Source: a bacterium (lineage in GTDB: Bacteria > Acidobacteriota > Thermoanaerobaculia > Multivoradales > JAHEKO01). From it: a DNA stretch of 59,106 nucleotides. Position numbers and translations under genes: made by a program. The stretch lies in the NCBI GenBank assembly GCA_024224155.1, contig JAAENP010000013.1, positions 1 through 59,106 on the forward strand. Direction: 5' to 3'. A model generated the notes under the pieces. The model was given only the letters and a program-made list of their open reading frames with translations. It made no database searches and was not told the origin of the DNA. Positions 1-59,106 of this stretch are shown here, piece after piece. Each line of letters opens with the position of its first letter. Position 1 is the first letter of the stretch.

Positions 1-1
1 A

Positions 2-202
2 GCGAGGATCAGCGTTTGGATGCGAACCGCTCAGAAGCGAAACGTCGTCGCCTTCAAGACGTTCCTACGGACGCTGCTCCACGAGCTCGGCCATCATCTG
101 GACTACGAGCTTCTCGAGCTCGAAGACAGCCTCCATACCGAGGGCTTCTTCAAGCGCGAGTCGAGCCTCTTTCACCAGCTCGTAGGGGGACACAGTACGT
201 AA
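2..202 (+). CDS. C-terminal fragment of a protein with an HExxH metalloprotease-like motif
   Basis: The reading frame is open from the window edge, so the true start lies outside. The visible 66 residues contain HELGHHLDYE, a match to the zinc-protease HExxH signature, followed by an acidic helix and a segment reading HTEGFFKRESSLF. I do not recognise a named family, though short proteins with this HELGHHLDY...HTEGFFKRESSL ending occur in many bacteria. Zinc binding is inferred from the motif alone and no third ligand is visible. The last codons and the stop fall inside the left arm of a REP-like palindrome, so the element may have created or trimmed this C-terminus. Confidence 0.55.
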   Translation, partial: ARISVWMRTAQKRNVVAFKTFLRTLLHELGHHLDYELLELEDSLHTEGFFKRESSLFHQLVGGHST

Positions 203-262
203 CTAACCCCGGGGAACTGCTCAAAGCAGACCCCCAGGAGCCTGTATTACGTACTGTCTCCC
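185..262. repeat. REP-like palindromic element
   Basis: The outer arms read GGGGACACAGTACGTAA (186-202) and, on the other strand, GGGAGACAGTACGTAA (262-247), with 10 bases (CAGTACGTAA) perfectly matched. Between them lies a second hairpin, GGGG-AA-CTGC-loop-GCAG-A-CCCC, at about 211-234. Elements of the GGGGACAGTACGTAA type accompany REP-associated Y1 transposases (RAYT) in many genomes. No such transposase is in the window, so the assignment rests on resemblance. Confidence 0.6.
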
Positions 263-700
263 TCAGCCGACCAGCCGCGCGATCGAGCGCGTCGGCAGCG
301 ACACCTTGATGTTCATCCCGTGGCCACGATGCTCGTTCACCTCGACGAGGAGGTAGCCACCCTCCTTCGCCACGCGCACATGGTCGAAGCCATCTTCAAC
401 CTCCACGAACGTCACGTCGGGACAATCTTCGATGACCGCGAGGATCTCGCGCAGCATCGGACCGTACTCGCCGAGCTCGACGTGAATGTCATCCAGAGCC
501 ATCTCGCCGGTCGCGAGAGCAGCATCCACCACGGCCATCGGCACAGGAATCGCCAGGTCCGGCCCGTTCGGGTTGTCGACTCGCACGGTCATCACGCCGC
601 CGTAGGCGTAGACCGCCCCGACCAATACGACCCAACAGAGAACGCATAGACCGAAGGCTGAACCGAGGATCAGAAAGACCTTCTTGGTGGTTGTCATCAT
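263..700 (-). CDS. Membrane-anchored protein, paralogue of its upstream neighbour
   Basis: This is a 145-residue protein with one N-terminal hydrophobic helix (about residues 7-33) and a soluble domain probably outside the cytoplasm. The domain contains VPMAVVDAALATGEM, then a segment like PDVTFVEVEDGFDHVRVAKEGGYLLVEV. The same sequence of motifs appears in the gene just upstream (707-1258), which ends 6 bases before this start, so the two form an operon and probably arose by duplication. No family is recognised. An envelope role is inferred from the anchor and the neighbours. Confidence 0.75.
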   Translation of the reverse strand: MMTTTKKVFLILGSAFGLCVLCWVVLVGAVYAYGGVMTVRVDNPNGPDLAIPVPMAVVDAALATGEMALDDIHVELGEYGPMLREILAVIEDCPDVTFVEVEDGFDHVRVAKEGGYLLVEVNEHRGHGMNIKVSLPTRSIARLVG

Positions 701-706
701 CGTGTC

Positions 707-1258
707 CTATCTGGCTTCCGGGGTCTCGTCGATCCAGACCCGCACGTTGTCGTCGCGATCTCGTACCGAGACCAGATCTCCTCCGCCACGCTTGGCCAGG
801 GCCTGGACGGCAGCGGTGAAATCGATCTCGTCACCGGAGACGAGGGCGTCCACGACCTCGAGTGGTACCTGAACGTCGACCTTCTCGTCGCCGTCGTCAT
901 CGCGGACCTCGACAAAGACGAAGTCTTTCTCCTTCCAGACTCTGACCTTCTCTCCATCGTCCTCGGCGGTCACGAACGTCATATCAGGGCTGTTCTTGAC
1001 CTCGGCCCAGATCTCGCGCAAGTCCTCGAGCTCCATGCCGTCATGGCCACGGTGATGATGCCAGCGCAGCTCGTCGTGCAGCGGAATCATCGGTAGCGCC
1101 TTCTCCGCCAGGGCCAGAGGCAGGTTCACTGTGACCTTGGCGCCGCCACCTTCGTCGACCGTCACGTGGAGCCACAGGCTGCTGGCCGCTCGAGCCGAAC
1201 CGGCGATTGCCGTAAGGGCGAGCAGTAGAACGAATGCGCGGGATGTGCTTTCTCTCAT
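707..1258 (-). CDS. Secreted or periplasmic protein with two repeats of an unnamed domain
   Basis: The start at 1258 is chosen because a strong Shine-Dalgarno (GGTGGAGG) lies 7-8 bases upstream and the protein then begins with a signal peptide, MRESTSRAFVLLLALTAIAGSARA. The mature part carries a PL..A.KAL region, ELEDLREI, and PDMTFVTAEDDGEKVRVWKEKDFVFVEV, then repeats the pattern as VPLEVVDALVSGDEIDF...DLVSVRDRDDNVRVWID. The first half matches the downstream protein (263-700). A histidine-rich stretch (WHHHRGHD) could bind metal, but that is speculation. Function unknown. A palindrome at 1330-1343 may control transcription. Confidence 0.8.
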   Translation of the reverse strand: MRESTSRAFVLLLALTAIAGSARAASSLWLHVTVDEGGGAKVTVNLPLALAEKALPMIPLHDELRWHHHRGHDGMELEDLREIWAEVKNSPDMTFVTAEDDGEKVRVWKEKDFVFVEVRDDDGDEKVDVQVPLEVVDALVSGDEIDFTAAVQALAKRGGGDLVSVRDRDDNVRVWIDETPEAR

Positions 1259-1329
1259 GGGATTTGCCTCCACCGGGAGCTCGGTTAGGGAGTTTCTCTC
1301 GATCACTCCTACTAGGACGGGGACCGGCG

Positions 1330-1343
1330 GTGAAATGTTTCAC
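1330..1343 (-). promoter_or_regulatory. CRP/FNR-type palindromic operator candidate
   Basis: The sequence GTGAAATGTTTCAC is a perfect 14-base palindrome with the GTGA-N6-TCAC arrangement of the CRP/FNR regulator family. It lies 72-85 bases upstream of the start at 1258, in the gap after the RND operon. Binding is not shown. Confidence 0.4.
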
Positions 1344-1364
1344 CTCGTCTGAGGTCGAGACGAG
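1344..1364 (-). terminator. Hairpin after the RND operon, possible terminator
   Basis: CTCGTCT and AGACGAG form a perfect 7-base stem with a 7-base loop, 40 bases past the RND pump stop codon on the minus strand. There is no T-run, so intrinsic termination would be weak. It directly abuts the palindrome at 1330-1343. Confidence 0.3.
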
Positions 1365-1403
1365 CCCGACCTCAGCCCTCGCCGGCTCCGGCCCCGGGTC
1401 GCC

Positions 1404-4400
1404 TCAGATCGACTGTTGGGCCGTGCGTCCGACGAGTCGCGCGACAACGGCGGCGCGAGCGTCGAGCACCAGGCTGAACAGGGCGGGCACCAGAAACAGG
1501 GTAAAGACCGTGGACACGATCAGCCCGCCAACGACCACGCTCCCGAGCCCGCGGTAGAGCTCGGAACCGGCGCCCGGAGACAAAATCAGGGGCAGCATGC
1601 CGCAAACGCTGGTCGAGACGCTCATGAAGATCGGCCGGATCCGGTTGGCAACCGCGTCTCGAATCGCCCTGCGAGGCTCAATCTCGCCCGAGCGCATGTG
1701 CTCGAGCGATTGGTGGACGATCAGAATGGCGTTGTTGACCACCGTTCCCACGAGAATGATGAAGCCCAGCATGGTCAAGACGTCGAGCGGCTGCAGGGTG
1801 AACAGGTTCACCAGGCCCAGACCCAGAAAGCCACCGAGGGCGGCCAATGGGACACTGAACAGAATCACAAACGGATAGAGAAAGCTCTCGAACAGCGCGG
1901 CCATCAGGAGATAGGTGATGACGATGGCCAGCACGAAGTTGAACGACAGCGCACGAGCGGTCTGGGTGAGCTTGTCCGCGGTCCCCGTGAGCTGCGCCCG
2001 GTACAGGCCGCCGAGCCGTCCCTGGGCGCGCATCGGGCCGAGAATCTCACTCTCGATGGTCTCCATGGCCGCCTGCAGCGGAACTTCCTCTGGCGGCGTT
2101 ACCTGAATGGTGATCGCGCGCTGCCGCTCCCGATGGGCGATTTGGGTGGGGCCGGTGCTCAACTCCACCCGGGCCACCGAGCCCACGGTCACCAGCTCGC
2201 CGGCCGGGGCGGCGATCGGCAGCTGATCCAGCAGATGGGTTCGGTACGGACCGTCGGCCTCGGCGATCACCCGTAGATCGATCTCCCGTCCCTGGTAGCG
2301 GTACTCGCTGGCCTTGGCCCCGTCCACTAGAACGTTGACCATCATGCCGAGATCACGGTTGGAAATGCCGAGCTCCGCGGCCCGGCGCCGGTCGGTAACC
2401 ACGTGCACCTCCGGGTTCGCCAGATCCAGGCTCGGCACCGGCCGCGCCTGGGCGCCGGGGAGTTTGCCCATCACCTCGCCCAACACGCGGCCGCCACGGG
2501 CCACCAGCTCTTCGAGCTGCGGGCCCGTCAGCTCCACATCGATCGTGCGCCCGGCTCCGAAGCGCCTCTGGAACAGGCTGCTCTGGAAGACGTACGCGAA
2601 CGAGCCCGGGAACTTCGAGCTGATGCCGTTGAACTCCGGCAGCAGCTCACGGACCCGCTCGGGTACCCGGGCGCTGATACCCATGAAGGCCTGATTGGCG
2701 AGTGCCACGAACCAGAAGGAACGCACACCGCCGCCCGGCAAGTCGCGCGTCTCCTCGGGGGCTTTTGTCCACAGCTCCGACAGAGCCTCGCGGTAGCTCT
2801 CCTTCAGCTTGGCCGTCTCCGCCAGGCTCTGCCCCGGTGGGGTCTGAATGATGCCGAAAAGCGAGTTCTGGTTGCCGGTCGGCAGGTACTCGGCCTTGGG
2901 CGCCAGCGCCACACTCAGGCCCAGCGCCGCCACCGTCAGACCGACCACGACACTCAGGCGGCGGCGCGTCGTGCCGCACAACCAGTACACCGTCTCGGTG
3001 ACCCACCGGGAGAAGCGCTTGGCCGTCGGCGCCGGATCCCACCGGCCGCCAACCGGCTCGCCCCGCGTCTCCTCCTTGGTTCCCAAGATTCTCGCCGCCA
3101 GACTGGGAATCAACGTGATCGCGACAACGAGACTCAGTCCGACCGCGCAGCTGATGGCCAGCGCAATGTCCCGGAAGAGCTGACCCGCTTCTTCGCGAAC
3201 GAACAGGATCGGAACAAAGACCGCGATTGTCGTAAGCGTGCTGGCGAGAACGGCACCCCAGACCTCCTTGGCGCCATCGTGCGCTGCGCGCATGCGCGCT
3301 TTGCCCATCTGCCTGTGGCGATAGATGTTCTCCAGCACGACAATCGAGTTGTCGACGACCATGCCGACCGCGAAAGCCATGCCGGCCAGGCTGATGACGT
3401 TGAGCGTGCGCCCGAACCAGGCCATCATGAGAAAGGTGCCGATGACGCTGATCGGAATCGCGATGGCGACGATCAACGTGCTGCTGGGGCTGCGCAGGAA
3501 CACCATCAGCACCAGAATCGCCAGAATGCCGCCGACGATCAGGCTCTGCTGGACGAGGTCGATGGCACTATCGATGTACTCCGTCTCGTCGTACATCTGG
3601 ACGACCTGCAGACCCCGATCCGCCAGAAGCTCACGATTGACGCGATCGGTGGCCTTGCGTATGCCGTCCATCACGGCCAGCACGTTGGACCCGACGGCCC
3701 GCACGGCGTTGAACGCGACGGTCTGCTGACCGAGGAGATATACCTCGGCGATCGATTTCGCGTGGCCGAGTCCGACGCGGGCGACGTCGCGCACGTAGAC
3801 CGGCACGCCCCCGCGGAAGGCCACTACGATGTTCTCGACGTCCGAAGGCGAGGTGTACTCGCCCAGGGTGCGGACGACGTATCGGCTCTTGCCCTCGTCG
3901 AAGTCGCCGCCGGAGACGTTGCGATTCTCGCGGTCGAGCGCATTCACCAGCTCGGTGATCGTGATCTGCCGCGCGGCCAGCGCGGTCGCGTCGATGATGA
4001 CCTGCAGCTCGCGCTCCTGACCGCCGAAGAAGTTGACCGAGCCAACCCCCGGAACACGCTCGTACTCGGGCTTGACGAAATCGTTGAAGTAGGTGAGAAG
4101 CTGACCGATCTCCCCCTCGTGGCTGCCCTCTTCGACCGGCAGGACAGCAAACCAGGCACTCGCCGAGACCCCCGAGCTCACCGTCTGAACGATCGGCTTC
4201 TCGGCGTTGAGCGGCGAGCTCTGCACCTGTTGAAGCCGGTTGGAGACCTTGAGCAGGGCGGAGTCGACCTCGGTGCCGGTCAGAAAGGTCAGCGTGATCG
4301 AGCCGAAGCTGTCCGAGCTCGAGCTCTCCATCTTGACCAGACCCTCCATCCCCTGGAGCTGCTCCTCCTGTTCGTCGACGATCTCCCTTTCGACTTCTTG

Positions 4401-4568
4401 AGGACTGGCGCCCGACCAGACCGTAACCACGCTGATCTCCGGTTCTTCGACCGTGGGGGTGAGCTGAACCGGGATCCTGAACAGGGCCAGCGAACCGAAG
4501 AGCACCAGCAGGATGGCCCCGACCGCGACCTTTACGGGATAGTGGATGGCGCCTTCGACGACCTTCAA
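1404..4568 (-). CDS. RND-family efflux transporter, inner-membrane permease
   Basis: This is a proton-driven inner-membrane pump of the AcrB/MexB type, 1054 residues (family norm about 1020-1060). The first helix (about 11-31) is followed by the porter region typical of the family (SGASPQEVEREIVDEQEEQL), helices 2-6, and in helix 4 the motif GMVVDNSIVVLENI. AcrB has DD there, and this protein keeps the first Asp with Asn second, as many related pumps do. A second porter half and helices follow. Its TTG start overlaps the adaptor stop by 4 bases, so the two are translationally coupled. Substrates cannot be read from sequence, and no outer-membrane channel gene is in the window. Confidence 0.95.
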   Translation of the reverse strand: MKVVEGAIHYPVKVAVGAILLVLFGSLALFRIPVQLTPTVEEPEISVVTVWSGASPQEVEREIVDEQEEQLQGMEGLVKMESSSSDSFGSITLTFLTGTEVDSALLKVSNRLQQVQSSPLNAEKPIVQTVSSGVSASAWFAVLPVEEGSHEGEIGQLLTYFNDFVKPEYERVPGVGSVNFFGGQERELQVIIDATALAARQITITELVNALDRENRNVSGGDFDEGKSRYVVRTLGEYTSPSDVENIVVAFRGGVPVYVRDVARVGLGHAKSIAEVYLLGQQTVAFNAVRAVGSNVLAVMDGIRKATDRVNRELLADRGLQVVQMYDETEYIDSAIDLVQQSLIVGGILAILVLMVFLRSPSSTLIVAIAIPISVIGTFLMMAWFGRTLNVISLAGMAFAVGMVVDNSIVVLENIYRHRQMGKARMRAAHDGAKEVWGAVLASTLTTIAVFVPILFVREEAGQLFRDIALAISCAVGLSLVVAITLIPSLAARILGTKEETRGEPVGGRWDPAPTAKRFSRWVTETVYWLCGTTRRRLSVVVGLTVAALGLSVALAPKAEYLPTGNQNSLFGIIQTPPGQSLAETAKLKESYREALSELWTKAPEETRDLPGGGVRSFWFVALANQAFMGISARVPERVRELLPEFNGISSKFPGSFAYVFQSSLFQRRFGAGRTIDVELTGPQLEELVARGGRVLGEVMGKLPGAQARPVPSLDLANPEVHVVTDRRRAAELGISNRDLGMMVNVLVDGAKASEYRYQGREIDLRVIAEADGPYRTHLLDQLPIAAPAGELVTVGSVARVELSTGPTQIAHRERQRAITIQVTPPEEVPLQAAMETIESEILGPMRAQGRLGGLYRAQLTGTADKLTQTARALSFNFVLAIVITYLLMAALFESFLYPFVILFSVPLAALGGFLGLGLVNLFTLQPLDVLTMLGFIILVGTVVNNAILIVHQSLEHMRSGEIEPRRAIRDAVANRIRPIFMSVSTSVCGMLPLILSPGAGSELYRGLGSVVVGGLIVSTVFTLFLVPALFSLVLDARAAVVARLVGRTAQQSI

Positions 4569-5647
4569 TCCCTGGGCACCTCCAAGGCCTCGGCTGCTAC
4601 CGCCTGGCCGGGACGCAAGCGCTCGTTGCCCCGAATGATGACCGTGTCTCCGGCTGCGATACCGCCTTCGACGGCGATCCAGAGACCCGACGCCGAACCG
4701 GTGGTCACGGCCACCGGCTGCGCCGCTCCCTGCTCGTCGACCCGAAACACCCTGCGGCTGGTACCCTGGGAAACGAGCGCGTCCTTGGGGACCAGCACCG
4801 CGGTTTCGGGTGCACCGGCCGCGAAACGCGCTCGGGCCAGCATCCCCACTCCGATCCGGCCCTCCGGATTCGGCAAATCCACCTTCACCGGGAAGGTCCG
4901 CGCCTTAGGGTCCGCCCTCGGCACCACCGCCCGAACAACGCCCTCGACCTCGAGCCCCTCGAGCGCCTCGATCACGATCGCCACCCGCTCGCCCGGCTCG
5001 AGTCCTGAGATCAGCGCCGCCGGATCCTCTTGTGCGACCTCGGGGTTGCCCGTATCGACCAGCCCGAACGTGGGTCCGCCAGCGTCGATCCACTCGCCCT
5101 CGGAGACGTGCTCGCTCGCGATCACGCCGTCGAAGGGTGCGCGCACCACCGTGTTGTGGAGCTCGGCCTTGAGCAGATCGAGCTCGGCCTCGAGCTGGGC
5201 CACTCTGCCCTGCCAGGCTTCGAGCTCCGAGGTAGCGCTATCGAGCCGCTCGACGCTGATCAGCTCTTCCTCGAAGAGACCCAGCGCGCGCTCGTGAGCA
5301 CCGCGGGCGAGGGCCAGCCGCGACCGCGCCTCATCCACCTCGCCCTCCTTGGCGCGCAGGCGCAGGTTGATGTTCACCTGCCGCAGGCGAACCAGAGGCT
5401 GCCCGGCTTGGACCCGGTCACCTTCGCGAGCAAAGATCTTGACGATCAGACCGGCTACTTCGGTGGCGACGAGGCTCGATTGACGAGCCTCGACGGAGCC
5501 GCTCAGCTCGACGGTCCGGCGCACTTCGGCGCTGATTGCGCGGGTCACCCGCACCGGCGCCGGTGGCTGCTCCTGCGCCGCAAGCCGAGGGAGACCTAGC
5601 AGCAGCAGCGTGGCGCAGACCGAGCTCGTTCGCGTCAAGAGACCCAT
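4565..5647 (-). CDS. RND efflux periplasmic adaptor subunit (membrane fusion protein)
   Basis: This 360-residue protein begins with a signal sequence ending near LPRLAAQ. It then shows the adaptor order: a barrel strand region, a lipoyl half (VEARQSSLVATEVAGLI...GDRVQAGQPLVRL), an alpha-helical hairpin (about residues 90-165, rich in E, A and L), the second lipoyl half (VVRAPFDGVIASEHVSEGEWI), and beta-barrel and membrane-proximal domains (VPKDALV...VFRVDEQGAAQPVAVTTG). It should bridge the adjacent RND permease to an outer-membrane channel encoded elsewhere. It overlaps the permease by 4 bases and lies 7 bases after the LEA-like lipoprotein. Confidence 0.95.
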   Translation of the reverse strand: MGLLTRTSSVCATLLLLGLPRLAAQEQPPAPVRVTRAISAEVRRTVELSGSVEARQSSLVATEVAGLIVKIFAREGDRVQAGQPLVRLRQVNINLRLRAKEGEVDEARSRLALARGAHERALGLFEEELISVERLDSATSELEAWQGRVAQLEAELDLLKAELHNTVVRAPFDGVIASEHVSEGEWIDAGGPTFGLVDTGNPEVAQEDPAALISGLEPGERVAIVIEALEGLEVEGVVRAVVPRADPKARTFPVKVDLPNPEGRIGVGMLARARFAAGAPETAVLVPKDALVSQGTSRRVFRVDEQGAAQPVAVTTGSASGLWIAVEGGIAAGDTVIIRGNERLRPGQAVAAEALEVPRD

Positions 5648-5654
5648 GTCTCGA

Positions 5655-6140
5655 TCAGCCGTCTACCTCGGATTCGACGAGTGGCTCGGTCTCCTGCTGG
5701 TCCCAGGAGAATGTCCCCGCGTTCTCGAAATTGACCCGCCGGGTTCCATAGGCCCCCTCGACGAATAGCCGCGTCTTGATCTGATAGTCGAGAACCGGCT
5801 CTTCCAGCAAGGAGGCCAGGCGACTGATCAGCGCCACGTTGTTGACGTGAAGCGCGACTCTCTGGGTCGCCGTGCCGAGCCGGGGGACCTCGACGGACTC
5901 CGAGGTCAACGCCTTGCCGACCTTGACGCCATTCAGGTACAGACGGAAGACCCCGCCGTTGATGCGCAGCGGATCCGGGTTCTCGTTCGCCAGCCGCACG
6001 GTGAACTCGCCGGTGGTCTCGAACATCGTCAGGTCGGTGAACTCGAGGTCCACCAGAGTCACCTCGGGCGGTACGATGCTCAAGGTCGCGCAGCCGCCGC
6101 CGGCGCACGCGACGATGAGGACGATAAGGTACTTTTTCAT
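5655..6140 (-). CDS. LEA14/WHy-type lipoprotein
   Basis: The start at 6140 follows a clear GGAGGAG ribosome site and gives a signal sequence, MKKYLIVLIVACAGGGC, with a lipoprotein-like cysteine at residue 17. The remaining 144 residues match the water-stress/LEA_2 fold pattern: VTLVDLEFTDLTMFETTGEF, then VRLANENPDPLRINGGVFRLYLNGVKVG, a glycine/asparagine-rich beta-sandwich. Related lipoproteins occur widely in Gram-negative bacteria. It is the first gene of the RND operon, 7 bases before the adaptor, which is an unusual place for this family. A link to the pump is inferred from position only. Confidence 0.85.
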   Translation of the reverse strand: MKKYLIVLIVACAGGGCATLSIVPPEVTLVDLEFTDLTMFETTGEFTVRLANENPDPLRINGGVFRLYLNGVKVGKALTSESVEVPRLGTATQRVALHVNNVALISRLASLLEEPVLDYQIKTRLFVEGAYGTRRVNFENAGTFSWDQQETEPLVESEVDG

Positions 6141-6318
6141 CAACAGGATCTCCTCCGCTCGCAAGTGGTTTCCGACCGCCATTCTGTCGCGGATCCGGCC
6201 CAAAGAGAATCTCCGAGCGGAGAATTCACGCTTGTATACTCCGCAGAGATACGCAACTGAGCTGCGAGGGTTCTTGAACCGACGCGAAACCGCCTAATCC
6301 CGCCGGCTCCTCTTATTC

Positions 6319-8229
6319 TTGTCTAGCGAACAGAACCTCTCCGACCCGGCACTGAGCGTTGCCCTCGCGATGGCGGCCGGGATGTTCTCCCAAGCCGTCG
6401 GGCGGCATCTGCGGATACCCGGAATCGTCATTCTGCTCGCCGCCGGGGTGCTTCTGGGACCCGACGTCCTGGGAATCGTCCAGCCGGATTCGATGGGCGG
6501 CGCTCTGCAAACGCTCGTGGGCTTCGCGGTCGCTGTCATTCTCTTCGAGGGCGGCATGAACCTGAACATCCAGCGCCTGCGGCGCGAGGCCCGCAGCATT
6601 CGGCAGCTGGTGACACTGGGCGCTCTGGTAACGGCCGCGGGCGGGGCTCTCGCCGCCCGATTCATCCTCCGCTGGGAATGGTCGCTGGCGATTCTCTTCG
6701 GCAGTCTGGTAATCGTGACCGGGCCGACAGTGATTACGCCGCTCCTGCGGAGAATCCGACTCAGTCACAGTGTCTCCACGGTGCTCGAGGCCGAAGGCGT
6801 TCTGATCGATGCTATCGGGGCCCTGATCGCGGTCGTCACCCTCGAGGTCGTGCTGGCTCCCACCGCGGGCAACCTGGCTGAAGGAGCGCAGAGTCTCTTC
6901 ATCCGGCTCGGTTCCGGGCTCGTCATGGGTATTGCCGGGGGCGTACTCATTGCGGTCCTGCTGCGCTTCGAGCGACTGATACCCCAGGGCCTTGAAAACG
7001 TCCTCACCCTGTCTCTGATCCTGGTCCTGTTCCAGGTCAGCAACACGCTGTTTGCCGAGAGTGGCATCGTCGCGGTGACCATTGCCGGTCTGGTCGTCGG
7101 CAATATCAAGACCCGACTGCTCAGTGATCTCAAGGAGTTCAAGGAACAGCTCACGATTCTGCTGATCGGCATGCTGTTTGTTCTACTGGCAGCTGACGTG
7201 CGGCTCGAAGAGGTACGCTCGCTCGGTTGGCGCGGAGCACTCACCGTTCTCGCTCTCATGTTGGTCGTCAGACCTGTCAACATCCTCGTCGGCACAATGG
7301 GCTCGGACTTGACCCGGCGCGAAAAGGCGTTTCTGTCGTGGCTCGCGCCCAGGGGTATTGTCGCCGCCGCCGTGGCCTCCCTGTTCGCTCAGGAAATGGC
7401 GGCCGCGGGCCTCCCCGGCGGCAACGAGCTCCGAGCCCTGGTCTTCCTGGTGATCGCCGCGACAGTGCTCATCCAAGGCCTGTCGGGCGGCTGGGTGGCT
7501 CAAGTCCTGGGCGTCCGGCGACCCACCGACCAAGGCTTCCTGATCCTCGGCGCCACGCCGCTGGGCCTGGCGCTGGGCAAGGTCTTCCGCGACAGCGACC
7601 AGGAAGTGGTCTTTATCGACGCGAACCCGGACGCCTGTCGCGCCGCCGAGGCCGAGAACTTCCGCGTTCTTTTCGGCAGCGGCCTGTCCGACTCGATCCT
7701 CTATCGCGCGCAAACCGACAGTCGCGCCGGCGTTCTGGCGGTCACGGACAACGACGAGGTCAACCTGCTTTTCGTGACCAAGGCCCGCAAGGACTTCAAG
7801 ATCCGACAGGCCTGGATGGCCCTGCGTAGCGGCCACACGAAGATAACGGCGGAAATGGTGAAGGAGGCCGGTACCCAGGTTCTGTTCGCACAACCCCGAA
7901 ATCTGGATCTGTGGTCCGTGCGCATCGAGCGCAAGAGCGGCTTCTTGGAAACCTACACCCGGCGGCGGTCCGGGGACCTGACCGCAATCGAGGAGATCGG
8001 CAATCCACCCGATCCCGACAGCGTGCTGATCCCCCTGGCGGTCGCTCGGGGAAGGCACGTTCTGCCCTTCGTCGCCGATCTGAGCTTCAAGAAGAACGAT
8101 CAGCTCTACGCGGTGATCAACCATGAACGCCGCGACGAGGCCGAGGCCTGGCTGGCGCAGATGGGTTGGCGCCGTGAAGGGGACGACGAGATCGAGCTCG
8201 TGGGTTCGGGCGTCCTCGAGCCGGCCTGA
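6319..8229 (+). CDS. Monovalent cation:proton antiporter (CPA family) with C-terminal TrkA-N-like domain
   Basis: This is a 636-residue membrane protein. Residues 1-390 hold about twelve helices of the Na+/H+ or K+/H+ exchanger fold, starting LGPDVLGI and including FEGGMNLN and the intramembrane region VTGPTVITPLL...LEAEGVLIDAIGAL, which supplies the acidic residues expected for transport. Residues about 405-530 form a Rossmann-type regulatory domain (FLILGATPLGLALGKVFRDSDQEVVFIDANP) like TrkA-N/KTN. A short C-terminal domain follows. The start is TTG and no strong ribosome site is visible; an ATG at 6370 is an alternative that would shorten the first helix. The transported ion cannot be settled from sequence. 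Confidence 0.9.
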   Translation: MSSEQNLSDPALSVALAMAAGMFSQAVGRHLRIPGIVILLAAGVLLGPDVLGIVQPDSMGGALQTLVGFAVAVILFEGGMNLNIQRLRREARSIRQLVTLGALVTAAGGALAARFILRWEWSLAILFGSLVIVTGPTVITPLLRRIRLSHSVSTVLEAEGVLIDAIGALIAVVTLEVVLAPTAGNLAEGAQSLFIRLGSGLVMGIAGGVLIAVLLRFERLIPQGLENVLTLSLILVLFQVSNTLFAESGIVAVTIAGLVVGNIKTRLLSDLKEFKEQLTILLIGMLFVLLAADVRLEEVRSLGWRGALTVLALMLVVRPVNILVGTMGSDLTRREKAFLSWLAPRGIVAAAVASLFAQEMAAAGLPGGNELRALVFLVIAATVLIQGLSGGWVAQVLGVRRPTDQGFLILGATPLGLALGKVFRDSDQEVVFIDANPDACRAAEAENFRVLFGSGLSDSILYRAQTDSRAGVLAVTDNDEVNLLFVTKARKDFKIRQAWMALRSGHTKITAEMVKEAGTQVLFAQPRNLDLWSVRIERKSGFLETYTRRRSGDLTAIEEIGNPPDPDSVLIPLAVARGRHVLPFVADLSFKKNDQLYAVINHERRDEAEAWLAQMGWRREGDDEIELVGSGVLEPA

Positions 8230-8246
8230 GCCGACCTCTCGTCGGC
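8230..8246. terminator. Hairpin between convergent genes
   Basis: GCCGAC and GTCGGC form a 6-base stem with a 5-base loop in the 18 bases separating two convergent stop codons. It has no T-run, so it is at best a weak two-way terminator. Confidence 0.3.
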
Positions 8247-8247
8247 C

Positions 8248-9111
8248 CTACTGTGATGTCAGGTCGCCGAGCGCCGGGATCTCAGCCGTGGGGCCGAGCA
8301 GCAAGGACGGATCCACCCGGGCACCGCGCCACCTGAGCCCGAAGTGGAGATGAGGCCCAGTGGTTCGCCCGGTCTGTCCCACTTCGCCGACGACGGCTCG
8401 GCTGCCGATCGTCTCTCCCGCCTCCACGGACATCGAGCTGAGATGAAAGTACATCGACACCAGACCATCTCCATGGTCGACGAAAACGCTCTGGCCGGAA
8501 AAGAAGAGATCCTCGGCCAGTACCACCGTACCCGCTGCAACGCTGAACACCGTTGCGCCCTCGGGCGCCGGATAGTCGGCTCCCGAGTGCGGGCTTCGGG
8601 GCTGATCGTTGAAGAACCGTCGCGAGCCGAAACTACCCGGCGGCTCCATTTCCTCCAGCGGCGCCGCCAGCGGTAGGCCAAACCGGGCGGGCCCGTCGAG
8701 CTCCCACAACGGCCTGACCCGAGCCTGGTCGCGCCGGACCCGGGCCAGGTCTTCGGGCGACAGGTCGACCTTGGACGAGTCGCGAAGGGTGATTCGCTGC
8801 ACCGGGTACGGATAGTCGGTCACCAGAATCCTGGCTTGCTCGCGTCTTCCCGCGCGCCGGCGAAAGACCCTCACCTCGCGCTCCGCCTCGAGCAAGTCGA
8901 TCGGGTACCAGCAAGTACCCGCGGTCGCCGGCCAGGTCCGCGCGCCCCGACCGCAGGTTTCGGTGCCCGTGCCCTCCCAGCGCACCACGCTGCCAGGCCT
9001 AGCCGACACCTCGATCGCGTGTACGGCGCTCACCGGAAGCAGCGCCGAGGCCGTCAACAAGGCGCAGGCTCGGGCCGCCCGCGGCAGAGGCCGCAGCGGA
9101 GGCGTAGTCAC
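8248..9111 (-). CDS. M23 family (LytM-type) metallopeptidase
   Basis: This 287-residue secreted protein has an N-terminal signal (hydrophobic to about residue 32) and an N-terminal beta-rich region. A C-terminal peptidase_M23 domain carries both zinc motifs: HSGADYPA (HxxxD) and GPHLHFGLRW (HxH), with the core VFVDHGDGLVSMYFHLSS between them. It should cleave peptidoglycan cross-bridges or regulate another hydrolase in the periplasm. The GTG start overlaps the SppA stop (GTGA), so the two envelope peptidases are coupled. Confidence 0.92.
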   Translation of the reverse strand: MTTPPLRPLPRAARACALLTASALLPVSAVHAIEVSARPGSVVRWEGTGTETCGRGARTWPATAGTCWYPIDLLEAEREVRVFRRRAGRREQARILVTDYPYPVQRITLRDSSKVDLSPEDLARVRRDQARVRPLWELDGPARFGLPLAAPLEEMEPPGSFGSRRFFNDQPRSPHSGADYPAPEGATVFSVAAGTVVLAEDLFFSGQSVFVDHGDGLVSMYFHLSSMSVEAGETIGSRAVVGEVGQTGRTTGPHLHFGLRWRGARVDPSLLLGPTAEIPALGDLTSQ

Positions 9112-10859
9112 TGAATCTCCGGCACGAACGGCATCTCGAGGACGTCGGTGGGCTCGACGGCACCCGCCAGCCTGTCGACAAGCAATCTGAGCCTCTCGAA
9201 GCGCGCCAGGCTCAGCCGGCTCTGGCTGCCGGTATCGAGCTCGGACAAGCGATCGAAGAAGACTTCCCAGGTGCTCTTCGGTCTCGGAAAGATACGAAGG
9301 GCCAGCGGCGTGTCGTCCGGCAGATCCAGCTCCTCCCTCACCGCCGCATAGGCCGCTGGGAAACCACCCAGTTCATCGACCAGACCTCTCTCCACTGCTC
9401 TTTCTCCGGTCCAGATACGACCCCGGGCCGCGGCCTCTACTTTCTCGATGGGCAATCCTCGACCCGCGGCCACCTTGCCCACGAAATCGGCGTAGATGCG
9501 GTCGAGCGAGTCTTCCATGCGCTGCCAGCCGCGCTCGTCGAACTCCTCGACGCCGCTCCACATCTCGGAGTTCTCGCTGGTGGAAACCGCATCGAACGTC
9601 ATGCCGATCTTGCTCCAGAAGCCCCGCGACACGAGCTTGCCGCCGTAGACCCCGACCGAGCCGGTAATCGTGCCGGGCTGCGCGATAATGCGATCGGCGT
9701 TCATGGCCACGAAGTAGCCACCCGAACCGGCGATATCGCCGAACGATGCGATCACGGGTTTGCCAGCCTCGCGGGCACGAACGGTTTCACGCCAGATCGT
9801 GTCCGAAGCGACGTAGGAACCGCCCGGGCTGTTGACCCGAAAGAGAATGGCCCGAACGTCGTCGTCTTCGACGGCGTCGCGATACGCTTGGGCGACGTTA
9901 TCGGTTCCCATGCGGACCCTCCCGGTCAAGGGGTCATAGCCGCTCGAGCCTCGACTGATCGCTCCCACCCCGTAGATCAGGGCGATGGTCTTCACTCCGC
10001 CGATGCGCGCGGGTGAGAACCGACTGTAGCTCACGAGGTCACGGTATTCGACCTTGTCACCCCACTCGGTCTCGGCGGCCTCGTAAACCTCGTCGCGATA
10101 GGCAAGTTGATCCACGAGGCCCAGTTGCAGGGCTTCCGCCCCAAAATGAGGGCCCCGATCAAAGACACCGTGGACGTCGTCTTCGTCGAGACCCCGCCCG
10201 ATGGCGATTCCGCGAACGATCTGAGAAAACTGCGAATCGACCAGATCCTGCATGGCCTCGGCGTGAGCCGGCGTGAACTCCTTCTCGGTGTAGGTATTGA
10301 CCGCATTCTTGAACTCGTGCCGCTGCCCCATCTGAGCCTTCAAACCGAGTTTCTCGAGCGTGCCGGCCACGAAGGGAACCTCATAGCGAAGTCCGGTAAG
10401 TCCCACGTCTCCAGACGGCTGCAGGAAGATCTCGTCGAACGCGGTCGCCAAGTAGTAGCCGCCGTCACCGGCTCCGAACTCGCCGAACGTCTCGGCATAG
10501 GCCATGGTCCGCTTGCCACTGTCAGCAAAATCCAGAACCGCGTCGCGTAACTCCTGAAGCGTCCCCAGACCGCCCGGCGACGCGCCCACCTTCGCGATGA
10601 TTCCCAGCACCCGGTCGTCTCGGGCGGCCCGCCTGAAGGCGGAGACCACTTCTCTCAATCGCGGCCGCTTCTCGATAAAGGACAACGCGAAGGCCTCGGG
10701 TGGCGTGTCCTCGGCAAAGCCCTGCGTCAGATCCACTTCCAGAACCGTTCGGGAGCCGAGAACCGGGCCGTCGTCGGCTCGCCACAACATCCAACCACCG
10801 ATCAAAGCCACGGCAATCGCGGCCGCGGCCAAGAGAAGTAAAACGGTTCTGACTCTCAT
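9108..10859 (-). CDS. sppA: Signal peptide peptidase SppA, 67 kDa type
   Basis: This 583-residue membrane-anchored serine protease degrades cleaved signal peptides. One N-terminal helix (about residues 5-26) is followed by two tandem S49 domains. The long form puts the catalytic lysine in the first domain (HEFKNAVNTY, K184) and the catalytic serine in the second (DIAGSGGYFVA, S379); both are present. Length matches the E. coli form (about 618) rather than the short single-domain form. It is the first gene of a two-gene operon with the M23 peptidase. Confidence 0.95.
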   Translation of the reverse strand: MRVRTVLLLLAAAAIAVALIGGWMLWRADDGPVLGSRTVLEVDLTQGFAEDTPPEAFALSFIEKRPRLREVVSAFRRAARDDRVLGIIAKVGASPGGLGTLQELRDAVLDFADSGKRTMAYAETFGEFGAGDGGYYLATAFDEIFLQPSGDVGLTGLRYEVPFVAGTLEKLGLKAQMGQRHEFKNAVNTYTEKEFTPAHAEAMQDLVDSQFSQIVRGIAIGRGLDEDDVHGVFDRGPHFGAEALQLGLVDQLAYRDEVYEAAETEWGDKVEYRDLVSYSRFSPARIGGVKTIALIYGVGAISRGSSGYDPLTGRVRMGTDNVAQAYRDAVEDDDVRAILFRVNSPGGSYVASDTIWRETVRAREAGKPVIASFGDIAGSGGYFVAMNADRIIAQPGTITGSVGVYGGKLVSRGFWSKIGMTFDAVSTSENSEMWSGVEEFDERGWQRMEDSLDRIYADFVGKVAAGRGLPIEKVEAAARGRIWTGERAVERGLVDELGGFPAAYAAVREELDLPDDTPLALRIFPRPKSTWEVFFDRLSELDTGSQSRLSLARFERLRLLVDRLAGAVEPTDVLEMPFVPEIQ

Positions 10860-10961
10860 GATGCTTCCCCAAAGGGCTGTTAATCAAGAAGGACTGGCCT
10901 GAACTGGCTCATGGTACGTTGGCCACGGGGTGTTCTCTTAGCTTTCGAAAGGAGCACATCG

Positions 10962-11315
10962 GTGTTCAGGACCCGCGCCGTCAGGCAATTGCTGCTCGAA
11001 GACATCGCCGGAGTGCGGCGGCACCCGGAGCCCGAAGATTCCGTAGCCGCACTCGAGCGCGCGCGCAGACGAGCCCTTCTGGTCGTCGTGTTCGACTGGA
11101 TCGCGATCCTCATCCTGGTCTTCGTACGGGCACGGAGCGGAGAGATGTTCAGCATCGGACCGAGCGAAGACAGCATCTTCTCGCTTGGTTTGCTTGCCAT
11201 CGCAGCTCATTCCGGATTCAGGCTCGGACAACTCGAGAAGATCCGGGCCGTAGCCCGGGCTCTCGACGAGCTCGAAGAGCGCTCACAACCGGTCACCGAG
11301 CCACCTTCCCGCTAG
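10962..11315 (+). CDS. Small membrane protein with two helices
   Basis: A GTG start at 10962 is preferred over the ATG at 10911 because AGGAG lies 7 bases upstream of it. The 117-residue product has two hydrophobic stretches, ALLVVVFDWIAILILVFV and a segment around FSLGLLAIAAHSG, then a charged helical tail (LEKIRAVARALDELEE). No family is recognised. It is divergent from sppA and its stop overlaps that of the convergent DUF3014 gene by 4 bases. Confidence 0.6.
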   Translation: MFRTRAVRQLLLEDIAGVRRHPEPEDSVAALERARRRALLVVVFDWIAILILVFVRARSGEMFSIGPSEDSIFSLGLLAIAAHSGFRLGQLEKIRAVARALDELEERSQPVTEPPSR

Positions 11316-12160
11316 TCGCCTTTGTCTTGAGCCGCTACCTGACTCCGGTCGAGCTCGCGGGTAATCTCACGCAGCTTGCTCTTGACGATCCTGGCGTTGT
11401 CCGGTCCCAAGCGAAGCATCAGCTTCTGCACGGGCGGCAGGGCCTCGAGCCTCGGATCCGCGTACTTGTAGCTGCGTAACGCCGGAACCAGCTCAGCGGA
11501 TCCTTCCATGTCCGGAGTCTCGAGAACTCTCTTCACCGCCTTCGCCAGCACGGCATCGAAATCAGCATTCGGGTAGCCCAGCTCGCGATAGGCGTCCTGC
11601 ACCAGGGGGCGCAGGCGACTGTAGAGGTCCGCGGCGCCCTCTGCGTCCAGGCCGGAAACGACGGCTGTCAACCGTGTGTAGCGGCGCTGGCTGTCCGCTC
11701 CCAGATAGATCTGTCCGCCGCTCGGAGCCGGCGTGAAGCCGCGCTTGGGAATCAGGAAGCCGAGCTGAGAGGTGGGAACCTCGCCGCGCGCGACTTCGTC
11801 GACCGCCGCGACGAAACGGCGCACCAGATCGTCGGTCGCGATCCACTGCAGCCATTCCGGGTGGCTCGAAAGCCGCGTAGCGACATCCCGCAGAAAATCA
11901 TCGCTCTCGGCGAGCGATGGCAGCTCCCAGGCCTCGGGCGCCTCCGCGGCCGGCTCGGGCGCGGGACTCGGCTCAGGCGCTGCGGCCTCGGGAAGCTCCG
12001 CCACGGGCAGTGACCGATCCTTCGAACGGGACCACAAAAACCAGCCGATAGCCAGGATCAGAAGGACGATGACCAAGGCGGCCGGCCACCATGGCATGCC
12101 CTGAAGGCGCCGGGGGCCCCCAGGCGGATCGAGGTCGTATTGCGTTCTGCTCGGTTCCAT
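11312..12160 (-). CDS. DUF3014 domain protein
   Basis: This 282-residue protein has one membrane helix (about 24-44), a Pro/Ala/Glu-rich linker (about 50-75) and a conserved soluble region containing LPSLAESDDFLRDVATRLSSHP and WIATDDLVRRFVAAVDEVARGEVP, which is the hallmark of DUF3014. The helix plus linker places the domain in the periplasm. Function of the family is unknown. A good ribosome site (AAGGAG) precedes the ATG. Confidence 0.88.
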   Translation of the reverse strand: MEPSRTQYDLDPPGGPRRLQGMPWWPAALVIVLLILAIGWFLWSRSKDRSLPVAELPEAAAPEPSPAPEPAAEAPEAWELPSLAESDDFLRDVATRLSSHPEWLQWIATDDLVRRFVAAVDEVARGEVPTSQLGFLIPKRGFTPAPSGGQIYLGADSQRRYTRLTAVVSGLDAEGAADLYSRLRPLVQDAYRELGYPNADFDAVLAKAVKRVLETPDMEGSAELVPALRSYKYADPRLEALPPVQKLMLRLGPDNARIVKSKLREITRELDRSQVAAQDKGD

Positions 12161-12222
12161 CTCAGTCGGCTCCTTCCGCCATTGTACTTCCAGGTGCGCT
12201 TCTCCACGCCTTTGGACACCGT

Positions 12223-12231
12223 TGCTAGACT
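12223..12231 (+). promoter_or_regulatory. Extended -10 promoter candidate for the aldo/keto reductase
   Basis: TGCTAGACT fits an extended -10 (TGnTAnnnT) 42 bases before the ATG at 12274. No good -35 is seen. The same TGCTAG form recurs before other genes in this window. Confidence 0.4.
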
Positions 12232-12273
12232 CGTGCCGGGGGAAATGGTAAGCCCCCGCAAGCAGGAGAGAAC

Positions 12274-13260
12274 ATGGAGAGAGTCACACTGGGACGCACA
12301 GGCATCGAAGTTTCGGCCATCGGGGTCGGAACCTGGGCGCATGGCGGACCCAGGCAAGTAGGGAGCCATCAAGTCGGCTGGTCGGGCCACGACGAAAAAC
12401 AGGCTCGAGATGCTCTGATCGAAGCCTTCGAGTCCGGCATCGATCACTTTGACACGGCCGACGTCTATGGCGACGGCCAGTCCGAGAGAATCATCGGCTC
12501 CCTCTGGGAGCGAATTCCACGTGATCGAGTCTTCCTGGCCAGCAAGGTGGGCTGGGACCCGGGACCCTATGGTCACTTCTACCATCCCGACCTCGTGGCG
12601 GCCCGCCTCGAGCGCTCTCTCGATCTGCTCCGAACGGACTACCTCGATCTCTACTATCTCCATCACTGTGATTTCGGCCCCGAAGACTCGAGACTGCCTC
12701 CGGTCCTCGAGGTTCTCGACAGAGCCCGTCAAGCCGGCAAGTTCCGGTTCCTCGGTCTCTCCGATTGGAGCTCCGACAAGGTTCTGCGCGTCGGGGCAAA
12801 GGTGGAACCCGACGTTGTCCAGGTCTACCGTAACGTCATCGACGATCAGTACCGTAGGAGCGGACTCGAGACCTGGGTGGCAGAGCAGAACCTGGGCGCG
12901 GTCTTTTTTTCGGCGCTGAAACACGGCGTGCTCCTGGGCAAGTACAGAGAGCCCATCAGCTTCGAGGCGGGTGACATGCGCAACGAGATCGCGGAGTTCC
13001 AAGACCTAGAGGCACTCGAGCGTTTCGCAAGCTGCCGCCGAGCCGTCGAAAGGCGATTTGCTCGCCACCCGGAACCGGTTCTGCACGCCCTGACGGGCGC
13101 CCTTCTCGGCACCGGCCGGGCGGCCGGCAACCAGTGTGTCCTGGTCGGGATGAGAAACCGAGAGCAGGCGCGAGCGGCAGCTCGACTCGGTACGGCTCTT
13201 TCGCCGGCCGAGGCCGACTGGGTCCAAACTCTCTACCGCGGCGAGTCAGCGGCCAGCTGA
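12274..13260 (+). CDS. Aldo/keto reductase
   Basis: This 328-residue NADPH-dependent oxidoreductase has the (beta/alpha)8 barrel signature. It begins MERVTLGRTGIEVSAIGVGTW and carries the catalytic tetrad: Asp and Tyr in FDTADVYGDGQSE, Lys in FLASKVGW, and His in YYLHHCD. The C-terminal cofactor region is somewhat unusual (NQCVLVGMRNREQARAAARLG) but in the right place. An AGGAG ribosome site precedes the ATG. The physiological substrate is unknown. Its 3' end overlaps the convergent gene by 15 bases. Confidence 0.93.
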   Translation: MERVTLGRTGIEVSAIGVGTWAHGGPRQVGSHQVGWSGHDEKQARDALIEAFESGIDHFDTADVYGDGQSERIIGSLWERIPRDRVFLASKVGWDPGPYGHFYHPDLVAARLERSLDLLRTDYLDLYYLHHCDFGPEDSRLPPVLEVLDRARQAGKFRFLGLSDWSSDKVLRVGAKVEPDVVQVYRNVIDDQYRRSGLETWVAEQNLGAVFFSALKHGVLLGKYREPISFEAGDMRNEIAEFQDLEALERFASCRRAVERRFARHPEPVLHALTGALLGTGRAAGNQCVLVGMRNREQARAAARLGTALSPAEADWVQTLYRGESAAS

Positions 13261-14121
13261 AAGCTGACGAAACCAGTCCGGCACGCTGACGCCGGCGGAA
13301 AGCTCCCAAGCGGTAACGAACAGGGACGAGGTGAAGCGAATCGACGCCGCGACCCGTTCGCGCGCGAACGCCATCCCTTCGGTCGACACCTCATCGAGGC
13401 CGAGCCCGCCTTCCAACTCGTAGACTCTATCGACCAGGGCGTGGCTCGCCCCGAATTCGCGGCGAATCGCGGCCCGCAGATCACCCACTGCATGAATTTC
13501 TGCCACCGCGGGCGCGCCCTCGGCAAATACCGCGTTCGCCAAGCTATCGGTGTGAGAGTGGATGCCGGTCCGCGGCGACGAGCCGTCGGCTCGCGCCCGT
13601 CCGTTGTAGTGAATCGTCGTGTGCAATGGCTGACAGAGGTCCGCTGCATAGTGCGCCATGACTCCGGCATGATGGAGCGCTTTGGCTCGCGCCCATTCAT
13701 CATTGGGACTCAAGCGCACCTGGGTAAAGCTGGCGGCGAGGAGCTGCACCCCCTCAGCCAGGGAATACGGCAAGGTGCCGACGAAGTACGCGTTCTGGTC
13801 GATCTCCGCGACAAGCTTCAGGTAGTCGTATCGGCTCTCGGGCCACTCGGCCCCATCCAGCAGCTCGGAATCCAGATAGTGCTCCGGAGATTCGGAATTG
13901 CGCAACTGCGGGAGATCGCGGAGCCGGTAGTAGTCGGGGTCTATGGCGCTACGCCCGATTCGGTAAGCCCCCGCTCGGAAGAACGGCGGCATCGAGTCCG
14001 GCAGAGCCGCGACCGCCGCTTCCGCGATCTTGGCATGCGCGCTCGCGACCCAGGCATCGGCCGGACCCGGCGCCACGAGCCACGTCACCAGAAGGCCGAC
14101 AACCAGATGGACCGCCCTCAC
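13246..14121 (-). CDS. S1/P1 nuclease or zinc phospholipase C-like secreted enzyme
   Basis: This is a 291-residue secreted zinc enzyme. A signal peptide ends GPADA, leaving tryptophan (W24) as the mature N-terminus, which in this superfamily coordinates zinc. Other ligand motifs are present: SPEHYLD, ALHHAGVMAHYAADLCQPLH and GIHSHTD. This pattern is shared by P1 nuclease and bacterial phospholipase C, and I cannot separate the two activities from sequence. The GTG start overlaps the DUF1820 stop by 4 bases, so it is the second gene of that operon. Confidence 0.85.
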   Translation of the reverse strand: MRAVHLVVGLLVTWLVAPGPADAWVASAHAKIAEAAVAALPDSMPPFFRAGAYRIGRSAIDPDYYRLRDLPQLRNSESPEHYLDSELLDGAEWPESRYDYLKLVAEIDQNAYFVGTLPYSLAEGVQLLAASFTQVRLSPNDEWARAKALHHAGVMAHYAADLCQPLHTTIHYNGRARADGSSPRTGIHSHTDSLANAVFAEGAPAVAEIHAVGDLRAAIRREFGASHALVDRVYELEGGLGLDEVSTEGMAFARERVAASIRFTSSLFVTAWELSAGVSVPDWFRQLSAGR

Positions 14122-14462
14122 GATTGATTCGAATCGCCGCGAGGCGTGATCATCGGCACCGGAAACGGCGACACGCTCGCGCCATCTCCCTCGGCATCAC
14201 GAATGCGCGGCGTGCCGTGCTTTTCGACCTCATCGATTCGCAGTATCCAATGGAGCGGCAAATGGAATCGCTTCACGCCCTTGAACTCCGTCTTGAGACG
14301 CTCTTCGGAGGGGTCCACTACGACCTGGCTCCGCTCGCCGAAAACCAGCGATTCGACTTCGACGAAGCCGACCAGGGCGCCATGCGAGACACTCTCGGCA
14401 TACACCTCGTAGACCTTGCCCTGCTGTAGAAAGTTGACGCGGTAGATGTTCTTTGCGGCCAC
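14118..14462 (-). CDS. DUF1820 family protein
   Basis: This is a 114-residue cytoplasmic protein. IYRVNFLQQGKVYEVYAESVSHG, GFVEVESLVFGE and the LHWILRIDEVEKHG region match DUF1820, a small conserved family of unknown function common in proteobacteria and relatives. The last 25 residues are a disordered acidic/proline tail. It is the first gene in an operon with the S1/P1-type enzyme. Confidence 0.88.
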   Translation of the reverse strand: MAAKNIYRVNFLQQGKVYEVYAESVSHGALVGFVEVESLVFGERSQVVVDPSEERLKTEFKGVKRFHLPLHWILRIDEVEKHGTPRIRDAEGDGASVSPFPVPMITPRGDSNQS

Positions 14463-14655
14463 GACTCTCGAACCATAACAGACGCGTCGACGGCCCGACT
14501 GGCATCCAGGACCAGCTGGCTTTTCCTTCAGAAACGTGAAAATCTCTGGGCGGGGAAGGCCGAGAACGCATTGTCGGGTAACACCGCTGTTGCCAGAGCA
14601 CTGCGCAAAAGCTCACTGAACCGGGGGCACCGCTCCGGATAAGCTCTCAAACGAA

Positions 14656-16542
14656 ATGAATCTGCCTCGGCTCGCCGTCACCGACGAAGCTTCCTCACTG
14701 TCCTCGAGAATCTTTCTTGCCCAGGGCAAGATCCTCGAGCTGGTCAGCAGTGGAGCCGAAGTGAGCGAGGTTTTCAACGAGTTCTGTGCCGGTCTCGAGA
14801 ACCTGTTCCCAGACTCGAGCTCCTGCGTAACGGTCGTCGACCCGGCCACGAGCTCGCTCGAGGTCCTCGCCGCGCCGAGCCTTCCCGAGGCCTTTCGGGA
14901 ATCGATCAACGGTTTGACGGTCGGTCTGGCTCCGGGGGCGTGCTGCGCCGCCGCTTACGGCAACGAAACCATCATCTCGGACGATCTCCACGCCGACTTG
15001 GTATGGGAGGGCCTCAGAGAGGAGGCTCTCGCCGCGGGTCTGGGCGCTTGCTGGTCGACGCCGATTCGTGGAGTTCGCTGGGCCGAGAAACCCGACGAGC
15101 ACGACCACATCGTGGTACTTGGCACGGTCGCCCTCTACTTTCCGGGACCGCGAGGCGCTTCTTCCGGCGAGATTCAGGCACTCGAGACCGCTGCCGCACT
15201 GGCCGGCCTGACCATCAACACGGCGCGCACCACGGAACCGACCGGCGATCGCCAGTTCTTCGACTCCGTGACCAAGCTCCCGAACCGGCGGATCTTCTCG
15301 AAACAACTCAAGCAAACACTGTTGGAAATGAACCCGCGCGACGACAAGCTCGCGATCCTGGTGGTCGACATCGACCACTTCAAGGAGGTCAACGACACGT
15401 TTGGCTATGCAGTGGGCGATTTTCTCCTGCAAAGCGTGTCAGAGCGTTTGGTCGGGCTCCGCAGTGAAATCGATCTGCTGGCCCGGTTCGGAGACGATGA
15501 GTTCGCGTTTCTAATCGGCGAGGTCGCATCCGGTGAGGACGTCAAGACCATCGCCCAGAAAGTCCTGGATGTCGTGTCGGCGGCCTACGACTTCGGCGGG
15601 CAGGAACTGGTGATCTCCGCCAGCATCGGCGGCAGTGTGTTCCCCTGGGACGGGGAAGACGCGCAAACCCTCATGCGCAATGCCGAGAACGCTCTCGTGT
15701 CGGCCAAGAAACAGGGCCGTGGCCTTTACAGGATGTACGCACCCACCATGGGTGGGTACGCGTTCGAGAAGCTACAACTGAAAATGGCGCTGAGCTACGC
15801 GATCGAGAACGATGAGCTCATGCTGCGGTTTCAGCCCAAGGTATCGAGCAACACCAACACCATCGTCGGAGTCGAGGCCCTGACCTACTGGAACCACCCG
15901 GGGATGGGCGAGATCAGCCCCACCAAGTTCATCCCGATCGCGGAAGAGACCGGTCAGATCATCCCTCTCGGCGAGTGGGTTCTGCGGACAGCCTGCAAGC
16001 AAGCTCAGGTGTGGCACCGCGAATATGACGATCTGACGATGGCAATCAACATCTCGGCAATTCAGTTTCGTGAGCGCAACTTTGTCGCTACCGTCGCTTC
16101 GATCTTGAGAGACACCGAGGTCCAACCGGGCGCGATCGAGTTGGAGGTCACGGAAAGCGTGGCGATGAACGAGGTCGAGAAGACCCTCGAGCGCCTGCAA
16201 GAGCTGCACGACCTGGGAGTCCAGATCGCCATCGACGATTTCGGCACCGGCTATTCCTCGCTCGCCTACCTCAAGCGGTTTCCGATCCACACCTTGAAGA
16301 TCGACCGGTCCTTCGTGCTCAGCACCCCCAAGGACAAAGGCGACATGGCGATCGTCAAAGGCGTCATTGCCCTCGCTCACAACCTCGGCTTGGAGGTCGT
16401 CGCGGAAGGTGTGGAAACCGCCGAACAGGCCGAGTACCTCCGCGATGAGGGCTGCGAGATTCTTCAGGGCTTCCACTTCAGCCGGCCGGTTCCCCTGGAG
16501 GCCTTCGAGAGACTCCTGCGCTTCGGTTTTCCCACGGAATAG
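14656..16542 (+). CDS. GAF-GGDEF-EAL protein; EAL intact, GGDEF degenerate
   Basis: This 628-residue cytoplasmic signalling protein has a GAF sensor (about 20-200), a GGDEF domain (about 205-365) and an EAL domain (about 375-620). The cyclase signature reads RFGDDEF instead of GG(D/E)EF and the usual RxxD inhibition site is not preserved, so cyclase activity is doubtful; the domain may bind GTP as a regulator. The EAL domain keeps VEALTYW, ISAIQF, ELEVTES, IDDFGTGYSS, LKIDRSF and AEGVET, so c-di-GMP phosphodiesterase activity is expected. It is followed after 76 bases by an FHA-EAL gene in the same direction. Confidence 0.93.
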   Translation: MNLPRLAVTDEASSLSSRIFLAQGKILELVSSGAEVSEVFNEFCAGLENLFPDSSSCVTVVDPATSSLEVLAAPSLPEAFRESINGLTVGLAPGACCAAAYGNETIISDDLHADLVWEGLREEALAAGLGACWSTPIRGVRWAEKPDEHDHIVVLGTVALYFPGPRGASSGEIQALETAAALAGLTINTARTTEPTGDRQFFDSVTKLPNRRIFSKQLKQTLLEMNPRDDKLAILVVDIDHFKEVNDTFGYAVGDFLLQSVSERLVGLRSEIDLLARFGDDEFAFLIGEVASGEDVKTIAQKVLDVVSAAYDFGGQELVISASIGGSVFPWDGEDAQTLMRNAENALVSAKKQGRGLYRMYAPTMGGYAFEKLQLKMALSYAIENDELMLRFQPKVSSNTNTIVGVEALTYWNHPGMGEISPTKFIPIAEETGQIIPLGEWVLRTACKQAQVWHREYDDLTMAINISAIQFRERNFVATVASILRDTEVQPGAIELEVTESVAMNEVEKTLERLQELHDLGVQIAIDDFGTGYSSLAYLKRFPIHTLKIDRSFVLSTPKDKGDMAIVKGVIALAHNLGLEVVAEGVETAEQAEYLRDEGCEILQGFHFSRPVPLEAFERLLRFGFPTE

Positions 16543-16589
16543 CCGGAGCTGTAATCGGCTTGGTAAGGCGCCAGAGCCCATCGCAGCGA

Positions 16590-16598
16590 TGCTAGAGT
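16590..16598 (+). promoter_or_regulatory. Extended -10 promoter candidate for the FHA-EAL gene
   Basis: TGCTAGAGT fits TGnTAnnnT and lies 20 bases upstream of the ATG at 16619. It overlaps an earlier in-frame ATG (16589), which argues for 16619 as the true start if this promoter is used. Confidence 0.35.
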
Positions 16599-16618
16599 TG
16601 CGCCAACGGATTCGGCGT

Positions 16619-17740
16619 ATGAGCAGGGTGGAAACGAACGGTGGGCAGGTGCTCTGGTTTTTGGAAGGCCTGTCGGAAGCCGACGGGACTCTGCGACGCA
16701 TCCCGATCCTGGCCTTCCCCTTTCGAGTGGGCCGGCGTGAAGGACTCGGCCTGACTCTGACCGCCACCGAGATCTCGGGCGTGCACGCCGAGATCTCTCT
16801 ACTAGACGGACAGATTCTCATTGAGGATCTCGGCAGCACCAACGGGACCTTCCTCAACGGAGAGAAGATCGAGGAGCCAAAGGGAATCTCCGAAGGGGAC
16901 ACGATTCACTTCGCCCGGCTGGAGTACCGATTGAGCCTGGTCGAAGCCCAACAGGCCGAGGCTCTTCTCGCCCAAACCATCGCGGTCGACGCCCACTTGC
17001 CGCAGTTCGCCCTCGACAAGAGCCGGATTCTTCGAGAGCTGATGAACAAGCGAGCCGTGGTGTCCGTGTTTCAGCCGATCGTCGACCTCAGCGATCTTTC
17101 GGTCATGGGGTACGAGGTCCTGGGCCGTGGCGATCTGGAAGGTGCCTCGAGCGGATCGAAGGAGCTCTTCAACGCCGCCAAGATCCTGGGTGCCGAAGCC
17201 GCGCTCAGCCGGATGTTCAGGACGAGATCCGCCGAGGACTGTCTCAAGCTTCGGGAGAAGAAACCCGTTATTTTCATGAACACCCACCCGAACGAGATCG
17301 GCACTCCCGAGCTGATCGAGTCGATCGAGGAGTTTCACCGACTCACACCCGACCTCACCACCGTACTCGAGATCCACGAAAGCTCGATCACCGATCCGGC
17401 AACCGTCAGCGCCCTCCGAGACTTTCTACACGACCTGGGCATGCAACTCGCGTACGACGACTTCGGCGCAGGACAGGCACGGTTGCTCGAGCTGGCCGAG
17501 GTGCCGCCCGACTTCTTGAAGTTCGACATCAGCCTGATTCGAGATATCGACACAGCGTCGAAGGCGAAGCTCACGGTGCTGGAGCGGCTTGTTGCCATGG
17601 CCCTCGAGATCGACATCTCTCCGATCGCAGAAGGCATAGAAAGCGAAGCCGAGTCCGCGATATGCCGCGACCTGGGCTTCGCCTACGGCCAGGGCTTTCT
17701 GTTCGGGGCGCCGGCGGCCGCCGGCAGCTTCCACCGCTGA
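16619..17740 (+). CDS. FHA-EAL protein: phosphothreonine-reading c-di-GMP phosphodiesterase
   Basis: This is a 373-residue protein. The FHA domain (about 10-105) has GRR (38-40), SGVH (S53, H56) and GSTNGTFLNG (N75), the residues that contact phosphothreonine. The EAL domain (about 140-370) has a variant motif, GYEVLGRG (EVL), but keeps the other catalytic positions: MNTHPNE, LEIHESS, YDDFGAGQ, LKFD, AEGIES and YGQGF. This FHA-EAL architecture is known and is usually thought to be an active phosphodiesterase. A Ser/Thr kinase gene follows 15 bases downstream, making it the obvious candidate source of the phosphothreonine signal (inference). Confidence 0.92.
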   Translation: MSRVETNGGQVLWFLEGLSEADGTLRRIPILAFPFRVGRREGLGLTLTATEISGVHAEISLLDGQILIEDLGSTNGTFLNGEKIEEPKGISEGDTIHFARLEYRLSLVEAQQAEALLAQTIAVDAHLPQFALDKSRILRELMNKRAVVSVFQPIVDLSDLSVMGYEVLGRGDLEGASSGSKELFNAAKILGAEAALSRMFRTRSAEDCLKLREKKPVIFMNTHPNEIGTPELIESIEEFHRLTPDLTTVLEIHESSITDPATVSALRDFLHDLGMQLAYDDFGAGQARLLELAEVPPDFLKFDISLIRDIDTASKAKLTVLERLVAMALEIDISPIAEGIESEAESAICRDLGFAYGQGFLFGAPAAAGSFHR

Positions 17741-17755
17741 GGAACCGCATAGACA

Positions 17756-19756
17756 ATGCGCAAGCTTGTCAGCCGGCTGGGCTCCTCTCTGCTGCTGCGC
17801 GTCACCATAGCGCTCGGCCTGGTGGGTCTGCTGCCGGTTGGAATCCTCGCCTACCGGCTGATCGACATCAATCGCAGCGCCATGGAGGAGCAGGTTCGCC
17901 TCACCCATGTCCGAGTGGCCAGAAGCACGGCCAGTGAAATCTCCGCTCGCGTGGCCGCAATCAAGAGCCTGGCCTCGGGCCTGGCGCGCAATGCAGTTCT
18001 GACAGCGCCGCGCTCGGCCGAAGCACGCGGGCTACTCGGACGTAGCCTCTCGGCGTGGACCGATCTCGGGATCGCGGCGATCATCGTCGCCACGCCCGAG
18101 GGAGAGCGTGTCATCAGCGCGCAACTGGGCGACGAGCGCGTGCGCGCCTGGGTCGACCGGATGTTCGAGACTCCAGTCGACGCCGGCGTTGACGGGTCCC
18201 AGATCGGAGAGGACTTCGTGCTCCGAATTGCCGAGCCGCTCGGCGCCGAGCGCGGACAGATCTGGCTGGTCGCCGATGGGACTCCCATAACGGAGTCGGT
18301 GAAGAACTATGAGCTGGGTCGTGAAGCACAAGTGGCCCTCGCGAACCGTAAGGGCGAGGCGATCCTGGGAAGCGTCGCAGGCTTCTCCGCCGAGCTCCTC
18401 GAGCATGCCGAGTCGAAGTGGGTCGACGGTTTCAGAACCTCGCCGATGGAGGACGCAGACGGCTTCATTGGCGCGCACGCGGCCGTAGTCGGCACGGACT
18501 GGGCGGTGCTGTCGAGACAGCCCCTGAGCGTCGCGCACGAAGTCGCGCTGACCATGAGTAGAAACGCGCGTCTGGCGCTCGGCCTGGTCGCGGGACTCGT
18601 ACTTGTTCTTTCGGCCATTGCCTACGCATCCGTCGTGCGACCGATCCGCCAGCTCGCCCAGGCCCAGCGCCGCCTCGCCGGCGTCAGAACCGGTGCTGGC
18701 GGGGGCGAGATCGGCCAGCTCAGATCGGCGTTCGAGGCGCTCGAGCAGCGTCTCAAGGAACAGAGCGCGCTCGACGAGGTGTTCCTGGGGCGCTTTCAAG
18801 TGCGCAAAGTGCTCGGCACCGGCGCCATGGGAACGGTGTTTCTGGGATTCGACCCCAAGCTCGAGCGCCCGGTGGCTCTCAAGACTCTACGCCTGGACAA
18901 AAAGCTCTCGCAAAAGAAGCGCGAGAATCTGCTGTCGCGCCTGGTCAAGGAAGCGGTGGTCACAGCCAAGTTCAATCACCCCAACATCGTCGCGATCTAC
19001 GACGTTCAGGAGGGCGAAAACTCCGCGTTCCTGGCCATGGAGTTCGTAGACGGTACTTCTCTCGAACCCTTCGTCTGGAACAAGCGGCAGCTCGCATCGG
19101 ACCAGACCATCGCGCTCGGAGCCGAGGTCGCGCGTGGCCTCGCTGCCGCGCACGAGAACGGCCTGGTGCATCGCGACATCAAGCCGGCGAATATCCTGCT
19201 TGGGAAAGACGGCGCGATCAAGATCACCGATTTCGGGATTGCCGAGTTGCTCAGCTCCATGGCGCCGAGCGACGACGTGGTCTTCGGTACGCCCGGCTAC
19301 CTTCCTCCAGAGGCGCTTCAGGGCAAGGGCCACGACCAGGCCAGTGACCTTTTCGCGCTGGGATCCGTGCTCTACTTCTGCATCACCGGACGCCGGCCTT
19401 TCGAGGGCAAGACGGTCAAGGAGGTGATCCGCAAGACGCTCTTCGGATCGGCTCGGCCGCCTTCCGAACTGGTGCCCGAGGTCCCGAGCGAGCTCGAGGC
19501 CCTGATTCTCAGTCTGCTCGACTCAGAGCCCGATCGCCGGCCGGCGACCGCAGCCCGGGTGGCCAGGCGTCTGGAAGACCTCAGGAGCACCAGCGGCGCC
19601 CAATGGCAGCCACCGGAAGCGGGCCCCACAACACCGCCGAGTGACGCCGGCGCCAGCTCTGCCGGCTCTGGCACTCGCGAAGGCTCGGCCTCCGATGGCA
19701 CGGGCTACCTGCCGACGATCCGGCTCTCCGATCGGAAGCGCGCGATCAACGGCTGA
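17756..19756 (+). CDS. Transmembrane Ser/Thr protein kinase with extracytoplasmic sensor and HAMP region
   Basis: This is a 666-residue protein. Two helices (about 12-33 and 272-294) enclose a 240-residue sensor region resembling a Cache domain. A HAMP-like segment follows (VVRPIRQLAQAQRRLAG...), then a full Hanks-type kinase domain (about 345-610): GTGAMGTVFLG, VALK (K376), HRDIKPAN (D474), DFG (D492) and FGTPGYLPPEA. The Ser/Thr/Gly-rich C-terminal tail ends with a possible FHA target segment (GTGYLPTIRLSDRK). Having the sensor before the kinase is unlike PknB/PASTA kinases. It shares an operon with the FHA-EAL protein and its end overlaps the convergent gene by 11 bases. Confidence 0.94.
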   Translation: MRKLVSRLGSSLLLRVTIALGLVGLLPVGILAYRLIDINRSAMEEQVRLTHVRVARSTASEISARVAAIKSLASGLARNAVLTAPRSAEARGLLGRSLSAWTDLGIAAIIVATPEGERVISAQLGDERVRAWVDRMFETPVDAGVDGSQIGEDFVLRIAEPLGAERGQIWLVADGTPITESVKNYELGREAQVALANRKGEAILGSVAGFSAELLEHAESKWVDGFRTSPMEDADGFIGAHAAVVGTDWAVLSRQPLSVAHEVALTMSRNARLALGLVAGLVLVLSAIAYASVVRPIRQLAQAQRRLAGVRTGAGGGEIGQLRSAFEALEQRLKEQSALDEVFLGRFQVRKVLGTGAMGTVFLGFDPKLERPVALKTLRLDKKLSQKKRENLLSRLVKEAVVTAKFNHPNIVAIYDVQEGENSAFLAMEFVDGTSLEPFVWNKRQLASDQTIALGAEVARGLAAAHENGLVHRDIKPANILLGKDGAIKITDFGIAELLSSMAPSDDVVFGTPGYLPPEALQGKGHDQASDLFALGSVLYFCITGRRPFEGKTVKEVIRKTLFGSARPPSELVPEVPSELEALILSLLDSEPDRRPATAARVARRLEDLRSTSGAQWQPPEAGPTTPPSDAGASSAGSGTREGSASDGTGYLPTIRLSDRKRAING

Positions 19757-21611
19757 AAACCCAACTCGCCGAGCTGGCGTTGCCCAACCGGTCCCGTGAG
19801 CGAGCGCGGAGCTCGTAGCCCGCCGAGGGCGATCCCGTGGTGGTAACGGTCAGCTCCTCGACTCCCGCTCCGGCGTCGACCGCCTGGAGAAACAGAAACC
19901 GCCCGACCTCGGCCTCGCCAGGACTCCCCGCTCCGAGAATCCCCGGCGCCAGAAGCAGCACGCTCGGCGCCTCGCCGGTCAGGCGAACTCCACTGTAGTC
20001 CCGATAGAGTCCGCGGATCAGGGCCCTGCGCTCGAGAGTCCGGGGCCCTTCCACGCGCTCGTTGCTCCAGCTCACCAGAGTCCAGAGGGGCGGCCGGTTC
20101 TTCCGGGCCCGGCGGGCATTGCGCCGGGCGGCCTTGCGAAGCCACCAGCGAGACTCCCGCAGCTCGAGCGCCTCCTTACCCAGAGTTTCGGTCAGAAGCT
20201 CCGGGCCTCCTACCCGCCACCTGAGCTCGGGCGCCTCGGCATCTACGGCAAAGGACAGGGACCGCGCTTCCGCCCCCCGGTTGCCCAGCTCGTCCTCGGC
20301 CACCACGGTCACGGTGTGAGAGCCGTGCGACCAGCGGCCTCTTAGGTCGTCCTTTTCGGCCGGCTCGCCGTCGATCACCGGCCGCCAAGAGGCCACCCCG
20401 CTGGGATCCTCGACTTCGGCCCGGACCCGGGCACTGGGGGCGTACAGAGTACCGCTCGCGCCTTCTCGCAACGGCTCGACGGCAATACCGGAAATCGAAA
20501 AAGTCGCTGCCGGAGGGTCGAACTCCGCCCTCTCGGGCGCCACCGTAAAGGGCTGGGTCGCCGCCGGGTAGCCGTCCAGGCCGCTCGGGCTGACCGCCGT
20601 CACGCGCCACTGGTGGTCTCCGACTGGCAGCAACTCCGCCGCCCAGCTCGTCGAGGTCAAACCGACCGCCCGGGCGACCAGCGCCTCGCAAGCCGCGTCG
20701 GAGCACACTTCCACGGTGTAACCGGCGGCCCCTTCGACGGGCTGCCACGAGAACTGCAAACGCCCCACCTCGACGCTGCCGTTCCGTGCCGGCGAGCTCA
20801 GCACCGCCCTGGGCAGGAGCTTCTCGGGCGGCAGCGGCGGAGCACCCTCGGGAACCGAAGTTCCCATGCCCTCGGCAACCGCGACGCTCTTGCCTCCCGC
20901 CTCGACCTGGCTCGCGCCCTCGTAGATCATCAACTGGGCCGCTCCGCTGCCCGACTTCCGGAGGCGAGCCTCGGACGCTCCCGTCGGGCCGGCCTTTGGT
21001 CTGGCCCTGGCATCCCCGATCACGATCTCGATTTCGGGCGGCGTTTCGCCGGTTTCGACTCTCGCCAGATCGGCTTGACCTTCGACAATCTCCACCGACC
21101 GTGTCTCGATGCCCCGCAGCGTCCTGCCCGCGACTTTCAAGAACACGATCGAGTCCTCGGTCAAAACCAGACTGGTTCCATCATGAAAGCGAAGAGCCGT
21201 CGACGATTGATCGAAGGTCCGGACCCCGTCACTTTCGACGATGAGATCCTGGCGCTGAGCCCTGGTCCAAGCAATCGGATCGGGGCGCTCCTCGACGTTC
21301 CCCGAAACGCTCACCACCTGGGCCGAGGGCACCGCGTCTTCGGGCCGCAGCAAGACCTGCAGCCGCTGCCCGGGCAACAGAAAATCGGGGTCCACGATCG
21401 TCGGATTGAGATCCAAGTTGCGCCGCCAGAGATCCTGCGAGCCCAGATAGCTCTCGGTAATCCGGCGCAGGTTCTCCCCCGGCCGGACAATATGAAACCC
21501 GGTCGCGAAGCCCTCGGTATCGGCCGTGTCATCCTGGGCTGCCGCCGAGCCGACGAATCCGAAACAAACGAGCGGAGCCAGCACGAAGAAAACACCGAAG
21601 CCGCGCACCAT
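19746..21611 (-). CDS. LysM-FecR surface protein with fibronectin-like repeats
   Basis: The ATG at 21611 is chosen because GGGAGG lies 8 bases upstream; a TTG two codons earlier is too close to it. The 621-residue secreted protein has a signal peptide, a LysM peptidoglycan-binding segment (FHIVRPGENLRRITESYLGSQ, about 40-90) and a FecR domain (about 95-210: GVRTFDQSSTALRFHDGTSL). A Fn3-like module follows (SSPARNGSVEVGRLQFSWQPVEGAAGYTVEV, written here as two adjoining parts: SSPARNGSVEVGRLQFSW and QPVEGAAGYTVEV), then a long Ig-like region. LysM-FecR proteins are common in Acidobacteriota and related phyla, with an unknown envelope function. Confidence 0.88.
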   Translation of the reverse strand: MVRGFGVFFVLAPLVCFGFVGSAAAQDDTADTEGFATGFHIVRPGENLRRITESYLGSQDLWRRNLDLNPTIVDPDFLLPGQRLQVLLRPEDAVPSAQVVSVSGNVEERPDPIAWTRAQRQDLIVESDGVRTFDQSSTALRFHDGTSLVLTEDSIVFLKVAGRTLRGIETRSVEIVEGQADLARVETGETPPEIEIVIGDARARPKAGPTGASEARLRKSGSGAAQLMIYEGASQVEAGGKSVAVAEGMGTSVPEGAPPLPPEKLLPRAVLSSPARNGSVEVGRLQFSWQPVEGAAGYTVEVCSDAACEALVARAVGLTSTSWAAELLPVGDHQWRVTAVSPSGLDGYPAATQPFTVAPERAEFDPPAATFSISGIAVEPLREGASGTLYAPSARVRAEVEDPSGVASWRPVIDGEPAEKDDLRGRWSHGSHTVTVVAEDELGNRGAEARSLSFAVDAEAPELRWRVGGPELLTETLGKEALELRESRWWLRKAARRNARRARKNRPPLWTLVSWSNERVEGPRTLERRALIRGLYRDYSGVRLTGEAPSVLLLAPGILGAGSPGEAEVGRFLFLQAVDAGAGVEELTVTTTGSPSAGYELRARSRDRLGNASSASWVFSR

Positions 21612-21761
21612 ATCCAACGCCTCCCGGGAAAAGAGTGAGCCGCTACTTTATCCCAACAGAAGATGCTCCCGCCGCGGTTGAGCGCCACCGCGAGGCGGTC
21701 GTACAATGCGGTCCTCTGGCTCGTCTTATCCACACCCCCGGCGACCCAACCTGGAGAATCC

Positions 21762-24668
<2,907 letters not shown>

Positions 24669-24690
24669 GGAAAGTCGTTCGAGCAGTCCG

Positions 24691-25314
24691 CTAGAAACGA
24701 AAGCGCAGGCCGACGGAGGCTTTGCCCTCGAGCTCGTCACGATCGTCGTCCACGAGGTCGAAGCGTCCCATCCCGAAAAGCGAGACGCTGTCGCTGACGC
24801 TGACGTCCACTCCGAAATGGGCGTTGACTCCCAGCGCTTCGTCGCTGTCGTCGCCACCGGCCAGTTGAAGGTCACTGTCGATGAAGTGCAGACCAATACC
24901 GCCGCCGATGAAGAACTCGACCGCGTTGAACGGCATGCCGCCGACGATGTTGATGCCCAATAGCATGTCGCTGGAGATATCACCGTCCCAGTAGCCCAGC
25001 TCGGGCTCGAGATAGCCACGGAACCCGCCGGCACTCGAACCGCCGTGGGCGTGCCGATCGCCGAACGGGATCCGCAGATTCAGCATCAGGTACTGCTCGA
25101 CGTCGTCAATGTCGATAACAGCATCGTCGGCGACCACGAAGTCATCCCCGAGATCGACCAAACCGAGGCCAATCCCCAGAGCCCAATCTCGTCCCTCCTC
25201 GTACTCTTCATCGAGGTAGATCTTCTGCTCCTCTTCGCGCTCGTCCGCCAACGCCATCCGACCGGGCAGGACCAAGGCACAGACGGCCACAACCACGAGT
25301 ACCCAATTCTTCAT
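24691..25314 (-). CDS. Outer-membrane beta-barrel protein
   Basis: The ATG at 25314 gives a signal peptide (MKNWVLVVVAVCALVLPGRMALA). The mature 184 residues begin with an acidic stretch (DEREEEQKIYLDEEYEEGRD) and then alternate hydrophobic/glycine strands (ALGIGLGLVDLG, YLMLNLRIPFG, GYLEPELGYW, FFIGGGIGLHF), ending in the terminal phenylalanine (SVGLRFRF) that the BAM complex recognises. This suggests an eight-stranded barrel. The specific family is not recognised. It is convergent with gcvP. Confidence 0.82.
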   Translation of the reverse strand: MKNWVLVVVAVCALVLPGRMALADEREEEQKIYLDEEYEEGRDWALGIGLGLVDLGDDFVVADDAVIDIDDVEQYLMLNLRIPFGDRHAHGGSSAGGFRGYLEPELGYWDGDISSDMLLGINIVGGMPFNAVEFFIGGGIGLHFIDSDLQLAGGDDSDEALGVNAHFGVDVSVSDSVSLFGMGRFDLVDDDRDELEGKASVGLRFRF

Positions 25315-25391
25315 GTCTCCAAACCTCCAACGCATACAGTCCCCCAACTCAGGGCGACTCTCGGACGGCTCTTCCCATCCGAGCCGCCGAG

Positions 25392-25400
25392 ACCCTAGCA
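25392..25400 (-). promoter_or_regulatory. Extended -10 promoter candidate for the outer-membrane protein
   Basis: On the minus strand this reads TGCTAGGGT, about 78 bases before the ATG at 25314, matching the TGCTAG form seen elsewhere in the window. It is weaker than the others and no -35 is clear. Confidence 0.28.
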
Positions 25401-25456
25401 CAATCGGCTTCTCACCAAAGTTCTTTGTTGATCGGCTTTACGTGGTGGATCCGCCT

Positions 25457-26971
25457 CTATTTGCCCTTCATGTCATCGCTCCAGCGCTCGAGCTCCTGGC
25501 GGGCGAGATCCCGACCGCCCATTCCGAACGCGATCGCGGCGGCTACCGCGGCCGCACCGAGCACCAAACCGAAGGCCATGTTGATGATGTCCTCCGCCAC
25601 GTCCATCTGGCGAAGCGCCATGGCGCCGGCCAGAACCAGAATCGCGATCCGAGCCACAGTCGCCAAAAGGCCAGTCTGCCCGCTTGACTGAATCGCGCGC
25701 GCCGCCAGGTTGGCCAGGTAAACACCCAATCCGAAGATCACGACGCCGAGTAGCACGTTGAAGAAGAAGACGATAAAGGAGGACACCAGAACCGCGAGCT
25801 GCTCGAAGGCAAGCAAGCGCAAGGCTTCGACCGCCGCAAAGAGCATCACCGCGACCACCACCAGGTGACCGACGAGCTCGGAACCGGTACCCGTGCCGTC
25901 GTCGCCACCCTTGAACTTCAGACCGAGTCTTCCAAGTAGGCGGTCGAAGCCCGCAGCATTGAGCACGTTACTCACCAGGCCGGCCACCATCCTGCTGATG
26001 ACGTAAGCGATACCGAGAATCAGCGCTGCCCCGAAGAGGTTCGGCAGAGCTCCCAGAATTTGATCCAGCATCTGGCTCGCGGGTCTGGTGATCTCATCCA
26101 GCTCCAGGGCACCCAGGGCCGAGATCAGCACCGGGATCAAGATCAGCATGTAGACCAACAGCCCGATCAGGCCCGACAGCTTCTGTCTGCCGAGCGCCTG
26201 ATCCAATCCGGCCTTGTCGCCCAGGGAATCCAAGCCGGCCGCCGCCAGCAGGCTGGTGACGATCCGACGCAGGATCTTGGCGATAAACCAGCCGACCAAG
26301 AAGATGACCGCCGCGCCGAAGAGATTCGGTATGAAGCCAACCAGTTTCGACACCATGTTCTGTACGGGCGCCAGGAGACCTTCCATCTGGAGCGCTCCCA
26401 GAACCGCCGGCAGGAACAGAAGAAAAATCAACCAGTACACGGTCTCGGACAGCGTGTGCGAAACCGGCACCTGCTTTTCGCCGTCGGCATCCACCATTTC
26501 GCCGCCGAGACGCTGATCCAATCCAACGGTGTCGAGTCCCTTGCGCACGACCAGCCGAAGACCGGTCGCCAGCAACCACGCCACCAGGAGCAGGACACCC
26601 GCCTTGACCACGTTGGGCAGCGCGCCAAGGATCGACTCGACCATGTTCTGCAGCGGCTCGGTGACCGCTGCCAGCTGCAGGGCGTTGAAGAAAGCGATGA
26701 AGACGAAGATCATCACGAACCAAAACACGATCTTGCCGATCGTGGGCTCGATATCGGGTGTTTCGCCCTCTTCCCCGCGGACCCAACTGACGATTCGATT
26801 GTCGATCGTTGTCCGTCGCAGAGCGGCTCGCACCAGCCTCGAAATCAGATAGGCCGCAAGCCAGCCGAGAATGAGAATGAGGAGAGCTCCCAGCAGCCTG
26901 GGTAGGTAAACACCCATCTCGCCCAGGAGGTTCTCGCCGACCGAGGCAAGGCTCGTACGCAAATTGTCCAT
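25457..26971 (-). CDS. Mechanosensitive-channel-like protein with repeated conserved TM helices
   Basis: The ATG at 26971 has a near-perfect ribosome site (AAGGAG, 6 bases away). The 504-residue integral membrane protein contains about four or five copies of the conserved TM helix repeat (PF05552 type), recognisable by LPNLFGAAVIFLVGWFIAKIL, split here as LPNLFGAAVIFLVGW plus FIAKIL, and by LPRLLGALLILILGWLAAYL, LPNVVKAGVLLLVAWLLA and LPNLFGAALILGIAYVI. It ends FGMGGRDLARQELERW. It lacks an obvious MscS beta-domain. Related proteins are annotated as mechanosensitive ion channels; channel function here is by family only. Confidence 0.85.
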   Translation of the reverse strand: MDNLRTSLASVGENLLGEMGVYLPRLLGALLILILGWLAAYLISRLVRAALRRTTIDNRIVSWVRGEEGETPDIEPTIGKIVFWFVMIFVFIAFFNALQLAAVTEPLQNMVESILGALPNVVKAGVLLLVAWLLATGLRLVVRKGLDTVGLDQRLGGEMVDADGEKQVPVSHTLSETVYWLIFLLFLPAVLGALQMEGLLAPVQNMVSKLVGFIPNLFGAAVIFLVGWFIAKILRRIVTSLLAAAGLDSLGDKAGLDQALGRQKLSGLIGLLVYMLILIPVLISALGALELDEITRPASQMLDQILGALPNLFGAALILGIAYVISRMVAGLVSNVLNAAGFDRLLGRLGLKFKGGDDGTGTGSELVGHLVVVAVMLFAAVEALRLLAFEQLAVLVSSFIVFFFNVLLGVVIFGLGVYLANLAARAIQSSGQTGLLATVARIAILVLAGAMALRQMDVAEDIINMAFGLVLGAAAVAAAIAFGMGGRDLARQELERWSDDMKGK

Positions 26972-27071
26972 ACACAACTCCTTAAGATCTGGTGAAAGAA
27001 ATCCAAGCGCCGCCGATGAAGGCCGACGCGTGCCTACTTTTTATGAGAATGCTCCCCACAGGAACCGGGCA

Positions 27072-27077
27072 ATTATA
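27072..27077 (-). promoter_or_regulatory. Consensus -10 upstream of the channel-like gene
   Basis: The minus strand carries a perfect TATAAT about 100 bases before the ATG at 26971. No good -35 is found at 16-18 bases. It sits just outside the left arm of the inverted repeat at 27085-27250. Confidence 0.4.
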
Positions 27078-27084
27078 CCCAATT

Positions 27085-27250
27085 GCGCCGATCGGCAGGC
27101 ACCCGGCCCAGGGGGCTCGCCGCAAGCGCTCGAGAGGGAGATTCGGAGGTTCATGGTGGTTTGCGCGAAGCGGCGCGCAGCCGAGGGCCTTACCTAAGCA
27201 GGCTGAGAAGCCCGAGGCGGCCCCTGGCTGGGTGCGCTGCCGATCGGCGC
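27085..27250. other. Long inverted repeat, possible structured RNA or divergent regulatory stem
   Basis: The arms 27085-27114 and 27221-27250 pair almost throughout: 13 perfect bases (GCGCCGATCGGCA with its complement), then blocks of 6, 3 and 5 pairs separated by single-base bulges and a mismatch. The 106-base interior contains another hairpin (TGCGC...GCGCA near 27160-27178). The stretch 26972-27412 has no convincing gene, and this repeat fills its centre between a minus-strand TATAAT and a plus-strand promoter. The shape (long closing stem, internal bubble, terminal hairpin) recalls 6S RNA, but I see no conserved 6S primary sequence and no terminator. Confidence 0.4.
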
Positions 27251-27281
27251 TGAAGCGCGAGCTCGGGAGGGCGTTGCCGCA

Positions 27282-27312
27282 TTGCCGGATATCTGACAAG
27301 TTCTGGTATAAG
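27282..27312 (+). promoter_or_regulatory. Promoter candidate for the Glu/Ala-rich lipoprotein
   Basis: TTGCCG (27282-27287) and TATAAG (27307-27312) are separated by 19 bases, a little longer than ideal. The pair is about 100 bases before the ATG at 27413. Confidence 0.4.
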
Positions 27313-27412
27313 ATTCCGCCTCACCCAAGGAGCGGCCGCATTGTGCCAGGGCTTTGAAGGCCTGCGGCCGAAGCAGGCCATTCGCAGATCGACCAATCAG
27401 GAGGTTCGGAAG

Positions 27413-27712
27413 ATGAAGAAGAATCTGATCGCAGTTTTGGGACTAGCACTGATCGTGGCGCTGCCTTTCGTGGCTTGCACCAAGGCCGAGGAGGCCACCG
27501 AAGCGGCCGGTGAGATGGCGAGCGAAGCCGCCGAAAGCGCCGGCGAGATGGCCGAAGAGGCCGCCGAAGCGGTGGGCGAGATGGCCGGTGAAGCTGAAGC
27601 GGCAGCCGAAGAGGCCGCCGAGGGGGCGGAAGAGGCCGCGGAAGGTGAGGGACACGAGGGTGAAGGACACGAAGGTGAGGCCGGCGAAGCCGAGGGGATG
27701 TCCGACGGCTGA
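27413..27712 (+). CDS. Small Glu/Ala-rich putative lipoprotein
   Basis: This is a 99-residue protein with a clear AGGAGG ribosome site. A signal sequence (MKKNLIAVLGLALIVALPFVAC) ends at a cysteine with a loose lipobox. Almost all the rest is Ala, Glu and Gly in a near-heptad pattern (EAAGEMASEAAESAGEMAEE...), followed by two GHEGE units. The mature protein is strongly acidic and should be helical or disordered. No family is identified. It is monocistronic, with a strong terminator 29 bases after the stop. Low-complexity composition makes distant similarity searches unreliable. Confidence 0.75.
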   Translation: MKKNLIAVLGLALIVALPFVACTKAEEATEAAGEMASEAAESAGEMAEEAAEAVGEMAGEAEAAAEEAAEGAEEAAEGEGHEGEGHEGEAGEAEGMSDG

Positions 27713-27740
27713 GCTTCAGAGCTCGTTTGACAGCTTCAAA

Positions 27741-27777
27741 ATGCCCGGTGATCGAGACGGTCACCGGGCATTTTTTT
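27741..27777 (+). terminator. Rho-independent terminator
   Basis: ATGCCCGGTGA and TCACCGGGCAT form a perfect 11-base stem with a 9-base loop, followed by seven T residues. It ends the lipoprotein transcript just before the imuA promoter. Confidence 0.95.
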
Positions 27778-27781
27778 GCCC

Positions 27782-27810
27782 TTGACTTGCGCTTTATTTG
27801 CGCCTATATT
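27782..27810 (+). promoter_or_regulatory. imuA promoter with SOS-type operator candidate
   Basis: TTGACT (27782-27787) and TATATT (27805-27810) are spaced exactly 17 bases, a near-consensus sigma-70 promoter. The spacer carries a direct repeat, TTGCGC at 27787-27792 and again at 27798-27803, 11 bases apart. The dnaE2 promoter (32481-32509) has the same arrangement. The predicted transcript start is about 5 bases before the ATG. Confidence 0.75.
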
Positions 27811-27821
27811 CGTTGCCCCCC

Positions 27822-28724
27822 ATGGCGACCGCTCAGGCGCAACGCGCTGCCTCTCCAACTCAAAATATCCGGCGGTCGAAGGACCGACCAGGGCTTCGAA
27901 ACAGATTCGAATCCAGGGCCGGAAAGACCCGATTCTCCGAGGAGCTCCGGCACTTCGTCGCCAGCGGCGCCGAACTGGCCGCGTGCGCAGCCGAGAACCT
28001 GTCTCCTCCCCTGCCGACGACAATTTCTCCTTTGGATCGGTCGCTCACCGGCGGCTTGCCGCGCGGATGCCTGATCGAGGTAACCGGCCGGAACTCCAGC
28101 GGCCGATTTTCTCTGGTTTTGTCTACCCTGGCGGCCACCACCGCCGCTGGAGACGTGGCCGCCTTCGTCGACTTGGGCGATAGCCTGGACCCGGGTAACG
28201 CCTCGGATTTGGGAGTCGATCTCGACCGTCTCCTCTGGCTGCGGCCCAAGCACCTGAAGCCGGCTCTCGTTGCCGCCGAGATTGCTCTTCAAACCGGGTT
28301 CCCACTGGTGATTCTGGATCTGGGCGAGCCGCCCGTTTGTGGAGGCCGTGGGCCCGAGGCCGCCTGGCTCCGTCTGACGCGCGCGGCGGCCGCCCGCCAA
28401 AGCGTTGTCTGCGTGTCCAGCCCTTACCGGGTCAGCGGCACCGCCGCCACCACCGTTTTCGAGACCGAACGTGCCGAATCCAGCTGGCGTGGCGGCAACC
28501 GTGCGCCCTACCTCCTCGAAGCGATTCGGTTCCACTGGAAACTCCGAAAAACCCGCCACAACTCGTTCAACCGGCGTGTTTCCTTCACGCTCTCCTCGCC
28601 CGAGGCCTTCCTCGGCAAGCTGGCGGACACCAGATTTGTAGCGAGCAACCCCCGTGTCGACCGAAAGAAGACGGTCGAGACAGAGCTCGACCGCTACAGG
28701 GCCACGCAAAGTGCTTCGTTGTAG
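27822..28724 (+). CDS. imuA: ImuA-like protein (RecA-fold accessory factor of the mutasome)
   Basis: This is a 300-residue protein. The ATG at 27822 is chosen because the earlier in-frame TTG (27798) lies inside the promoter. The central region has a RecA/SulA-like core: PLDRSLTGGLPRGCLIEVTG, then GRFSLVLSTLAATTAAGDVAAFVDLGDSLDP and a Walker-B-like FPLVILDLGEP. The P-loop is altered (GRNSSGRFS), as in many ImuA proteins. ImuA acts with ImuB and DnaE2 in damage-induced translesion synthesis. The last codons and the TAG stop lie in a tandem 25-base repeat. Confidence 0.85.
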   Translation: MATAQAQRAASPTQNIRRSKDRPGLRNRFESRAGKTRFSEELRHFVASGAELAACAAENLSPPLPTTISPLDRSLTGGLPRGCLIEVTGRNSSGRFSLVLSTLAATTAAGDVAAFVDLGDSLDPGNASDLGVDLDRLLWLRPKHLKPALVAAEIALQTGFPLVILDLGEPPVCGGRGPEAAWLRLTRAAAARQSVVCVSSPYRVSGTAATTVFETERAESSWRGGNRAPYLLEAIRFHWKLRKTRHNSFNRRVSFTLSSPEAFLGKLADTRFVASNPRVDRKKTVETELDRYRATQSASL

Positions 28725-28779
28725 GGCCACGCAAAGTGCTTCGTTGTAGCGGTCGACCCCCGTGTCGACCGAAAGAAGA
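28648..28779 (+). repeat. Short repeats and hairpins at the imuA-imuB junction
   Basis: A 25-base unit is perfectly tandem at 28698-28722 and 28723-28747. A 24-base unit occurs identically at 28648-28671 and 28756-28779. Two hairpins with 8-base stems (CGGTCGAG at 28672-28693 and CGGTCGAC at 28750-28771) alternate with them. The imuA stop codon spans the tandem boundary (28722-28724). A related CGGTCGACC..CCGT string occurs at about 55797. Confidence 0.85.
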
Positions 28780-28792
28780 AACCACGTTGTAG

Positions 28793-30364
28793 ATGCAGTC
28801 GAATTCGCCGCCCCGTGTATGTTGTTTGTATGTGCCGTTATTCGCGCTGGCCGCCCGCCTTCGCTCCGAGCCCCAACTACTCGAAGAGGCGGTCGCGATC
28901 TTTCAGGGCAACGGCAGCGCTGCCCGCCTGATCGCGGCCACCCGGCGGGCGCGACGCGGCGCGCTGCGCCCGGGCATGACCCTCTCGCAAGCCCGCGCCC
29001 TGCTACCGAAGCTTCACGTCAGGGCGAGAGACCCGGAATGTGAAAGAACCGCCCAAGAAGCGCTACTCGAAGTCGCGGAAAGCTTTTCGCCTCGTGTCGA
29101 AGACGCCCGGGAAGGCGTCGTCTACCTCGATATCCAAGGTCTCGAGCGCCACTATGCGCCCGGAGATCTCGAGCGAGCCGAACGGCCCCGACTCTCCGAT
29201 CTCGCGCTCGCGGAGCTGGCGCTGGGGCGCGACCTGATGACAGATGCCGACCACAAGGCCGGCTTGCCTGCCTGGGCGGGTATCGCGTCGAGCAAGCTCG
29301 GCGCGAGGATCGCAGCGGAGCGGTTGCCCTCGCCCACGATCATCCCCGTCGATCAGGAGGCGGACTTCCTGGCTCCCCTCCCACTCGCTCACCTGTCACC
29401 CGAGGCTCACGTCTACGAAACGCTGTGCCGCTGGGGGATCCGTTCGATCGGGAGCTTTGCCGTCTTGTCGGCCAACGAAGTCGCCAGCCGCCTGGGCGAG
29501 GCCGGCCGACGACTTCACGAGCGAGCACGAGGCATCGACCCTCAGCCGCTCGTGCCCCACCCACCGCCCGAGGTCTTCGGCGAAGGAATGGATCTCGACT
29601 GGCCCCTGGTGTCGCTCGAGCCGTTTCTTTTTGTCGCCCGCGCGGCCCTCGGCCGTCTGTGCTCGCGCCTCGACTCGAGAGGGCTGGCCTGCATCCAGCT
29701 CGAGCTGTCCTTGCGCCTCGAGCCCGACGGGTTCTGCGACCGTTCGATTCTGCTGCCTGCTCCCAGCCGCGATGTGAAAACTCTGCTCACTCTGGTGCGG
29801 CTCGATTTGGAGCGCCAGCCACCCGGCGCGCCGGTGGTTGGTTTCACCTTCAAAGCCCATCCCGACCGGCCGCGCACCGCGCAGTTGACGCTACTCGGCC
29901 CCGCCGCACTGTCTCCCGACAAAATGGCCACGAGCCTGGCCCGTCTCTTCGCTCTACTCGGCTCGGAAGGCCTTGGCCACGGCAAGCCCATCGACAGCCA
30001 CTTGCCCAGCCGTTTCGAGATCTTCCAGTTCGAGCCACCCGATCCTCCCACCGTTCGTCCCGAGACTCCCCGCAGCAAGGGGCTCCTCGCGGTGCGCAGC
30101 CTCCGCCCTCCCGTCCCTCTGGTGGTTCGCAAAGCCGCCGGCAAACTTCTGGCGGTTCAGTCCCGTGCCGACCGGCGCCGCCCTCGACTCGGAGGTCGTA
30201 TTCGGATCGCATCAGGCCCATGGGCTATGGAAGAGAGCTGGTGGTCGGAGCGCGAAGCCGTCAGCCGGGACTACTGGGATATCGAGCTCGACAACGGCGG
30301 CATCTACCGGATCTTCCGAGATCAGCTCACTGGAGAATGGTTCGCCGACGGCATCTACGATTAG
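28793..30364 (+). CDS. imuB: ImuB, catalytically inactive Y-family polymerase homologue
   Basis: This is a 523-residue protein. The Y-family fold is recognisable: an N-terminal strand CCLYVPLFALAAR, then GMTLSQARALLP, VVYLDIQGLERHY, and a thumb region with LCRWGIRSIGSFAVLSANEVASRLG. The acidic residues needed for catalysis in Pol IV (DxD in the first strand, DE in SxDE) are missing, which is the mark of ImuB. A likely beta-clamp binding sequence, QLTLL (364-368), follows. ImuB bridges DnaE2 and the clamp in the mutasome. It begins 68 bases after imuA. Confidence 0.9.
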   Translation: MQSNSPPRVCCLYVPLFALAARLRSEPQLLEEAVAIFQGNGSAARLIAATRRARRGALRPGMTLSQARALLPKLHVRARDPECERTAQEALLEVAESFSPRVEDAREGVVYLDIQGLERHYAPGDLERAERPRLSDLALAELALGRDLMTDADHKAGLPAWAGIASSKLGARIAAERLPSPTIIPVDQEADFLAPLPLAHLSPEAHVYETLCRWGIRSIGSFAVLSANEVASRLGEAGRRLHERARGIDPQPLVPHPPPEVFGEGMDLDWPLVSLEPFLFVARAALGRLCSRLDSRGLACIQLELSLRLEPDGFCDRSILLPAPSRDVKTLLTLVRLDLERQPPGAPVVGFTFKAHPDRPRTAQLTLLGPAALSPDKMATSLARLFALLGSEGLGHGKPIDSHLPSRFEIFQFEPPDPPTVRPETPRSKGLLAVRSLRPPVPLVVRKAAGKLLAVQSRADRRRPRLGGRIRIASGPWAMEESWWSEREAVSRDYWDIELDNGGIYRIFRDQLTGEWFADGIYD

Positions 30365-30414
30365 CCTGGCTAAGAGCCTCTGTGACCAAATCAATACGAA
30401 CACGTCCGGTGCGT

Positions 30415-30423
30415 TGCTAGCGT
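30415..30423 (+). promoter_or_regulatory. Extended -10 promoter candidate for the PAS-GGDEF-EAL gene
   Basis: TGCTAGCGT lies 8 bases before the ATG at 30432, which would give an almost leaderless transcript. It matches the TGCTAG form seen elsewhere, without a clear -35. Confidence 0.3.
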
Positions 30424-30431
30424 GAACTTCC

Positions 30432-32477
30432 ATGGCCAAGGAATTGGTGCACCAACAGCTGCTACGCCTGGAAAAGGCCCTCGATACGATGCAGGTCGGC
30501 GTCACGCTCACCGACGTCAACCGGCGCATCGTCTACGTCAACCGGGCCGAAGCGGAGATGCACGGCTACACCAAAGAGGAGCTGATCGGTGAGGATGCGA
30601 CGATTCTCGCGCCCGAGAAGATCCGCACCAAGCCGATGGATGTCGAGACCCTCAAGCAGCTCAAGAGCTGGCGCCGCGAAAGTGTCAACGAGCGTAAAGA
30701 CGGTTCGACCTTTCCGGTCGAAGTGCTCTCCGACGTGGTCATGAACGCCCAAGGCGCTCCTATCGGCCTGGTGACGATCGCGCGCAACATCACCGAACAG
30801 AAGCGCGCGGAAGCCAAGCTCATGGAAAGCGAGCAACGCTACGCCCTCGCCGTTCAAGGAGCGAACGACGGGATCTGGGATTGGAGTCTTCAAACCGACC
30901 GGATCTACTTCTCCGATCGCTGGAAGTTGATGCTCGGCTACGCGCCCGAAGAGATCGAGCAAACGCCCGAGGAGTGGTGGTCCAGAGTTCACCCCGACGA
31001 CATCGACCGACTGAAGCGAGACCTCGGAGAGCATCTCGAAGGGGCCACTCAGCAGTTTCACACGGAGCACCGCATGCTCCATCGCGATGGCGATCATCGC
31101 TGGATGCTGGCCCGCGGCGTCGTCGTCCGCGACGGCCAGGGCGTGCCGGTCCGGATCGCCGGCTCGCTCACCGACGTCACCGATCGCAAGGTCCACGACC
31201 CCCTGACCGGACTACCCAACCGAGCGCTCCTGCTCGATCGATTGAAGAGCGCACTGCGGCGGCAGCGCCGCCAGCAGGGCCAGGTATGCGCGATCCTGTT
31301 TCTCGACCTGGATCGGTTCAAGGTGGTCAACGACAGCCTCGGACACCCGGCAGGAGATCTGCTCCTGCAAAGCGTCGCGCGGGTTCTGCGCACCGTTCTG
31401 CGACCGAGCGACACCGTCGCCCGCATGGGAGGCGACGAGTTCACCATTCTCCTCGACGAAGTCACCGAGGAAGGAAGCGCGAGCCAGGTCGCCGAGCGCG
31501 TGCTCGCCGAGCTCGGTCAGCCCTTCTTGGTCGGCGAGCAAGAGGTCTTCACAACCGCGAGCATCGGCATCGCGTTCAGCTCGACCGGTTACGAGGACCC
31601 GGAGGACCTGCTCCGGGACGCGGACACCGCCATGTACCGCGCGAAATCGCAGGGCACCGGTCGATACCAGGTCTTCGACCGCCACATGCGCCGCCAGGCG
31701 GTCGATCAACTGCGCGTGGAAACCGACCTCCGGCACGCGCTCGAGCGCGGAGAGTTCGAGGTCTATTACCAGCCCATTCTCGACCTGCAGACGGACACGA
31801 TCGTCGGCATGGAAGCGCTGATTCGCTGGAATCACCCCGAGCGCGGTCTGCTGCGCCCGCACGACTTCATTGAAACAGCCGAAGAAACCGGCCTGATCCT
31901 ACCCATCGGCCGCTGGGTGCTGGCGGAGGCCTGCCACCAGCTTGCGAGGTGGCGGCACAAAGGGGACCCGGCCGCGGGGTGGAAGGTGAGCGTCAATCTC
32001 TCACCCAAACAGTTCAACCATCCCAGATTGGTGCGTGACGTGACGGCGGCAGTCGAGGGCGCGGGAGTCGAGCCAAGCCGGCTCCAGCTCGAAATCACCG
32101 AAAGCACCTTTATCGAGAATCTCGAGGGCACCTCCTCGATTATCGAGGCGTTGCGCAAGATGGGAGTCGCGGTCGCCATCGACGATTTCGGGACCGGCTA
32201 CTCGTCTCTCGGTTATCTCGATCGCCTGCCGATCGACATCCTCAAGATCGACCGTTCTTTCATCAGCAAGCTCGGAATGTCGGGCGGCAAGGGCGAGATG
32301 GTCGAGACCATCCTGAGGATGGCCCAGAATCTCGAGATCGAGGTCGTCGCCGAGGGCGTCGAGACCGACAACCAGCTGAATACACTCAAGCAGTTGCAGT
32401 GCGGATTCATGCAGGGGTATCTGTTCAGCCGCCCGGCAACGGCCGAGGAGATTGAGTCCCGGTTCGCAGGCGACTGA
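30432..32477 (+). CDS. PAS-PAS-GGDEF-EAL bifunctional c-di-GMP enzyme
   Basis: This is a 681-residue cytoplasmic protein. Two PAS domains (about 10-128 and 135-255, each ending in an ITEQKRAE or VTDRK type junction) precede a GGDEF domain with an intact RMGGDEF and an RxxD (RPSD) inhibition site at the usual spacing. The EAL domain is also complete: MEALIRW, VNLSPKQF, EITES, IDDFGTGYSS, LKIDRSF and AEGVET. Both synthesis and breakdown of c-di-GMP are possible. It sits between imuB and dnaE2, 67 bases after imuB and 38 before dnaE2. Confidence 0.95.
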   Translation: MAKELVHQQLLRLEKALDTMQVGVTLTDVNRRIVYVNRAEAEMHGYTKEELIGEDATILAPEKIRTKPMDVETLKQLKSWRRESVNERKDGSTFPVEVLSDVVMNAQGAPIGLVTIARNITEQKRAEAKLMESEQRYALAVQGANDGIWDWSLQTDRIYFSDRWKLMLGYAPEEIEQTPEEWWSRVHPDDIDRLKRDLGEHLEGATQQFHTEHRMLHRDGDHRWMLARGVVVRDGQGVPVRIAGSLTDVTDRKVHDPLTGLPNRALLLDRLKSALRRQRRQQGQVCAILFLDLDRFKVVNDSLGHPAGDLLLQSVARVLRTVLRPSDTVARMGGDEFTILLDEVTEEGSASQVAERVLAELGQPFLVGEQEVFTTASIGIAFSSTGYEDPEDLLRDADTAMYRAKSQGTGRYQVFDRHMRRQAVDQLRVETDLRHALERGEFEVYYQPILDLQTDTIVGMEALIRWNHPERGLLRPHDFIETAEETGLILPIGRWVLAEACHQLARWRHKGDPAAGWKVSVNLSPKQFNHPRLVRDVTAAVEGAGVEPSRLQLEITESTFIENLEGTSSIIEALRKMGVAVAIDDFGTGYSSLGYLDRLPIDILKIDRSFISKLGMSGGKGEMVETILRMAQNLEIEVVAEGVETDNQLNTLKQLQCGFMQGYLFSRPATAEEIESRFAGD

Positions 32478-32480
32478 GTC

Positions 32481-32509
32481 TTGATTTACGCCTTATTTTC
32501 GCTTAACCT
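32481..32509 (+). promoter_or_regulatory. dnaE2 promoter with SOS-type operator candidate
   Basis: TTGATT (32481-32486) and TAACCT (32504-32509) are spaced 17 bases. The spacer has TTACGC (32486-32491) and TTTCGC (32497-32502), 11 bases apart, aligning base for base with the imuA promoter. The expected start of transcription is at or next to the ATG at 32516, so the mRNA may be leaderless. Confidence 0.7.
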
Positions 32510-32515
32510 GTTGCG

Positions 32516-35500
32516 ATGGCGGCTCGTCATCATGGCGGGAGTCGGCGAGACAAAGGCCCGCCCGCTCGGGACTTCGGCTACGGCCTGGAGTGGCTGCGCA
32601 CGTCTCCCGGAGCTCGCAAGGAAAAGGTCAAAGAGCGCTACTATGCCCCGCAAGGCTCGCATCGTGGTCGCCTTCCCTACTTCGAGTTGCACGCGGCCTC
32701 GGCGTTCTCTTTTCTCGAAGGGGGCTCCCTTCCCGAGGATCTGATCGCGCGCGCGGCCGAGCTCGGGCTCGGCGCCGTCGCCCTGGTCGACCGCAACGGG
32801 GTCTATGGCGCGCCCCGTTTCCACCAAGCCGCCCAAAAAGCCGGGATCAAGGCCCTGGTAGGAGCCGAGGTGACCTTGGCGGCGAACGCCCCCAAGGTCA
32901 TTCCGAGCGTAGCGAGGCATCCCTCCAAGCCACCGACAAACACAAACCGAACGGTTGGCGAGAGATCCCTCGCTGCGCTCGGGATGAGTCGGGCAGCTGA
33001 AGCTGCCCGACTCACTCTCCTGGTCGCCAGCCGCACCGGTTACCGCAATCTGTGCAGGCTCTCGACCGCCATGGCGCGCGACCACCCCAAGGGCGAGGCC
33101 GTGGCGAACTGGGAGCTGATCGAACGCTATAGCCGCGGTCTCCACTGCCTGGCGGGTGGACCGCAAGGCTTGATTGCCGACGCCCTGGCTTCAACCGGCC
33201 CCAAAAACGGCAAGTCGCCCGCTCCGGATAGCGCACGGAAGGTTCTGGAACGCCTCCGAGGGCTCTTCCCCGGACGTTTGCACATCGAGATCCAGCGCCA
33301 CCGGCAGCCCCGCCAGGAAGCACGAAACTATTTCCTCCTCGAACAAGCCCGCGCGCATCGTATTCCGATCGTGGCCACCAACGGGGTTCGTTACGCCCGC
33401 CCGGACGATCGCCGGCTCTACGATGTGCTGACCGCGGTTCGGCACCACACCACGCTCGACCAGGCCGGACGGTTGCTCGACGCCAACCGGGAACGCCATC
33501 TCAAAAGCGCCGCGGAGATGGCCGAGTTGTTCGCCGATCTACCCGAAGCCCTGCACCAGACCGTGGAGCTCGCCGAGAGTCTCGACTTCACGCTTTCCGA
33601 CCTCGGTTATCGCTTCCCCGACTATCCCCTGCCACCCGGTGAAACCGAAATGTCGTATCTGCGCCACATCACCTGGAACGAAGCCCGCGCTCGATTCCGA
33701 CCGCTCACCTCGCGCGCGCAAAGACAGATCGAGCACGAGTTGGCGATGATCGAAAGACTCGAACTGGCCGGATACTTCCTGATCGTCTGGGACATCATTC
33801 AGTTCTGCAAGCGCGAGAACATCTTGGCTCAAGGCCGGGGCTCGGCCGCAAACAGCGCCGTCTGCTATGCGCTCTCGATCACCGCGGTCGATCCGGTCAA
33901 GATGGAGCTGCTCTTCGAGCGATTTCTCTCCGAAGAGCGCGGCGAATGGCCGGACATCGATCTCGATCTTCCCTCCGGCGATCAACGCGAGAAGGTCATC
34001 CAGTACGTCTACCGGCGCTACGGACCCCACGGGGCCGCGATGACGGCCAATGTCATCACCTACCGCAATCGCTCGGCCGCCAGGGAAGTGGCCAAGGCCC
34101 TGGGTTTCTCGCTCGAACAACAGAACAAGCTGTCCAAGCAGCTGGGCAGCTGGCACTACGATCTCGTGCGCGGCGACCCCAAGTCGATGGCCGACGAGTT
34201 GAAGGCCGCCGGCTTCGACCCGGACAGCCCGCGGATTCGCCATTTCGCCGAGATGTGGCGTCGCATTCACAATATCCCGCGCCACCTGGGCCAGCATTCC
34301 GGCGGAATGGTGATCGCCGCCGGCCGTCTCGACGAAGTCGTACCGCTCGAGCCGGCGGCGATGGAAGATCGAGTCGTCGTCCAGTGGGACAAGGACGATT
34401 GCGCCGATCTCGGCATCATCAAGGTCGACCTTCTGGGACTGGGCATGCTGCAAGCGCTCGAAGAGGTTATTCCGCTGATCAAAACTCACGAGAACAAGGA
34501 CATCGACCTCGCCCATCTGCCCGCGGATGATCCGGCCACCTACAAGATGCTGCGCGAAGCCGACACGGTCGGCGTCTTTCAGGTCGAAAGCCGCGCCCAG
34601 ATGGCATCGCTACCGCGCAACCAGCCCGAGCGGTTCTATGACCTCGTGATCCAGGTCGCCATCATCCGACCGGGCCCAATTGTCGGCGGCATGGTAAATC
34701 CCTATTTCGAGCGCCGCCTCGGCCGGCAGCCGGTCGAGTACGCCCACCCTTGCCTCGAGCCGATCTTGAAACGCACCCTGGGAGTCCCTATCTTTCAAGA
34801 ACAGATCTTGCGCATCGCCATGGAAGCGGCCGGCTTCTCCGGTGGCGAAGCCGAGGAACTGCGCCGCGCCATGGGCTTCAAGCGCTCGACCGAGCGCATG
34901 CACACGATCGAGCAGAACCTGCGCCAGGGCATGACCGAGCGCGGTATTACCGGCGATACCCAGGACGCGATCGTCAAATCCATCACATCATTCGCTCTCT
35001 ACGGGTTCCCGGAATCGCATGCGGCGAGCTTCGCGCTGATCGCGTACGCCAGCGCGTACCTGAGATGCCATCACCCCGCCGCCTTTTGTGTGGCGCTGCT
35101 CAACGCCTGGCCGATGGGCTTCTATCACCCCGCCACCCTGGTCAAGGACGCCCAGCGGCACGGGGTCGAAGCCAGGCCGGCGGATGTCAACTTCTCGGAC
35201 TGGAAATGCCGCTGCGAAGAGGGCGCCATACGGCTCGGCCTGCGTTACATCCACGGACTGCGCAAGCAATCCGGCGAGAGTATCGAAAATGCTCGAACCA
35301 CCGGGCCGTTCAAGGACGCCGCCGACCTGGCCCGCCGATGCGATCTGCGCGAAGACGAGCTGACTCACCTCGCCGAAGCCGGTGCCCTGGCTTCTCTGGG
35401 GCTCACGCGGCGGCAGGCCCTATGGCAGGTAGCCTGGGAGTCCAAACCCAGCGCGCCTTTGTTTCGAGACGGCGATAGGGAACAAGGCCGCGCGACTTCG

Positions 35501-35929
35501 AGCCCATTGCCGGAGATGTCGGCTATCGAAGAGACCTTCGCGGACTACTCCACTACCGGCATCACGACCGGAGTGCATCCCTTGGCCCATATTCGAAAAA
35601 GCCTCAGCAGGCAGGGGATCCTGCAGACGGCGACGGTGGGAAAGGTCCGCAACGGAGAGAGAGTCCGAACCGCAGGGACGGTCATCGTCCGCCAGCGCCC
35701 GGGGACCGCAAAGGGCGTGCTTTTCATCACCTTGGAAGACGAATCCGGGATGGTGCAAGCCATCGTTCGGCCCGACTTGCTCCGGAAGCACCGCAAGACT
35801 CTGATCGGAAGTCCGGGACTGATCGTCGAAGGAACCGTTCAGCACCGGGACGGCTCGCTTTCGATCCAGGGCGAACGATTCTGGCCTTTACCGGAGATCG
35901 CCCCGACACCCAGCCACGACTTTCGCTAG
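32516..35929 (+). CDS. dnaE2: Error-prone DNA polymerase DnaE2 (ImuC)
   Basis: This is a 1137-residue replicase alpha-like subunit that performs damage-induced mutagenic synthesis with ImuA and ImuB. The PHP domain (about 55-330) starts ELHAASAFSFLEGGSLPEDL. The polymerase core has the catalytic acidic set in WPDIDLDLPSGDQREKV (D480, D482). Fingers, helix-hairpin-helix and OB domains follow, and the C-terminus ends SHDFR, typical of the family. The protein is longer than usual partly because residues about 128-166 are encoded by a palindromic repeat. The N-terminal 50 residues are basic and poorly conserved in appearance, so a later start is possible. Confidence 0.95.
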   Translation: MAARHHGGSRRDKGPPARDFGYGLEWLRTSPGARKEKVKERYYAPQGSHRGRLPYFELHAASAFSFLEGGSLPEDLIARAAELGLGAVALVDRNGVYGAPRFHQAAQKAGIKALVGAEVTLAANAPKVIPSVARHPSKPPTNTNRTVGERSLAALGMSRAAEAARLTLLVASRTGYRNLCRLSTAMARDHPKGEAVANWELIERYSRGLHCLAGGPQGLIADALASTGPKNGKSPAPDSARKVLERLRGLFPGRLHIEIQRHRQPRQEARNYFLLEQARAHRIPIVATNGVRYARPDDRRLYDVLTAVRHHTTLDQAGRLLDANRERHLKSAAEMAELFADLPEALHQTVELAESLDFTLSDLGYRFPDYPLPPGETEMSYLRHITWNEARARFRPLTSRAQRQIEHELAMIERLELAGYFLIVWDIIQFCKRENILAQGRGSAANSAVCYALSITAVDPVKMELLFERFLSEERGEWPDIDLDLPSGDQREKVIQYVYRRYGPHGAAMTANVITYRNRSAAREVAKALGFSLEQQNKLSKQLGSWHYDLVRGDPKSMADELKAAGFDPDSPRIRHFAEMWRRIHNIPRHLGQHSGGMVIAAGRLDEVVPLEPAAMEDRVVVQWDKDDCADLGIIKVDLLGLGMLQALEEVIPLIKTHENKDIDLAHLPADDPATYKMLREADTVGVFQVESRAQMASLPRNQPERFYDLVIQVAIIRPGPIVGGMVNPYFERRLGRQPVEYAHPCLEPILKRTLGVPIFQEQILRIAMEAAGFSGGEAEELRRAMGFKRSTERMHTIEQNLRQGMTERGITGDTQDAIVKSITSFALYGFPESHAASFALIAYASAYLRCHHPAAFCVALLNAWPMGFYHPATLVKDAQRHGVEARPADVNFSDWKCRCEEGAIRLGLRYIHGLRKQSGESIENARTTGPFKDAADLARRCDLREDELTHLAEAGALASLGLTRRQALWQVAWESKPSAPLFRDGDREQGRATSSPLPEMSAIEETFADYSTTGITTGVHPLAHIRKSLSRQGILQTATVGKVRNGERVRTAGTVIVRQRPGTAKGVLFITLEDESGMVQAIVRPDLLRKHRKTLIGSPGLIVEGTVQHRDGSLSIQGERFWPLPEIAPTPSHDFR
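32898..33013 (+). repeat. Palindromic repeat inserted in frame in dnaE2
   Basis: The left arm at 32898-32921 (TCATTCCGAGCGTAGCGAGG...) pairs with 32964-32987, matching at 21 of 24 positions. It is followed by a perfect 13-base inverted repeat (GAGTCGGGCAGCT, 32986-33013). The encoded peptide reads VIPSVARHPSKPPTNTNR... then SLAALGMSRAAEAA. Repeats of this ATTCCGAGCG-AGCGAGG type are widespread in bacterial intergenic DNA. Here the frame stays open through the insert. Confidence 0.85.
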
Positions 35930-35959
35930 CGCGAAGGCATCCGAAAGACTCAGAACAGC

Positions 35960-35965
35960 TAAACT
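35960..35965 (+). promoter_or_regulatory. -10 candidate for the DUF4388 gene
   Basis: TAAACT lies 43 bases before the ATG at 36009. It is preceded by AGC rather than TG and no -35 is clear. Confidence 0.25.
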
Positions 35966-36008
35966 AGGCCATTCCACGGCGCACAGTACGCCGAAGAGCC
36001 CTCACACA

Positions 36009-37076
36009 ATGAGTTTCGTCGGCCGTCTCGATCAGTTCCAACTCGCAGATCTACTGCAGATCGTCGCTTCCAATCGCAAGACCGGCAAGCTCAACCTGAC
36101 ACGCAGCGACGCCGAGGGCATCATCGTCTTTCGCGAGGGCGAGATCGTCTATGCCTCGAGCTCGGCCGCCCGCGAGACGCTCGGGCATCTCCTTCTCTGC
36201 GGCGGCTTGATCTCTCAGGATCAGCTGGTCGAGGCTCTGGAGATTCAACACTCGGACGCAACCGAACAACGCTTGGGCACGATCCTGATCGACGCCGGGC
36301 ACGTCACCTCAAAGGACCTGGAGCAAGTGCTGCGCCAGCAACTGGAAAAGGTCCTGAGCGAGTTTCTGCAATGGCAACAGGGCTTCTTCAAGTTCGAGCC
36401 TTTCGAGCTCATCGACCACGGCGAGATCAGCATCGACACCGGCGACCTCTTGCTCGCCCAGGGGGTCTCACCGGGCGAAGTCCTGGAGGAGCTCGAGGCG
36501 AAGCTCGCCGAAGAAGAGGCAATCGACCTGGACGATCTCAACGCGCAGTCCGGCACTCAGCGGCTCGTCGGTCTCCGGGCCCTGATGGAAGAGATCAGAT
36601 CGCCCGAATTCACGGGCGAAGTGACCTCGGCACTGATCGAGTTCGGCAAGGGCGTGTTCGCCCGCGGCGTGCTGTTTATTCTGAGCCAGGGCAACTTCGT
36701 GAGCATGGGGCACTTCGGCTTCGCAGACGGCGAAGGTCCCGGCCGGGGCAGTCTCAAGCTACCCAAGAACCAGCCTTCGATTCTCTCGCGGGCGGCCGAG
36801 GGCCGGACGACCCAGCGCGGCAAGATGGAGCGGCTCGAATGGAACCTCTACCTGCTGAGCCACTTGGGCGGGATTCAGCCAACCGAGTCCGCGGCCCTGC
36901 CCCTGCTCCTCAACGGCGAGACCATGCTGGTGCTCTATGGCGACAACGCCGGTCACGCCCGCCCGATCGGCAGCCTCGACGACTTCGAGCTGCTCTTGCT
37001 GCAGGCCGGCCTGGCGATGGAAAAACAGCTGCTTGAAAAGCGAATCGAGCAGTTCGAGAAGCTGCGCCGCAGCTAG
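36009..37076 (+). CDS. DUF4388 (PATAN-type) regulatory protein
   Basis: This 355-residue cytoplasmic protein begins MSFVGRLDQFQLADLLQIVASNRKTGKL, the typical opening of DUF4388/PATAN domains found in response-regulator and gliding-motility proteins. A middle helical region (QRLGTILIDAGHVTSKDLEQVLRQQL) resembles the type IV pilus/GspE N-terminal fold. The last 150 residues look like a degenerate GAF-type sensor (GVLFILSQGNFVSMGHFGF...MLVLYGDNAGHARPIGSLDDFELLLLQAGLAME). It may be an adaptor for motility or secretion control. The stop is 12 bases from the convergent lasso-type precursor. Confidence 0.8.
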   Translation: MSFVGRLDQFQLADLLQIVASNRKTGKLNLTRSDAEGIIVFREGEIVYASSSAARETLGHLLLCGGLISQDQLVEALEIQHSDATEQRLGTILIDAGHVTSKDLEQVLRQQLEKVLSEFLQWQQGFFKFEPFELIDHGEISIDTGDLLLAQGVSPGEVLEELEAKLAEEEAIDLDDLNAQSGTQRLVGLRALMEEIRSPEFTGEVTSALIEFGKGVFARGVLFILSQGNFVSMGHFGFADGEGPGRGSLKLPKNQPSILSRAAEGRTTQRGKMERLEWNLYLLSHLGGIQPTESAALPLLLNGETMLVLYGDNAGHARPIGSLDDFELLLLQAGLAMEKQLLEKRIEQFEKLRRS

Positions 37077-37088
37077 CCCGAGGAACGC

Positions 37089-37319
37089 CTAGACGAGAGG
37101 ATTCTGGGAGAACATGTCGCCGCTGTCGCCGACGCCTGGAGAGCCGCCGAGTGTGAGGGTTCGCAGGTCGCCGTGGCGTTCGAGCCTGGGGGACTTGTAG
37201 CGCCGCTTCTCCGATCGAGCGAGGCGCGCAACCGCAAGAGCACCACGGCCGTCCTCCAGCCCGGCCGGACCGGTGCCCCGCGGGTGGCTTACTTTCAATC
37301 GGGGTCTTGCCGGTGACAC
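37089..37319 (-). CDS. Putative orphan lasso-peptide-like RiPP precursor
   Basis: This is a 76-residue peptide with a GTG start preceded by a strong ribosome site (GGAGGAG, about 6 bases away). The end of the leader matches the lasso recognition pattern YxxPxLxxxGxxxxxTx: Y41, P44, L46, G50 and T56 at position -2. The predicted core is GGSPGVGDSGDMFSQNPLV (58-76). Core Gly1 and Asp8 (D65) are correctly placed for an eight-residue macrolactam ring. The leader is unusually long. No lasso cyclase, B1/B2 protease or RRE gene is present in the window, so it is an orphan or is matured in trans. The product and its ring are inference. Confidence 0.65.
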   Translation of the reverse strand: MSPARPRLKVSHPRGTGPAGLEDGRGALAVARLARSEKRRYKSPRLERHGDLRTLTLGGSPGVGDSGDMFSQNPLV

Positions 37320-37506
37320 GTACTCTCCTCCGCCTTCGATTATCGGCGCCGGCCGCAGATCCCGACAGCGGGGAAAACCTGGTTCGAACGTAGGACAAAG
37401 GACGACTCCACCCGTATCAAGAGCAACTCGAACGGGCGCCGGTCCGCCCCGGGCGAGGGGGTACTCGGTCTCACCGAGAACGCGGGCAGATCTGTGCCGC
37501 CGCGCA

Positions 37507-37515
37507 TGCTAGAAT
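37507..37515 (+). promoter_or_regulatory. Extended -10 promoter candidate for the NarL-type regulator
   Basis: TGCTAGAAT is the best match in the window to an extended -10 (TGnTATAAT) and lies 37 bases before the ATG at 37553. No clear -35 is seen, as is common for extended -10 promoters. Confidence 0.45.
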
Positions 37516-37552
37516 CGCGAAAAACCCAGCAATCGACAGGCCGACCCGAGCG

Positions 37553-38185
37553 ATGATCAAAGTCCTTATAGCCGACGACCACAAGATGTTTCGAGACGGG
37601 CTTCGGCGAGTGCTCGAGGACGAGAGCTCGCTGGAAGTCGTGGCCGAGGCCGAGAATGGCCCCGAGGCCCTCGACAAGAGCAGGGAGTTTCAGCCCGACA
37701 TCGTTCTTCTGGACGTCGTCATGCCCGGGCGAGACAGTCTCGAGATCGTCGAAGAGCTGAAGCGGTGGAACCCCGGCATGCGAGTCTTGATGCTGACCTC
37801 CCATTCGGAAGACCAGTACGCTCTGCGTTGTCTGAGAGCTGGCGCCGACGGCTACATGACCAAGATCAACGCCAGCGACGAGCTGATCACCGCAATTCGC
37901 AAGATCCACGGAGGTGGTAAGTACATCAGCGAAGCCCTGGCGGAGCTGCTGGCTCAGAGCATCGGCAGGGACTCGTCCCAAATGCCGCACGAGAGTCTCT
38001 CGGACCGCGAGTTTCAGGTCATGCGCATGATCGGGGACGGCAAGACGGTCTCGGAGATCGCCGACGAGCTCAACCTGAGCGTCAAGACGGTCAGCACCTA
38101 TAGAACCCGAATCCTCGAGAAGACGCAGCTCCGGAACAACGCCGAGATCATGCGCTACGTGCTCGACAACGACCTCATCGACTGA
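37553..38185 (+). CDS. NarL/FixJ-type response regulator
   Basis: This is a 210-residue protein. The receiver domain (1-120) has the acidic pocket (IADDH), phospho-accepting Asp in VLLDVVMPG, the Thr/Ser of LMLTSHS, and a Lys in YMTKINAS. The LuxR-type helix-turn-helix (145-205) reads LSDREFQVMRMIGDGKTVSEIADELNLS followed by VKTVSTYRTRILEK. It has no adjacent kinase gene, so its partner is elsewhere, perhaps one of the kinases at 42-51 kb. It is 37% or so alike by eye to the regulator at 42273-42902; that is an impression, not a calculation. Confidence 0.95.
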   Translation: MIKVLIADDHKMFRDGLRRVLEDESSLEVVAEAENGPEALDKSREFQPDIVLLDVVMPGRDSLEIVEELKRWNPGMRVLMLTSHSEDQYALRCLRAGADGYMTKINASDELITAIRKIHGGGKYISEALAELLAQSIGRDSSQMPHESLSDREFQVMRMIGDGKTVSEIADELNLSVKTVSTYRTRILEKTQLRNNAEIMRYVLDNDLID

Positions 38186-38241
38186 CGCCTCTCTCGGCTC
38201 GGGCCGGCGCTCGGGGCGCATTCGCTGCTGACCGGATCGGG

Positions 38242-39027
38242 CTAGCCCTCGAGGATCAGGTGTAGCGGGTTGGCGTTCTCGAGCCTGAACGGGGCACAGG
38301 CCAGCTTGTCTTCCAGTTCGTCCACGCCGCTCATCTCCAACAGCATCGAGATGGACCGCCGGTGAAAGAACAGCGCCGGTAACGGGATATTCCCGTGAAT
38401 GGTGTGCTGCACGCCCATGGTCAAGGCCACAAAAGGCATGTCCCGGTGCAGCTTCAGGTCGAGATCCAGCAGATCTCCGGAGATTACGTGGCCGCACCGA
38501 GTGCGAAGAACCACCTTGTGACGCACGGATACGGCCGGGCGGCTCAGCTTCTCGATCGACGGGTTCTTGGTTCTCAAGTCAAACACCAGCTGGATCAGCG
38601 CTTTGTCGACGAGCACCTGGTGCCGGCTGCTCTTGCCGGTCAGCTCACGAAGGAACTCGGGAACGGATTCCGTCGCGTCCGGGACCTCGAGTGAAACCAG
38701 CGCCCGCTGATGGGGAGCACTACCGTCGCCCGCCGGGCTTTCCAGCGCCAGATAGGAAGGCAGCGACTGCCGGGCATAGGCGGACTCCGAGGTCTGCCTC
38801 CGGAACTTGACCGCGCCCAGGATGACTCCCGGGTGCCCCTTGACCCGTATTCCGATCAGCTCCCAGAACATCTTGTTGTCGTCGGCCTCGGCGACGAGCT
38901 CCGTGTCCTCGAGCTGTTTTGCCGTCCAGCCCGAGCTCGTGTGCCGGAGCCGTCGGCGCATGAACTGGAGATGGCCTTCTTCGGGACGGGCTCTGGTGAC
39001 TGTGGGTAGGGGGTCTAGTGCCAGCAT
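38242..39027 (-). CDS. Hypothetical protein, possibly a signal-output domain
   Basis: The ATG at 39027 is chosen for its ribosome site (CAGGAG, 7-8 bases upstream). The 261-residue protein is soluble, with no signal peptide or helix-rich membrane segment. The C-terminal half (VVLRTRCGHVISGDLLDLDLKLHRDMPFVALTMGV...) has beta-strand character that could be a diverged PilZ-like barrel, but the RxxxR and NxSxxG motifs are absent, so I make no assignment. Its neighbours are a response regulator and an M43 protease. An inverted repeat (39100-39141) lies upstream. Confidence 0.6.
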   Translation of the reverse strand: MLALDPLPTVTRARPEEGHLQFMRRRLRHTSSGWTAKQLEDTELVAEADDNKMFWELIGIRVKGHPGVILGAVKFRRQTSESAYARQSLPSYLALESPAGDGSAPHQRALVSLEVPDATESVPEFLRELTGKSSRHQVLVDKALIQLVFDLRTKNPSIEKLSRPAVSVRHKVVLRTRCGHVISGDLLDLDLKLHRDMPFVALTMGVQHTIHGNIPLPALFFHRRSISMLLEMSGVDELEDKLACAPFRLENANPLHLILEG

Positions 39028-39099
39028 GGGTCGATCTCCTGTCGACTCATCATCGCCCCTTTCGGGACCCATCGAACACCGGCGAAACACCCACCGCCT

Positions 39100-39141
39100 T
39101 GTAGGCCAAAAGCCCGCCCCGGATCAACCAATCGGCCTACA
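39100..39141. promoter_or_regulatory. TGTAGGCC/GGCCTACA inverted repeat
   Basis: Perfect 8-base arms at 39100-39107 and 39134-39141 with a 26-base gap lie in the divergent region between the hypothetical gene and the M43 protease gene. The TGTAGG half-site is shared with the elements at 42222 and 49779. Confidence 0.4.
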
Positions 39142-39308
39142 GCTGCTGCGAGCTCGTCCGACTCGACGTGCTTTGTTCGCCTACCCGGGCAGACGCATTC
39201 TGCTGTCAGAGAGCACAGAAGATCGCCGATTCAGAGTCGCCGCCATCGGAGTTACCTTTGAGGCGTCGTGAAACACACCAATCGCATGACGCGGAAGGGA
39301 ACCACGCT

Positions 39309-40256
39309 ATGACCAACACCATCAGATCGAGCGCAGTCCTCCTCGTGACACTGATCCTGTTCGGTTGCGGCTGGGTGCCCGCTTTCGCTCAGACCGGCGA
39401 GACGGCCAGTTTCCTCCAGCAGTTTCCTCGCGATTCCGATCGCCGAGACCTCAAAGAGAACATCGCCTTCGCTGACGCCGATGGAGCCATGCGACCGGGT
39501 GTCAAATGCGCCACGCGTTCGGTCGGCCAGTTCGAGCGCACCATGATCGATGCCGCGCTCGGTGATTTGATCGCCAACCGGGGGCGCTCGCACCGTTACG
39601 GCGAGCTCAACATCCCGCTCGTCTTGCACATGGTGCGCACGTCGGACCGCACGGGGCATCTGAAAAAGAAGCACATCAAGCGCCAGATCCGTGTCCTGAA
39701 CCGAGCCTACGCCTCACATGGCATCCGGTTCGAGCTTCAGGCGATCCGCCGCCACGTCGACGATGAGTTCGCCAGAGGCTGCGCCGACAAGGGCATCGAA
39801 CGCGACTTCAAGAGTCGCCACGCCGTTGATCCAGCCAACACCCTCAACATCTACACCTGCATGCCCGACGGCTATCTCGGCTACTCCTCGCACCCCTGGG
39901 ATCTCCCGGAAGACAGTTTCATGCACGGAGTCGTCCTGCAGTACTCCACCTTCCCCAAGGGGTCAGCGGCCCCCTTCAATCTGGGCGACACCCTCGTCCA
40001 CGAAGTCGGGCACTACCTGGGCCTGTACCACACCTTTGAGGGCGGCTGCTCGGACGGAGACCAGGTTGCCGACACCCCCGCCGAACAATCCCCCGCTTTC
40101 GGCTGTCCTCTCAAGCGCGACACCTGTTCGGCGCCCGGAATGGACTCGGTGCGCAATTACATGAATTACACCGACGACTCCTGCATGAACCAGTTCACAC
40201 CGGGACAGGGCGAGCAGATGCGAGATGCGATCGCGGCCTTCCGCCAGAGCTTGTAG
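39309..40256 (+). CDS. M43 family (cytophagalysin/pappalysin-type) zinc metalloprotease
   Basis: This is a 315-residue exported protease. The N-terminal hydrophobic region ends either at a lipobox (LFGC, Cys20) or at an AFA-Q signal peptidase site, so it may be a lipoprotein or freely secreted. The zinc motif HEVGHYLGLYH (H231, E232, H235, H241) is followed by the conserved acidic/cysteine loop (FEGGCSDGDQVADTP) and the Met-turn MNYTDDSCMNQFTPGQ, all hallmarks of M43B. The upstream in-frame codons to 39168 lack a signal-like start and were excluded. Confidence 0.93.
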   Translation: MTNTIRSSAVLLVTLILFGCGWVPAFAQTGETASFLQQFPRDSDRRDLKENIAFADADGAMRPGVKCATRSVGQFERTMIDAALGDLIANRGRSHRYGELNIPLVLHMVRTSDRTGHLKKKHIKRQIRVLNRAYASHGIRFELQAIRRHVDDEFARGCADKGIERDFKSRHAVDPANTLNIYTCMPDGYLGYSSHPWDLPEDSFMHGVVLQYSTFPKGSAAPFNLGDTLVHEVGHYLGLYHTFEGGCSDGDQVADTPAEQSPAFGCPLKRDTCSAPGMDSVRNYMNYTDDSCMNQFTPGQGEQMRDAIAAFRQSL

Positions 40257-40301
40257 AAACGAGCCTCCGGAACAACACCGAGCTACACGGAGGAAACCGT
40301 T

Positions 40302-40472
40302 ATGTCGCACTCACTCGCCGAGGTCTGCTGTTCGGATCTGATGCTCGGACCACCCTGCAATTCGTACCCGGACGATGACCGCCGCGTCGAAGGCGGCAAG
40401 AACGATGCGCGAGAACCCGGAGCGAGAAGGCGGGATGCGCAGGAAGGGCGGGCGCCGTCAACAACAGGTTAG
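40302..40472 (+). CDS. Small ORF of 56 residues after the M43 protease
   Basis: A strong ribosome site (ACGGAGGAAA, about 6 bases away) precedes the ATG, 45 bases downstream of the protease stop. The peptide begins MSHSLAEVCCSDLMLGPPCN and continues with a charged tail (DDDRRVEGGKNDAREPGARR). Three cysteines lie within the first 20 residues. I recognise no family. The good ribosome site is the only evidence for translation. The stop overlaps the convergent REC-EAL stop. Confidence 0.4.
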   Translation: MSHSLAEVCCSDLMLGPPCNSYPDDDRRVEGGKNDAREPGARRRDAQEGRAPSTTG

Positions 40473-41656
40473 CTCGGGTCCCGGAGAATCGCCCCGGTCA
40501 CCGCCGGAGGCGCGAATGAGGACGCCAGCTCCCGGGCCGGTCTCGGCGCCGAAAAATAGTAGCCCTGGGCAAATGCCGCTCCGAGGTTCTTGACGATCTC
40601 GAGCTCGTCCGCGGTTTCCACGTGCTCCATGATTGTCGAAATACCGAGCTCGCGCGCCATCTCGATGGCCGAGCTCACGATCGCCTGTTTCCGGAGGGCA
40701 CCTGGAAGATCCCGCGCGAACAGGCCGTCTATCTTGAGATAGTCGAGTGGCAGCTGCTGCACGAGCTGGAGATTCGCGTAGCCGCTGCCGTAGTCGTCGA
40801 GTGCCAGCCCGAAGCCCTTCTCACGCAGATCGTTCAGAGTCACGTCAAAAGCCGGCAGATTGAGAATGGACTGCTCTTCGGTCAGCTCCAAGACGATGTC
40901 GTCGTACCGGTAGCCGTGGTGGCTCACCAGGTCGGCGAGGATCGTCGCAGACCCCGGCGCCGACAGCGCGCGCGGGCTCATGTTGACAAAAAGCTTTCCG
41001 ATGCCTGGAAGATGTCGGGCTTCGCCGAGCACCGCCTCGACGCATTGCAGCTCGGCTTCGAAGAGTCTCTCTTTTCTTGATGCATAACCCAGCAGAAGCT
41101 CGGGACTCCCGAGCCCCGAGCCCTCGGGCCCCCGGGCCAGACCCTCGACTCCGAGAAGCGCCGGTGACGAGACCGTCGGGGCGAGAGCGACGATCGGCTG
41201 CAGAACGGCCGAGATCGCGTGATTCGCGAGGACCTCGTCCAAGGTCGCCACCCGCGTTACCTCGCCGCTGTCGGCGGGCTCTCGAGCGCGGTCGGGCGAG
41301 CCCATCTCGATCAGTTCCTTGAGCCGCAGCAACCCGGCGGGCTTATCGAGCAGCTCGATCACTCCCAGAGCCAGCCCCCGGTCGCGCAACTCGTCGTTCA
41401 GCATGCCGCTGTAAACGATCACCTGGAGGTTCGGAAAATGAGCGCGTGCGTGCCGGACCAGGCGAAAGCCTTCCGCCCCACCCAGGTTCGAAACCGCGAG
41501 ATCCGTGACCAGCACATCGAACGGGTCCCGGTCCAACAGGCACTCCGCGGCCTCGATCTCGGAACAGGTCACGAGATGGAGCCGAGGACCTCTCAGAAAC
41601 TCCACCAGCAGGTTCAGAACGACCGGGTCGTCGTCCAGGATCAGGGCTCTTTTCAC
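40469..41656 (-). CDS. REC-EAL response regulator, c-di-GMP phosphodiesterase (paralogue 1)
   Basis: This is a 395-residue protein with a GTG start. The receiver (1-120) has the pocket LILDDDP and phospho-Asp in VLVTDLAVSNLGG. The EAL domain (about 145-385) has the variant VEGLARG but keeps the remaining catalytic positions: FVNMSPR, ELTEEQS, LDDYGSGYANL, LKIDGLF, EHVET and AQGYYF. It is one of three paralogues in this block, sharing CSEIEAAECL in the receiver. It follows a CheY-like gene after 43 bases and is the last gene of the minus-strand run. Confidence 0.92.
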   Translation of the reverse strand: MKRALILDDDPVVLNLLVEFLRGPRLHLVTCSEIEAAECLLDRDPFDVLVTDLAVSNLGGAEGFRLVRHARAHFPNLQVIVYSGMLNDELRDRGLALGVIELLDKPAGLLRLKELIEMGSPDRAREPADSGEVTRVATLDEVLANHAISAVLQPIVALAPTVSSPALLGVEGLARGPEGSGLGSPELLLGYASRKERLFEAELQCVEAVLGEARHLPGIGKLFVNMSPRALSAPGSATILADLVSHHGYRYDDIVLELTEEQSILNLPAFDVTLNDLREKGFGLALDDYGSGYANLQLVQQLPLDYLKIDGLFARDLPGALRKQAIVSSAIEMARELGISTIMEHVETADELEIVKNLGAAFAQGYYFSAPRPARELASSFAPPAVTGAILRDPS

Positions 41657-41699
41657 GATGCGGTGGTCGGTGTGCGAGATCCCTCCTCCGAGGACTTGC

Positions 41700-42083
41700 T
41701 CACACCCTCCGTCTTTCGTGAGCCGTGGTTCGCTGCAGTTTCTCGACGATGAGAATCAGCTCGTCGAACTGGTTCGACTTGTCCAGAAACGCGAACGCAC
41801 CCAGTTCCATGCAGCGGCGGCGATACTCGGGAGTGGCATTGTTCGTGATGACCACGACCCGCGGGGCATGCGCCATCTTCTGGAGCGCTCCCAACAGGGT
41901 CAAACCGCCCACGGCCGGCATTCGAATGTCCAGGGTCATGAAATCGAGCGGAGCACTCCTGATCGCCGCGAGCGCTTCCCCGGTGTCTCCGGCCTCGCCG
42001 ACGACCCGGACACCTTCGATTCCCTCCAACCTCTCGATCAATCTCCGACGAATGGCCGGTGAATCGTCCACGACCAGACCCTT
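41700..42083 (-). CDS. CheY-like single-domain response regulator
   Basis: This is a 127-residue receiver domain: LVVDDSPAIRRRL at the acidic pocket, phospho-Asp in FMTLDIRMPAVGG, VVITNNATPEYR, and FLDKSNQFDEL with the conserved lysine. There is no output domain. The start is uncertain: ATG at 42083 lets the domain begin at once, while 42143 (ATG) or 42164 (GTG) would add a proline/glycine-rich lead. None has a strong ribosome site. It may act as a phosphate sink or relay for the neighbouring kinases. Confidence 0.85.
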   Translation of the reverse strand, partial: KGLVVDDSPAIRRRLIERLEGIEGVRVVGEAGDTGEALAAIRSAPLDFMTLDIRMPAVGGLTLLGALQKMAHAPRVVVITNNATPEYRRRCMELGAFAFLDKSNQFDELILIVEKLQRTTAHERRRV

Positions 42084-42221
42084 CATCGGAACGCTCAGGC
42101 CCAGCCCCCCCGGTTCAGTCGGCCCGCCAGGCGATAACTTCATGTCGAAAGCGTAGGGCACCACCGCCGATCAAGACACCGGAGTAGCTCTCGTCTCGGG
42201 GCGAGGTTTGATGCACAACCC

Positions 42222-42240
42222 TGTAGGAGAAAGACCTACA
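42222..42240 (-). promoter_or_regulatory. TGTAGG-N7-CCTACA operator candidate, copy 1
   Basis: TGTAGG and CCTACA flank AGAAAGA. The site is 139 bases upstream of the CheY-like gene and 32 bases after the stop of the NarL-type gene. It and the 49779 copy also share a GCGAGGT block about 20 bases away and the AGACCTACAA end. The form resembles sites used by NarL/GacA-type regulators. Confidence 0.5.
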
Positions 42241-42272
42241 AGGAGCGTCTGAGCCGGTGAATCGCTTCCGGC

Positions 42273-42902
42273 CTAGGAATCGAGCCCGTGCTTGATGCCG
42301 TACCGAATCAGGTCTGCGGTCGTCCTGAGGTCCAGCTTCTCGAGGAGACGCGCGCGATAGCCGCTAATCGTCTTCGCGCTCAGAGACAGCCGCGCGCCGA
42401 TCTCCTTGATCGACTGACCGCTCGCCAGCATCCTCAAGACCTCGAACTCGCGGTTCGAGAGCCTCTCGTGAGGCGGGGACTCCGTGGCGTCCGGCTCGAA
42501 CACCAGCCTCTCTGCCAGCGCCGAGCTGATGTAGGTGCCCCCATCAAAGACCTTGCGTACGGCACCGACCAGCTCTTCCGGCGAGTGATTCTTCATGAGA
42601 TAGCCCTTCGCCCCTGCCCGTAGCGCCCTCGTCGCGTATTCCTCCTCCGGCTGCACGCTCAGCACCAGGATGCGGAGATGCTCTCTCGTGAGCCGGAGCC
42701 GCCGGATGGTCTCGAGAACCCCGGGACCGGGCATCGACACGTCGAGCAAGACGACGTCCGCCTCGTGGGTATGCGCCATTGCCAGGATCTCGTCCCCCGA
42801 CTCCGCCTCGCCGACGACCTCCATGTCGCGACACTCCTCGACGAGTCGCTTCAAGCCCTCCCGAACAATCGGATGGTCATCGGCGACGAGAAGGCGGATC
42901 AT
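42273..42902 (-). CDS. NarL/FixJ-type response regulator, partner of the adjacent kinase
   Basis: This is a 209-residue protein. The receiver has VADDHP, phospho-Asp in VVLLDVSMPGPG, ILVLSVQ and YLMKNHSPEEL. The LuxR-type DNA-binding domain has LSNREFEVLRMLASGQSIKEI and KTISGYRARLLEKL. Its ATG overlaps the stop of the HisKA_3 kinase by 4 bases, which strongly implies a cognate pair. It is a good candidate to bind the TGTAGG-type sites nearby. Confidence 0.96.
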   Translation of the reverse strand: MIRLLVADDHPIVREGLKRLVEECRDMEVVGEAESGDEILAMAHTHEADVVLLDVSMPGPGVLETIRRLRLTREHLRILVLSVQPEEEYATRALRAGAKGYLMKNHSPEELVGAVRKVFDGGTYISSALAERLVFEPDATESPPHERLSNREFEVLRMLASGQSIKEIGARLSLSAKTISGYRARLLEKLDLRTTADLIRYGIKHGLDS

Positions 42903-45490
42903 AGGGGAATCCTCGCCAACACCATGGTGCCACCGGTCCCCGACGCGCCCGTCTCCACCGACCCGCCCAGCTGTTCCGCACGTTCACGCATTCCGAGTAA
43001 CCCGAGGGAGCCTTCACCCGACACCCGGTCCGAACCCATCCCCTTACCGTCGTCCTCCACCCTCAATTCTAACTGCGAACGGACCAGGCCCAGCGTGATC
43101 TCGACCCGACTGGCTTCCGCATGGCGCAGAACGTTGGTGAGTGCTTCTTGGAGGATCCTGAAAACCGCCGTCGCGCACTCCGCTTCGCAATCAAGGTCGG
43201 CTTCCGCCGGAGCCCGCAGATCCACGGAACACTCGAGGCCTGATCGGTCGGCGAACTGCCGAGCCTGCCAGCGGACGGCCTCACCGAGACCCAGGTCATC
43301 GAGCACGGCCGGTCTGAGCCGCGCCGACAAGTCACGCACTTGCTCGATGGTCTGATCCACCGTGGAGATCATCGATTCGACCCGTCCGACGAGGTCGCTC
43401 GGAGCGCTATCGAGCTTCTGCCCCATCCAGGACAGATCGATCTTGAGGCTGGTCAGCGCCTGCCCCAACTCGTCGTGGATCTCCCGCGACATCTCCTTGC
43501 GCTCCTCTTCACGAATCGCCTCGAGCCGGGCCGCCAGCCTGCGCAACTGTCGCTCCGAGTGCCGCAGTTTGGTCTCCGCTCTCTTGCGATCGGTGATGTC
43601 CACATACATCGCGCGCGTACCTGTCACCTTGCCGTCCGAGTCCGTCTCCGGCAGCGCCCGCAGCAGAGTTTCGACCACCTCGCCGCTCTTGGCCACCAGC
43701 TGCCGCTCAGAGTGAACTGGCTGCCCGTCCAAGGCATTCTGATATCCGCCTCCTTCCAACAACTCGGTGGTTGATTCCGGCGTGTAGAAGTCACTCAAAG
43801 GGCGCCCTACGACCTCGTTCCGCTCATAGCCCAGGGTTTCCAGGAACGTGGAGTTGCTCTCGGTCACGATGGGAACGCCGTCGTGACTCTCGGTGATTAC
43901 ATATTGCAGCGGTGCTCCCTCGAACAACTCCCGGTATCGCCTTTCCAGCTGCAGGAGCTCGGACTCCGCTCGCCGACGCTCGGTGATGTCGAGAGCGATG
44001 GCGACGAAGACGGGTGCGCCACCGGTCATGAGCTGGAGATGGACCTCGACGGGGTATCGCGTTCCGTCCTTGCGCAGGTGAACCGTGGTGAAGTGGACTA
44101 CCTTTTGGCTCCCCCGTCGCAGGGTCTCGAGCAGCTCCGCGAAAGACTCGGCGGTAAATTCCGGCTTGATATCTAGGGGGGTCAGCCGGCGGAGCTCTTC
44201 AATCGAGTAGCCCAGATTCTCCCTGGCGCCGCGGTTTACCTCCTCGAATCGAAGCGTCTCGGCGTCGAACGTGTAGATCTCGTTGAGGGACCCCTCGAGC
44301 ACTACGCTGAAGCGGGCGGCCCTTTCCTCCGCCAGCTTGCGCTCGTGGATGTCCATGTGGGTTCCGGTCATCCGAAGCGGTCTTCCGTCCTCGTCCCACT
44401 CCACGACCCTGCCCATGCTCAGAATCCACTTCCAGTCACCGGTCCTGGTGCGCAGCCGGTGCTCGACTTCATAGAACGGAGTGGCTCCGTCGAGATGAGC
44501 GTTCAGAGTCTCCTTCACCGGAGCTCGATCTTCGGGGTGGATCCGGTTCTGCCAAGACTCGATGCGGGCGTCTATCCTCTCTCTCGAGTAGCCGAGCATC
44601 TCCGCCCAGAGGTCGTCGTGGAAGGTCTCGCCGGTCTGGATCTGCCAGTTCCAGGCACCCAGCCTGGCGCCGCGCAGGGCAATCTCAGCGCGCTGTCTCT
44701 CACGCTCGCGCAGCCGCTCGAGCTGCTCGACCTCTTGTCGGAGGAGCTGGTAGCGCTCTCCGAACGTGAGAATCGACAGCGGATCCCTGATTTCCCGGCT
44801 CTCCTGAACAGCTGGATCTTCTCGACTCAACTTGAGGTAGCCCCATAACAGGCTCCCGTAGAGGACCCCGGCAAGGCCCTTGCCCGCCAGGTTCCCGAAC
44901 AGAGTGTCGACCATGCCGGGCTCGCCGCGAAACACCAACCCGACGAAGACCGCCGTGTCCAGCCAGAGCACGATCAAGAGTGAAAACACGATTCGAAACC
45001 ACTCCGGGATCCAACGGAATCTCGAGCGAAACGTTTCGTAGAGGATGATCAAGAGGAACGCATCCGCGACGAGGAGCCCCGTTCCCAGAGCGAAGCCACC
45101 TATCTCGTAATGCGCGAACCAGTCCGACACGGCGCCGATTTCCTCGAGTTGGCCCTGGGCCACGCCCCAGCGCGTGCTCAGGGCCACGGCAGCGAGAGTC
45201 AGGTTGGCCAGCAGGATGCCGTAGATCAGCCTCTGGGTAGTCGCAATGTCCTCTTTCAGGTAAATCAGCAGCAGCGCGAACAGGCTCGAGCTGAATAGCA
45301 CCGCCGATCCCGGCGAGACCGGGTAGCGGTCGAAGAGGTCGACGTAGACCGTCGTCACCAACAGGTTTTGAACGAACTGATTGGAGGCGACGAACACGAA
45401 GACCAGGGCAAGGCCCAGACGCCCCTTAAGGGCGTACAAGCCGAGGACGACCAGTCCGACAAGGAGAATCTGTGTGGCGAGAACAAGCAT
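42899..45490 (-). CDS. Membrane PAS-type histidine kinase (HisKA_3) with VUT-like N-terminal domain
   Basis: This is an 863-residue kinase. Residues 1-225 form about seven helices and resemble the VUT_1/YhhQ-type transporter family (VASNQFVQNLLVTTVYVDLFDRYPVS), which is an inference. Three PAS domains follow (about 265-385, 390-510, 515-640; each with the ITERR, ITDRK or HERK junction), then HisKA_3 (EEERKEMSREIHDELGQALTS) and HATPase_c (LTNVLRHAEASRVEITLGL, DDGKGMG). It is coupled to the NarL-type regulator by a 4-base overlap. Confidence 0.92.
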   Translation of the reverse strand: MLVLATQILLVGLVVLGLYALKGRLGLALVFVFVASNQFVQNLLVTTVYVDLFDRYPVSPGSAVLFSSSLFALLLIYLKEDIATTQRLIYGILLANLTLAAVALSTRWGVAQGQLEEIGAVSDWFAHYEIGGFALGTGLLVADAFLLIILYETFRSRFRWIPEWFRIVFSLLIVLWLDTAVFVGLVFRGEPGMVDTLFGNLAGKGLAGVLYGSLLWGYLKLSREDPAVQESREIRDPLSILTFGERYQLLRQEVEQLERLRERERQRAEIALRGARLGAWNWQIQTGETFHDDLWAEMLGYSRERIDARIESWQNRIHPEDRAPVKETLNAHLDGATPFYEVEHRLRTRTGDWKWILSMGRVVEWDEDGRPLRMTGTHMDIHERKLAEERAARFSVVLEGSLNEIYTFDAETLRFEEVNRGARENLGYSIEELRRLTPLDIKPEFTAESFAELLETLRRGSQKVVHFTTVHLRKDGTRYPVEVHLQLMTGGAPVFVAIALDITERRRAESELLQLERRYRELFEGAPLQYVITESHDGVPIVTESNSTFLETLGYERNEVVGRPLSDFYTPESTTELLEGGGYQNALDGQPVHSERQLVAKSGEVVETLLRALPETDSDGKVTGTRAMYVDITDRKRAETKLRHSERQLRRLAARLEAIREEERKEMSREIHDELGQALTSLKIDLSWMGQKLDSAPSDLVGRVESMISTVDQTIEQVRDLSARLRPAVLDDLGLGEAVRWQARQFADRSGLECSVDLRAPAEADLDCEAECATAVFRILQEALTNVLRHAEASRVEITLGLVRSQLELRVEDDGKGMGSDRVSGEGSLGLLGMRERAEQLGGSVETGASGTGGTMVLARIPL

Positions 45491-45524
45491 CTAGCGGACT
45501 CCGAGAGAGTATCGCTTGTCGTCT

Positions 45525-46928
45525 TCAGCTCTCCTTCAGCGCGATGGCCTCCTCACTCGCCGACAGAATCTGCCTCAGGTCCTCGTACAGAGCGTGGTCC
45601 GTCCCCACTCTCTTCATGCTCTGCGCCGCGTAGAGAGCGATCGCCGTCAACAGGTTCGAGATTTCATGATCGACGCGATCCTGCTCTCCCCTGACCGGCA
45701 GCCATTCCTCCGGCTCGGAGCTCGAGGAATCCTCCCCGCCATCCGTAGCCTTCCGCGGACTGAACGACTTCGCCAGCTCCGAGCCGGGCACCGGAGGGGA
45801 AAGGTAAGTACCCTGCGCCAACGAGGCTCCCAACGAGCCCACGGCCTCGAGCTCGCTCTCCGTCTCCACAGCCTCCACAATGGTCGCGATCCCCAAGCCT
45901 CGCGCCATCTCGACGATCGAACGGACGAGCGATTGCTTTCGCGGATCATTCTCTATGTTCCGGCAAAAGAAGCCATCGATCTTGAGGTAGTCCAGCGGCA
46001 ACTGCTGGACAAGGTGCAGATTGGCGAACCCGTTTCCGAAGTCGTCCAGAGCCAGTCCAAAGCCGTCTTCTCGAAGGGCGTTCAGGATCGCGCCGAAAGC
46101 TCGCTGGTCGAGAATCGACTGCTGCTCGGTCAACTCCAGAACAATGTCCCTTGGACGAAAGCCGTGCTCGAGCACCCGCTCAACGAGTTTCATCGCGAAC
46201 CCGGGAGTCGACAGCGAGCGAGGCCGTACGTTGATGAACAGCTTGCCGACCCGTGACAGATGTCGAGCCTCGTCGAGCACGGCTTCAATGCACTGCAGCT
46301 CGGTTTCGAGAAGCCTCTCCTTTTTCGACGCATAGGCCAGGAAGATCTCGGGGTCCCGCAGAACCGACCCCTCCGGTCCGCGCGCCAGGCCTTCCACGCC
46401 ATAGCCCTCCGGGACCGGGAGTGCCGAGTCGAGATGAAAGATCGGTTGAAGCACGGCGGAGATGCCGTGACTCTCGAGAACCTCTTCCAGCGAACCGATA
46501 TGCGTCACCTCGCCGCCGGCCTTGCCGGTGGCACGGCCCCGCGCGCGGGGGGCGTCCGCGATCAGATCCCGAAGGCGATTCCGATCTTTCGGGTACTCGA
46601 GCGGCTCCGTCACCCCCAGAGCCATCGCGAGATCGCGCTGCTCGGGAGTCAGCCCGTCGCTCAAAACGACCACCTCCAACTCCGGAGCGCAGGCGGCGGC
46701 GTGCCGGATGAGACGGATTCCCTTCAAACCTCCCAGGTTGGCGACCTCGAGATCGGTAACCAGAACATCCACGCCGTGATGATCCATCAAGCACTCCGCG
46801 GCCTCGATCTCAGAGCACGTCATGATGTGAAGATGAGGGGCCCTCAGGTACTCGACCAGGGCCCCGAGGCTCTCCGGCTCGTCATCAACGATCAGGATCG
46901 TCCTGACAGAAGGGTCGCCTGCGCTCAC
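45525..46928 (-). CDS. REC-EAL response regulator with C-terminal DHp-like tail (paralogue 2)
   Basis: This is a 467-residue protein with a GTG start that overlaps the upstream kinase stop by 4 bases. The receiver has ILIVDDEP and VLVTDLEVANLGG. The EAL domain has VEGLARG, FINVRPR, ELTEQQS, LDDFGNGFANL, LKIDGFF, EAVET and AQGTY, so all catalytic positions appear present. After the EAL, residues about 419-467 form an extra helical segment, VDHEISNLLTAIALYAAQS plus EDLRQILSASEEA, very like the phosphoacceptor region (HDFNNLLTA...) of the adjacent hybrid kinase, but with no ATPase domain. No paralogue in the block has this tail. Confidence 0.9.
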   Translation of the reverse strand: MSAGDPSVRTILIVDDEPESLGALVEYLRAPHLHIMTCSEIEAAECLMDHHGVDVLVTDLEVANLGGLKGIRLIRHAAACAPELEVVVLSDGLTPEQRDLAMALGVTEPLEYPKDRNRLRDLIADAPRARGRATGKAGGEVTHIGSLEEVLESHGISAVLQPIFHLDSALPVPEGYGVEGLARGPEGSVLRDPEIFLAYASKKERLLETELQCIEAVLDEARHLSRVGKLFINVRPRSLSTPGFAMKLVERVLEHGFRPRDIVLELTEQQSILDQRAFGAILNALREDGFGLALDDFGNGFANLHLVQQLPLDYLKIDGFFCRNIENDPRKQSLVRSIVEMARGLGIATIVEAVETESELEAVGSLGASLAQGTYLSPPVPGSELAKSFSPRKATDGGEDSSSSEPEEWLPVRGEQDRVDHEISNLLTAIALYAAQSMKRVGTDHALYEDLRQILSASEEAIALKES

Positions 46929-49462
46929 GACCTGCTGTCCAGGCAGCGACCTACCTTGGTGAGCAGGTCATCGAGCCGAAACGGTTTGTGGAGAAAGAAT
47001 GTATCGAAACCCATCTCGTGAGCATCCAGAACCGAGCGTTCGGTATAGCCCGACATCAAGAGCACCTGCAGAGACGGCCGCTTCCCCTTGAGATCCTGGG
47101 CCAGCGTGGCACCGTTCGTACCAGGCATCACGATATCCGTAAGCAGGAGGTCGATCTCCTGTTCGCCGAAGATGCGGACGGCCTCCTGCGCCTCTGCGCA
47201 ACTGAAGACGCGGTAGCCCCGGTTCTTCAAGGTTCGGGCGGCCACCTTGCGCACCCCATCATTGTCCTCGACGACCAGGATCGTCTCACCTCCGCCTCGA
47301 GCCTCGGTTGCGGCCTGTGCTGTACGAGCCTCGACCGTCGCCTCGACTCTCGGAAAATAGACTTTGAAGGACGTTCCAATCCCCGGCTCGCTATAAAGCG
47401 AGATGAAACCACCACTCTGCTTGACCACACCATACACAGTGGATAGGCCCAAGCCGGTTCCCTGACCTCGCGGCTTGGTCGTGAAGAAGGGCTCGAAGAC
47501 GCGCTCTTGCGTCTGCTCGTCGATGCCCTCGCCGGTGTCTGAGACCGCCAGTAGGACATAGGGTCCGGGGTCGGGAACCGCGGTACCGAAGGCGTGATCC
47601 CCGTCGAGCTCGACCTCAGCGGTCTCGATCGTCAACCGGCCGCCTTCGGGCATTGCGTCACGCGCATTCACAGCCAGATTGACCAGAATCTGGCTCACCT
47701 GAGCGGGGTCGACCCGGGTCGCGCCCAGATCGGGGTCCAGGGTCAGTTCGACGTGAATGTCTTCGTTGATCGTGCGTTTGAGGAGCTGTTCGACATCGGT
47801 CACGACGTCGTTCAGATTGAGCACACGGGGCTCCAGCATCTGCCGCCGGCTGAAGGCCAGGAGCTGACGGGTCAGATCGCTCGCGCTCAGTCCGGCCTTC
47901 TTGATCTCCATCAGCTCCCTGTGAAGTGGCATGCCTTCGGCGGCCTGGCGCAGCCCCAACTCGGCGAACCCGATGACCGCGGTGAGAAGATTGTTGAAGT
48001 CGTGGGCCACACCGCTGACCAGTTGTCCCACGCTCTCCAGGTTCTGGGCTTGCGCCAGCCGGGCTTCGACCTTCTTTCGCTCGGTGACATCTTCCTGCAC
48101 CGCCAGGTAGTGCTGCGTGACGCCGGTCGCGCTCTTGATGGGCGAGATGGAGGAGATCACCCAGAAGGCGCTGCCGTCCTTCTTCGTGTTCCGGAACTCG
48201 CCCTGCCATTCGCGGCCCGCCGCTATGGTCTCCCAGAGCTCCCGATGGGTATCGGGGGCGGTCTGATCCGACTTCAAGAAGCTTGGCTTCTTGCCGATCG
48301 CCTCTTCGGCGGAGTAGCCGGTGGTACGGGTGAACTTGGGATTCACGTACTCGATCGTGCCTTCGATGTCGGTGATGATCACCAGGCTCGGACTCTGCTC
48401 GACCGCTCGCGTGAGCAGATTCAGGCGATCCTCGGTCTGCTTGGAATCGGTGATGTCCCAGTCGATGCCCGACCAGCGCGTCGGGTTGCCATTCTCGTCT
48501 CGCTGAATGCGGCCCCTGCTGTAGATCCAGCGAACACCGCCCTTTCTGTGGCGAATGCGGTACTCGACCTCGAGCAGCGGCGTCTTTCCGGCCAGATGCT
48601 CGGCTACCGCGGCCGAGTGCCTTTCCAGGTCCGCCGGCAGAATCCGACTGCGCCACTCCCGCAGAGAACCGGGAAACTCGTGATCTTCGAAGCCGATGAA
48701 CGCTTTGACCGTCGGATCCAGGGTGATGGCGTCGGGAAGCGTTTCCGGGGCGTCCGGGTCCATCGAGATATCCCACCAGCCGCCCTGCGACCCGGCGATC
48801 GCGAACTCCATTCGTCGCTCGCTGTCGAGCAGTGACGCTTCCGTTTCGCGACGCCTGGCAGTCTCCCGCTTGGCCGAGGCCAGGGCCCTGTGGGTTGCCA
48901 GTGCATCGCTTCGCCGCGCGACGAGAACGATGACAGCGAGCGCCGAAGCGGCGACGAGCAGAACACCGTAGTGGAAAAGACTCTCCGACGAGAGCATCCT
49001 CCACGCCAGAGGCGCCGAGGAAACCGCCGCAAGCCCGAGCGCGGCCAGCAGCCATCGCAAGGACAGCAGAATCGAGCCACAGGCAACGGCCACGATCGCC
49101 AAATAGCTGAGATAGAGCGGTTCCCGTGCGAGCCCAATGACCACCAGAATGTTGGCAAGGCTGAGGGCGACGACACCCAAGGCCAAGACGTTGGCCCGGC
49201 GCGCGGGGATCATCCGGCGCTTCAGCGCGATGTACAGCAAGAGGAAGCAGCCCACCGAGCCGAGGTCCCCGCCGACGATCGCGGTCGTCGCCCGGGGCGA
49301 CAGGTCATCCAACAAGTTGAGGACGGCGAATAGCGAGAACGCGATGGCCAAGCCGCCCGAGACCGGAGCCAGCGCCCGCAGGACCTGCCCGTCCAGAGTC
49401 TCCCTCGCCTCCGAGCTGATCCTCCCAGCTAGGAACGGAATTCTGGTGAGGTAAGTGCGCAT
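46925..49462 (-). CDS. Membrane hybrid histidine kinase (PAS-PAS-HisKA-HATPase-REC)
   Basis: This is an 845-residue protein. The N-terminal region (about 35-185) has five or six helices, then a coiled linker, PAS domains at about 215-345 and 350-470, HisKA with [19 protein letters not shown], HATPase_c ([33 protein letters not shown]) and a C-terminal receiver (LLLTDIVMPGTNGATLA). The NtrB-like kinase core and attached receiver suggest a phosphorelay. The next gene, a REC-EAL protein, overlaps by 4 bases and is a likely target. Confidence 0.94.
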   Translation of the reverse strand: MRTYLTRIPFLAGRISSEARETLDGQVLRALAPVSGGLAIAFSLFAVLNLLDDLSPRATTAIVGGDLGSVGCFLLLYIALKRRMIPARRANVLALGVVALSLANILVVIGLAREPLYLSYLAIVAVACGSILLSLRWLLAALGLAAVSSAPLAWRMLSSESLFHYGVLLVAASALAVIVLVARRSDALATHRALASAKRETARRRETEASLLDSERRMEFAIAGSQGGWWDISMDPDAPETLPDAITLDPTVKAFIGFEDHEFPGSLREWRSRILPADLERHSAAVAEHLAGKTPLLEVEYRIRHRKGGVRWIYSRGRIQRDENGNPTRWSGIDWDITDSKQTEDRLNLLTRAVEQSPSLVIITDIEGTIEYVNPKFTRTTGYSAEEAIGKKPSFLKSDQTAPDTHRELWETIAAGREWQGEFRNTKKDGSAFWVISSISPIKSATGVTQHYLAVQEDVTERKKVEARLAQAQNLESVGQLVSGVAHDFNNLLTAVIGFAELGLRQAAEGMPLHRELMEIKKAGLSASDLTRQLLAFSRRQMLEPRVLNLNDVVTDVEQLLKRTINEDIHVELTLDPDLGATRVDPAQVSQILVNLAVNARDAMPEGGRLTIETAEVELDGDHAFGTAVPDPGPYVLLAVSDTGEGIDEQTQERVFEPFFTTKPRGQGTGLGLSTVYGVVKQSGGFISLYSEPGIGTSFKVYFPRVEATVEARTAQAATEARGGGETILVVEDNDGVRKVAARTLKNRGYRVFSCAEAQEAVRIFGEQEIDLLLTDIVMPGTNGATLAQDLKGKRPSLQVLLMSGYTERSVLDAHEMGFDTFFLHKPFRLDDLLTKVGRCLDSRS

Positions 49463-49874
49463 TGCCTAACTGCTCCGAGCTCCGAGATAGAAGAGCCGGG
49501 TGGACCCTCGCCCGGACGGACGAAACAAGTCCTCATTAACTACAGATTCCCTCATGGGCCGGAAATCTGACACCTTTCTCTCGAAAGCCCGGCAACGTCT
49601 CCGGAGGTGCCACGGATCTCGACGCCTCTTCGCGAGGCTCGGGTGCTCTCGCCCGGTCTCGCGCCTGGCCGCCGCCGGCGACCTCCACCACTCCACCATG
49701 CGGGAATGCTAGAAGGCAGGCGGGCGCGCTGCTATAGGAACTAGTCTGGTCTCCGGGCGAGGTCCGGGCAAGCGCCTTGTAGGACCGAGACCTACAAACC
49801 AAGTGATGCTCAGCGCCTGGGGAGCCCAACCAACGGATCCATCTCCGGCACCCAGAGCTCCCCCGGTAGGCGGG
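49463..49874 (-). other. Gene-free stretch with leader hairpins and an operator-like site
   Basis: No convincing gene lies in these 412 bases between two minus-strand kinase genes. On the minus strand AGATTTCC (49561-49568) pairs with GGGAATCT (49544-49551) around a 9-base loop, and GGCA...TGCC with CTCCGGAG inside it (49591-49611) forms a second hairpin. These would lie in the 5' leader of the hybrid kinase mRNA. The TGTAGG-type site at 49779-49797 is near the upstream end. Confidence 0.5.
49779..49797 (-). promoter_or_regulatory. TGTAGG-N7-CCTACA operator candidate, copy 2
   Basis: TGTAGG and CCTACA flank ACCGAGA. The flanking T at 49778 pairs with the A at 49798 to extend the arms to 7 bases. 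A GCGAGGT block about 20 bases away is shared with copy 1 (42222). The site is 317 bases before the hybrid kinase start and 78 bases after the stop of the upstream kinase gene. Confidence 0.5.
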
Positions 49875-51443
49875 TTACTCCGGCTGCTGGAATGCCTGTC
49901 CGACGGCTCTCTCGAGGTCCTTGGGCGTGAATGGTTTCTGCAGGAACGACGTTCCCTCGAGCAGCGGCTCCGGATTGAACCGAGCCTTGCTCGAATAGCC
50001 GGTCATGAGCAGCGCTCTCGTGCCCGGATTCTCCGCGAGGATCATGCGCGTCAGAGTCAAGCCGTCCTTGCCGGGTAGCACCAGATCCGTAACCAGTAGA
50101 TCGATGCGTCCGCTGTGAGACGCATTCAAGCGCAGAGCTTCTTCCGCGTCTTCGGCCGTCAGGACTCGATACCCGAGCTCTTCGAGAACCTGTCCCGACA
50201 GCTGGCGGACCATTTGATTGTCCTCCGTCAACAGGATCGTCTTCTCCCTTGCGATCTCGGGGTCGATCCCCATCTCTGCCGGAGTCTCTTCAATCTCCGC
50301 TTCGACAGGGGGCAGGAAAATATCGATCGACGTCCCCTTCCCCGGCTCGCTGTTGACCCAGATGTAGCCTCCGCTCTGCTTGACGATGCCGTAGACGGTC
50401 GAGAGCCCGAGCCCGGTCCCTTTGTCCGGCGACTTGGTGGTGAAAAACGGCTCGAAGATCTGGCCGCGGACGTCCTCATTCATTCCGGACCCCGAATCCG
50501 AGACCGTGAGCGCTACATACGCACCCGGCTGAACCGGGATGTGGGCAGCCGCGTAGTGCTCGTCCAGAATGACGTCTCGGGTTTCGAGGAAGAGCTCACC
50601 TCCGTCCACCATGGCATCTCGCGCGTTGACCGCCAGATTCAGCAGAACCTGCTCGATCTGACCGCCGTCGACCTTGACTCGCTCGAGTCCCGGCTCGAGC
50701 CTGGTCACTATCTCGATGTCTTCCCCAATCGTCCGGCGAAGCAGGCTTTCCATGTCGGTGACGATCTTGTTCAGGTCTTGTACCTTGGGCTGCAATACCT
50801 GTTGACGACTGAAAGCGAGGAGCTGGCGAGTCAAGTCGGCTGCCTGCTCGCCGGCTTTCTGAATCTCGATCAGGCCGGCCTGCGCGGGGTGATCGGGCGC
50901 AAGGGATGAGATGCCGCGCTCGGTGTAGCCGAGTATCGCCGTCAGAAGGTTGTTGAAGTCGTGGGCGACGCCGCCGGCCAGACGGCCGATCGCCTCCATC
51001 CTCTGAGACTGACGAAGCCGCTCCTCGAGCTGGCGCTGGCCGGTGATGTCGCTGACGTGAAACAACAGCGCCGGATTGCCGAGGTAGCTGAAATGACTCA
51101 CTCTCAAGCTGACCGGTATCGAGCGCCCGTCGCTCGTGTAGCTCGTCCCTTCGGCCTGATCCGCTCTCCCGTTTGCCAGATCGGCGAACCTGTCGAGTGC
51201 CTCCGATCTGTCTTCCGGAGGAACCAGATCCACGAAGTTCCGGCCGATCAGCTCTTCCCGGCGCAGGCCATGTAAACGACAGCCCGCCGGGTTGACGTCC
51301 AGCACGTTGCCATCCAGATCCTCGACGAGAATGGCGTCGGGCGCGCTCTCGAAGAGAGCTCGAAACTCCCCGTTGCTGGTCGCCGGCTCACCACAAGCGA
51401 GCGGGCCCTCATCGGTTTCCACTGAGGGTTGCTGCTGGTTCAT
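49875..51443 (-). CDS. Soluble hybrid histidine kinase (PAS-HisKA-HATPase-REC)
   Basis: This is a 522-residue cytoplasmic kinase with a PAS domain (about 25-145: [26 protein letters not shown]), HisKA ([19 protein letters not shown]), HATPase_c ([29 protein letters not shown]) and a receiver ([31 protein letters not shown]). The kinase core is close in sequence to the hybrid kinase at 46925-49462, so the two are probably paralogues. Its ATG overlaps the REC-GGDEF stop. Confidence 0.95.
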
Positions 51444-52540
51444 AGGGATCGGTCTCCGCTTTCTCGACCACCGCCAACACAGGCGATCTCCTGAGGCGCC
51501 AGGACCACTTGGTTGCGGCCCCGGTGCTTGGCCATGTACAGAGCTTCATCCGCCCGCGAGATCAGCTCGGTCAGCATGCCCGGCTCCGGCTCCAGAGCCA
51601 AGGCCAACCCTATGCTCACGGTGATATTGAGCTTCCGGCCATCGAGAACGAAGGGACTTTCGGCCACCCGGCGTCGACAACGCTCGGCAATGATCATGGC
51701 AACCTCCGCCCCCGCATCGACAAATAGGGTCGCGAACTCCTCGCCACCATATCTGCCCAGGAGATCGTAGTTGCGCAAGCCACTCTTCAGTAGCTCCGCG
51801 GTCCGGACGAGAGCCTGGTCGCCGCAGAGATGGCCACGCTCGTCGTTGACCCTTTTGAAGTGATCTATGTCGATCATGCCCAGCGTCAAGGGCTGCCGTT
51901 GCCGCTGAGCCCGGCCGAGCTCGCGCTCGAGGCTCTCGAAGAAAGAGTGGCGGTTGGGTATTCCCGTAAGGGAATCGAGATGCGCCAGCTCACTGAGCTG
52001 CTCGTTCTTGCTTCGCAGCTCGTCCTGAAGGCCCTTGAGTTGGAGATGAATCCTGGCGCGAGCAACCAACTCCTCGTCGGCGAACGGCTTCAGAAGATAA
52101 TCGGACGCTCCGGATTCCAGGCATCTGAGCTTCGACTGGAAGCTCTGCTCGCCGGTAAGCATGATCACCGGTATCTCGGCGAATGCTCGGTCGGCTCTCA
52201 TTCGCGTGAGAAAGTCGAATCCGCTGAGGCCGGGCATGTTCACGTCGCTGAGCACGAGGTCGACGTCGTGCTCCCGGAGAAGACTCATCCCCTCTCTTCC
52301 ACTCTCGGCAAGCAAAACGAGCCTGCAAACCCCACTCTTGAGCAGAACCGTCTCGAGGTATCGTCGCGCCACCCGTGAATCATCGATGACGAGCACCTTG
52401 CCCGTGCCGGTGGGTCGGGCCGGCTCGACGCGATCCGCGGCTGCGACGCTCGCTGTCTCGGGCCCAGCGCTTACCGCGGAACAGAACCTCAGACTGGTCT
52501 CGGAGTAGCTGGCTGCCTCGAGGATCGACATCGTGATCAC
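51440..52540 (-). CDS. REC-GGDEF diguanylate cyclase
   Basis: This is a 366-residue protein. After a 45-residue lead, the receiver has VLVIDDSRVARR, phospho-Asp in VLSDVNMPGLSG and LLKPFADEEL. The GGDEF domain has an intact RYGGEEF and an RxxD inhibition site (RNYD) five residues before it. Activity should rise on phosphorylation, as in PleD/WspR. The GTG start overlaps the REC-EAL stop, and its stop overlaps the hybrid kinase start, so a cyclase, a phosphodiesterase and a kinase are made from one transcript. Confidence 0.95.
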   Translation of the reverse strand: MITMSILEAASYSETSLRFCSAVSAGPETASVAAADRVEPARPTGTGKVLVIDDSRVARRYLETVLLKSGVCRLVLLAESGREGMSLLREHDVDLVLSDVNMPGLSGFDFLTRMRADRAFAEIPVIMLTGEQSFQSKLRCLESGASDYLLKPFADEELVARARIHLQLKGLQDELRSKNEQLSELAHLDSLTGIPNRHSFFESLERELGRAQRQRQPLTLGMIDIDHFKRVNDERGHLCGDQALVRTAELLKSGLRNYDLLGRYGGEEFATLFVDAGAEVAMIIAERCRRRVAESPFVLDGRKLNITVSIGLALALEPEPGMLTELISRADEALYMAKHRGRNQVVLAPQEIACVGGGRESGDRSL

Positions 52541-53841
52541 TTCCTGGTCTCATACTGCGATCCCAGCGTCCCCTGGACAATCGGCCAAGGCCCCGACGGC
52601 GTGTAGGACAAACCACCACGGGAAGATCCGGCCGGCAACTCCGTGGAAGTAGCCACCGTGCTCGCGGTCGGAGCAGCAGGCTGAAACCACGCCGCCAGCT
52701 CGCTACCTGGCAGGGGTGCCGAGAAGTAGTAGCCCTGGGCGTAGTCGACTCCGAGGCGCCGCACTACCTTGAGCTCCTCTTCCGTTTCCACCCGTTCCAT
52801 GATCGTAGAAATGCCCAGCTTTCGAGTCATGTCCACGGTCGACCCAACGATCGCCTGCTTCCTCGAATCGCTGGCGATGCCGTTGCAGAAGTAACCGTCG
52901 ATCTTCACGTAGTCCAGGCTCAGCTGCTGTACCAGATGGAGATTGGCGAATCCGCTGCCATAGTCGTCCAGGGCCAACCCGAACCCATAGCCACGAAGCG
53001 AGTCGAGCGTCGCGTCGAACGCTCGGAGGTTGATAATGGACTGCTGCTCGGTCAGCTCCAGGACGATGTCGTTCTCGCAATAACCATGCTGCCGAACCAG
53101 ATCGCGGAGTCGGCCGACGAAGTCAGGTGTCGACAACGACCTTGGACTGGTGTTGATAAAGAGCCTGCCGAGACCGGGCAGCTGGCAGCTTTCGACCAGA
53201 ACGGCTTCGATGCACTGCAATTCGGCCTCAAACAGTCTCTCTTTCCTCGAGGAATAGTCGAGGAGAATCTCCGGGTTCCTCAGCAGCGATCCCTCGGGTC
53301 CCCGGGAAAGACCCTCCACGCCGAACGCGGTCGCCGAGGAATGTGCGGGCTCGAGCGAAATGATCGGCTGCAAGACCGCCGTTATGCAACGACTTCTGAG
53401 GATCTCGTCCAAGGTCTCGACATATCCGATCGTTCCGGTCCCGTTCCGGGGAGGTGCGCTTGCGGCGGACAAGCCAACGCCTGCCGACTCCCTGAGCCGG
53501 TTCAAACCCTCGGGCTTTTCCAGCAGCTCCACGACACCAAGGGCCCTGCCGAGGGTTCGAACGCTTTCGTCGATCTTGCCGCTGAAGACAATCACGTCGG
53601 TCCCTGGAAAGTTGCAGGCCACATGACGGATCAGCCGGATTCCCTCAAGTCCGCCCAGGTCCGAGACTTCCAGATCGGTAACCAGAACATCGAATCTCTG
53701 GCGATCCATCAGACACTCCGCGGCCTCGATCTCGGAACAGGCGACAAGATCTACGTGAGGCGCCCGTAAGTAGGCCGTAAGCAGCCGCAGGGTCTCCGGA
53801 TCATCATCCAGAATCAGGATTCGACGCCGCGCCTCAGTCAT
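52537..53841 (-). CDS. REC-EAL response regulator, c-di-GMP phosphodiesterase (paralogue 3)
   Basis: This is a 434-residue protein. The receiver has LILDDDPE and VLVTDLEVSDLGG with the shared CSEIEAAECL motif. The EAL domain keeps VEGLSRG, FINTSPR, ELTEQQS, LDDYGSGFANL, VKIDGYF, ERVET and AQGYYF. A low-complexity Thr/Ser/Pro tail follows. It is upstream of and overlaps the REC-GGDEF gene, so opposing enzymes are coupled. A purine-rich ribosome site (GGGAGGGG) lies about 10 bases before the ATG. Confidence 0.93.
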   Translation of the reverse strand: MTEARRRILILDDDPETLRLLTAYLRAPHVDLVACSEIEAAECLMDRQRFDVLVTDLEVSDLGGLEGIRLIRHVACNFPGTDVIVFSGKIDESVRTLGRALGVVELLEKPEGLNRLRESAGVGLSAASAPPRNGTGTIGYVETLDEILRSRCITAVLQPIISLEPAHSSATAFGVEGLSRGPEGSLLRNPEILLDYSSRKERLFEAELQCIEAVLVESCQLPGLGRLFINTSPRSLSTPDFVGRLRDLVRQHGYCENDIVLELTEQQSIINLRAFDATLDSLRGYGFGLALDDYGSGFANLHLVQQLSLDYVKIDGYFCNGIASDSRKQAIVGSTVDMTRKLGISTIMERVETEEELKVVRRLGVDYAQGYYFSAPLPGSELAAWFQPAAPTASTVATSTELPAGSSRGGLSYTPSGPWPIVQGTLGSQYETRK

Positions 53842-53907
53842 GGCGGCAGTCCCCTCCCGACTCGGGCCTCCAACGAAGCGCCCGGTCGTCGCCCGTGCTT
53901 GCGAAGG

Positions 53908-54354
53908 TCAGGCACTTGCATCAAGTCGCGGCTCCGCACGACCGGCGGCCGTTCGGTCGACTTCGTCGACGATGAATGCTTCGAGCTCTGCTCTTTGCTT
54001 TGCCGTCAGGCTCGAGAACCGGAATCCCGCCATGTAGATGGGGCGAAACTCTTTGTTCTCGATCGGCACTGTCCTGATGAGCCGGCTCCACACAACGGTC
54101 GCGCTCAACCGAAGCAGCCCGGTTGGGCGCTTGAACCTCATCGGGTAGCTCTTGCCGACCTGAAGGTACTTGTGGGTTTCAATCGCGAGACCGCCCAGGC
54201 TGATATTCACCACGTTTGCAGTGTCGAACGTGCCCAGGCGCCCTTCGACATTGTCGACCTTGTACCGCGTCCTCTCGTCGATCGACAGTTCTGAACTGGT
54301 TCCGCCCTGTGTCTCGCATCGGCCTAGCTTGACCTGGATCTGTGCGTTGCTCAT
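53908..54354 (-). CDS. PilZ domain protein, probable c-di-GMP receptor
   Basis: This is a 148-residue protein. The PilZ fold is shown by ERTRYKVDNVEGRL and VVNISLGGLAIETHKYLQVG (NxSxGG intact), then PMRFKRPTGLLRLSATVVWS and YMAGFRF. The first binding motif, normally RxxxR, reads R-T-R-Y-K here, a mild variant. The start is uncertain: ATG at 54354 or 54375, neither with a strong ribosome site. It lies 66 bases upstream of paralogue 3 in the same direction and may be the first gene of the block. Confidence 0.85.
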   Translation of the reverse strand: MSNAQIQVKLGRCETQGGTSSELSIDERTRYKVDNVEGRLGTFDTANVVNISLGGLAIETHKYLQVGKSYPMRFKRPTGLLRLSATVVWSRLIRTVPIENKEFRPIYMAGFRFSSLTAKQRAELEAFIVDEVDRTAAGRAEPRLDASA

Positions 54355-54573
54355 GCAGATAATGTACCCACCCATTCGGACCGCGGGAACCGGACGAAGG
54401 CCGGGCGCGAGATAGGAGACGCCCCCGCGGCCGTGTAAGAGAACAACCGACGGGGACCGGCGACCTCGCGCCAACCGCTGCGGTAGGATGCCGCGAACCT
54501 GTGCAGTCCACCGACCCGCGCTGCGAACCGAGAGGCCGAGCGCGGGAGTGATCGAGACGAGGCGCGAAAGAAC

Positions 54574-55767
54574 ATGGCGAGAAAGGTCGTAACCCCGAGG
54601 GTCCGGCGCCTCATCTGCGCCAACGCCCATCCGGAAGGTTGTGCGGTCAACGTTCGGCGCCTGGTCGACAAGGTCCAACAGGCCGGGCCCAAGACCGGGC
54701 TCGGGAACGTCCTGGTCCTCGGCTCGAGCACCGGATACGGCCTGGCTTCGCTGGCCACGGCGATCTGGGGCTGGGGCTCGAGCGCGCTGAGCGTCTGCTT
54801 CGAGCGCCCAGCCCAGGAGACTCGGACCGCGAGTGCCGGCTGGTACAACATCGCGGAAGTCCATCGAATGGCCCGTGAACAGGGTCGTCATGTCGAGACC
54901 TTGAACGGTGATGCCTTTGCCCACGAAATGAGAACACAGGTCGTGGAGATTCTTCGGGAGCGCTTCGGCCTCGTCGACCTCGTCATCTACAGCCTGGCCA
55001 GCCCGCGGCGCAAGGACCCCGATTCAGACACCGTCTGGAACAGCGTGATCAAACCGATCGGCACGCCGCACGGGGGCAAGCACATCGAGCTCCGCTCGGA
55101 GACCGTCACCGGTCATGGCCTCGAGCCGGCTACCGAAGAGGAGGTCGAAGCGACGGTCAAGGTCATGGGCGGAGAGGATTGGGAGCTGTGGATTCGGCTG
55201 CTGGCCGCGGAGGGTCTCCTGGCCGACGGCGCCCGCGCTCTGGCGTACTCCTACATCGGACCTCGTGTCACTCATCCCATCTACCGCACCGGCACCATCG
55301 GCCGGGCCAAAGAGCATCTAGAGGCGACCGCGAATCGGCTGGACTCCCTGCTCGAGGACCTCGTCGGCGGACACTGCTGGATCAGCGTCAACAAAGCCGC
55401 CGTCACCCAGGCATCGGCGGTCATCCCGGCCGTTCCGCTCTACAAAAGCCTGCTTTACAGGGTCATGAAAGAGGCCGGAACGCACGAGCTGCCAAGCGAT
55501 CAGATGATCCGGATGTTCGAGGATCATGTCGGTCCCGGACGAACGCCGACCCTCGACGCGCATCGACGGATCCGGCTGGACGATCGCGAGATGTCTCCCG
55601 AGACCCAGCGCCGGGTTCAGGAACTGTGGGAGATCGTCGACACCGAGAACCTCAACGAGATCAGCGACTGGAGCGGCTTCAAGCGCGAGTTCCTGCAGCT
55701 CTTCGGGTTCCAGGTCGACGGCGTCGACTACGACGAACCGGTCGAAACCGACGTCTCATGGGAGTAG
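54574..55767 (+). CDS. fabV: Enoyl-ACP reductase, FabV type
   Basis: This is a 397-residue NADH-dependent enzyme catalysing the last step of the fatty-acid elongation cycle. FabV hallmarks are visible: the glycine-rich nucleotide site VLVLGSSTGYGLAS, VIYSLASPRRKDP, and the Tyr-(8)-Lys catalytic pair Y237-K246 in IYRTGTIGRAKEHLE. The C-terminal lid region ends with FQLFGF-like LQLFGFQVDGVDY. FabV is the triclosan-resistant alternative to FabI. It is divergent from the PilZ gene and near other lipid genes (acyl-CoA dehydrogenase, PlsC-like). Confidence 0.96.
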   Translation: MARKVVTPRVRRLICANAHPEGCAVNVRRLVDKVQQAGPKTGLGNVLVLGSSTGYGLASLATAIWGWGSSALSVCFERPAQETRTASAGWYNIAEVHRMAREQGRHVETLNGDAFAHEMRTQVVEILRERFGLVDLVIYSLASPRRKDPDSDTVWNSVIKPIGTPHGGKHIELRSETVTGHGLEPATEEEVEATVKVMGGEDWELWIRLLAAEGLLADGARALAYSYIGPRVTHPIYRTGTIGRAKEHLEATANRLDSLLEDLVGGHCWISVNKAAVTQASAVIPAVPLYKSLLYRVMKEAGTHELPSDQMIRMFEDHVGPGRTPTLDAHRRIRLDDREMSPETQRRVQELWEIVDTENLNEISDWSGFKREFLQLFGFQVDGVDYDEPVETDVSWE

Positions 55768-55977
55768 CGCCGAGGCTCCGTCCCCGACGCTGTGGCGGTC
55801 GACCTCCGTTTGCCCTCGAACGAAGCGAAGGGTGCCGACCGAAGCGATAGAGTCACGCCGGTACCGCCCCTTCGCGAACGAAGAGAGGTTCGCTCCGGGG
55901 CGCACGCGGCGCTCCTGCAGGCATCCGAACCCGGGAGGCCGAATGGCCTCGATCCCCCGACCCACCGGCTCGGTCGG
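55768..55977. other. Intergenic stretch with short inverted repeats
   Basis: This gap after fabV has a CGGTCGACC..CCGT string like that of the imuA-imuB junction, and GCGAAGGG pairing with CCCTTCGC further on. There is no T-run. It could hold remnants of a dispersed repeat. No gene is supported. Confidence 0.35.
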
Positions 55978-57198
55978 CTAGACGCCGACCGGGACCTGTT
56001 CGAGCTCCTCTTCGAAGTGCTCGACCTTGACGTCGAGATGGCCGGTCGCCCTGCCGGCCTCCTTGGTGAGCGCGCGGCCGATCACCAGGCGCTGAATCTC
56101 ATTCGCGCCTTCATAGATCTGGGTAATCTTGGCGTCGCGCATGTACTTCTCGATCGGATAATCTCGACAGTAGCCATAGCCGCCGAACATCTGAACGGCC
56201 TCGGTCGTGACCTTCATCGCCACGTCGGTGGCGAATACCTTGGCCATCGCGGCGAACTTGGTGACGTTACCGATGCCGGCATCGATGGCGCGAGCCGCGG
56301 TCCACACCATCTGGCGCGCCGCTTCGATCTCGGTTGCCAGATCGGCGACCTTGAATTGGGTCGCCTGAAACGAAAGCACCGACTGGCCGAACTGCTGGCG
56401 TTCCGACGTGTAGCGCACTGCCCAATCGAGGGCTCCCTGCGCCAGACCGACGGCCTGCGCGGCAACACCCGGACGCGCCCGATCCAGAGTCTTCATGGCA
56501 TTGCCGAACCCCTGGCCTTCGTTACCGAGTAGGTTCTCGGCAGGTACGCGGCAGTTGTCGAAGTAGAGCTCGTGCACCGGCACGCAGCGGATGCCCATGA
56601 GCTCTTCGCGCTTGCCGATCTCGAAACCCGGCGTGCCCTTCTCGACCATGATCGCCGAGATGCCGCGATGACCACGATCCGGGCGGGTCGAGCAGTAAAC
56701 CGTGTAAAAGCTGGCCGCGTTGCCGTTGGTGTTCCACTTCTTCTCACCGTTGATGACGTACTCGTCTCCGTCGCGCTCCGCCTGCGTTCTGAGGCTGCCG
56801 GCGTCCGAGCCCGAGGCCTTCTCGGAAAGTCCGAACGCAATCAGCTTCTCGCCGCTGGCGACCGGTGGCAGCCACTTCTTTTTCTGCTCTTCGGTACCGC
56901 CGACGATAATCGGGAAGCTCCCCAGCGCGTTGACCGCGTAACCCACGCCGACTCCACCGCAGGCTCGCGACAGCTCCTCGACCACGACGCAGAGATCGAG
57001 CACCCCGGCCCCCTTGCCACCGTACTCTTCGGGGATCCATATGCCCATCAGGTCGGCCGCGCGAAGCGCCTCGATAACGCTCCAGGGGTATTCTCCCGAC
57101 CGATCGAGGTCGGCCGCGACCGGGTAAACCGCGGTCTCAGCGATGTGGCGCGCCCGCTCCATGTAGTCCTGCGCCTGCTTAGGCAGTAGCTCTTTCAT
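55978..57198 (-). CDS. Acyl-CoA dehydrogenase
   Basis: This is a 406-residue FAD flavoenzyme with the family order: the N-terminal helical domain, LSEKASGSDAGSLRTQAERDGDEYVINGEKKW in the beta-domain (seen as LSEKASGSDAG and YVINGEKKW), FDNCRVPAENLLG, and the C-terminal catalytic part ERQQFGQSVLSFQATQFKVAD...GGYGYCRDYPIEKYMRDAKITQIYEGANEIQR. The last (QIYEGANEIQR) carries the glutamate base used by short/medium-chain enzymes. A good ribosome site (AAGGAG) precedes the ATG. Chain-length specificity cannot be read from sequence. Confidence 0.95.
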   Translation of the reverse strand: MKELLPKQAQDYMERARHIAETAVYPVAADLDRSGEYPWSVIEALRAADLMGIWIPEEYGGKGAGVLDLCVVVEELSRACGGVGVGYAVNALGSFPIIVGGTEEQKKKWLPPVASGEKLIAFGLSEKASGSDAGSLRTQAERDGDEYVINGEKKWNTNGNAASFYTVYCSTRPDRGHRGISAIMVEKGTPGFEIGKREELMGIRCVPVHELYFDNCRVPAENLLGNEGQGFGNAMKTLDRARPGVAAQAVGLAQGALDWAVRYTSERQQFGQSVLSFQATQFKVADLATEIEAARQMVWTAARAIDAGIGNVTKFAAMAKVFATDVAMKVTTEAVQMFGGYGYCRDYPIEKYMRDAKITQIYEGANEIQRLVIGRALTKEAGRATGHLDVKVEHFEEELEQVPVGV

Positions 57199-57340
57199 TG
57201 CGTTCTCCTTGAAAGGTCGAGATCGGATTTCATCGGAAGAATCCTACCGCAGGGGCGACGCCGATCGGCCGGCCCTGTGAGAGAATCTTGCAGCCCGAAA
57301 ACCGGGCCCGTGCCCTCCAGCAAGACGGCCCGAGTAGTAA

Positions 57341-58078
57341 ATGGTGGAGAACTTCACGCGCACGCAGGTCCTCAGACTGCTCAAGCTCTGGAGCCGCATC
57401 TTCTATCGGTTCGAGTTCGAGTGGATGAATGGGGAACCCGATCCACCCTGGGACGATCTGCGCATCGTCACCGTGATGAACCACACCAGTCTCTTCGAAT
57501 GGCTGTTCGCGGGCGCTCTTCCCGACCATTTTCTGAAGAGGATCGCGACTCGTGGCCACGTTCCGGTTGCCGACAAGACCATCTCCCGTCCTTTCTTCGG
57601 CATCTTTCTGCGGCTCCTGGCGCCCCACATGATCTCGATCACCCGTGAACCCGATCACACCTGGCAGGCCGTCATCGATCGGCTGGAGAAGAACTCAATG
57701 GTGATCATCTTCCCCGAAGGCCGGATGAAGCGAGCCGACGGGCTCGACAAACACGGCAAGCCGATGACCTCGCGCGGCGGAATCGCGGACGTGCTCAAGG
57801 CCATTCCGTCGGGACGAATGCTGATTGCCTATTCCGGCGGCCTCCACCATGTGCAATCTCCCGGACAGAAACTGCCCCGGCTGTTCAAGACCATTCGGAT
57901 GGCCTTGGAGTTCGTGGACATCGAGGAGTACCGCAACAGCATGCTCGAGAAGGGCACCGGCGAGGGATTCAGGCAGGCGGTGCGCGACGACCTCGACGGC
58001 CGCCGTGATCTCCACAGTGGTCGCTTGGAGGCCTTGACCTACGGCACATCCGAGGGCGAGTCGCGCAGAGCGTCGTAG
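57341..58078 (+). CDS. PlsC-like acyltransferase with HX4E variant
   Basis: This is a 245-residue protein. The acyltransferase motif I, normally HX4D, here reads NHTSLFEW, so H48 is followed by Glu at position 53. Motif III is normal (IIFPEGRMKR). The N-terminal region has no clear membrane anchor, and the end of the protein is charged. By family it would acylate lysophosphatidate or a similar acceptor. The substrate is unknown. Its last 40 bases overlap the convergent DMT permease gene. Confidence 0.88.
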   Translation: MVENFTRTQVLRLLKLWSRIFYRFEFEWMNGEPDPPWDDLRIVTVMNHTSLFEWLFAGALPDHFLKRIATRGHVPVADKTISRPFFGIFLRLLAPHMISITREPDHTWQAVIDRLEKNSMVIIFPEGRMKRADGLDKHGKPMTSRGGIADVLKAIPSGRMLIAYSGGLHHVQSPGQKLPRLFKTIRMALEFVDIEEYRNSMLEKGTGEGFRQAVRDDLDGRRDLHSGRLEALTYGTSEGESRRAS

Positions 58079-58968
58079 AGACCCGGAAGCGCGGTCGCGG
58101 CCAGAATCAAGGCGCCACCGACCAAGGCCCACCCGGCGACGCTCTCGCCGTGGATCAACCACGCCCACACCGGACTCAGGACCGGCTCGGCCATGAGCAG
58201 GAGTGAGGCCTCGATCGCCGGAACCCGCCGCATGGCCGCGGTGAGGAGCATGTAGGCGATCCCGATCTGAACGACCCCCAAGAAGCTCACCACCAAACCG
58301 TCCTCCAGGGCGATGCCCGAAAGGCCCTCGATCCTGGGCAAGCACACGGCGAACACGAGGACATTGCCCAAGACCACCGCGGGCATCGAACCGCCTGGCC
58401 TGTTGCCGTCGAGCTCGCCAACCCGGTCCCCTCGCGCATTCAAGACTCCACGGCTGAGCGAACGCAGCCCGATCACCGTCAGCGCCCAGGCAAAGCCGGC
58501 CGCCGCCGCCAGCCAGTTGCCGCGCTCCGGATCCGGCGCCGTCGCTTGGGCCGGCTCGGAGCCGAGAAAAAACATGGCCATCCCGACCGCGATCAGAGCC
58601 AGCATGACCATTTCCCTGCGACGCAGATGCTCCTTCAGGAGCCACGGGGACAGCAGCAGGAGGTAGAGCGGCGAGGTCGATTGCAGGAAGATCGTGTTGG
58701 CGGCCGTGGTCAGCTTGTTGGCCTGCACGAACAGGAAAAGGGTCGCTCCAAACGCCAGCGCGACCGGCACCGTTCGCCGGCTCCAACCGCGCCGGGCCGA
58801 CGGAGTCGCCAGAAGGAGAAACAGGGCGGCGACCCCGGCGCGCAGGCCGGCCACTTGCCAACCGTCCAACTCGACCATCTTGATCGCGGCGCCTCCGGTC
58901 GAAAACAGAACCGCGGCAGCCAAGACCTGGAACCTGGCGAGGACCTGGCCGCTGGTGCTTCTGGTCAT
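58039..58968 (-). CDS. EamA-type permease of the drug/metabolite transporter superfamily
   Basis: This is a 309-residue inner-membrane protein with ten predicted helices in two EamA repeats (LARFQVLAAAVLFSTGGAAIK near the start and LAAAAGFAWALTVIGLRSLS in the second half; AEPVLSPVWAWLIHGE is the typical second-half motif). A GTG at 58980 is an alternative start four codons earlier. Substrate unknown; many family members export amino acids or metabolites. Confidence 0.9.
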   Translation of the reverse strand: MTRSTSGQVLARFQVLAAAVLFSTGGAAIKMVELDGWQVAGLRAGVAALFLLLATPSARRGWSRRTVPVALAFGATLFLFVQANKLTTAANTIFLQSTSPLYLLLLSPWLLKEHLRRREMVMLALIAVGMAMFFLGSEPAQATAPDPERGNWLAAAAGFAWALTVIGLRSLSRGVLNARGDRVGELDGNRPGGSMPAVVLGNVLVFAVCLPRIEGLSGIALEDGLVVSFLGVVQIGIAYMLLTAAMRRVPAIEASLLLMAEPVLSPVWAWLIHGESVAGWALVGGALILAATALPGLYDALRDSPSDVP

Positions 58969-59040
58969 GGGTACGGTCACGTAGCGTAGCGCGCCGGACG
59001 GCTAGCGGGTGGCAGGATCTACGATCAGCAAGTGCTAGTA

Positions 59041-59106
59041 CTAGTCGCGCGCGCGTGCCTGGAGGGCCTGCTCCCAGGCTTCGGTCGCACCCAGCGTTCT
59101 CTCGCC
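59041..59106 (-). CDS. Possible C-terminal end of a gene running off the window
   Basis: The minus strand is open from the window edge for 21 codons, ending GATEAWEQALQARARD then TAG. It could be the C-terminal helix of a real protein, but 21 codons are too few to be sure. Confidence 0.35.
   Translation of the reverse strand, partial: GERTLGATEAWEQALQARARD

Follow-up and report, generated by a model that had tools for sequence, protein, structure and literature searches.

A small acidobacterial gene very likely encodes a lasso peptide precursor whose processing enzymes lie elsewhere in the genome

According to the portion of the published account that is available (PMC10368454), lasso peptide precursors of Bradymonadales have a ring closed between Gly1 and Asp8 and carry Ile at leader position −2, and in one of them Ser3 is phosphorylated by an HPr-kinase-like enzyme; their leader has the same register as that of the gene described here. 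In Bradymonas sediminis, the same portion of that account places the Bsf system, also with Ile(−2), in one 7.2-kb cluster with an ABC transporter (PMC10368454). The gene considered here lies in a 59-kb stretch of DNA (the window, that is, the whole stretch analyzed), which is the entire contig C13 of an acidobacterial assembly (G000; 5.7 Mb, 576 contigs, 96.6% complete). We find it very likely that this small gene encodes a lasso peptide precursor and that its processing enzymes are encoded elsewhere in the genome. No B1, B2 or cyclase gene stands beside it in the 59-kb contig, so that an ordinary clustered lasso set is not what the window holds. The first-pass annotation had already noted that maturation genes are missing from the window, and this proved correct: there was no match at E ≤ 1 to PF13471, PF00733 or PF05402, and tblastn of the lasso-gene set against the window gave nothing at E ≤ 1e-4.

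The reading frame itself had been proposed, with its strand unnamed, as a well-ribosome-bound ORF with a GTG start; it is found on the minus strand behind a Shine-Dalgarno-like sequence (Table 1). Its leader, YKSPRLERHGDLRTLTL, stands in the register Tyr(−17), Leu(−12) and Thr(−2) relative to the core, as described in that annotation, and matches the NCBIfam model NF033521 (lasso_leader_L3) with 23.6 bits (curated cut-off 19, E 3.5e-5), a model that spans just 20 leader positions and is silent on clustering and on the product. A Pfam search of the ORF gave no match. Asp8 of the core falls within positions 7–9, from which a ring to residue 1 can be closed, and the eight-residue Gly1–Asp8 ring envisaged earlier is thus a prediction that the core sequence permits. 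The NF033521 match, a paralog in the same genome (E 1.4e-14) and matches in other genomes together place the ORF beyond chance; judged from its sequence, it is a real gene. No sigma-70-like promoter was found upstream of it, and two terminator-like hairpins are present there on the minus strand, both observations being weak evidence in Acidobacteriota. The polymerase gene listed in Table 1 is one that we take to be of the dnaE2 type. The window itself gives no view of the protease linkage described below, as no gene for a C25 protease was found in it; the best candidate for a C25 remnant (tblastn E 0.10) was rejected as no trace.

Table 1. Features of the window around the precursor gene
Feature	Position	Strand	Details
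Lasso precursor ORF (A gene)	37089..37319	minus	76 aa, GTG start, stop TAG 37089-37091
Shine-Dalgarno-like GGAGGAGAG	37323..37331	minus	GGAGG ends 7 nt before GTG; read from sequence
Leader end, 17 residues, conserved	37149..37199	minus	YxxPxL at −17 to −12, Thr at −2
Core GGSPGVGDSGDMFSQNPLV, 19 residues	37092..37148	minus	Gly1 37146-37148, Ser3 37140-37142, Asp8 37125-37127
DUF4388 protein, convergent neighbor	36009..37076	plus	orthologue in G001 80% identical, beside syntenic precursor
Presumed dnaE2-type polymerase, synteny marker	32516..35929	plus	Pfam DNA_pol3_alpha; 82% identical in G001:C170
Gap of 233 bp, precursor to divergent LuxR-type response regulator (37553-38185, plus)	37320..37552		

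The first-pass annotation had regarded the gene as an orphan, perhaps matured in trans or part of a dispersed family, and had suggested searching the whole genome for cyclase, B1 and B2 genes and for other precursors. Such a search returned candidates for all of these, scattered over three other contigs. On C118 there is a paralogous precursor, 50% identical to the window ORF, which scores 14.2 bits in one search and 17.0 in another with NF033521 (below the cut-off of 19). It adjoins an asparagine-synthetase-like cyclase gene, whose product scores 177.5 with the lasso cyclase model (below the cut-off of 525), and an HPrK-like gene with weak matches to ScmC (20 bits, cut-off 125) and HprK_rel_B (15.1, cut-off 200). 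A B2 protease encoded on C26 (NF033537, 78 bits, cut-off 33) is the only B2-type protease above the Pfam cut-off in G000, and its neighbors look unrelated by eye. Four PqqD-like genes exceed the Pfam cut-off in this genome, and the lone PqqD-type B1 on C348 was the top one of the four for 10 of 10 B1s from other clusters; these B1s had themselves been located using the G000 PqqDs as queries, so B1s unlike the latter would be missed. The best NCBIfam model for the C348 protein is a lasso PqqD (58.9 bits, under the cut-off of 80), and relatives of this B1 are present in two other members of the genus, G001 and G002. Homologues of B1, B2 and cyclase are thus all present in G000 and, if they belong to one pathway together with the window precursor, its parts are spread over C13, C118, C26 and C348. 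The same genome holds a second lasso-like set on C470 (L027, 4265–7119), consisting of an HPrK-like gene, a cyclase-like gene and a 58-aa precursor-like ORF whose leader contains WKPPTL and which reaches 16.9 bits with the rhodolasso model (cut-off 30). Two further pairs of PqqD and HPrK-like genes, on C73 (L080) and C283 (L081), are accompanied by neither a cyclase match nor a precursor motif and perhaps represent other peptide-maturation systems.

Homologues of the precursor were also found in relatives, for which the first-pass annotation had suggested a search with the leader. Neither a lack of homologues nor a lack of lasso machinery in the genome, two outcomes by which that annotation would have been refuted, was thus observed. 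At E ≤ 0.01 the window ORF matched 32 of the 147 genomes searched, its own included, though many of the weaker matches are not precursors. A set of 33 distinct precursors was assembled from 39 rows of a six-frame motif scan by removing eight rows judged by eye to be antisense or unrelated (L025 −14944, L072 +18241, L079 +2144, L094 −949, L128 −10504, L132 +12235, L146 −1075 and window +34089) and adding L123 and L129, which appeared once the tail-length limit was widened; three further rows (L173 +2107, L174 −8300 and L175 −11110) were dropped. The set omits the matches in G023, G031 and G110 and weaker ones without the motif, and a homologue in G038:C42 with a stop inside is not counted. Two precursors without Thr(−2), read by eye, are also uncounted: one in G008, with no C25 gene in its stretch, and one in G044, with a C25 gene nearby. 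Excluded as well were two tandem precursors at 6461–6695 of locus L174 (G037, contig C25; core GRPNL..DDACDC), found through a B2 search, which lie beside B1, B2 and cyclase genes in a plain lasso set lacking a C25 protease. The core in G139 was set in register by hand, and in G013 no precursor was seen beside the cyclase.

Position 8 of the core is occupied by Asp or Glu in 31 of the 33 precursors (16 Asp, 15 Glu) and the remaining two have Asp9, while elsewhere among core positions 1–16 an acidic residue occurs in at most 3 of 33 at a given position. Position 3 is Ser or Thr in 30. The leader register, the curated model, the acidic residue at position 8 and the presence of homologues in complete lasso sets all support the reading of the window ORF as a lasso-type precursor. 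As for gene neighborhoods, a C25 protease gene and a cyclase gene each occur within 10 kb of 27 of the 33 precursors, an HPrK-like gene near 21, PqqD near 11 and B2 near 10, counts for which the flanks are often cut by contig ends; with the four omitted precursors (those of L174, G008 and G044) added, C25 linkage becomes 28 of 37. All of C25, cyclase, HPrK-like, B1 and B2 genes are found within 10 kb of eight precursors, and the window precursor has none of C25, cyclase, HPrK-like, PqqD and B2 genes within that distance. The complete gene order is C25, cyclase, precursor, HPrK-like, B1, B2; in G000:C118 and G001:C176 the precursor precedes the cyclase and neither B1 nor B2 is present. A scan of named genomes found 16 loci, 14 of them with a C25 match; as alignment A1 was too diverse, the scan used the closer set A2, and the loci found therefore share the A2 motif. 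No C25 match occurred in a control of 17 stretches (204 kb, window included) from G000 and relatives that had been fetched for other genes.

Precursors and processing genes are also found apart in other members of the order. In G020 and G041, the B1–B2 pair is on a different contig from the precursor (the contigs of G041 being short). In G038 (contamination 9%), a cyclase gene and an HPrK-like one share contig C166, where no precursor was seen, and contigs C168 and C42 carry C25-linked precursors with no cyclase in the available flanks. By inference, this splitting in three genomes supports maturation in trans. The C118 precursor with its adjacent cyclase gene, the unlinked B1 and B2 genes of G000 and the relatives without a nearby cyclase point the same way, lending support to the earlier idea of an orphan served in trans or of a dispersed family. 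We consider it most likely that the window ORF is an intact lasso precursor on which enzymes encoded at dispersed sites act in trans. In such a pathway, the PqqD-type B1 of C348 would bind the YxxPxL part of the leader, Ser3, present in the window core, may receive a phosphate from the HPrK-like protein of C118, the B2 protease of C26 would cut after Leu(−1), and the C118 cyclase would join the amine of Gly1 to Asp8, presumably with threading of the tail. The predicted [M+H]+ of the dehydrated core is 1802.801, and 1882.768 with a phosphate added. The lasso product might then act together with a probably secreted PorU-like C25 protease, the copy encoded on C118.

Comparison within the genus bears on this reading in both directions. 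In the sister species G001, a precursor occupies the same place in the same orientation beside the DUF4388 and dnaE2-type genes, and both precursors of G001 pass NF033521 (25.2 and 19.5 bits). At the DNA level, homology extends, at 75.8% over 297 columns, from the end of the DUF4388 gene into the precursor, with none beyond; directly upstream of the syntenic precursor, G001 has a C25 protease gene that overlaps its start by ATGA. Over the 26 codons common to the window ORF and that of G001:C170, pS is 0.458 and pN 0.107 (Fisher p 0.0014 with rounded counts), the silent distance being the lowest of six pairs compared. The low pN relative to pS suggests past constraint; it gives no date for any loss of a C25 partner, and the constraint over these codons may predate such a loss. 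G001, which is 97% complete, carries the orthologous orphan, and no B2 was found in it at E ≤ 0.001, although the other 16 of 17 genomes in the same search have one; this absence counts against maturation in trans. So does the third genus member searched, G002, in which the DUF4388 gene is present with no precursor seen beside it and a C25-precursor-cyclase set lies at another site. The missing promoter, the hairpins and the sub-cut-off scores of the C118 cyclase and paralog weigh on the same side. At the G002 site (L082, contig C13), a short intergenic repeat, GTAACGCCGTAGAC..CTGCCAAAT, was seen by eye in two or more copies after the DUF4388 gene, where the precursor would stand. As a separate observation, the dnaE2-type gene of the window is interrupted in frame, at about 32891–33001, by some 37 extra residues that are missing from the G001 orthologue. 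Inverted repeats seen by eye in the DNA of this insertion make it resemble a palindromic element lodged within a gene, and neither the window nor 15 stretches of the same genome yielded a second copy.

These comparisons also frame the main rival explanation, which we judge less likely: the precursor may have been stranded when its C25 partner at this site was lost, and may now be silent or useless while its frame is still unbroken. The window copy lacks the C25 gene that lies within 10 kb of most family members and directly upstream of the precursor in the sister species, and no promoter match precedes it. Furthermore, the in-frame stop of the G038:C42 homologue indicates that such precursor copies do decay. 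However, the frame of the window ORF is intact, its ribosome site is strong, the ring and leader residues are conserved, and pN is low compared with pS. We favor an intact precursor matured in trans.

The C25 gene of C118 is the only one found in G000; its product combines nine SdrD_B stretches with a C25 domain (192.5 bits, cut-off 23) at the C-terminus. All 32 lasso-side C25 domains retain the catalytic His and Cys. The linked protease is probably secreted, as suggested by the SdrD_B-type repeats and, by eye, by the signal-like start of the G107 protein. A structural model of the C-terminal 690 residues of the C118 protein, built with 19 relatives, reached pLDDT 86.9 and pTM 0.84. In a structure search, gingipain R was best on the protease domain (Z 38.9), and PorU was the one row covering model residues 7–690 (Z 20.3, rmsd 6.7, 554 aligned); PorU also ranked first in a further comparison. 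For the N-terminal part, folds beyond the matches listed may fit as well. The linked C25 domains thus appear, in the modeled structure, to be gingipain/PorU-like in fold. Since the fold match spans the model but the sequence score with the PorU model NF033707 (113.3 bits) is far under the cut-off of 420, we use the name PorU-like and not PorU.

In a C25 tree of 61 rows, the 32 domains from lasso loci are split by one branch (support 100/100) from 29 others from relatives, the latter taken from 30 loci picked for high Pfam scores and not at random. Domains on the lasso side come from Acidobacteriota, Chloroflexota and Pseudomonadota. The lasso label was assigned by locus (32 rows from 30 loci) and includes the motif-missed L077, L079, L163, L168 and L170; L171 and L127_2 form long branches. 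Two of the other rows, L148 and L149, have both a cyclase and an HPrK-like gene in their vicinity and point in the opposite direction. L152 and L114 were filtered out of the tree; downstream of L114, a C25 gene (G002:C81), no precursor was seen. Viewed from the C25 side, the linkage with lasso genes is not general: C25 genes occur in 53 of 98 relatives, and 30 C25 loci fetched from relatives with flanks of about 1.5 kb showed no cyclase, and two of these loci showed an HPrK-like gene. Within the genus, four of five C25 genes adjoin a precursor.

The equal linkage to C25 and to cyclase genes leads to a second rival, which seems improbable to us. The lasso-like leader might serve another end, the peptide being cut but unthreaded, or acting as a linear regulator or propeptide-like partner of the C25 protease. 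Five loci (G001:C170, G038:C168, G032:C76, G032:C380 and G051b) have a C25 gene but no cyclase within 10 kb, some of their flanks being cut by contig ends. On the other hand, the exchange of Asp and Glu at position 8 is what a macrolactam ring requires, and a cyclase is after all close to most of the precursors. Finally, a chance open frame in GC-rich DNA, such as the numerous long antisense frames in the window might suggest, is hardly credible in view of the curated model match, the paralog, the syntenic orthologue and the 33-member family.

A wider picture can be offered tentatively, as a possibility that we hold with less than even confidence. Lasso peptides and PorU-like C25 proteases may form a co-evolved secreted pair in three phyla, with the lasso peptide as inhibitor, activator or sorting substrate; in some lineages multi-copy precursors would rely on shared enzymes, and the window copy would be a free-standing supplier. 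The association of a single C25 protease clade with a single lasso subfamily across three phyla suggests that a lasso peptide has a native partner here. Should the scattered parts cooperate, leader recognition would replace gene linkage, and a free-standing precursor of this kind escapes mining methods that start from a clustered cyclase. A lasso–C25 link was named in no title or abstract start among the open-licence matches listed, the matches on lasso peptides with gingipain or with C25 looked unrelated, and the available part of a 2026 review (PMC13352647) has no mention of C25, gingipain, Acidobacter, orphan or in trans.

With the phosphorylated lasso peptide BsfA, as far as the available portion of its description goes (PMC10368454), the system described here shares YxxPxL at −17 to −12, the Gly1–Asp8 ring (predicted here) and Ser3, conserved in BsfA and matched here by Ser3 or Thr3 in the great majority of precursors. 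Separate B1 and B2 proteins and an HPrK-like kinase are likewise common to both, being represented here by homologues, for the kinase a weakly matching one (PMC10368454). Unlike Bsf, as described in the same portion (PMC10368454), the present system has Thr(−2), its genes are scattered in the genome of the window, and most of the related precursors have a C25 protease nearby. Like members of NF033521, the window leader scores above the cut-off of that model, whereas the C118 paralog falls below it. The linked protease has, in its modeled structure, the C25 fold of gingipains and of PorU, the sortase of type IX secretion, and it has their His–Cys dyad; it differs from PorU in its low score with the PorU model and in the SdrD_B repeats of the C118 protein.
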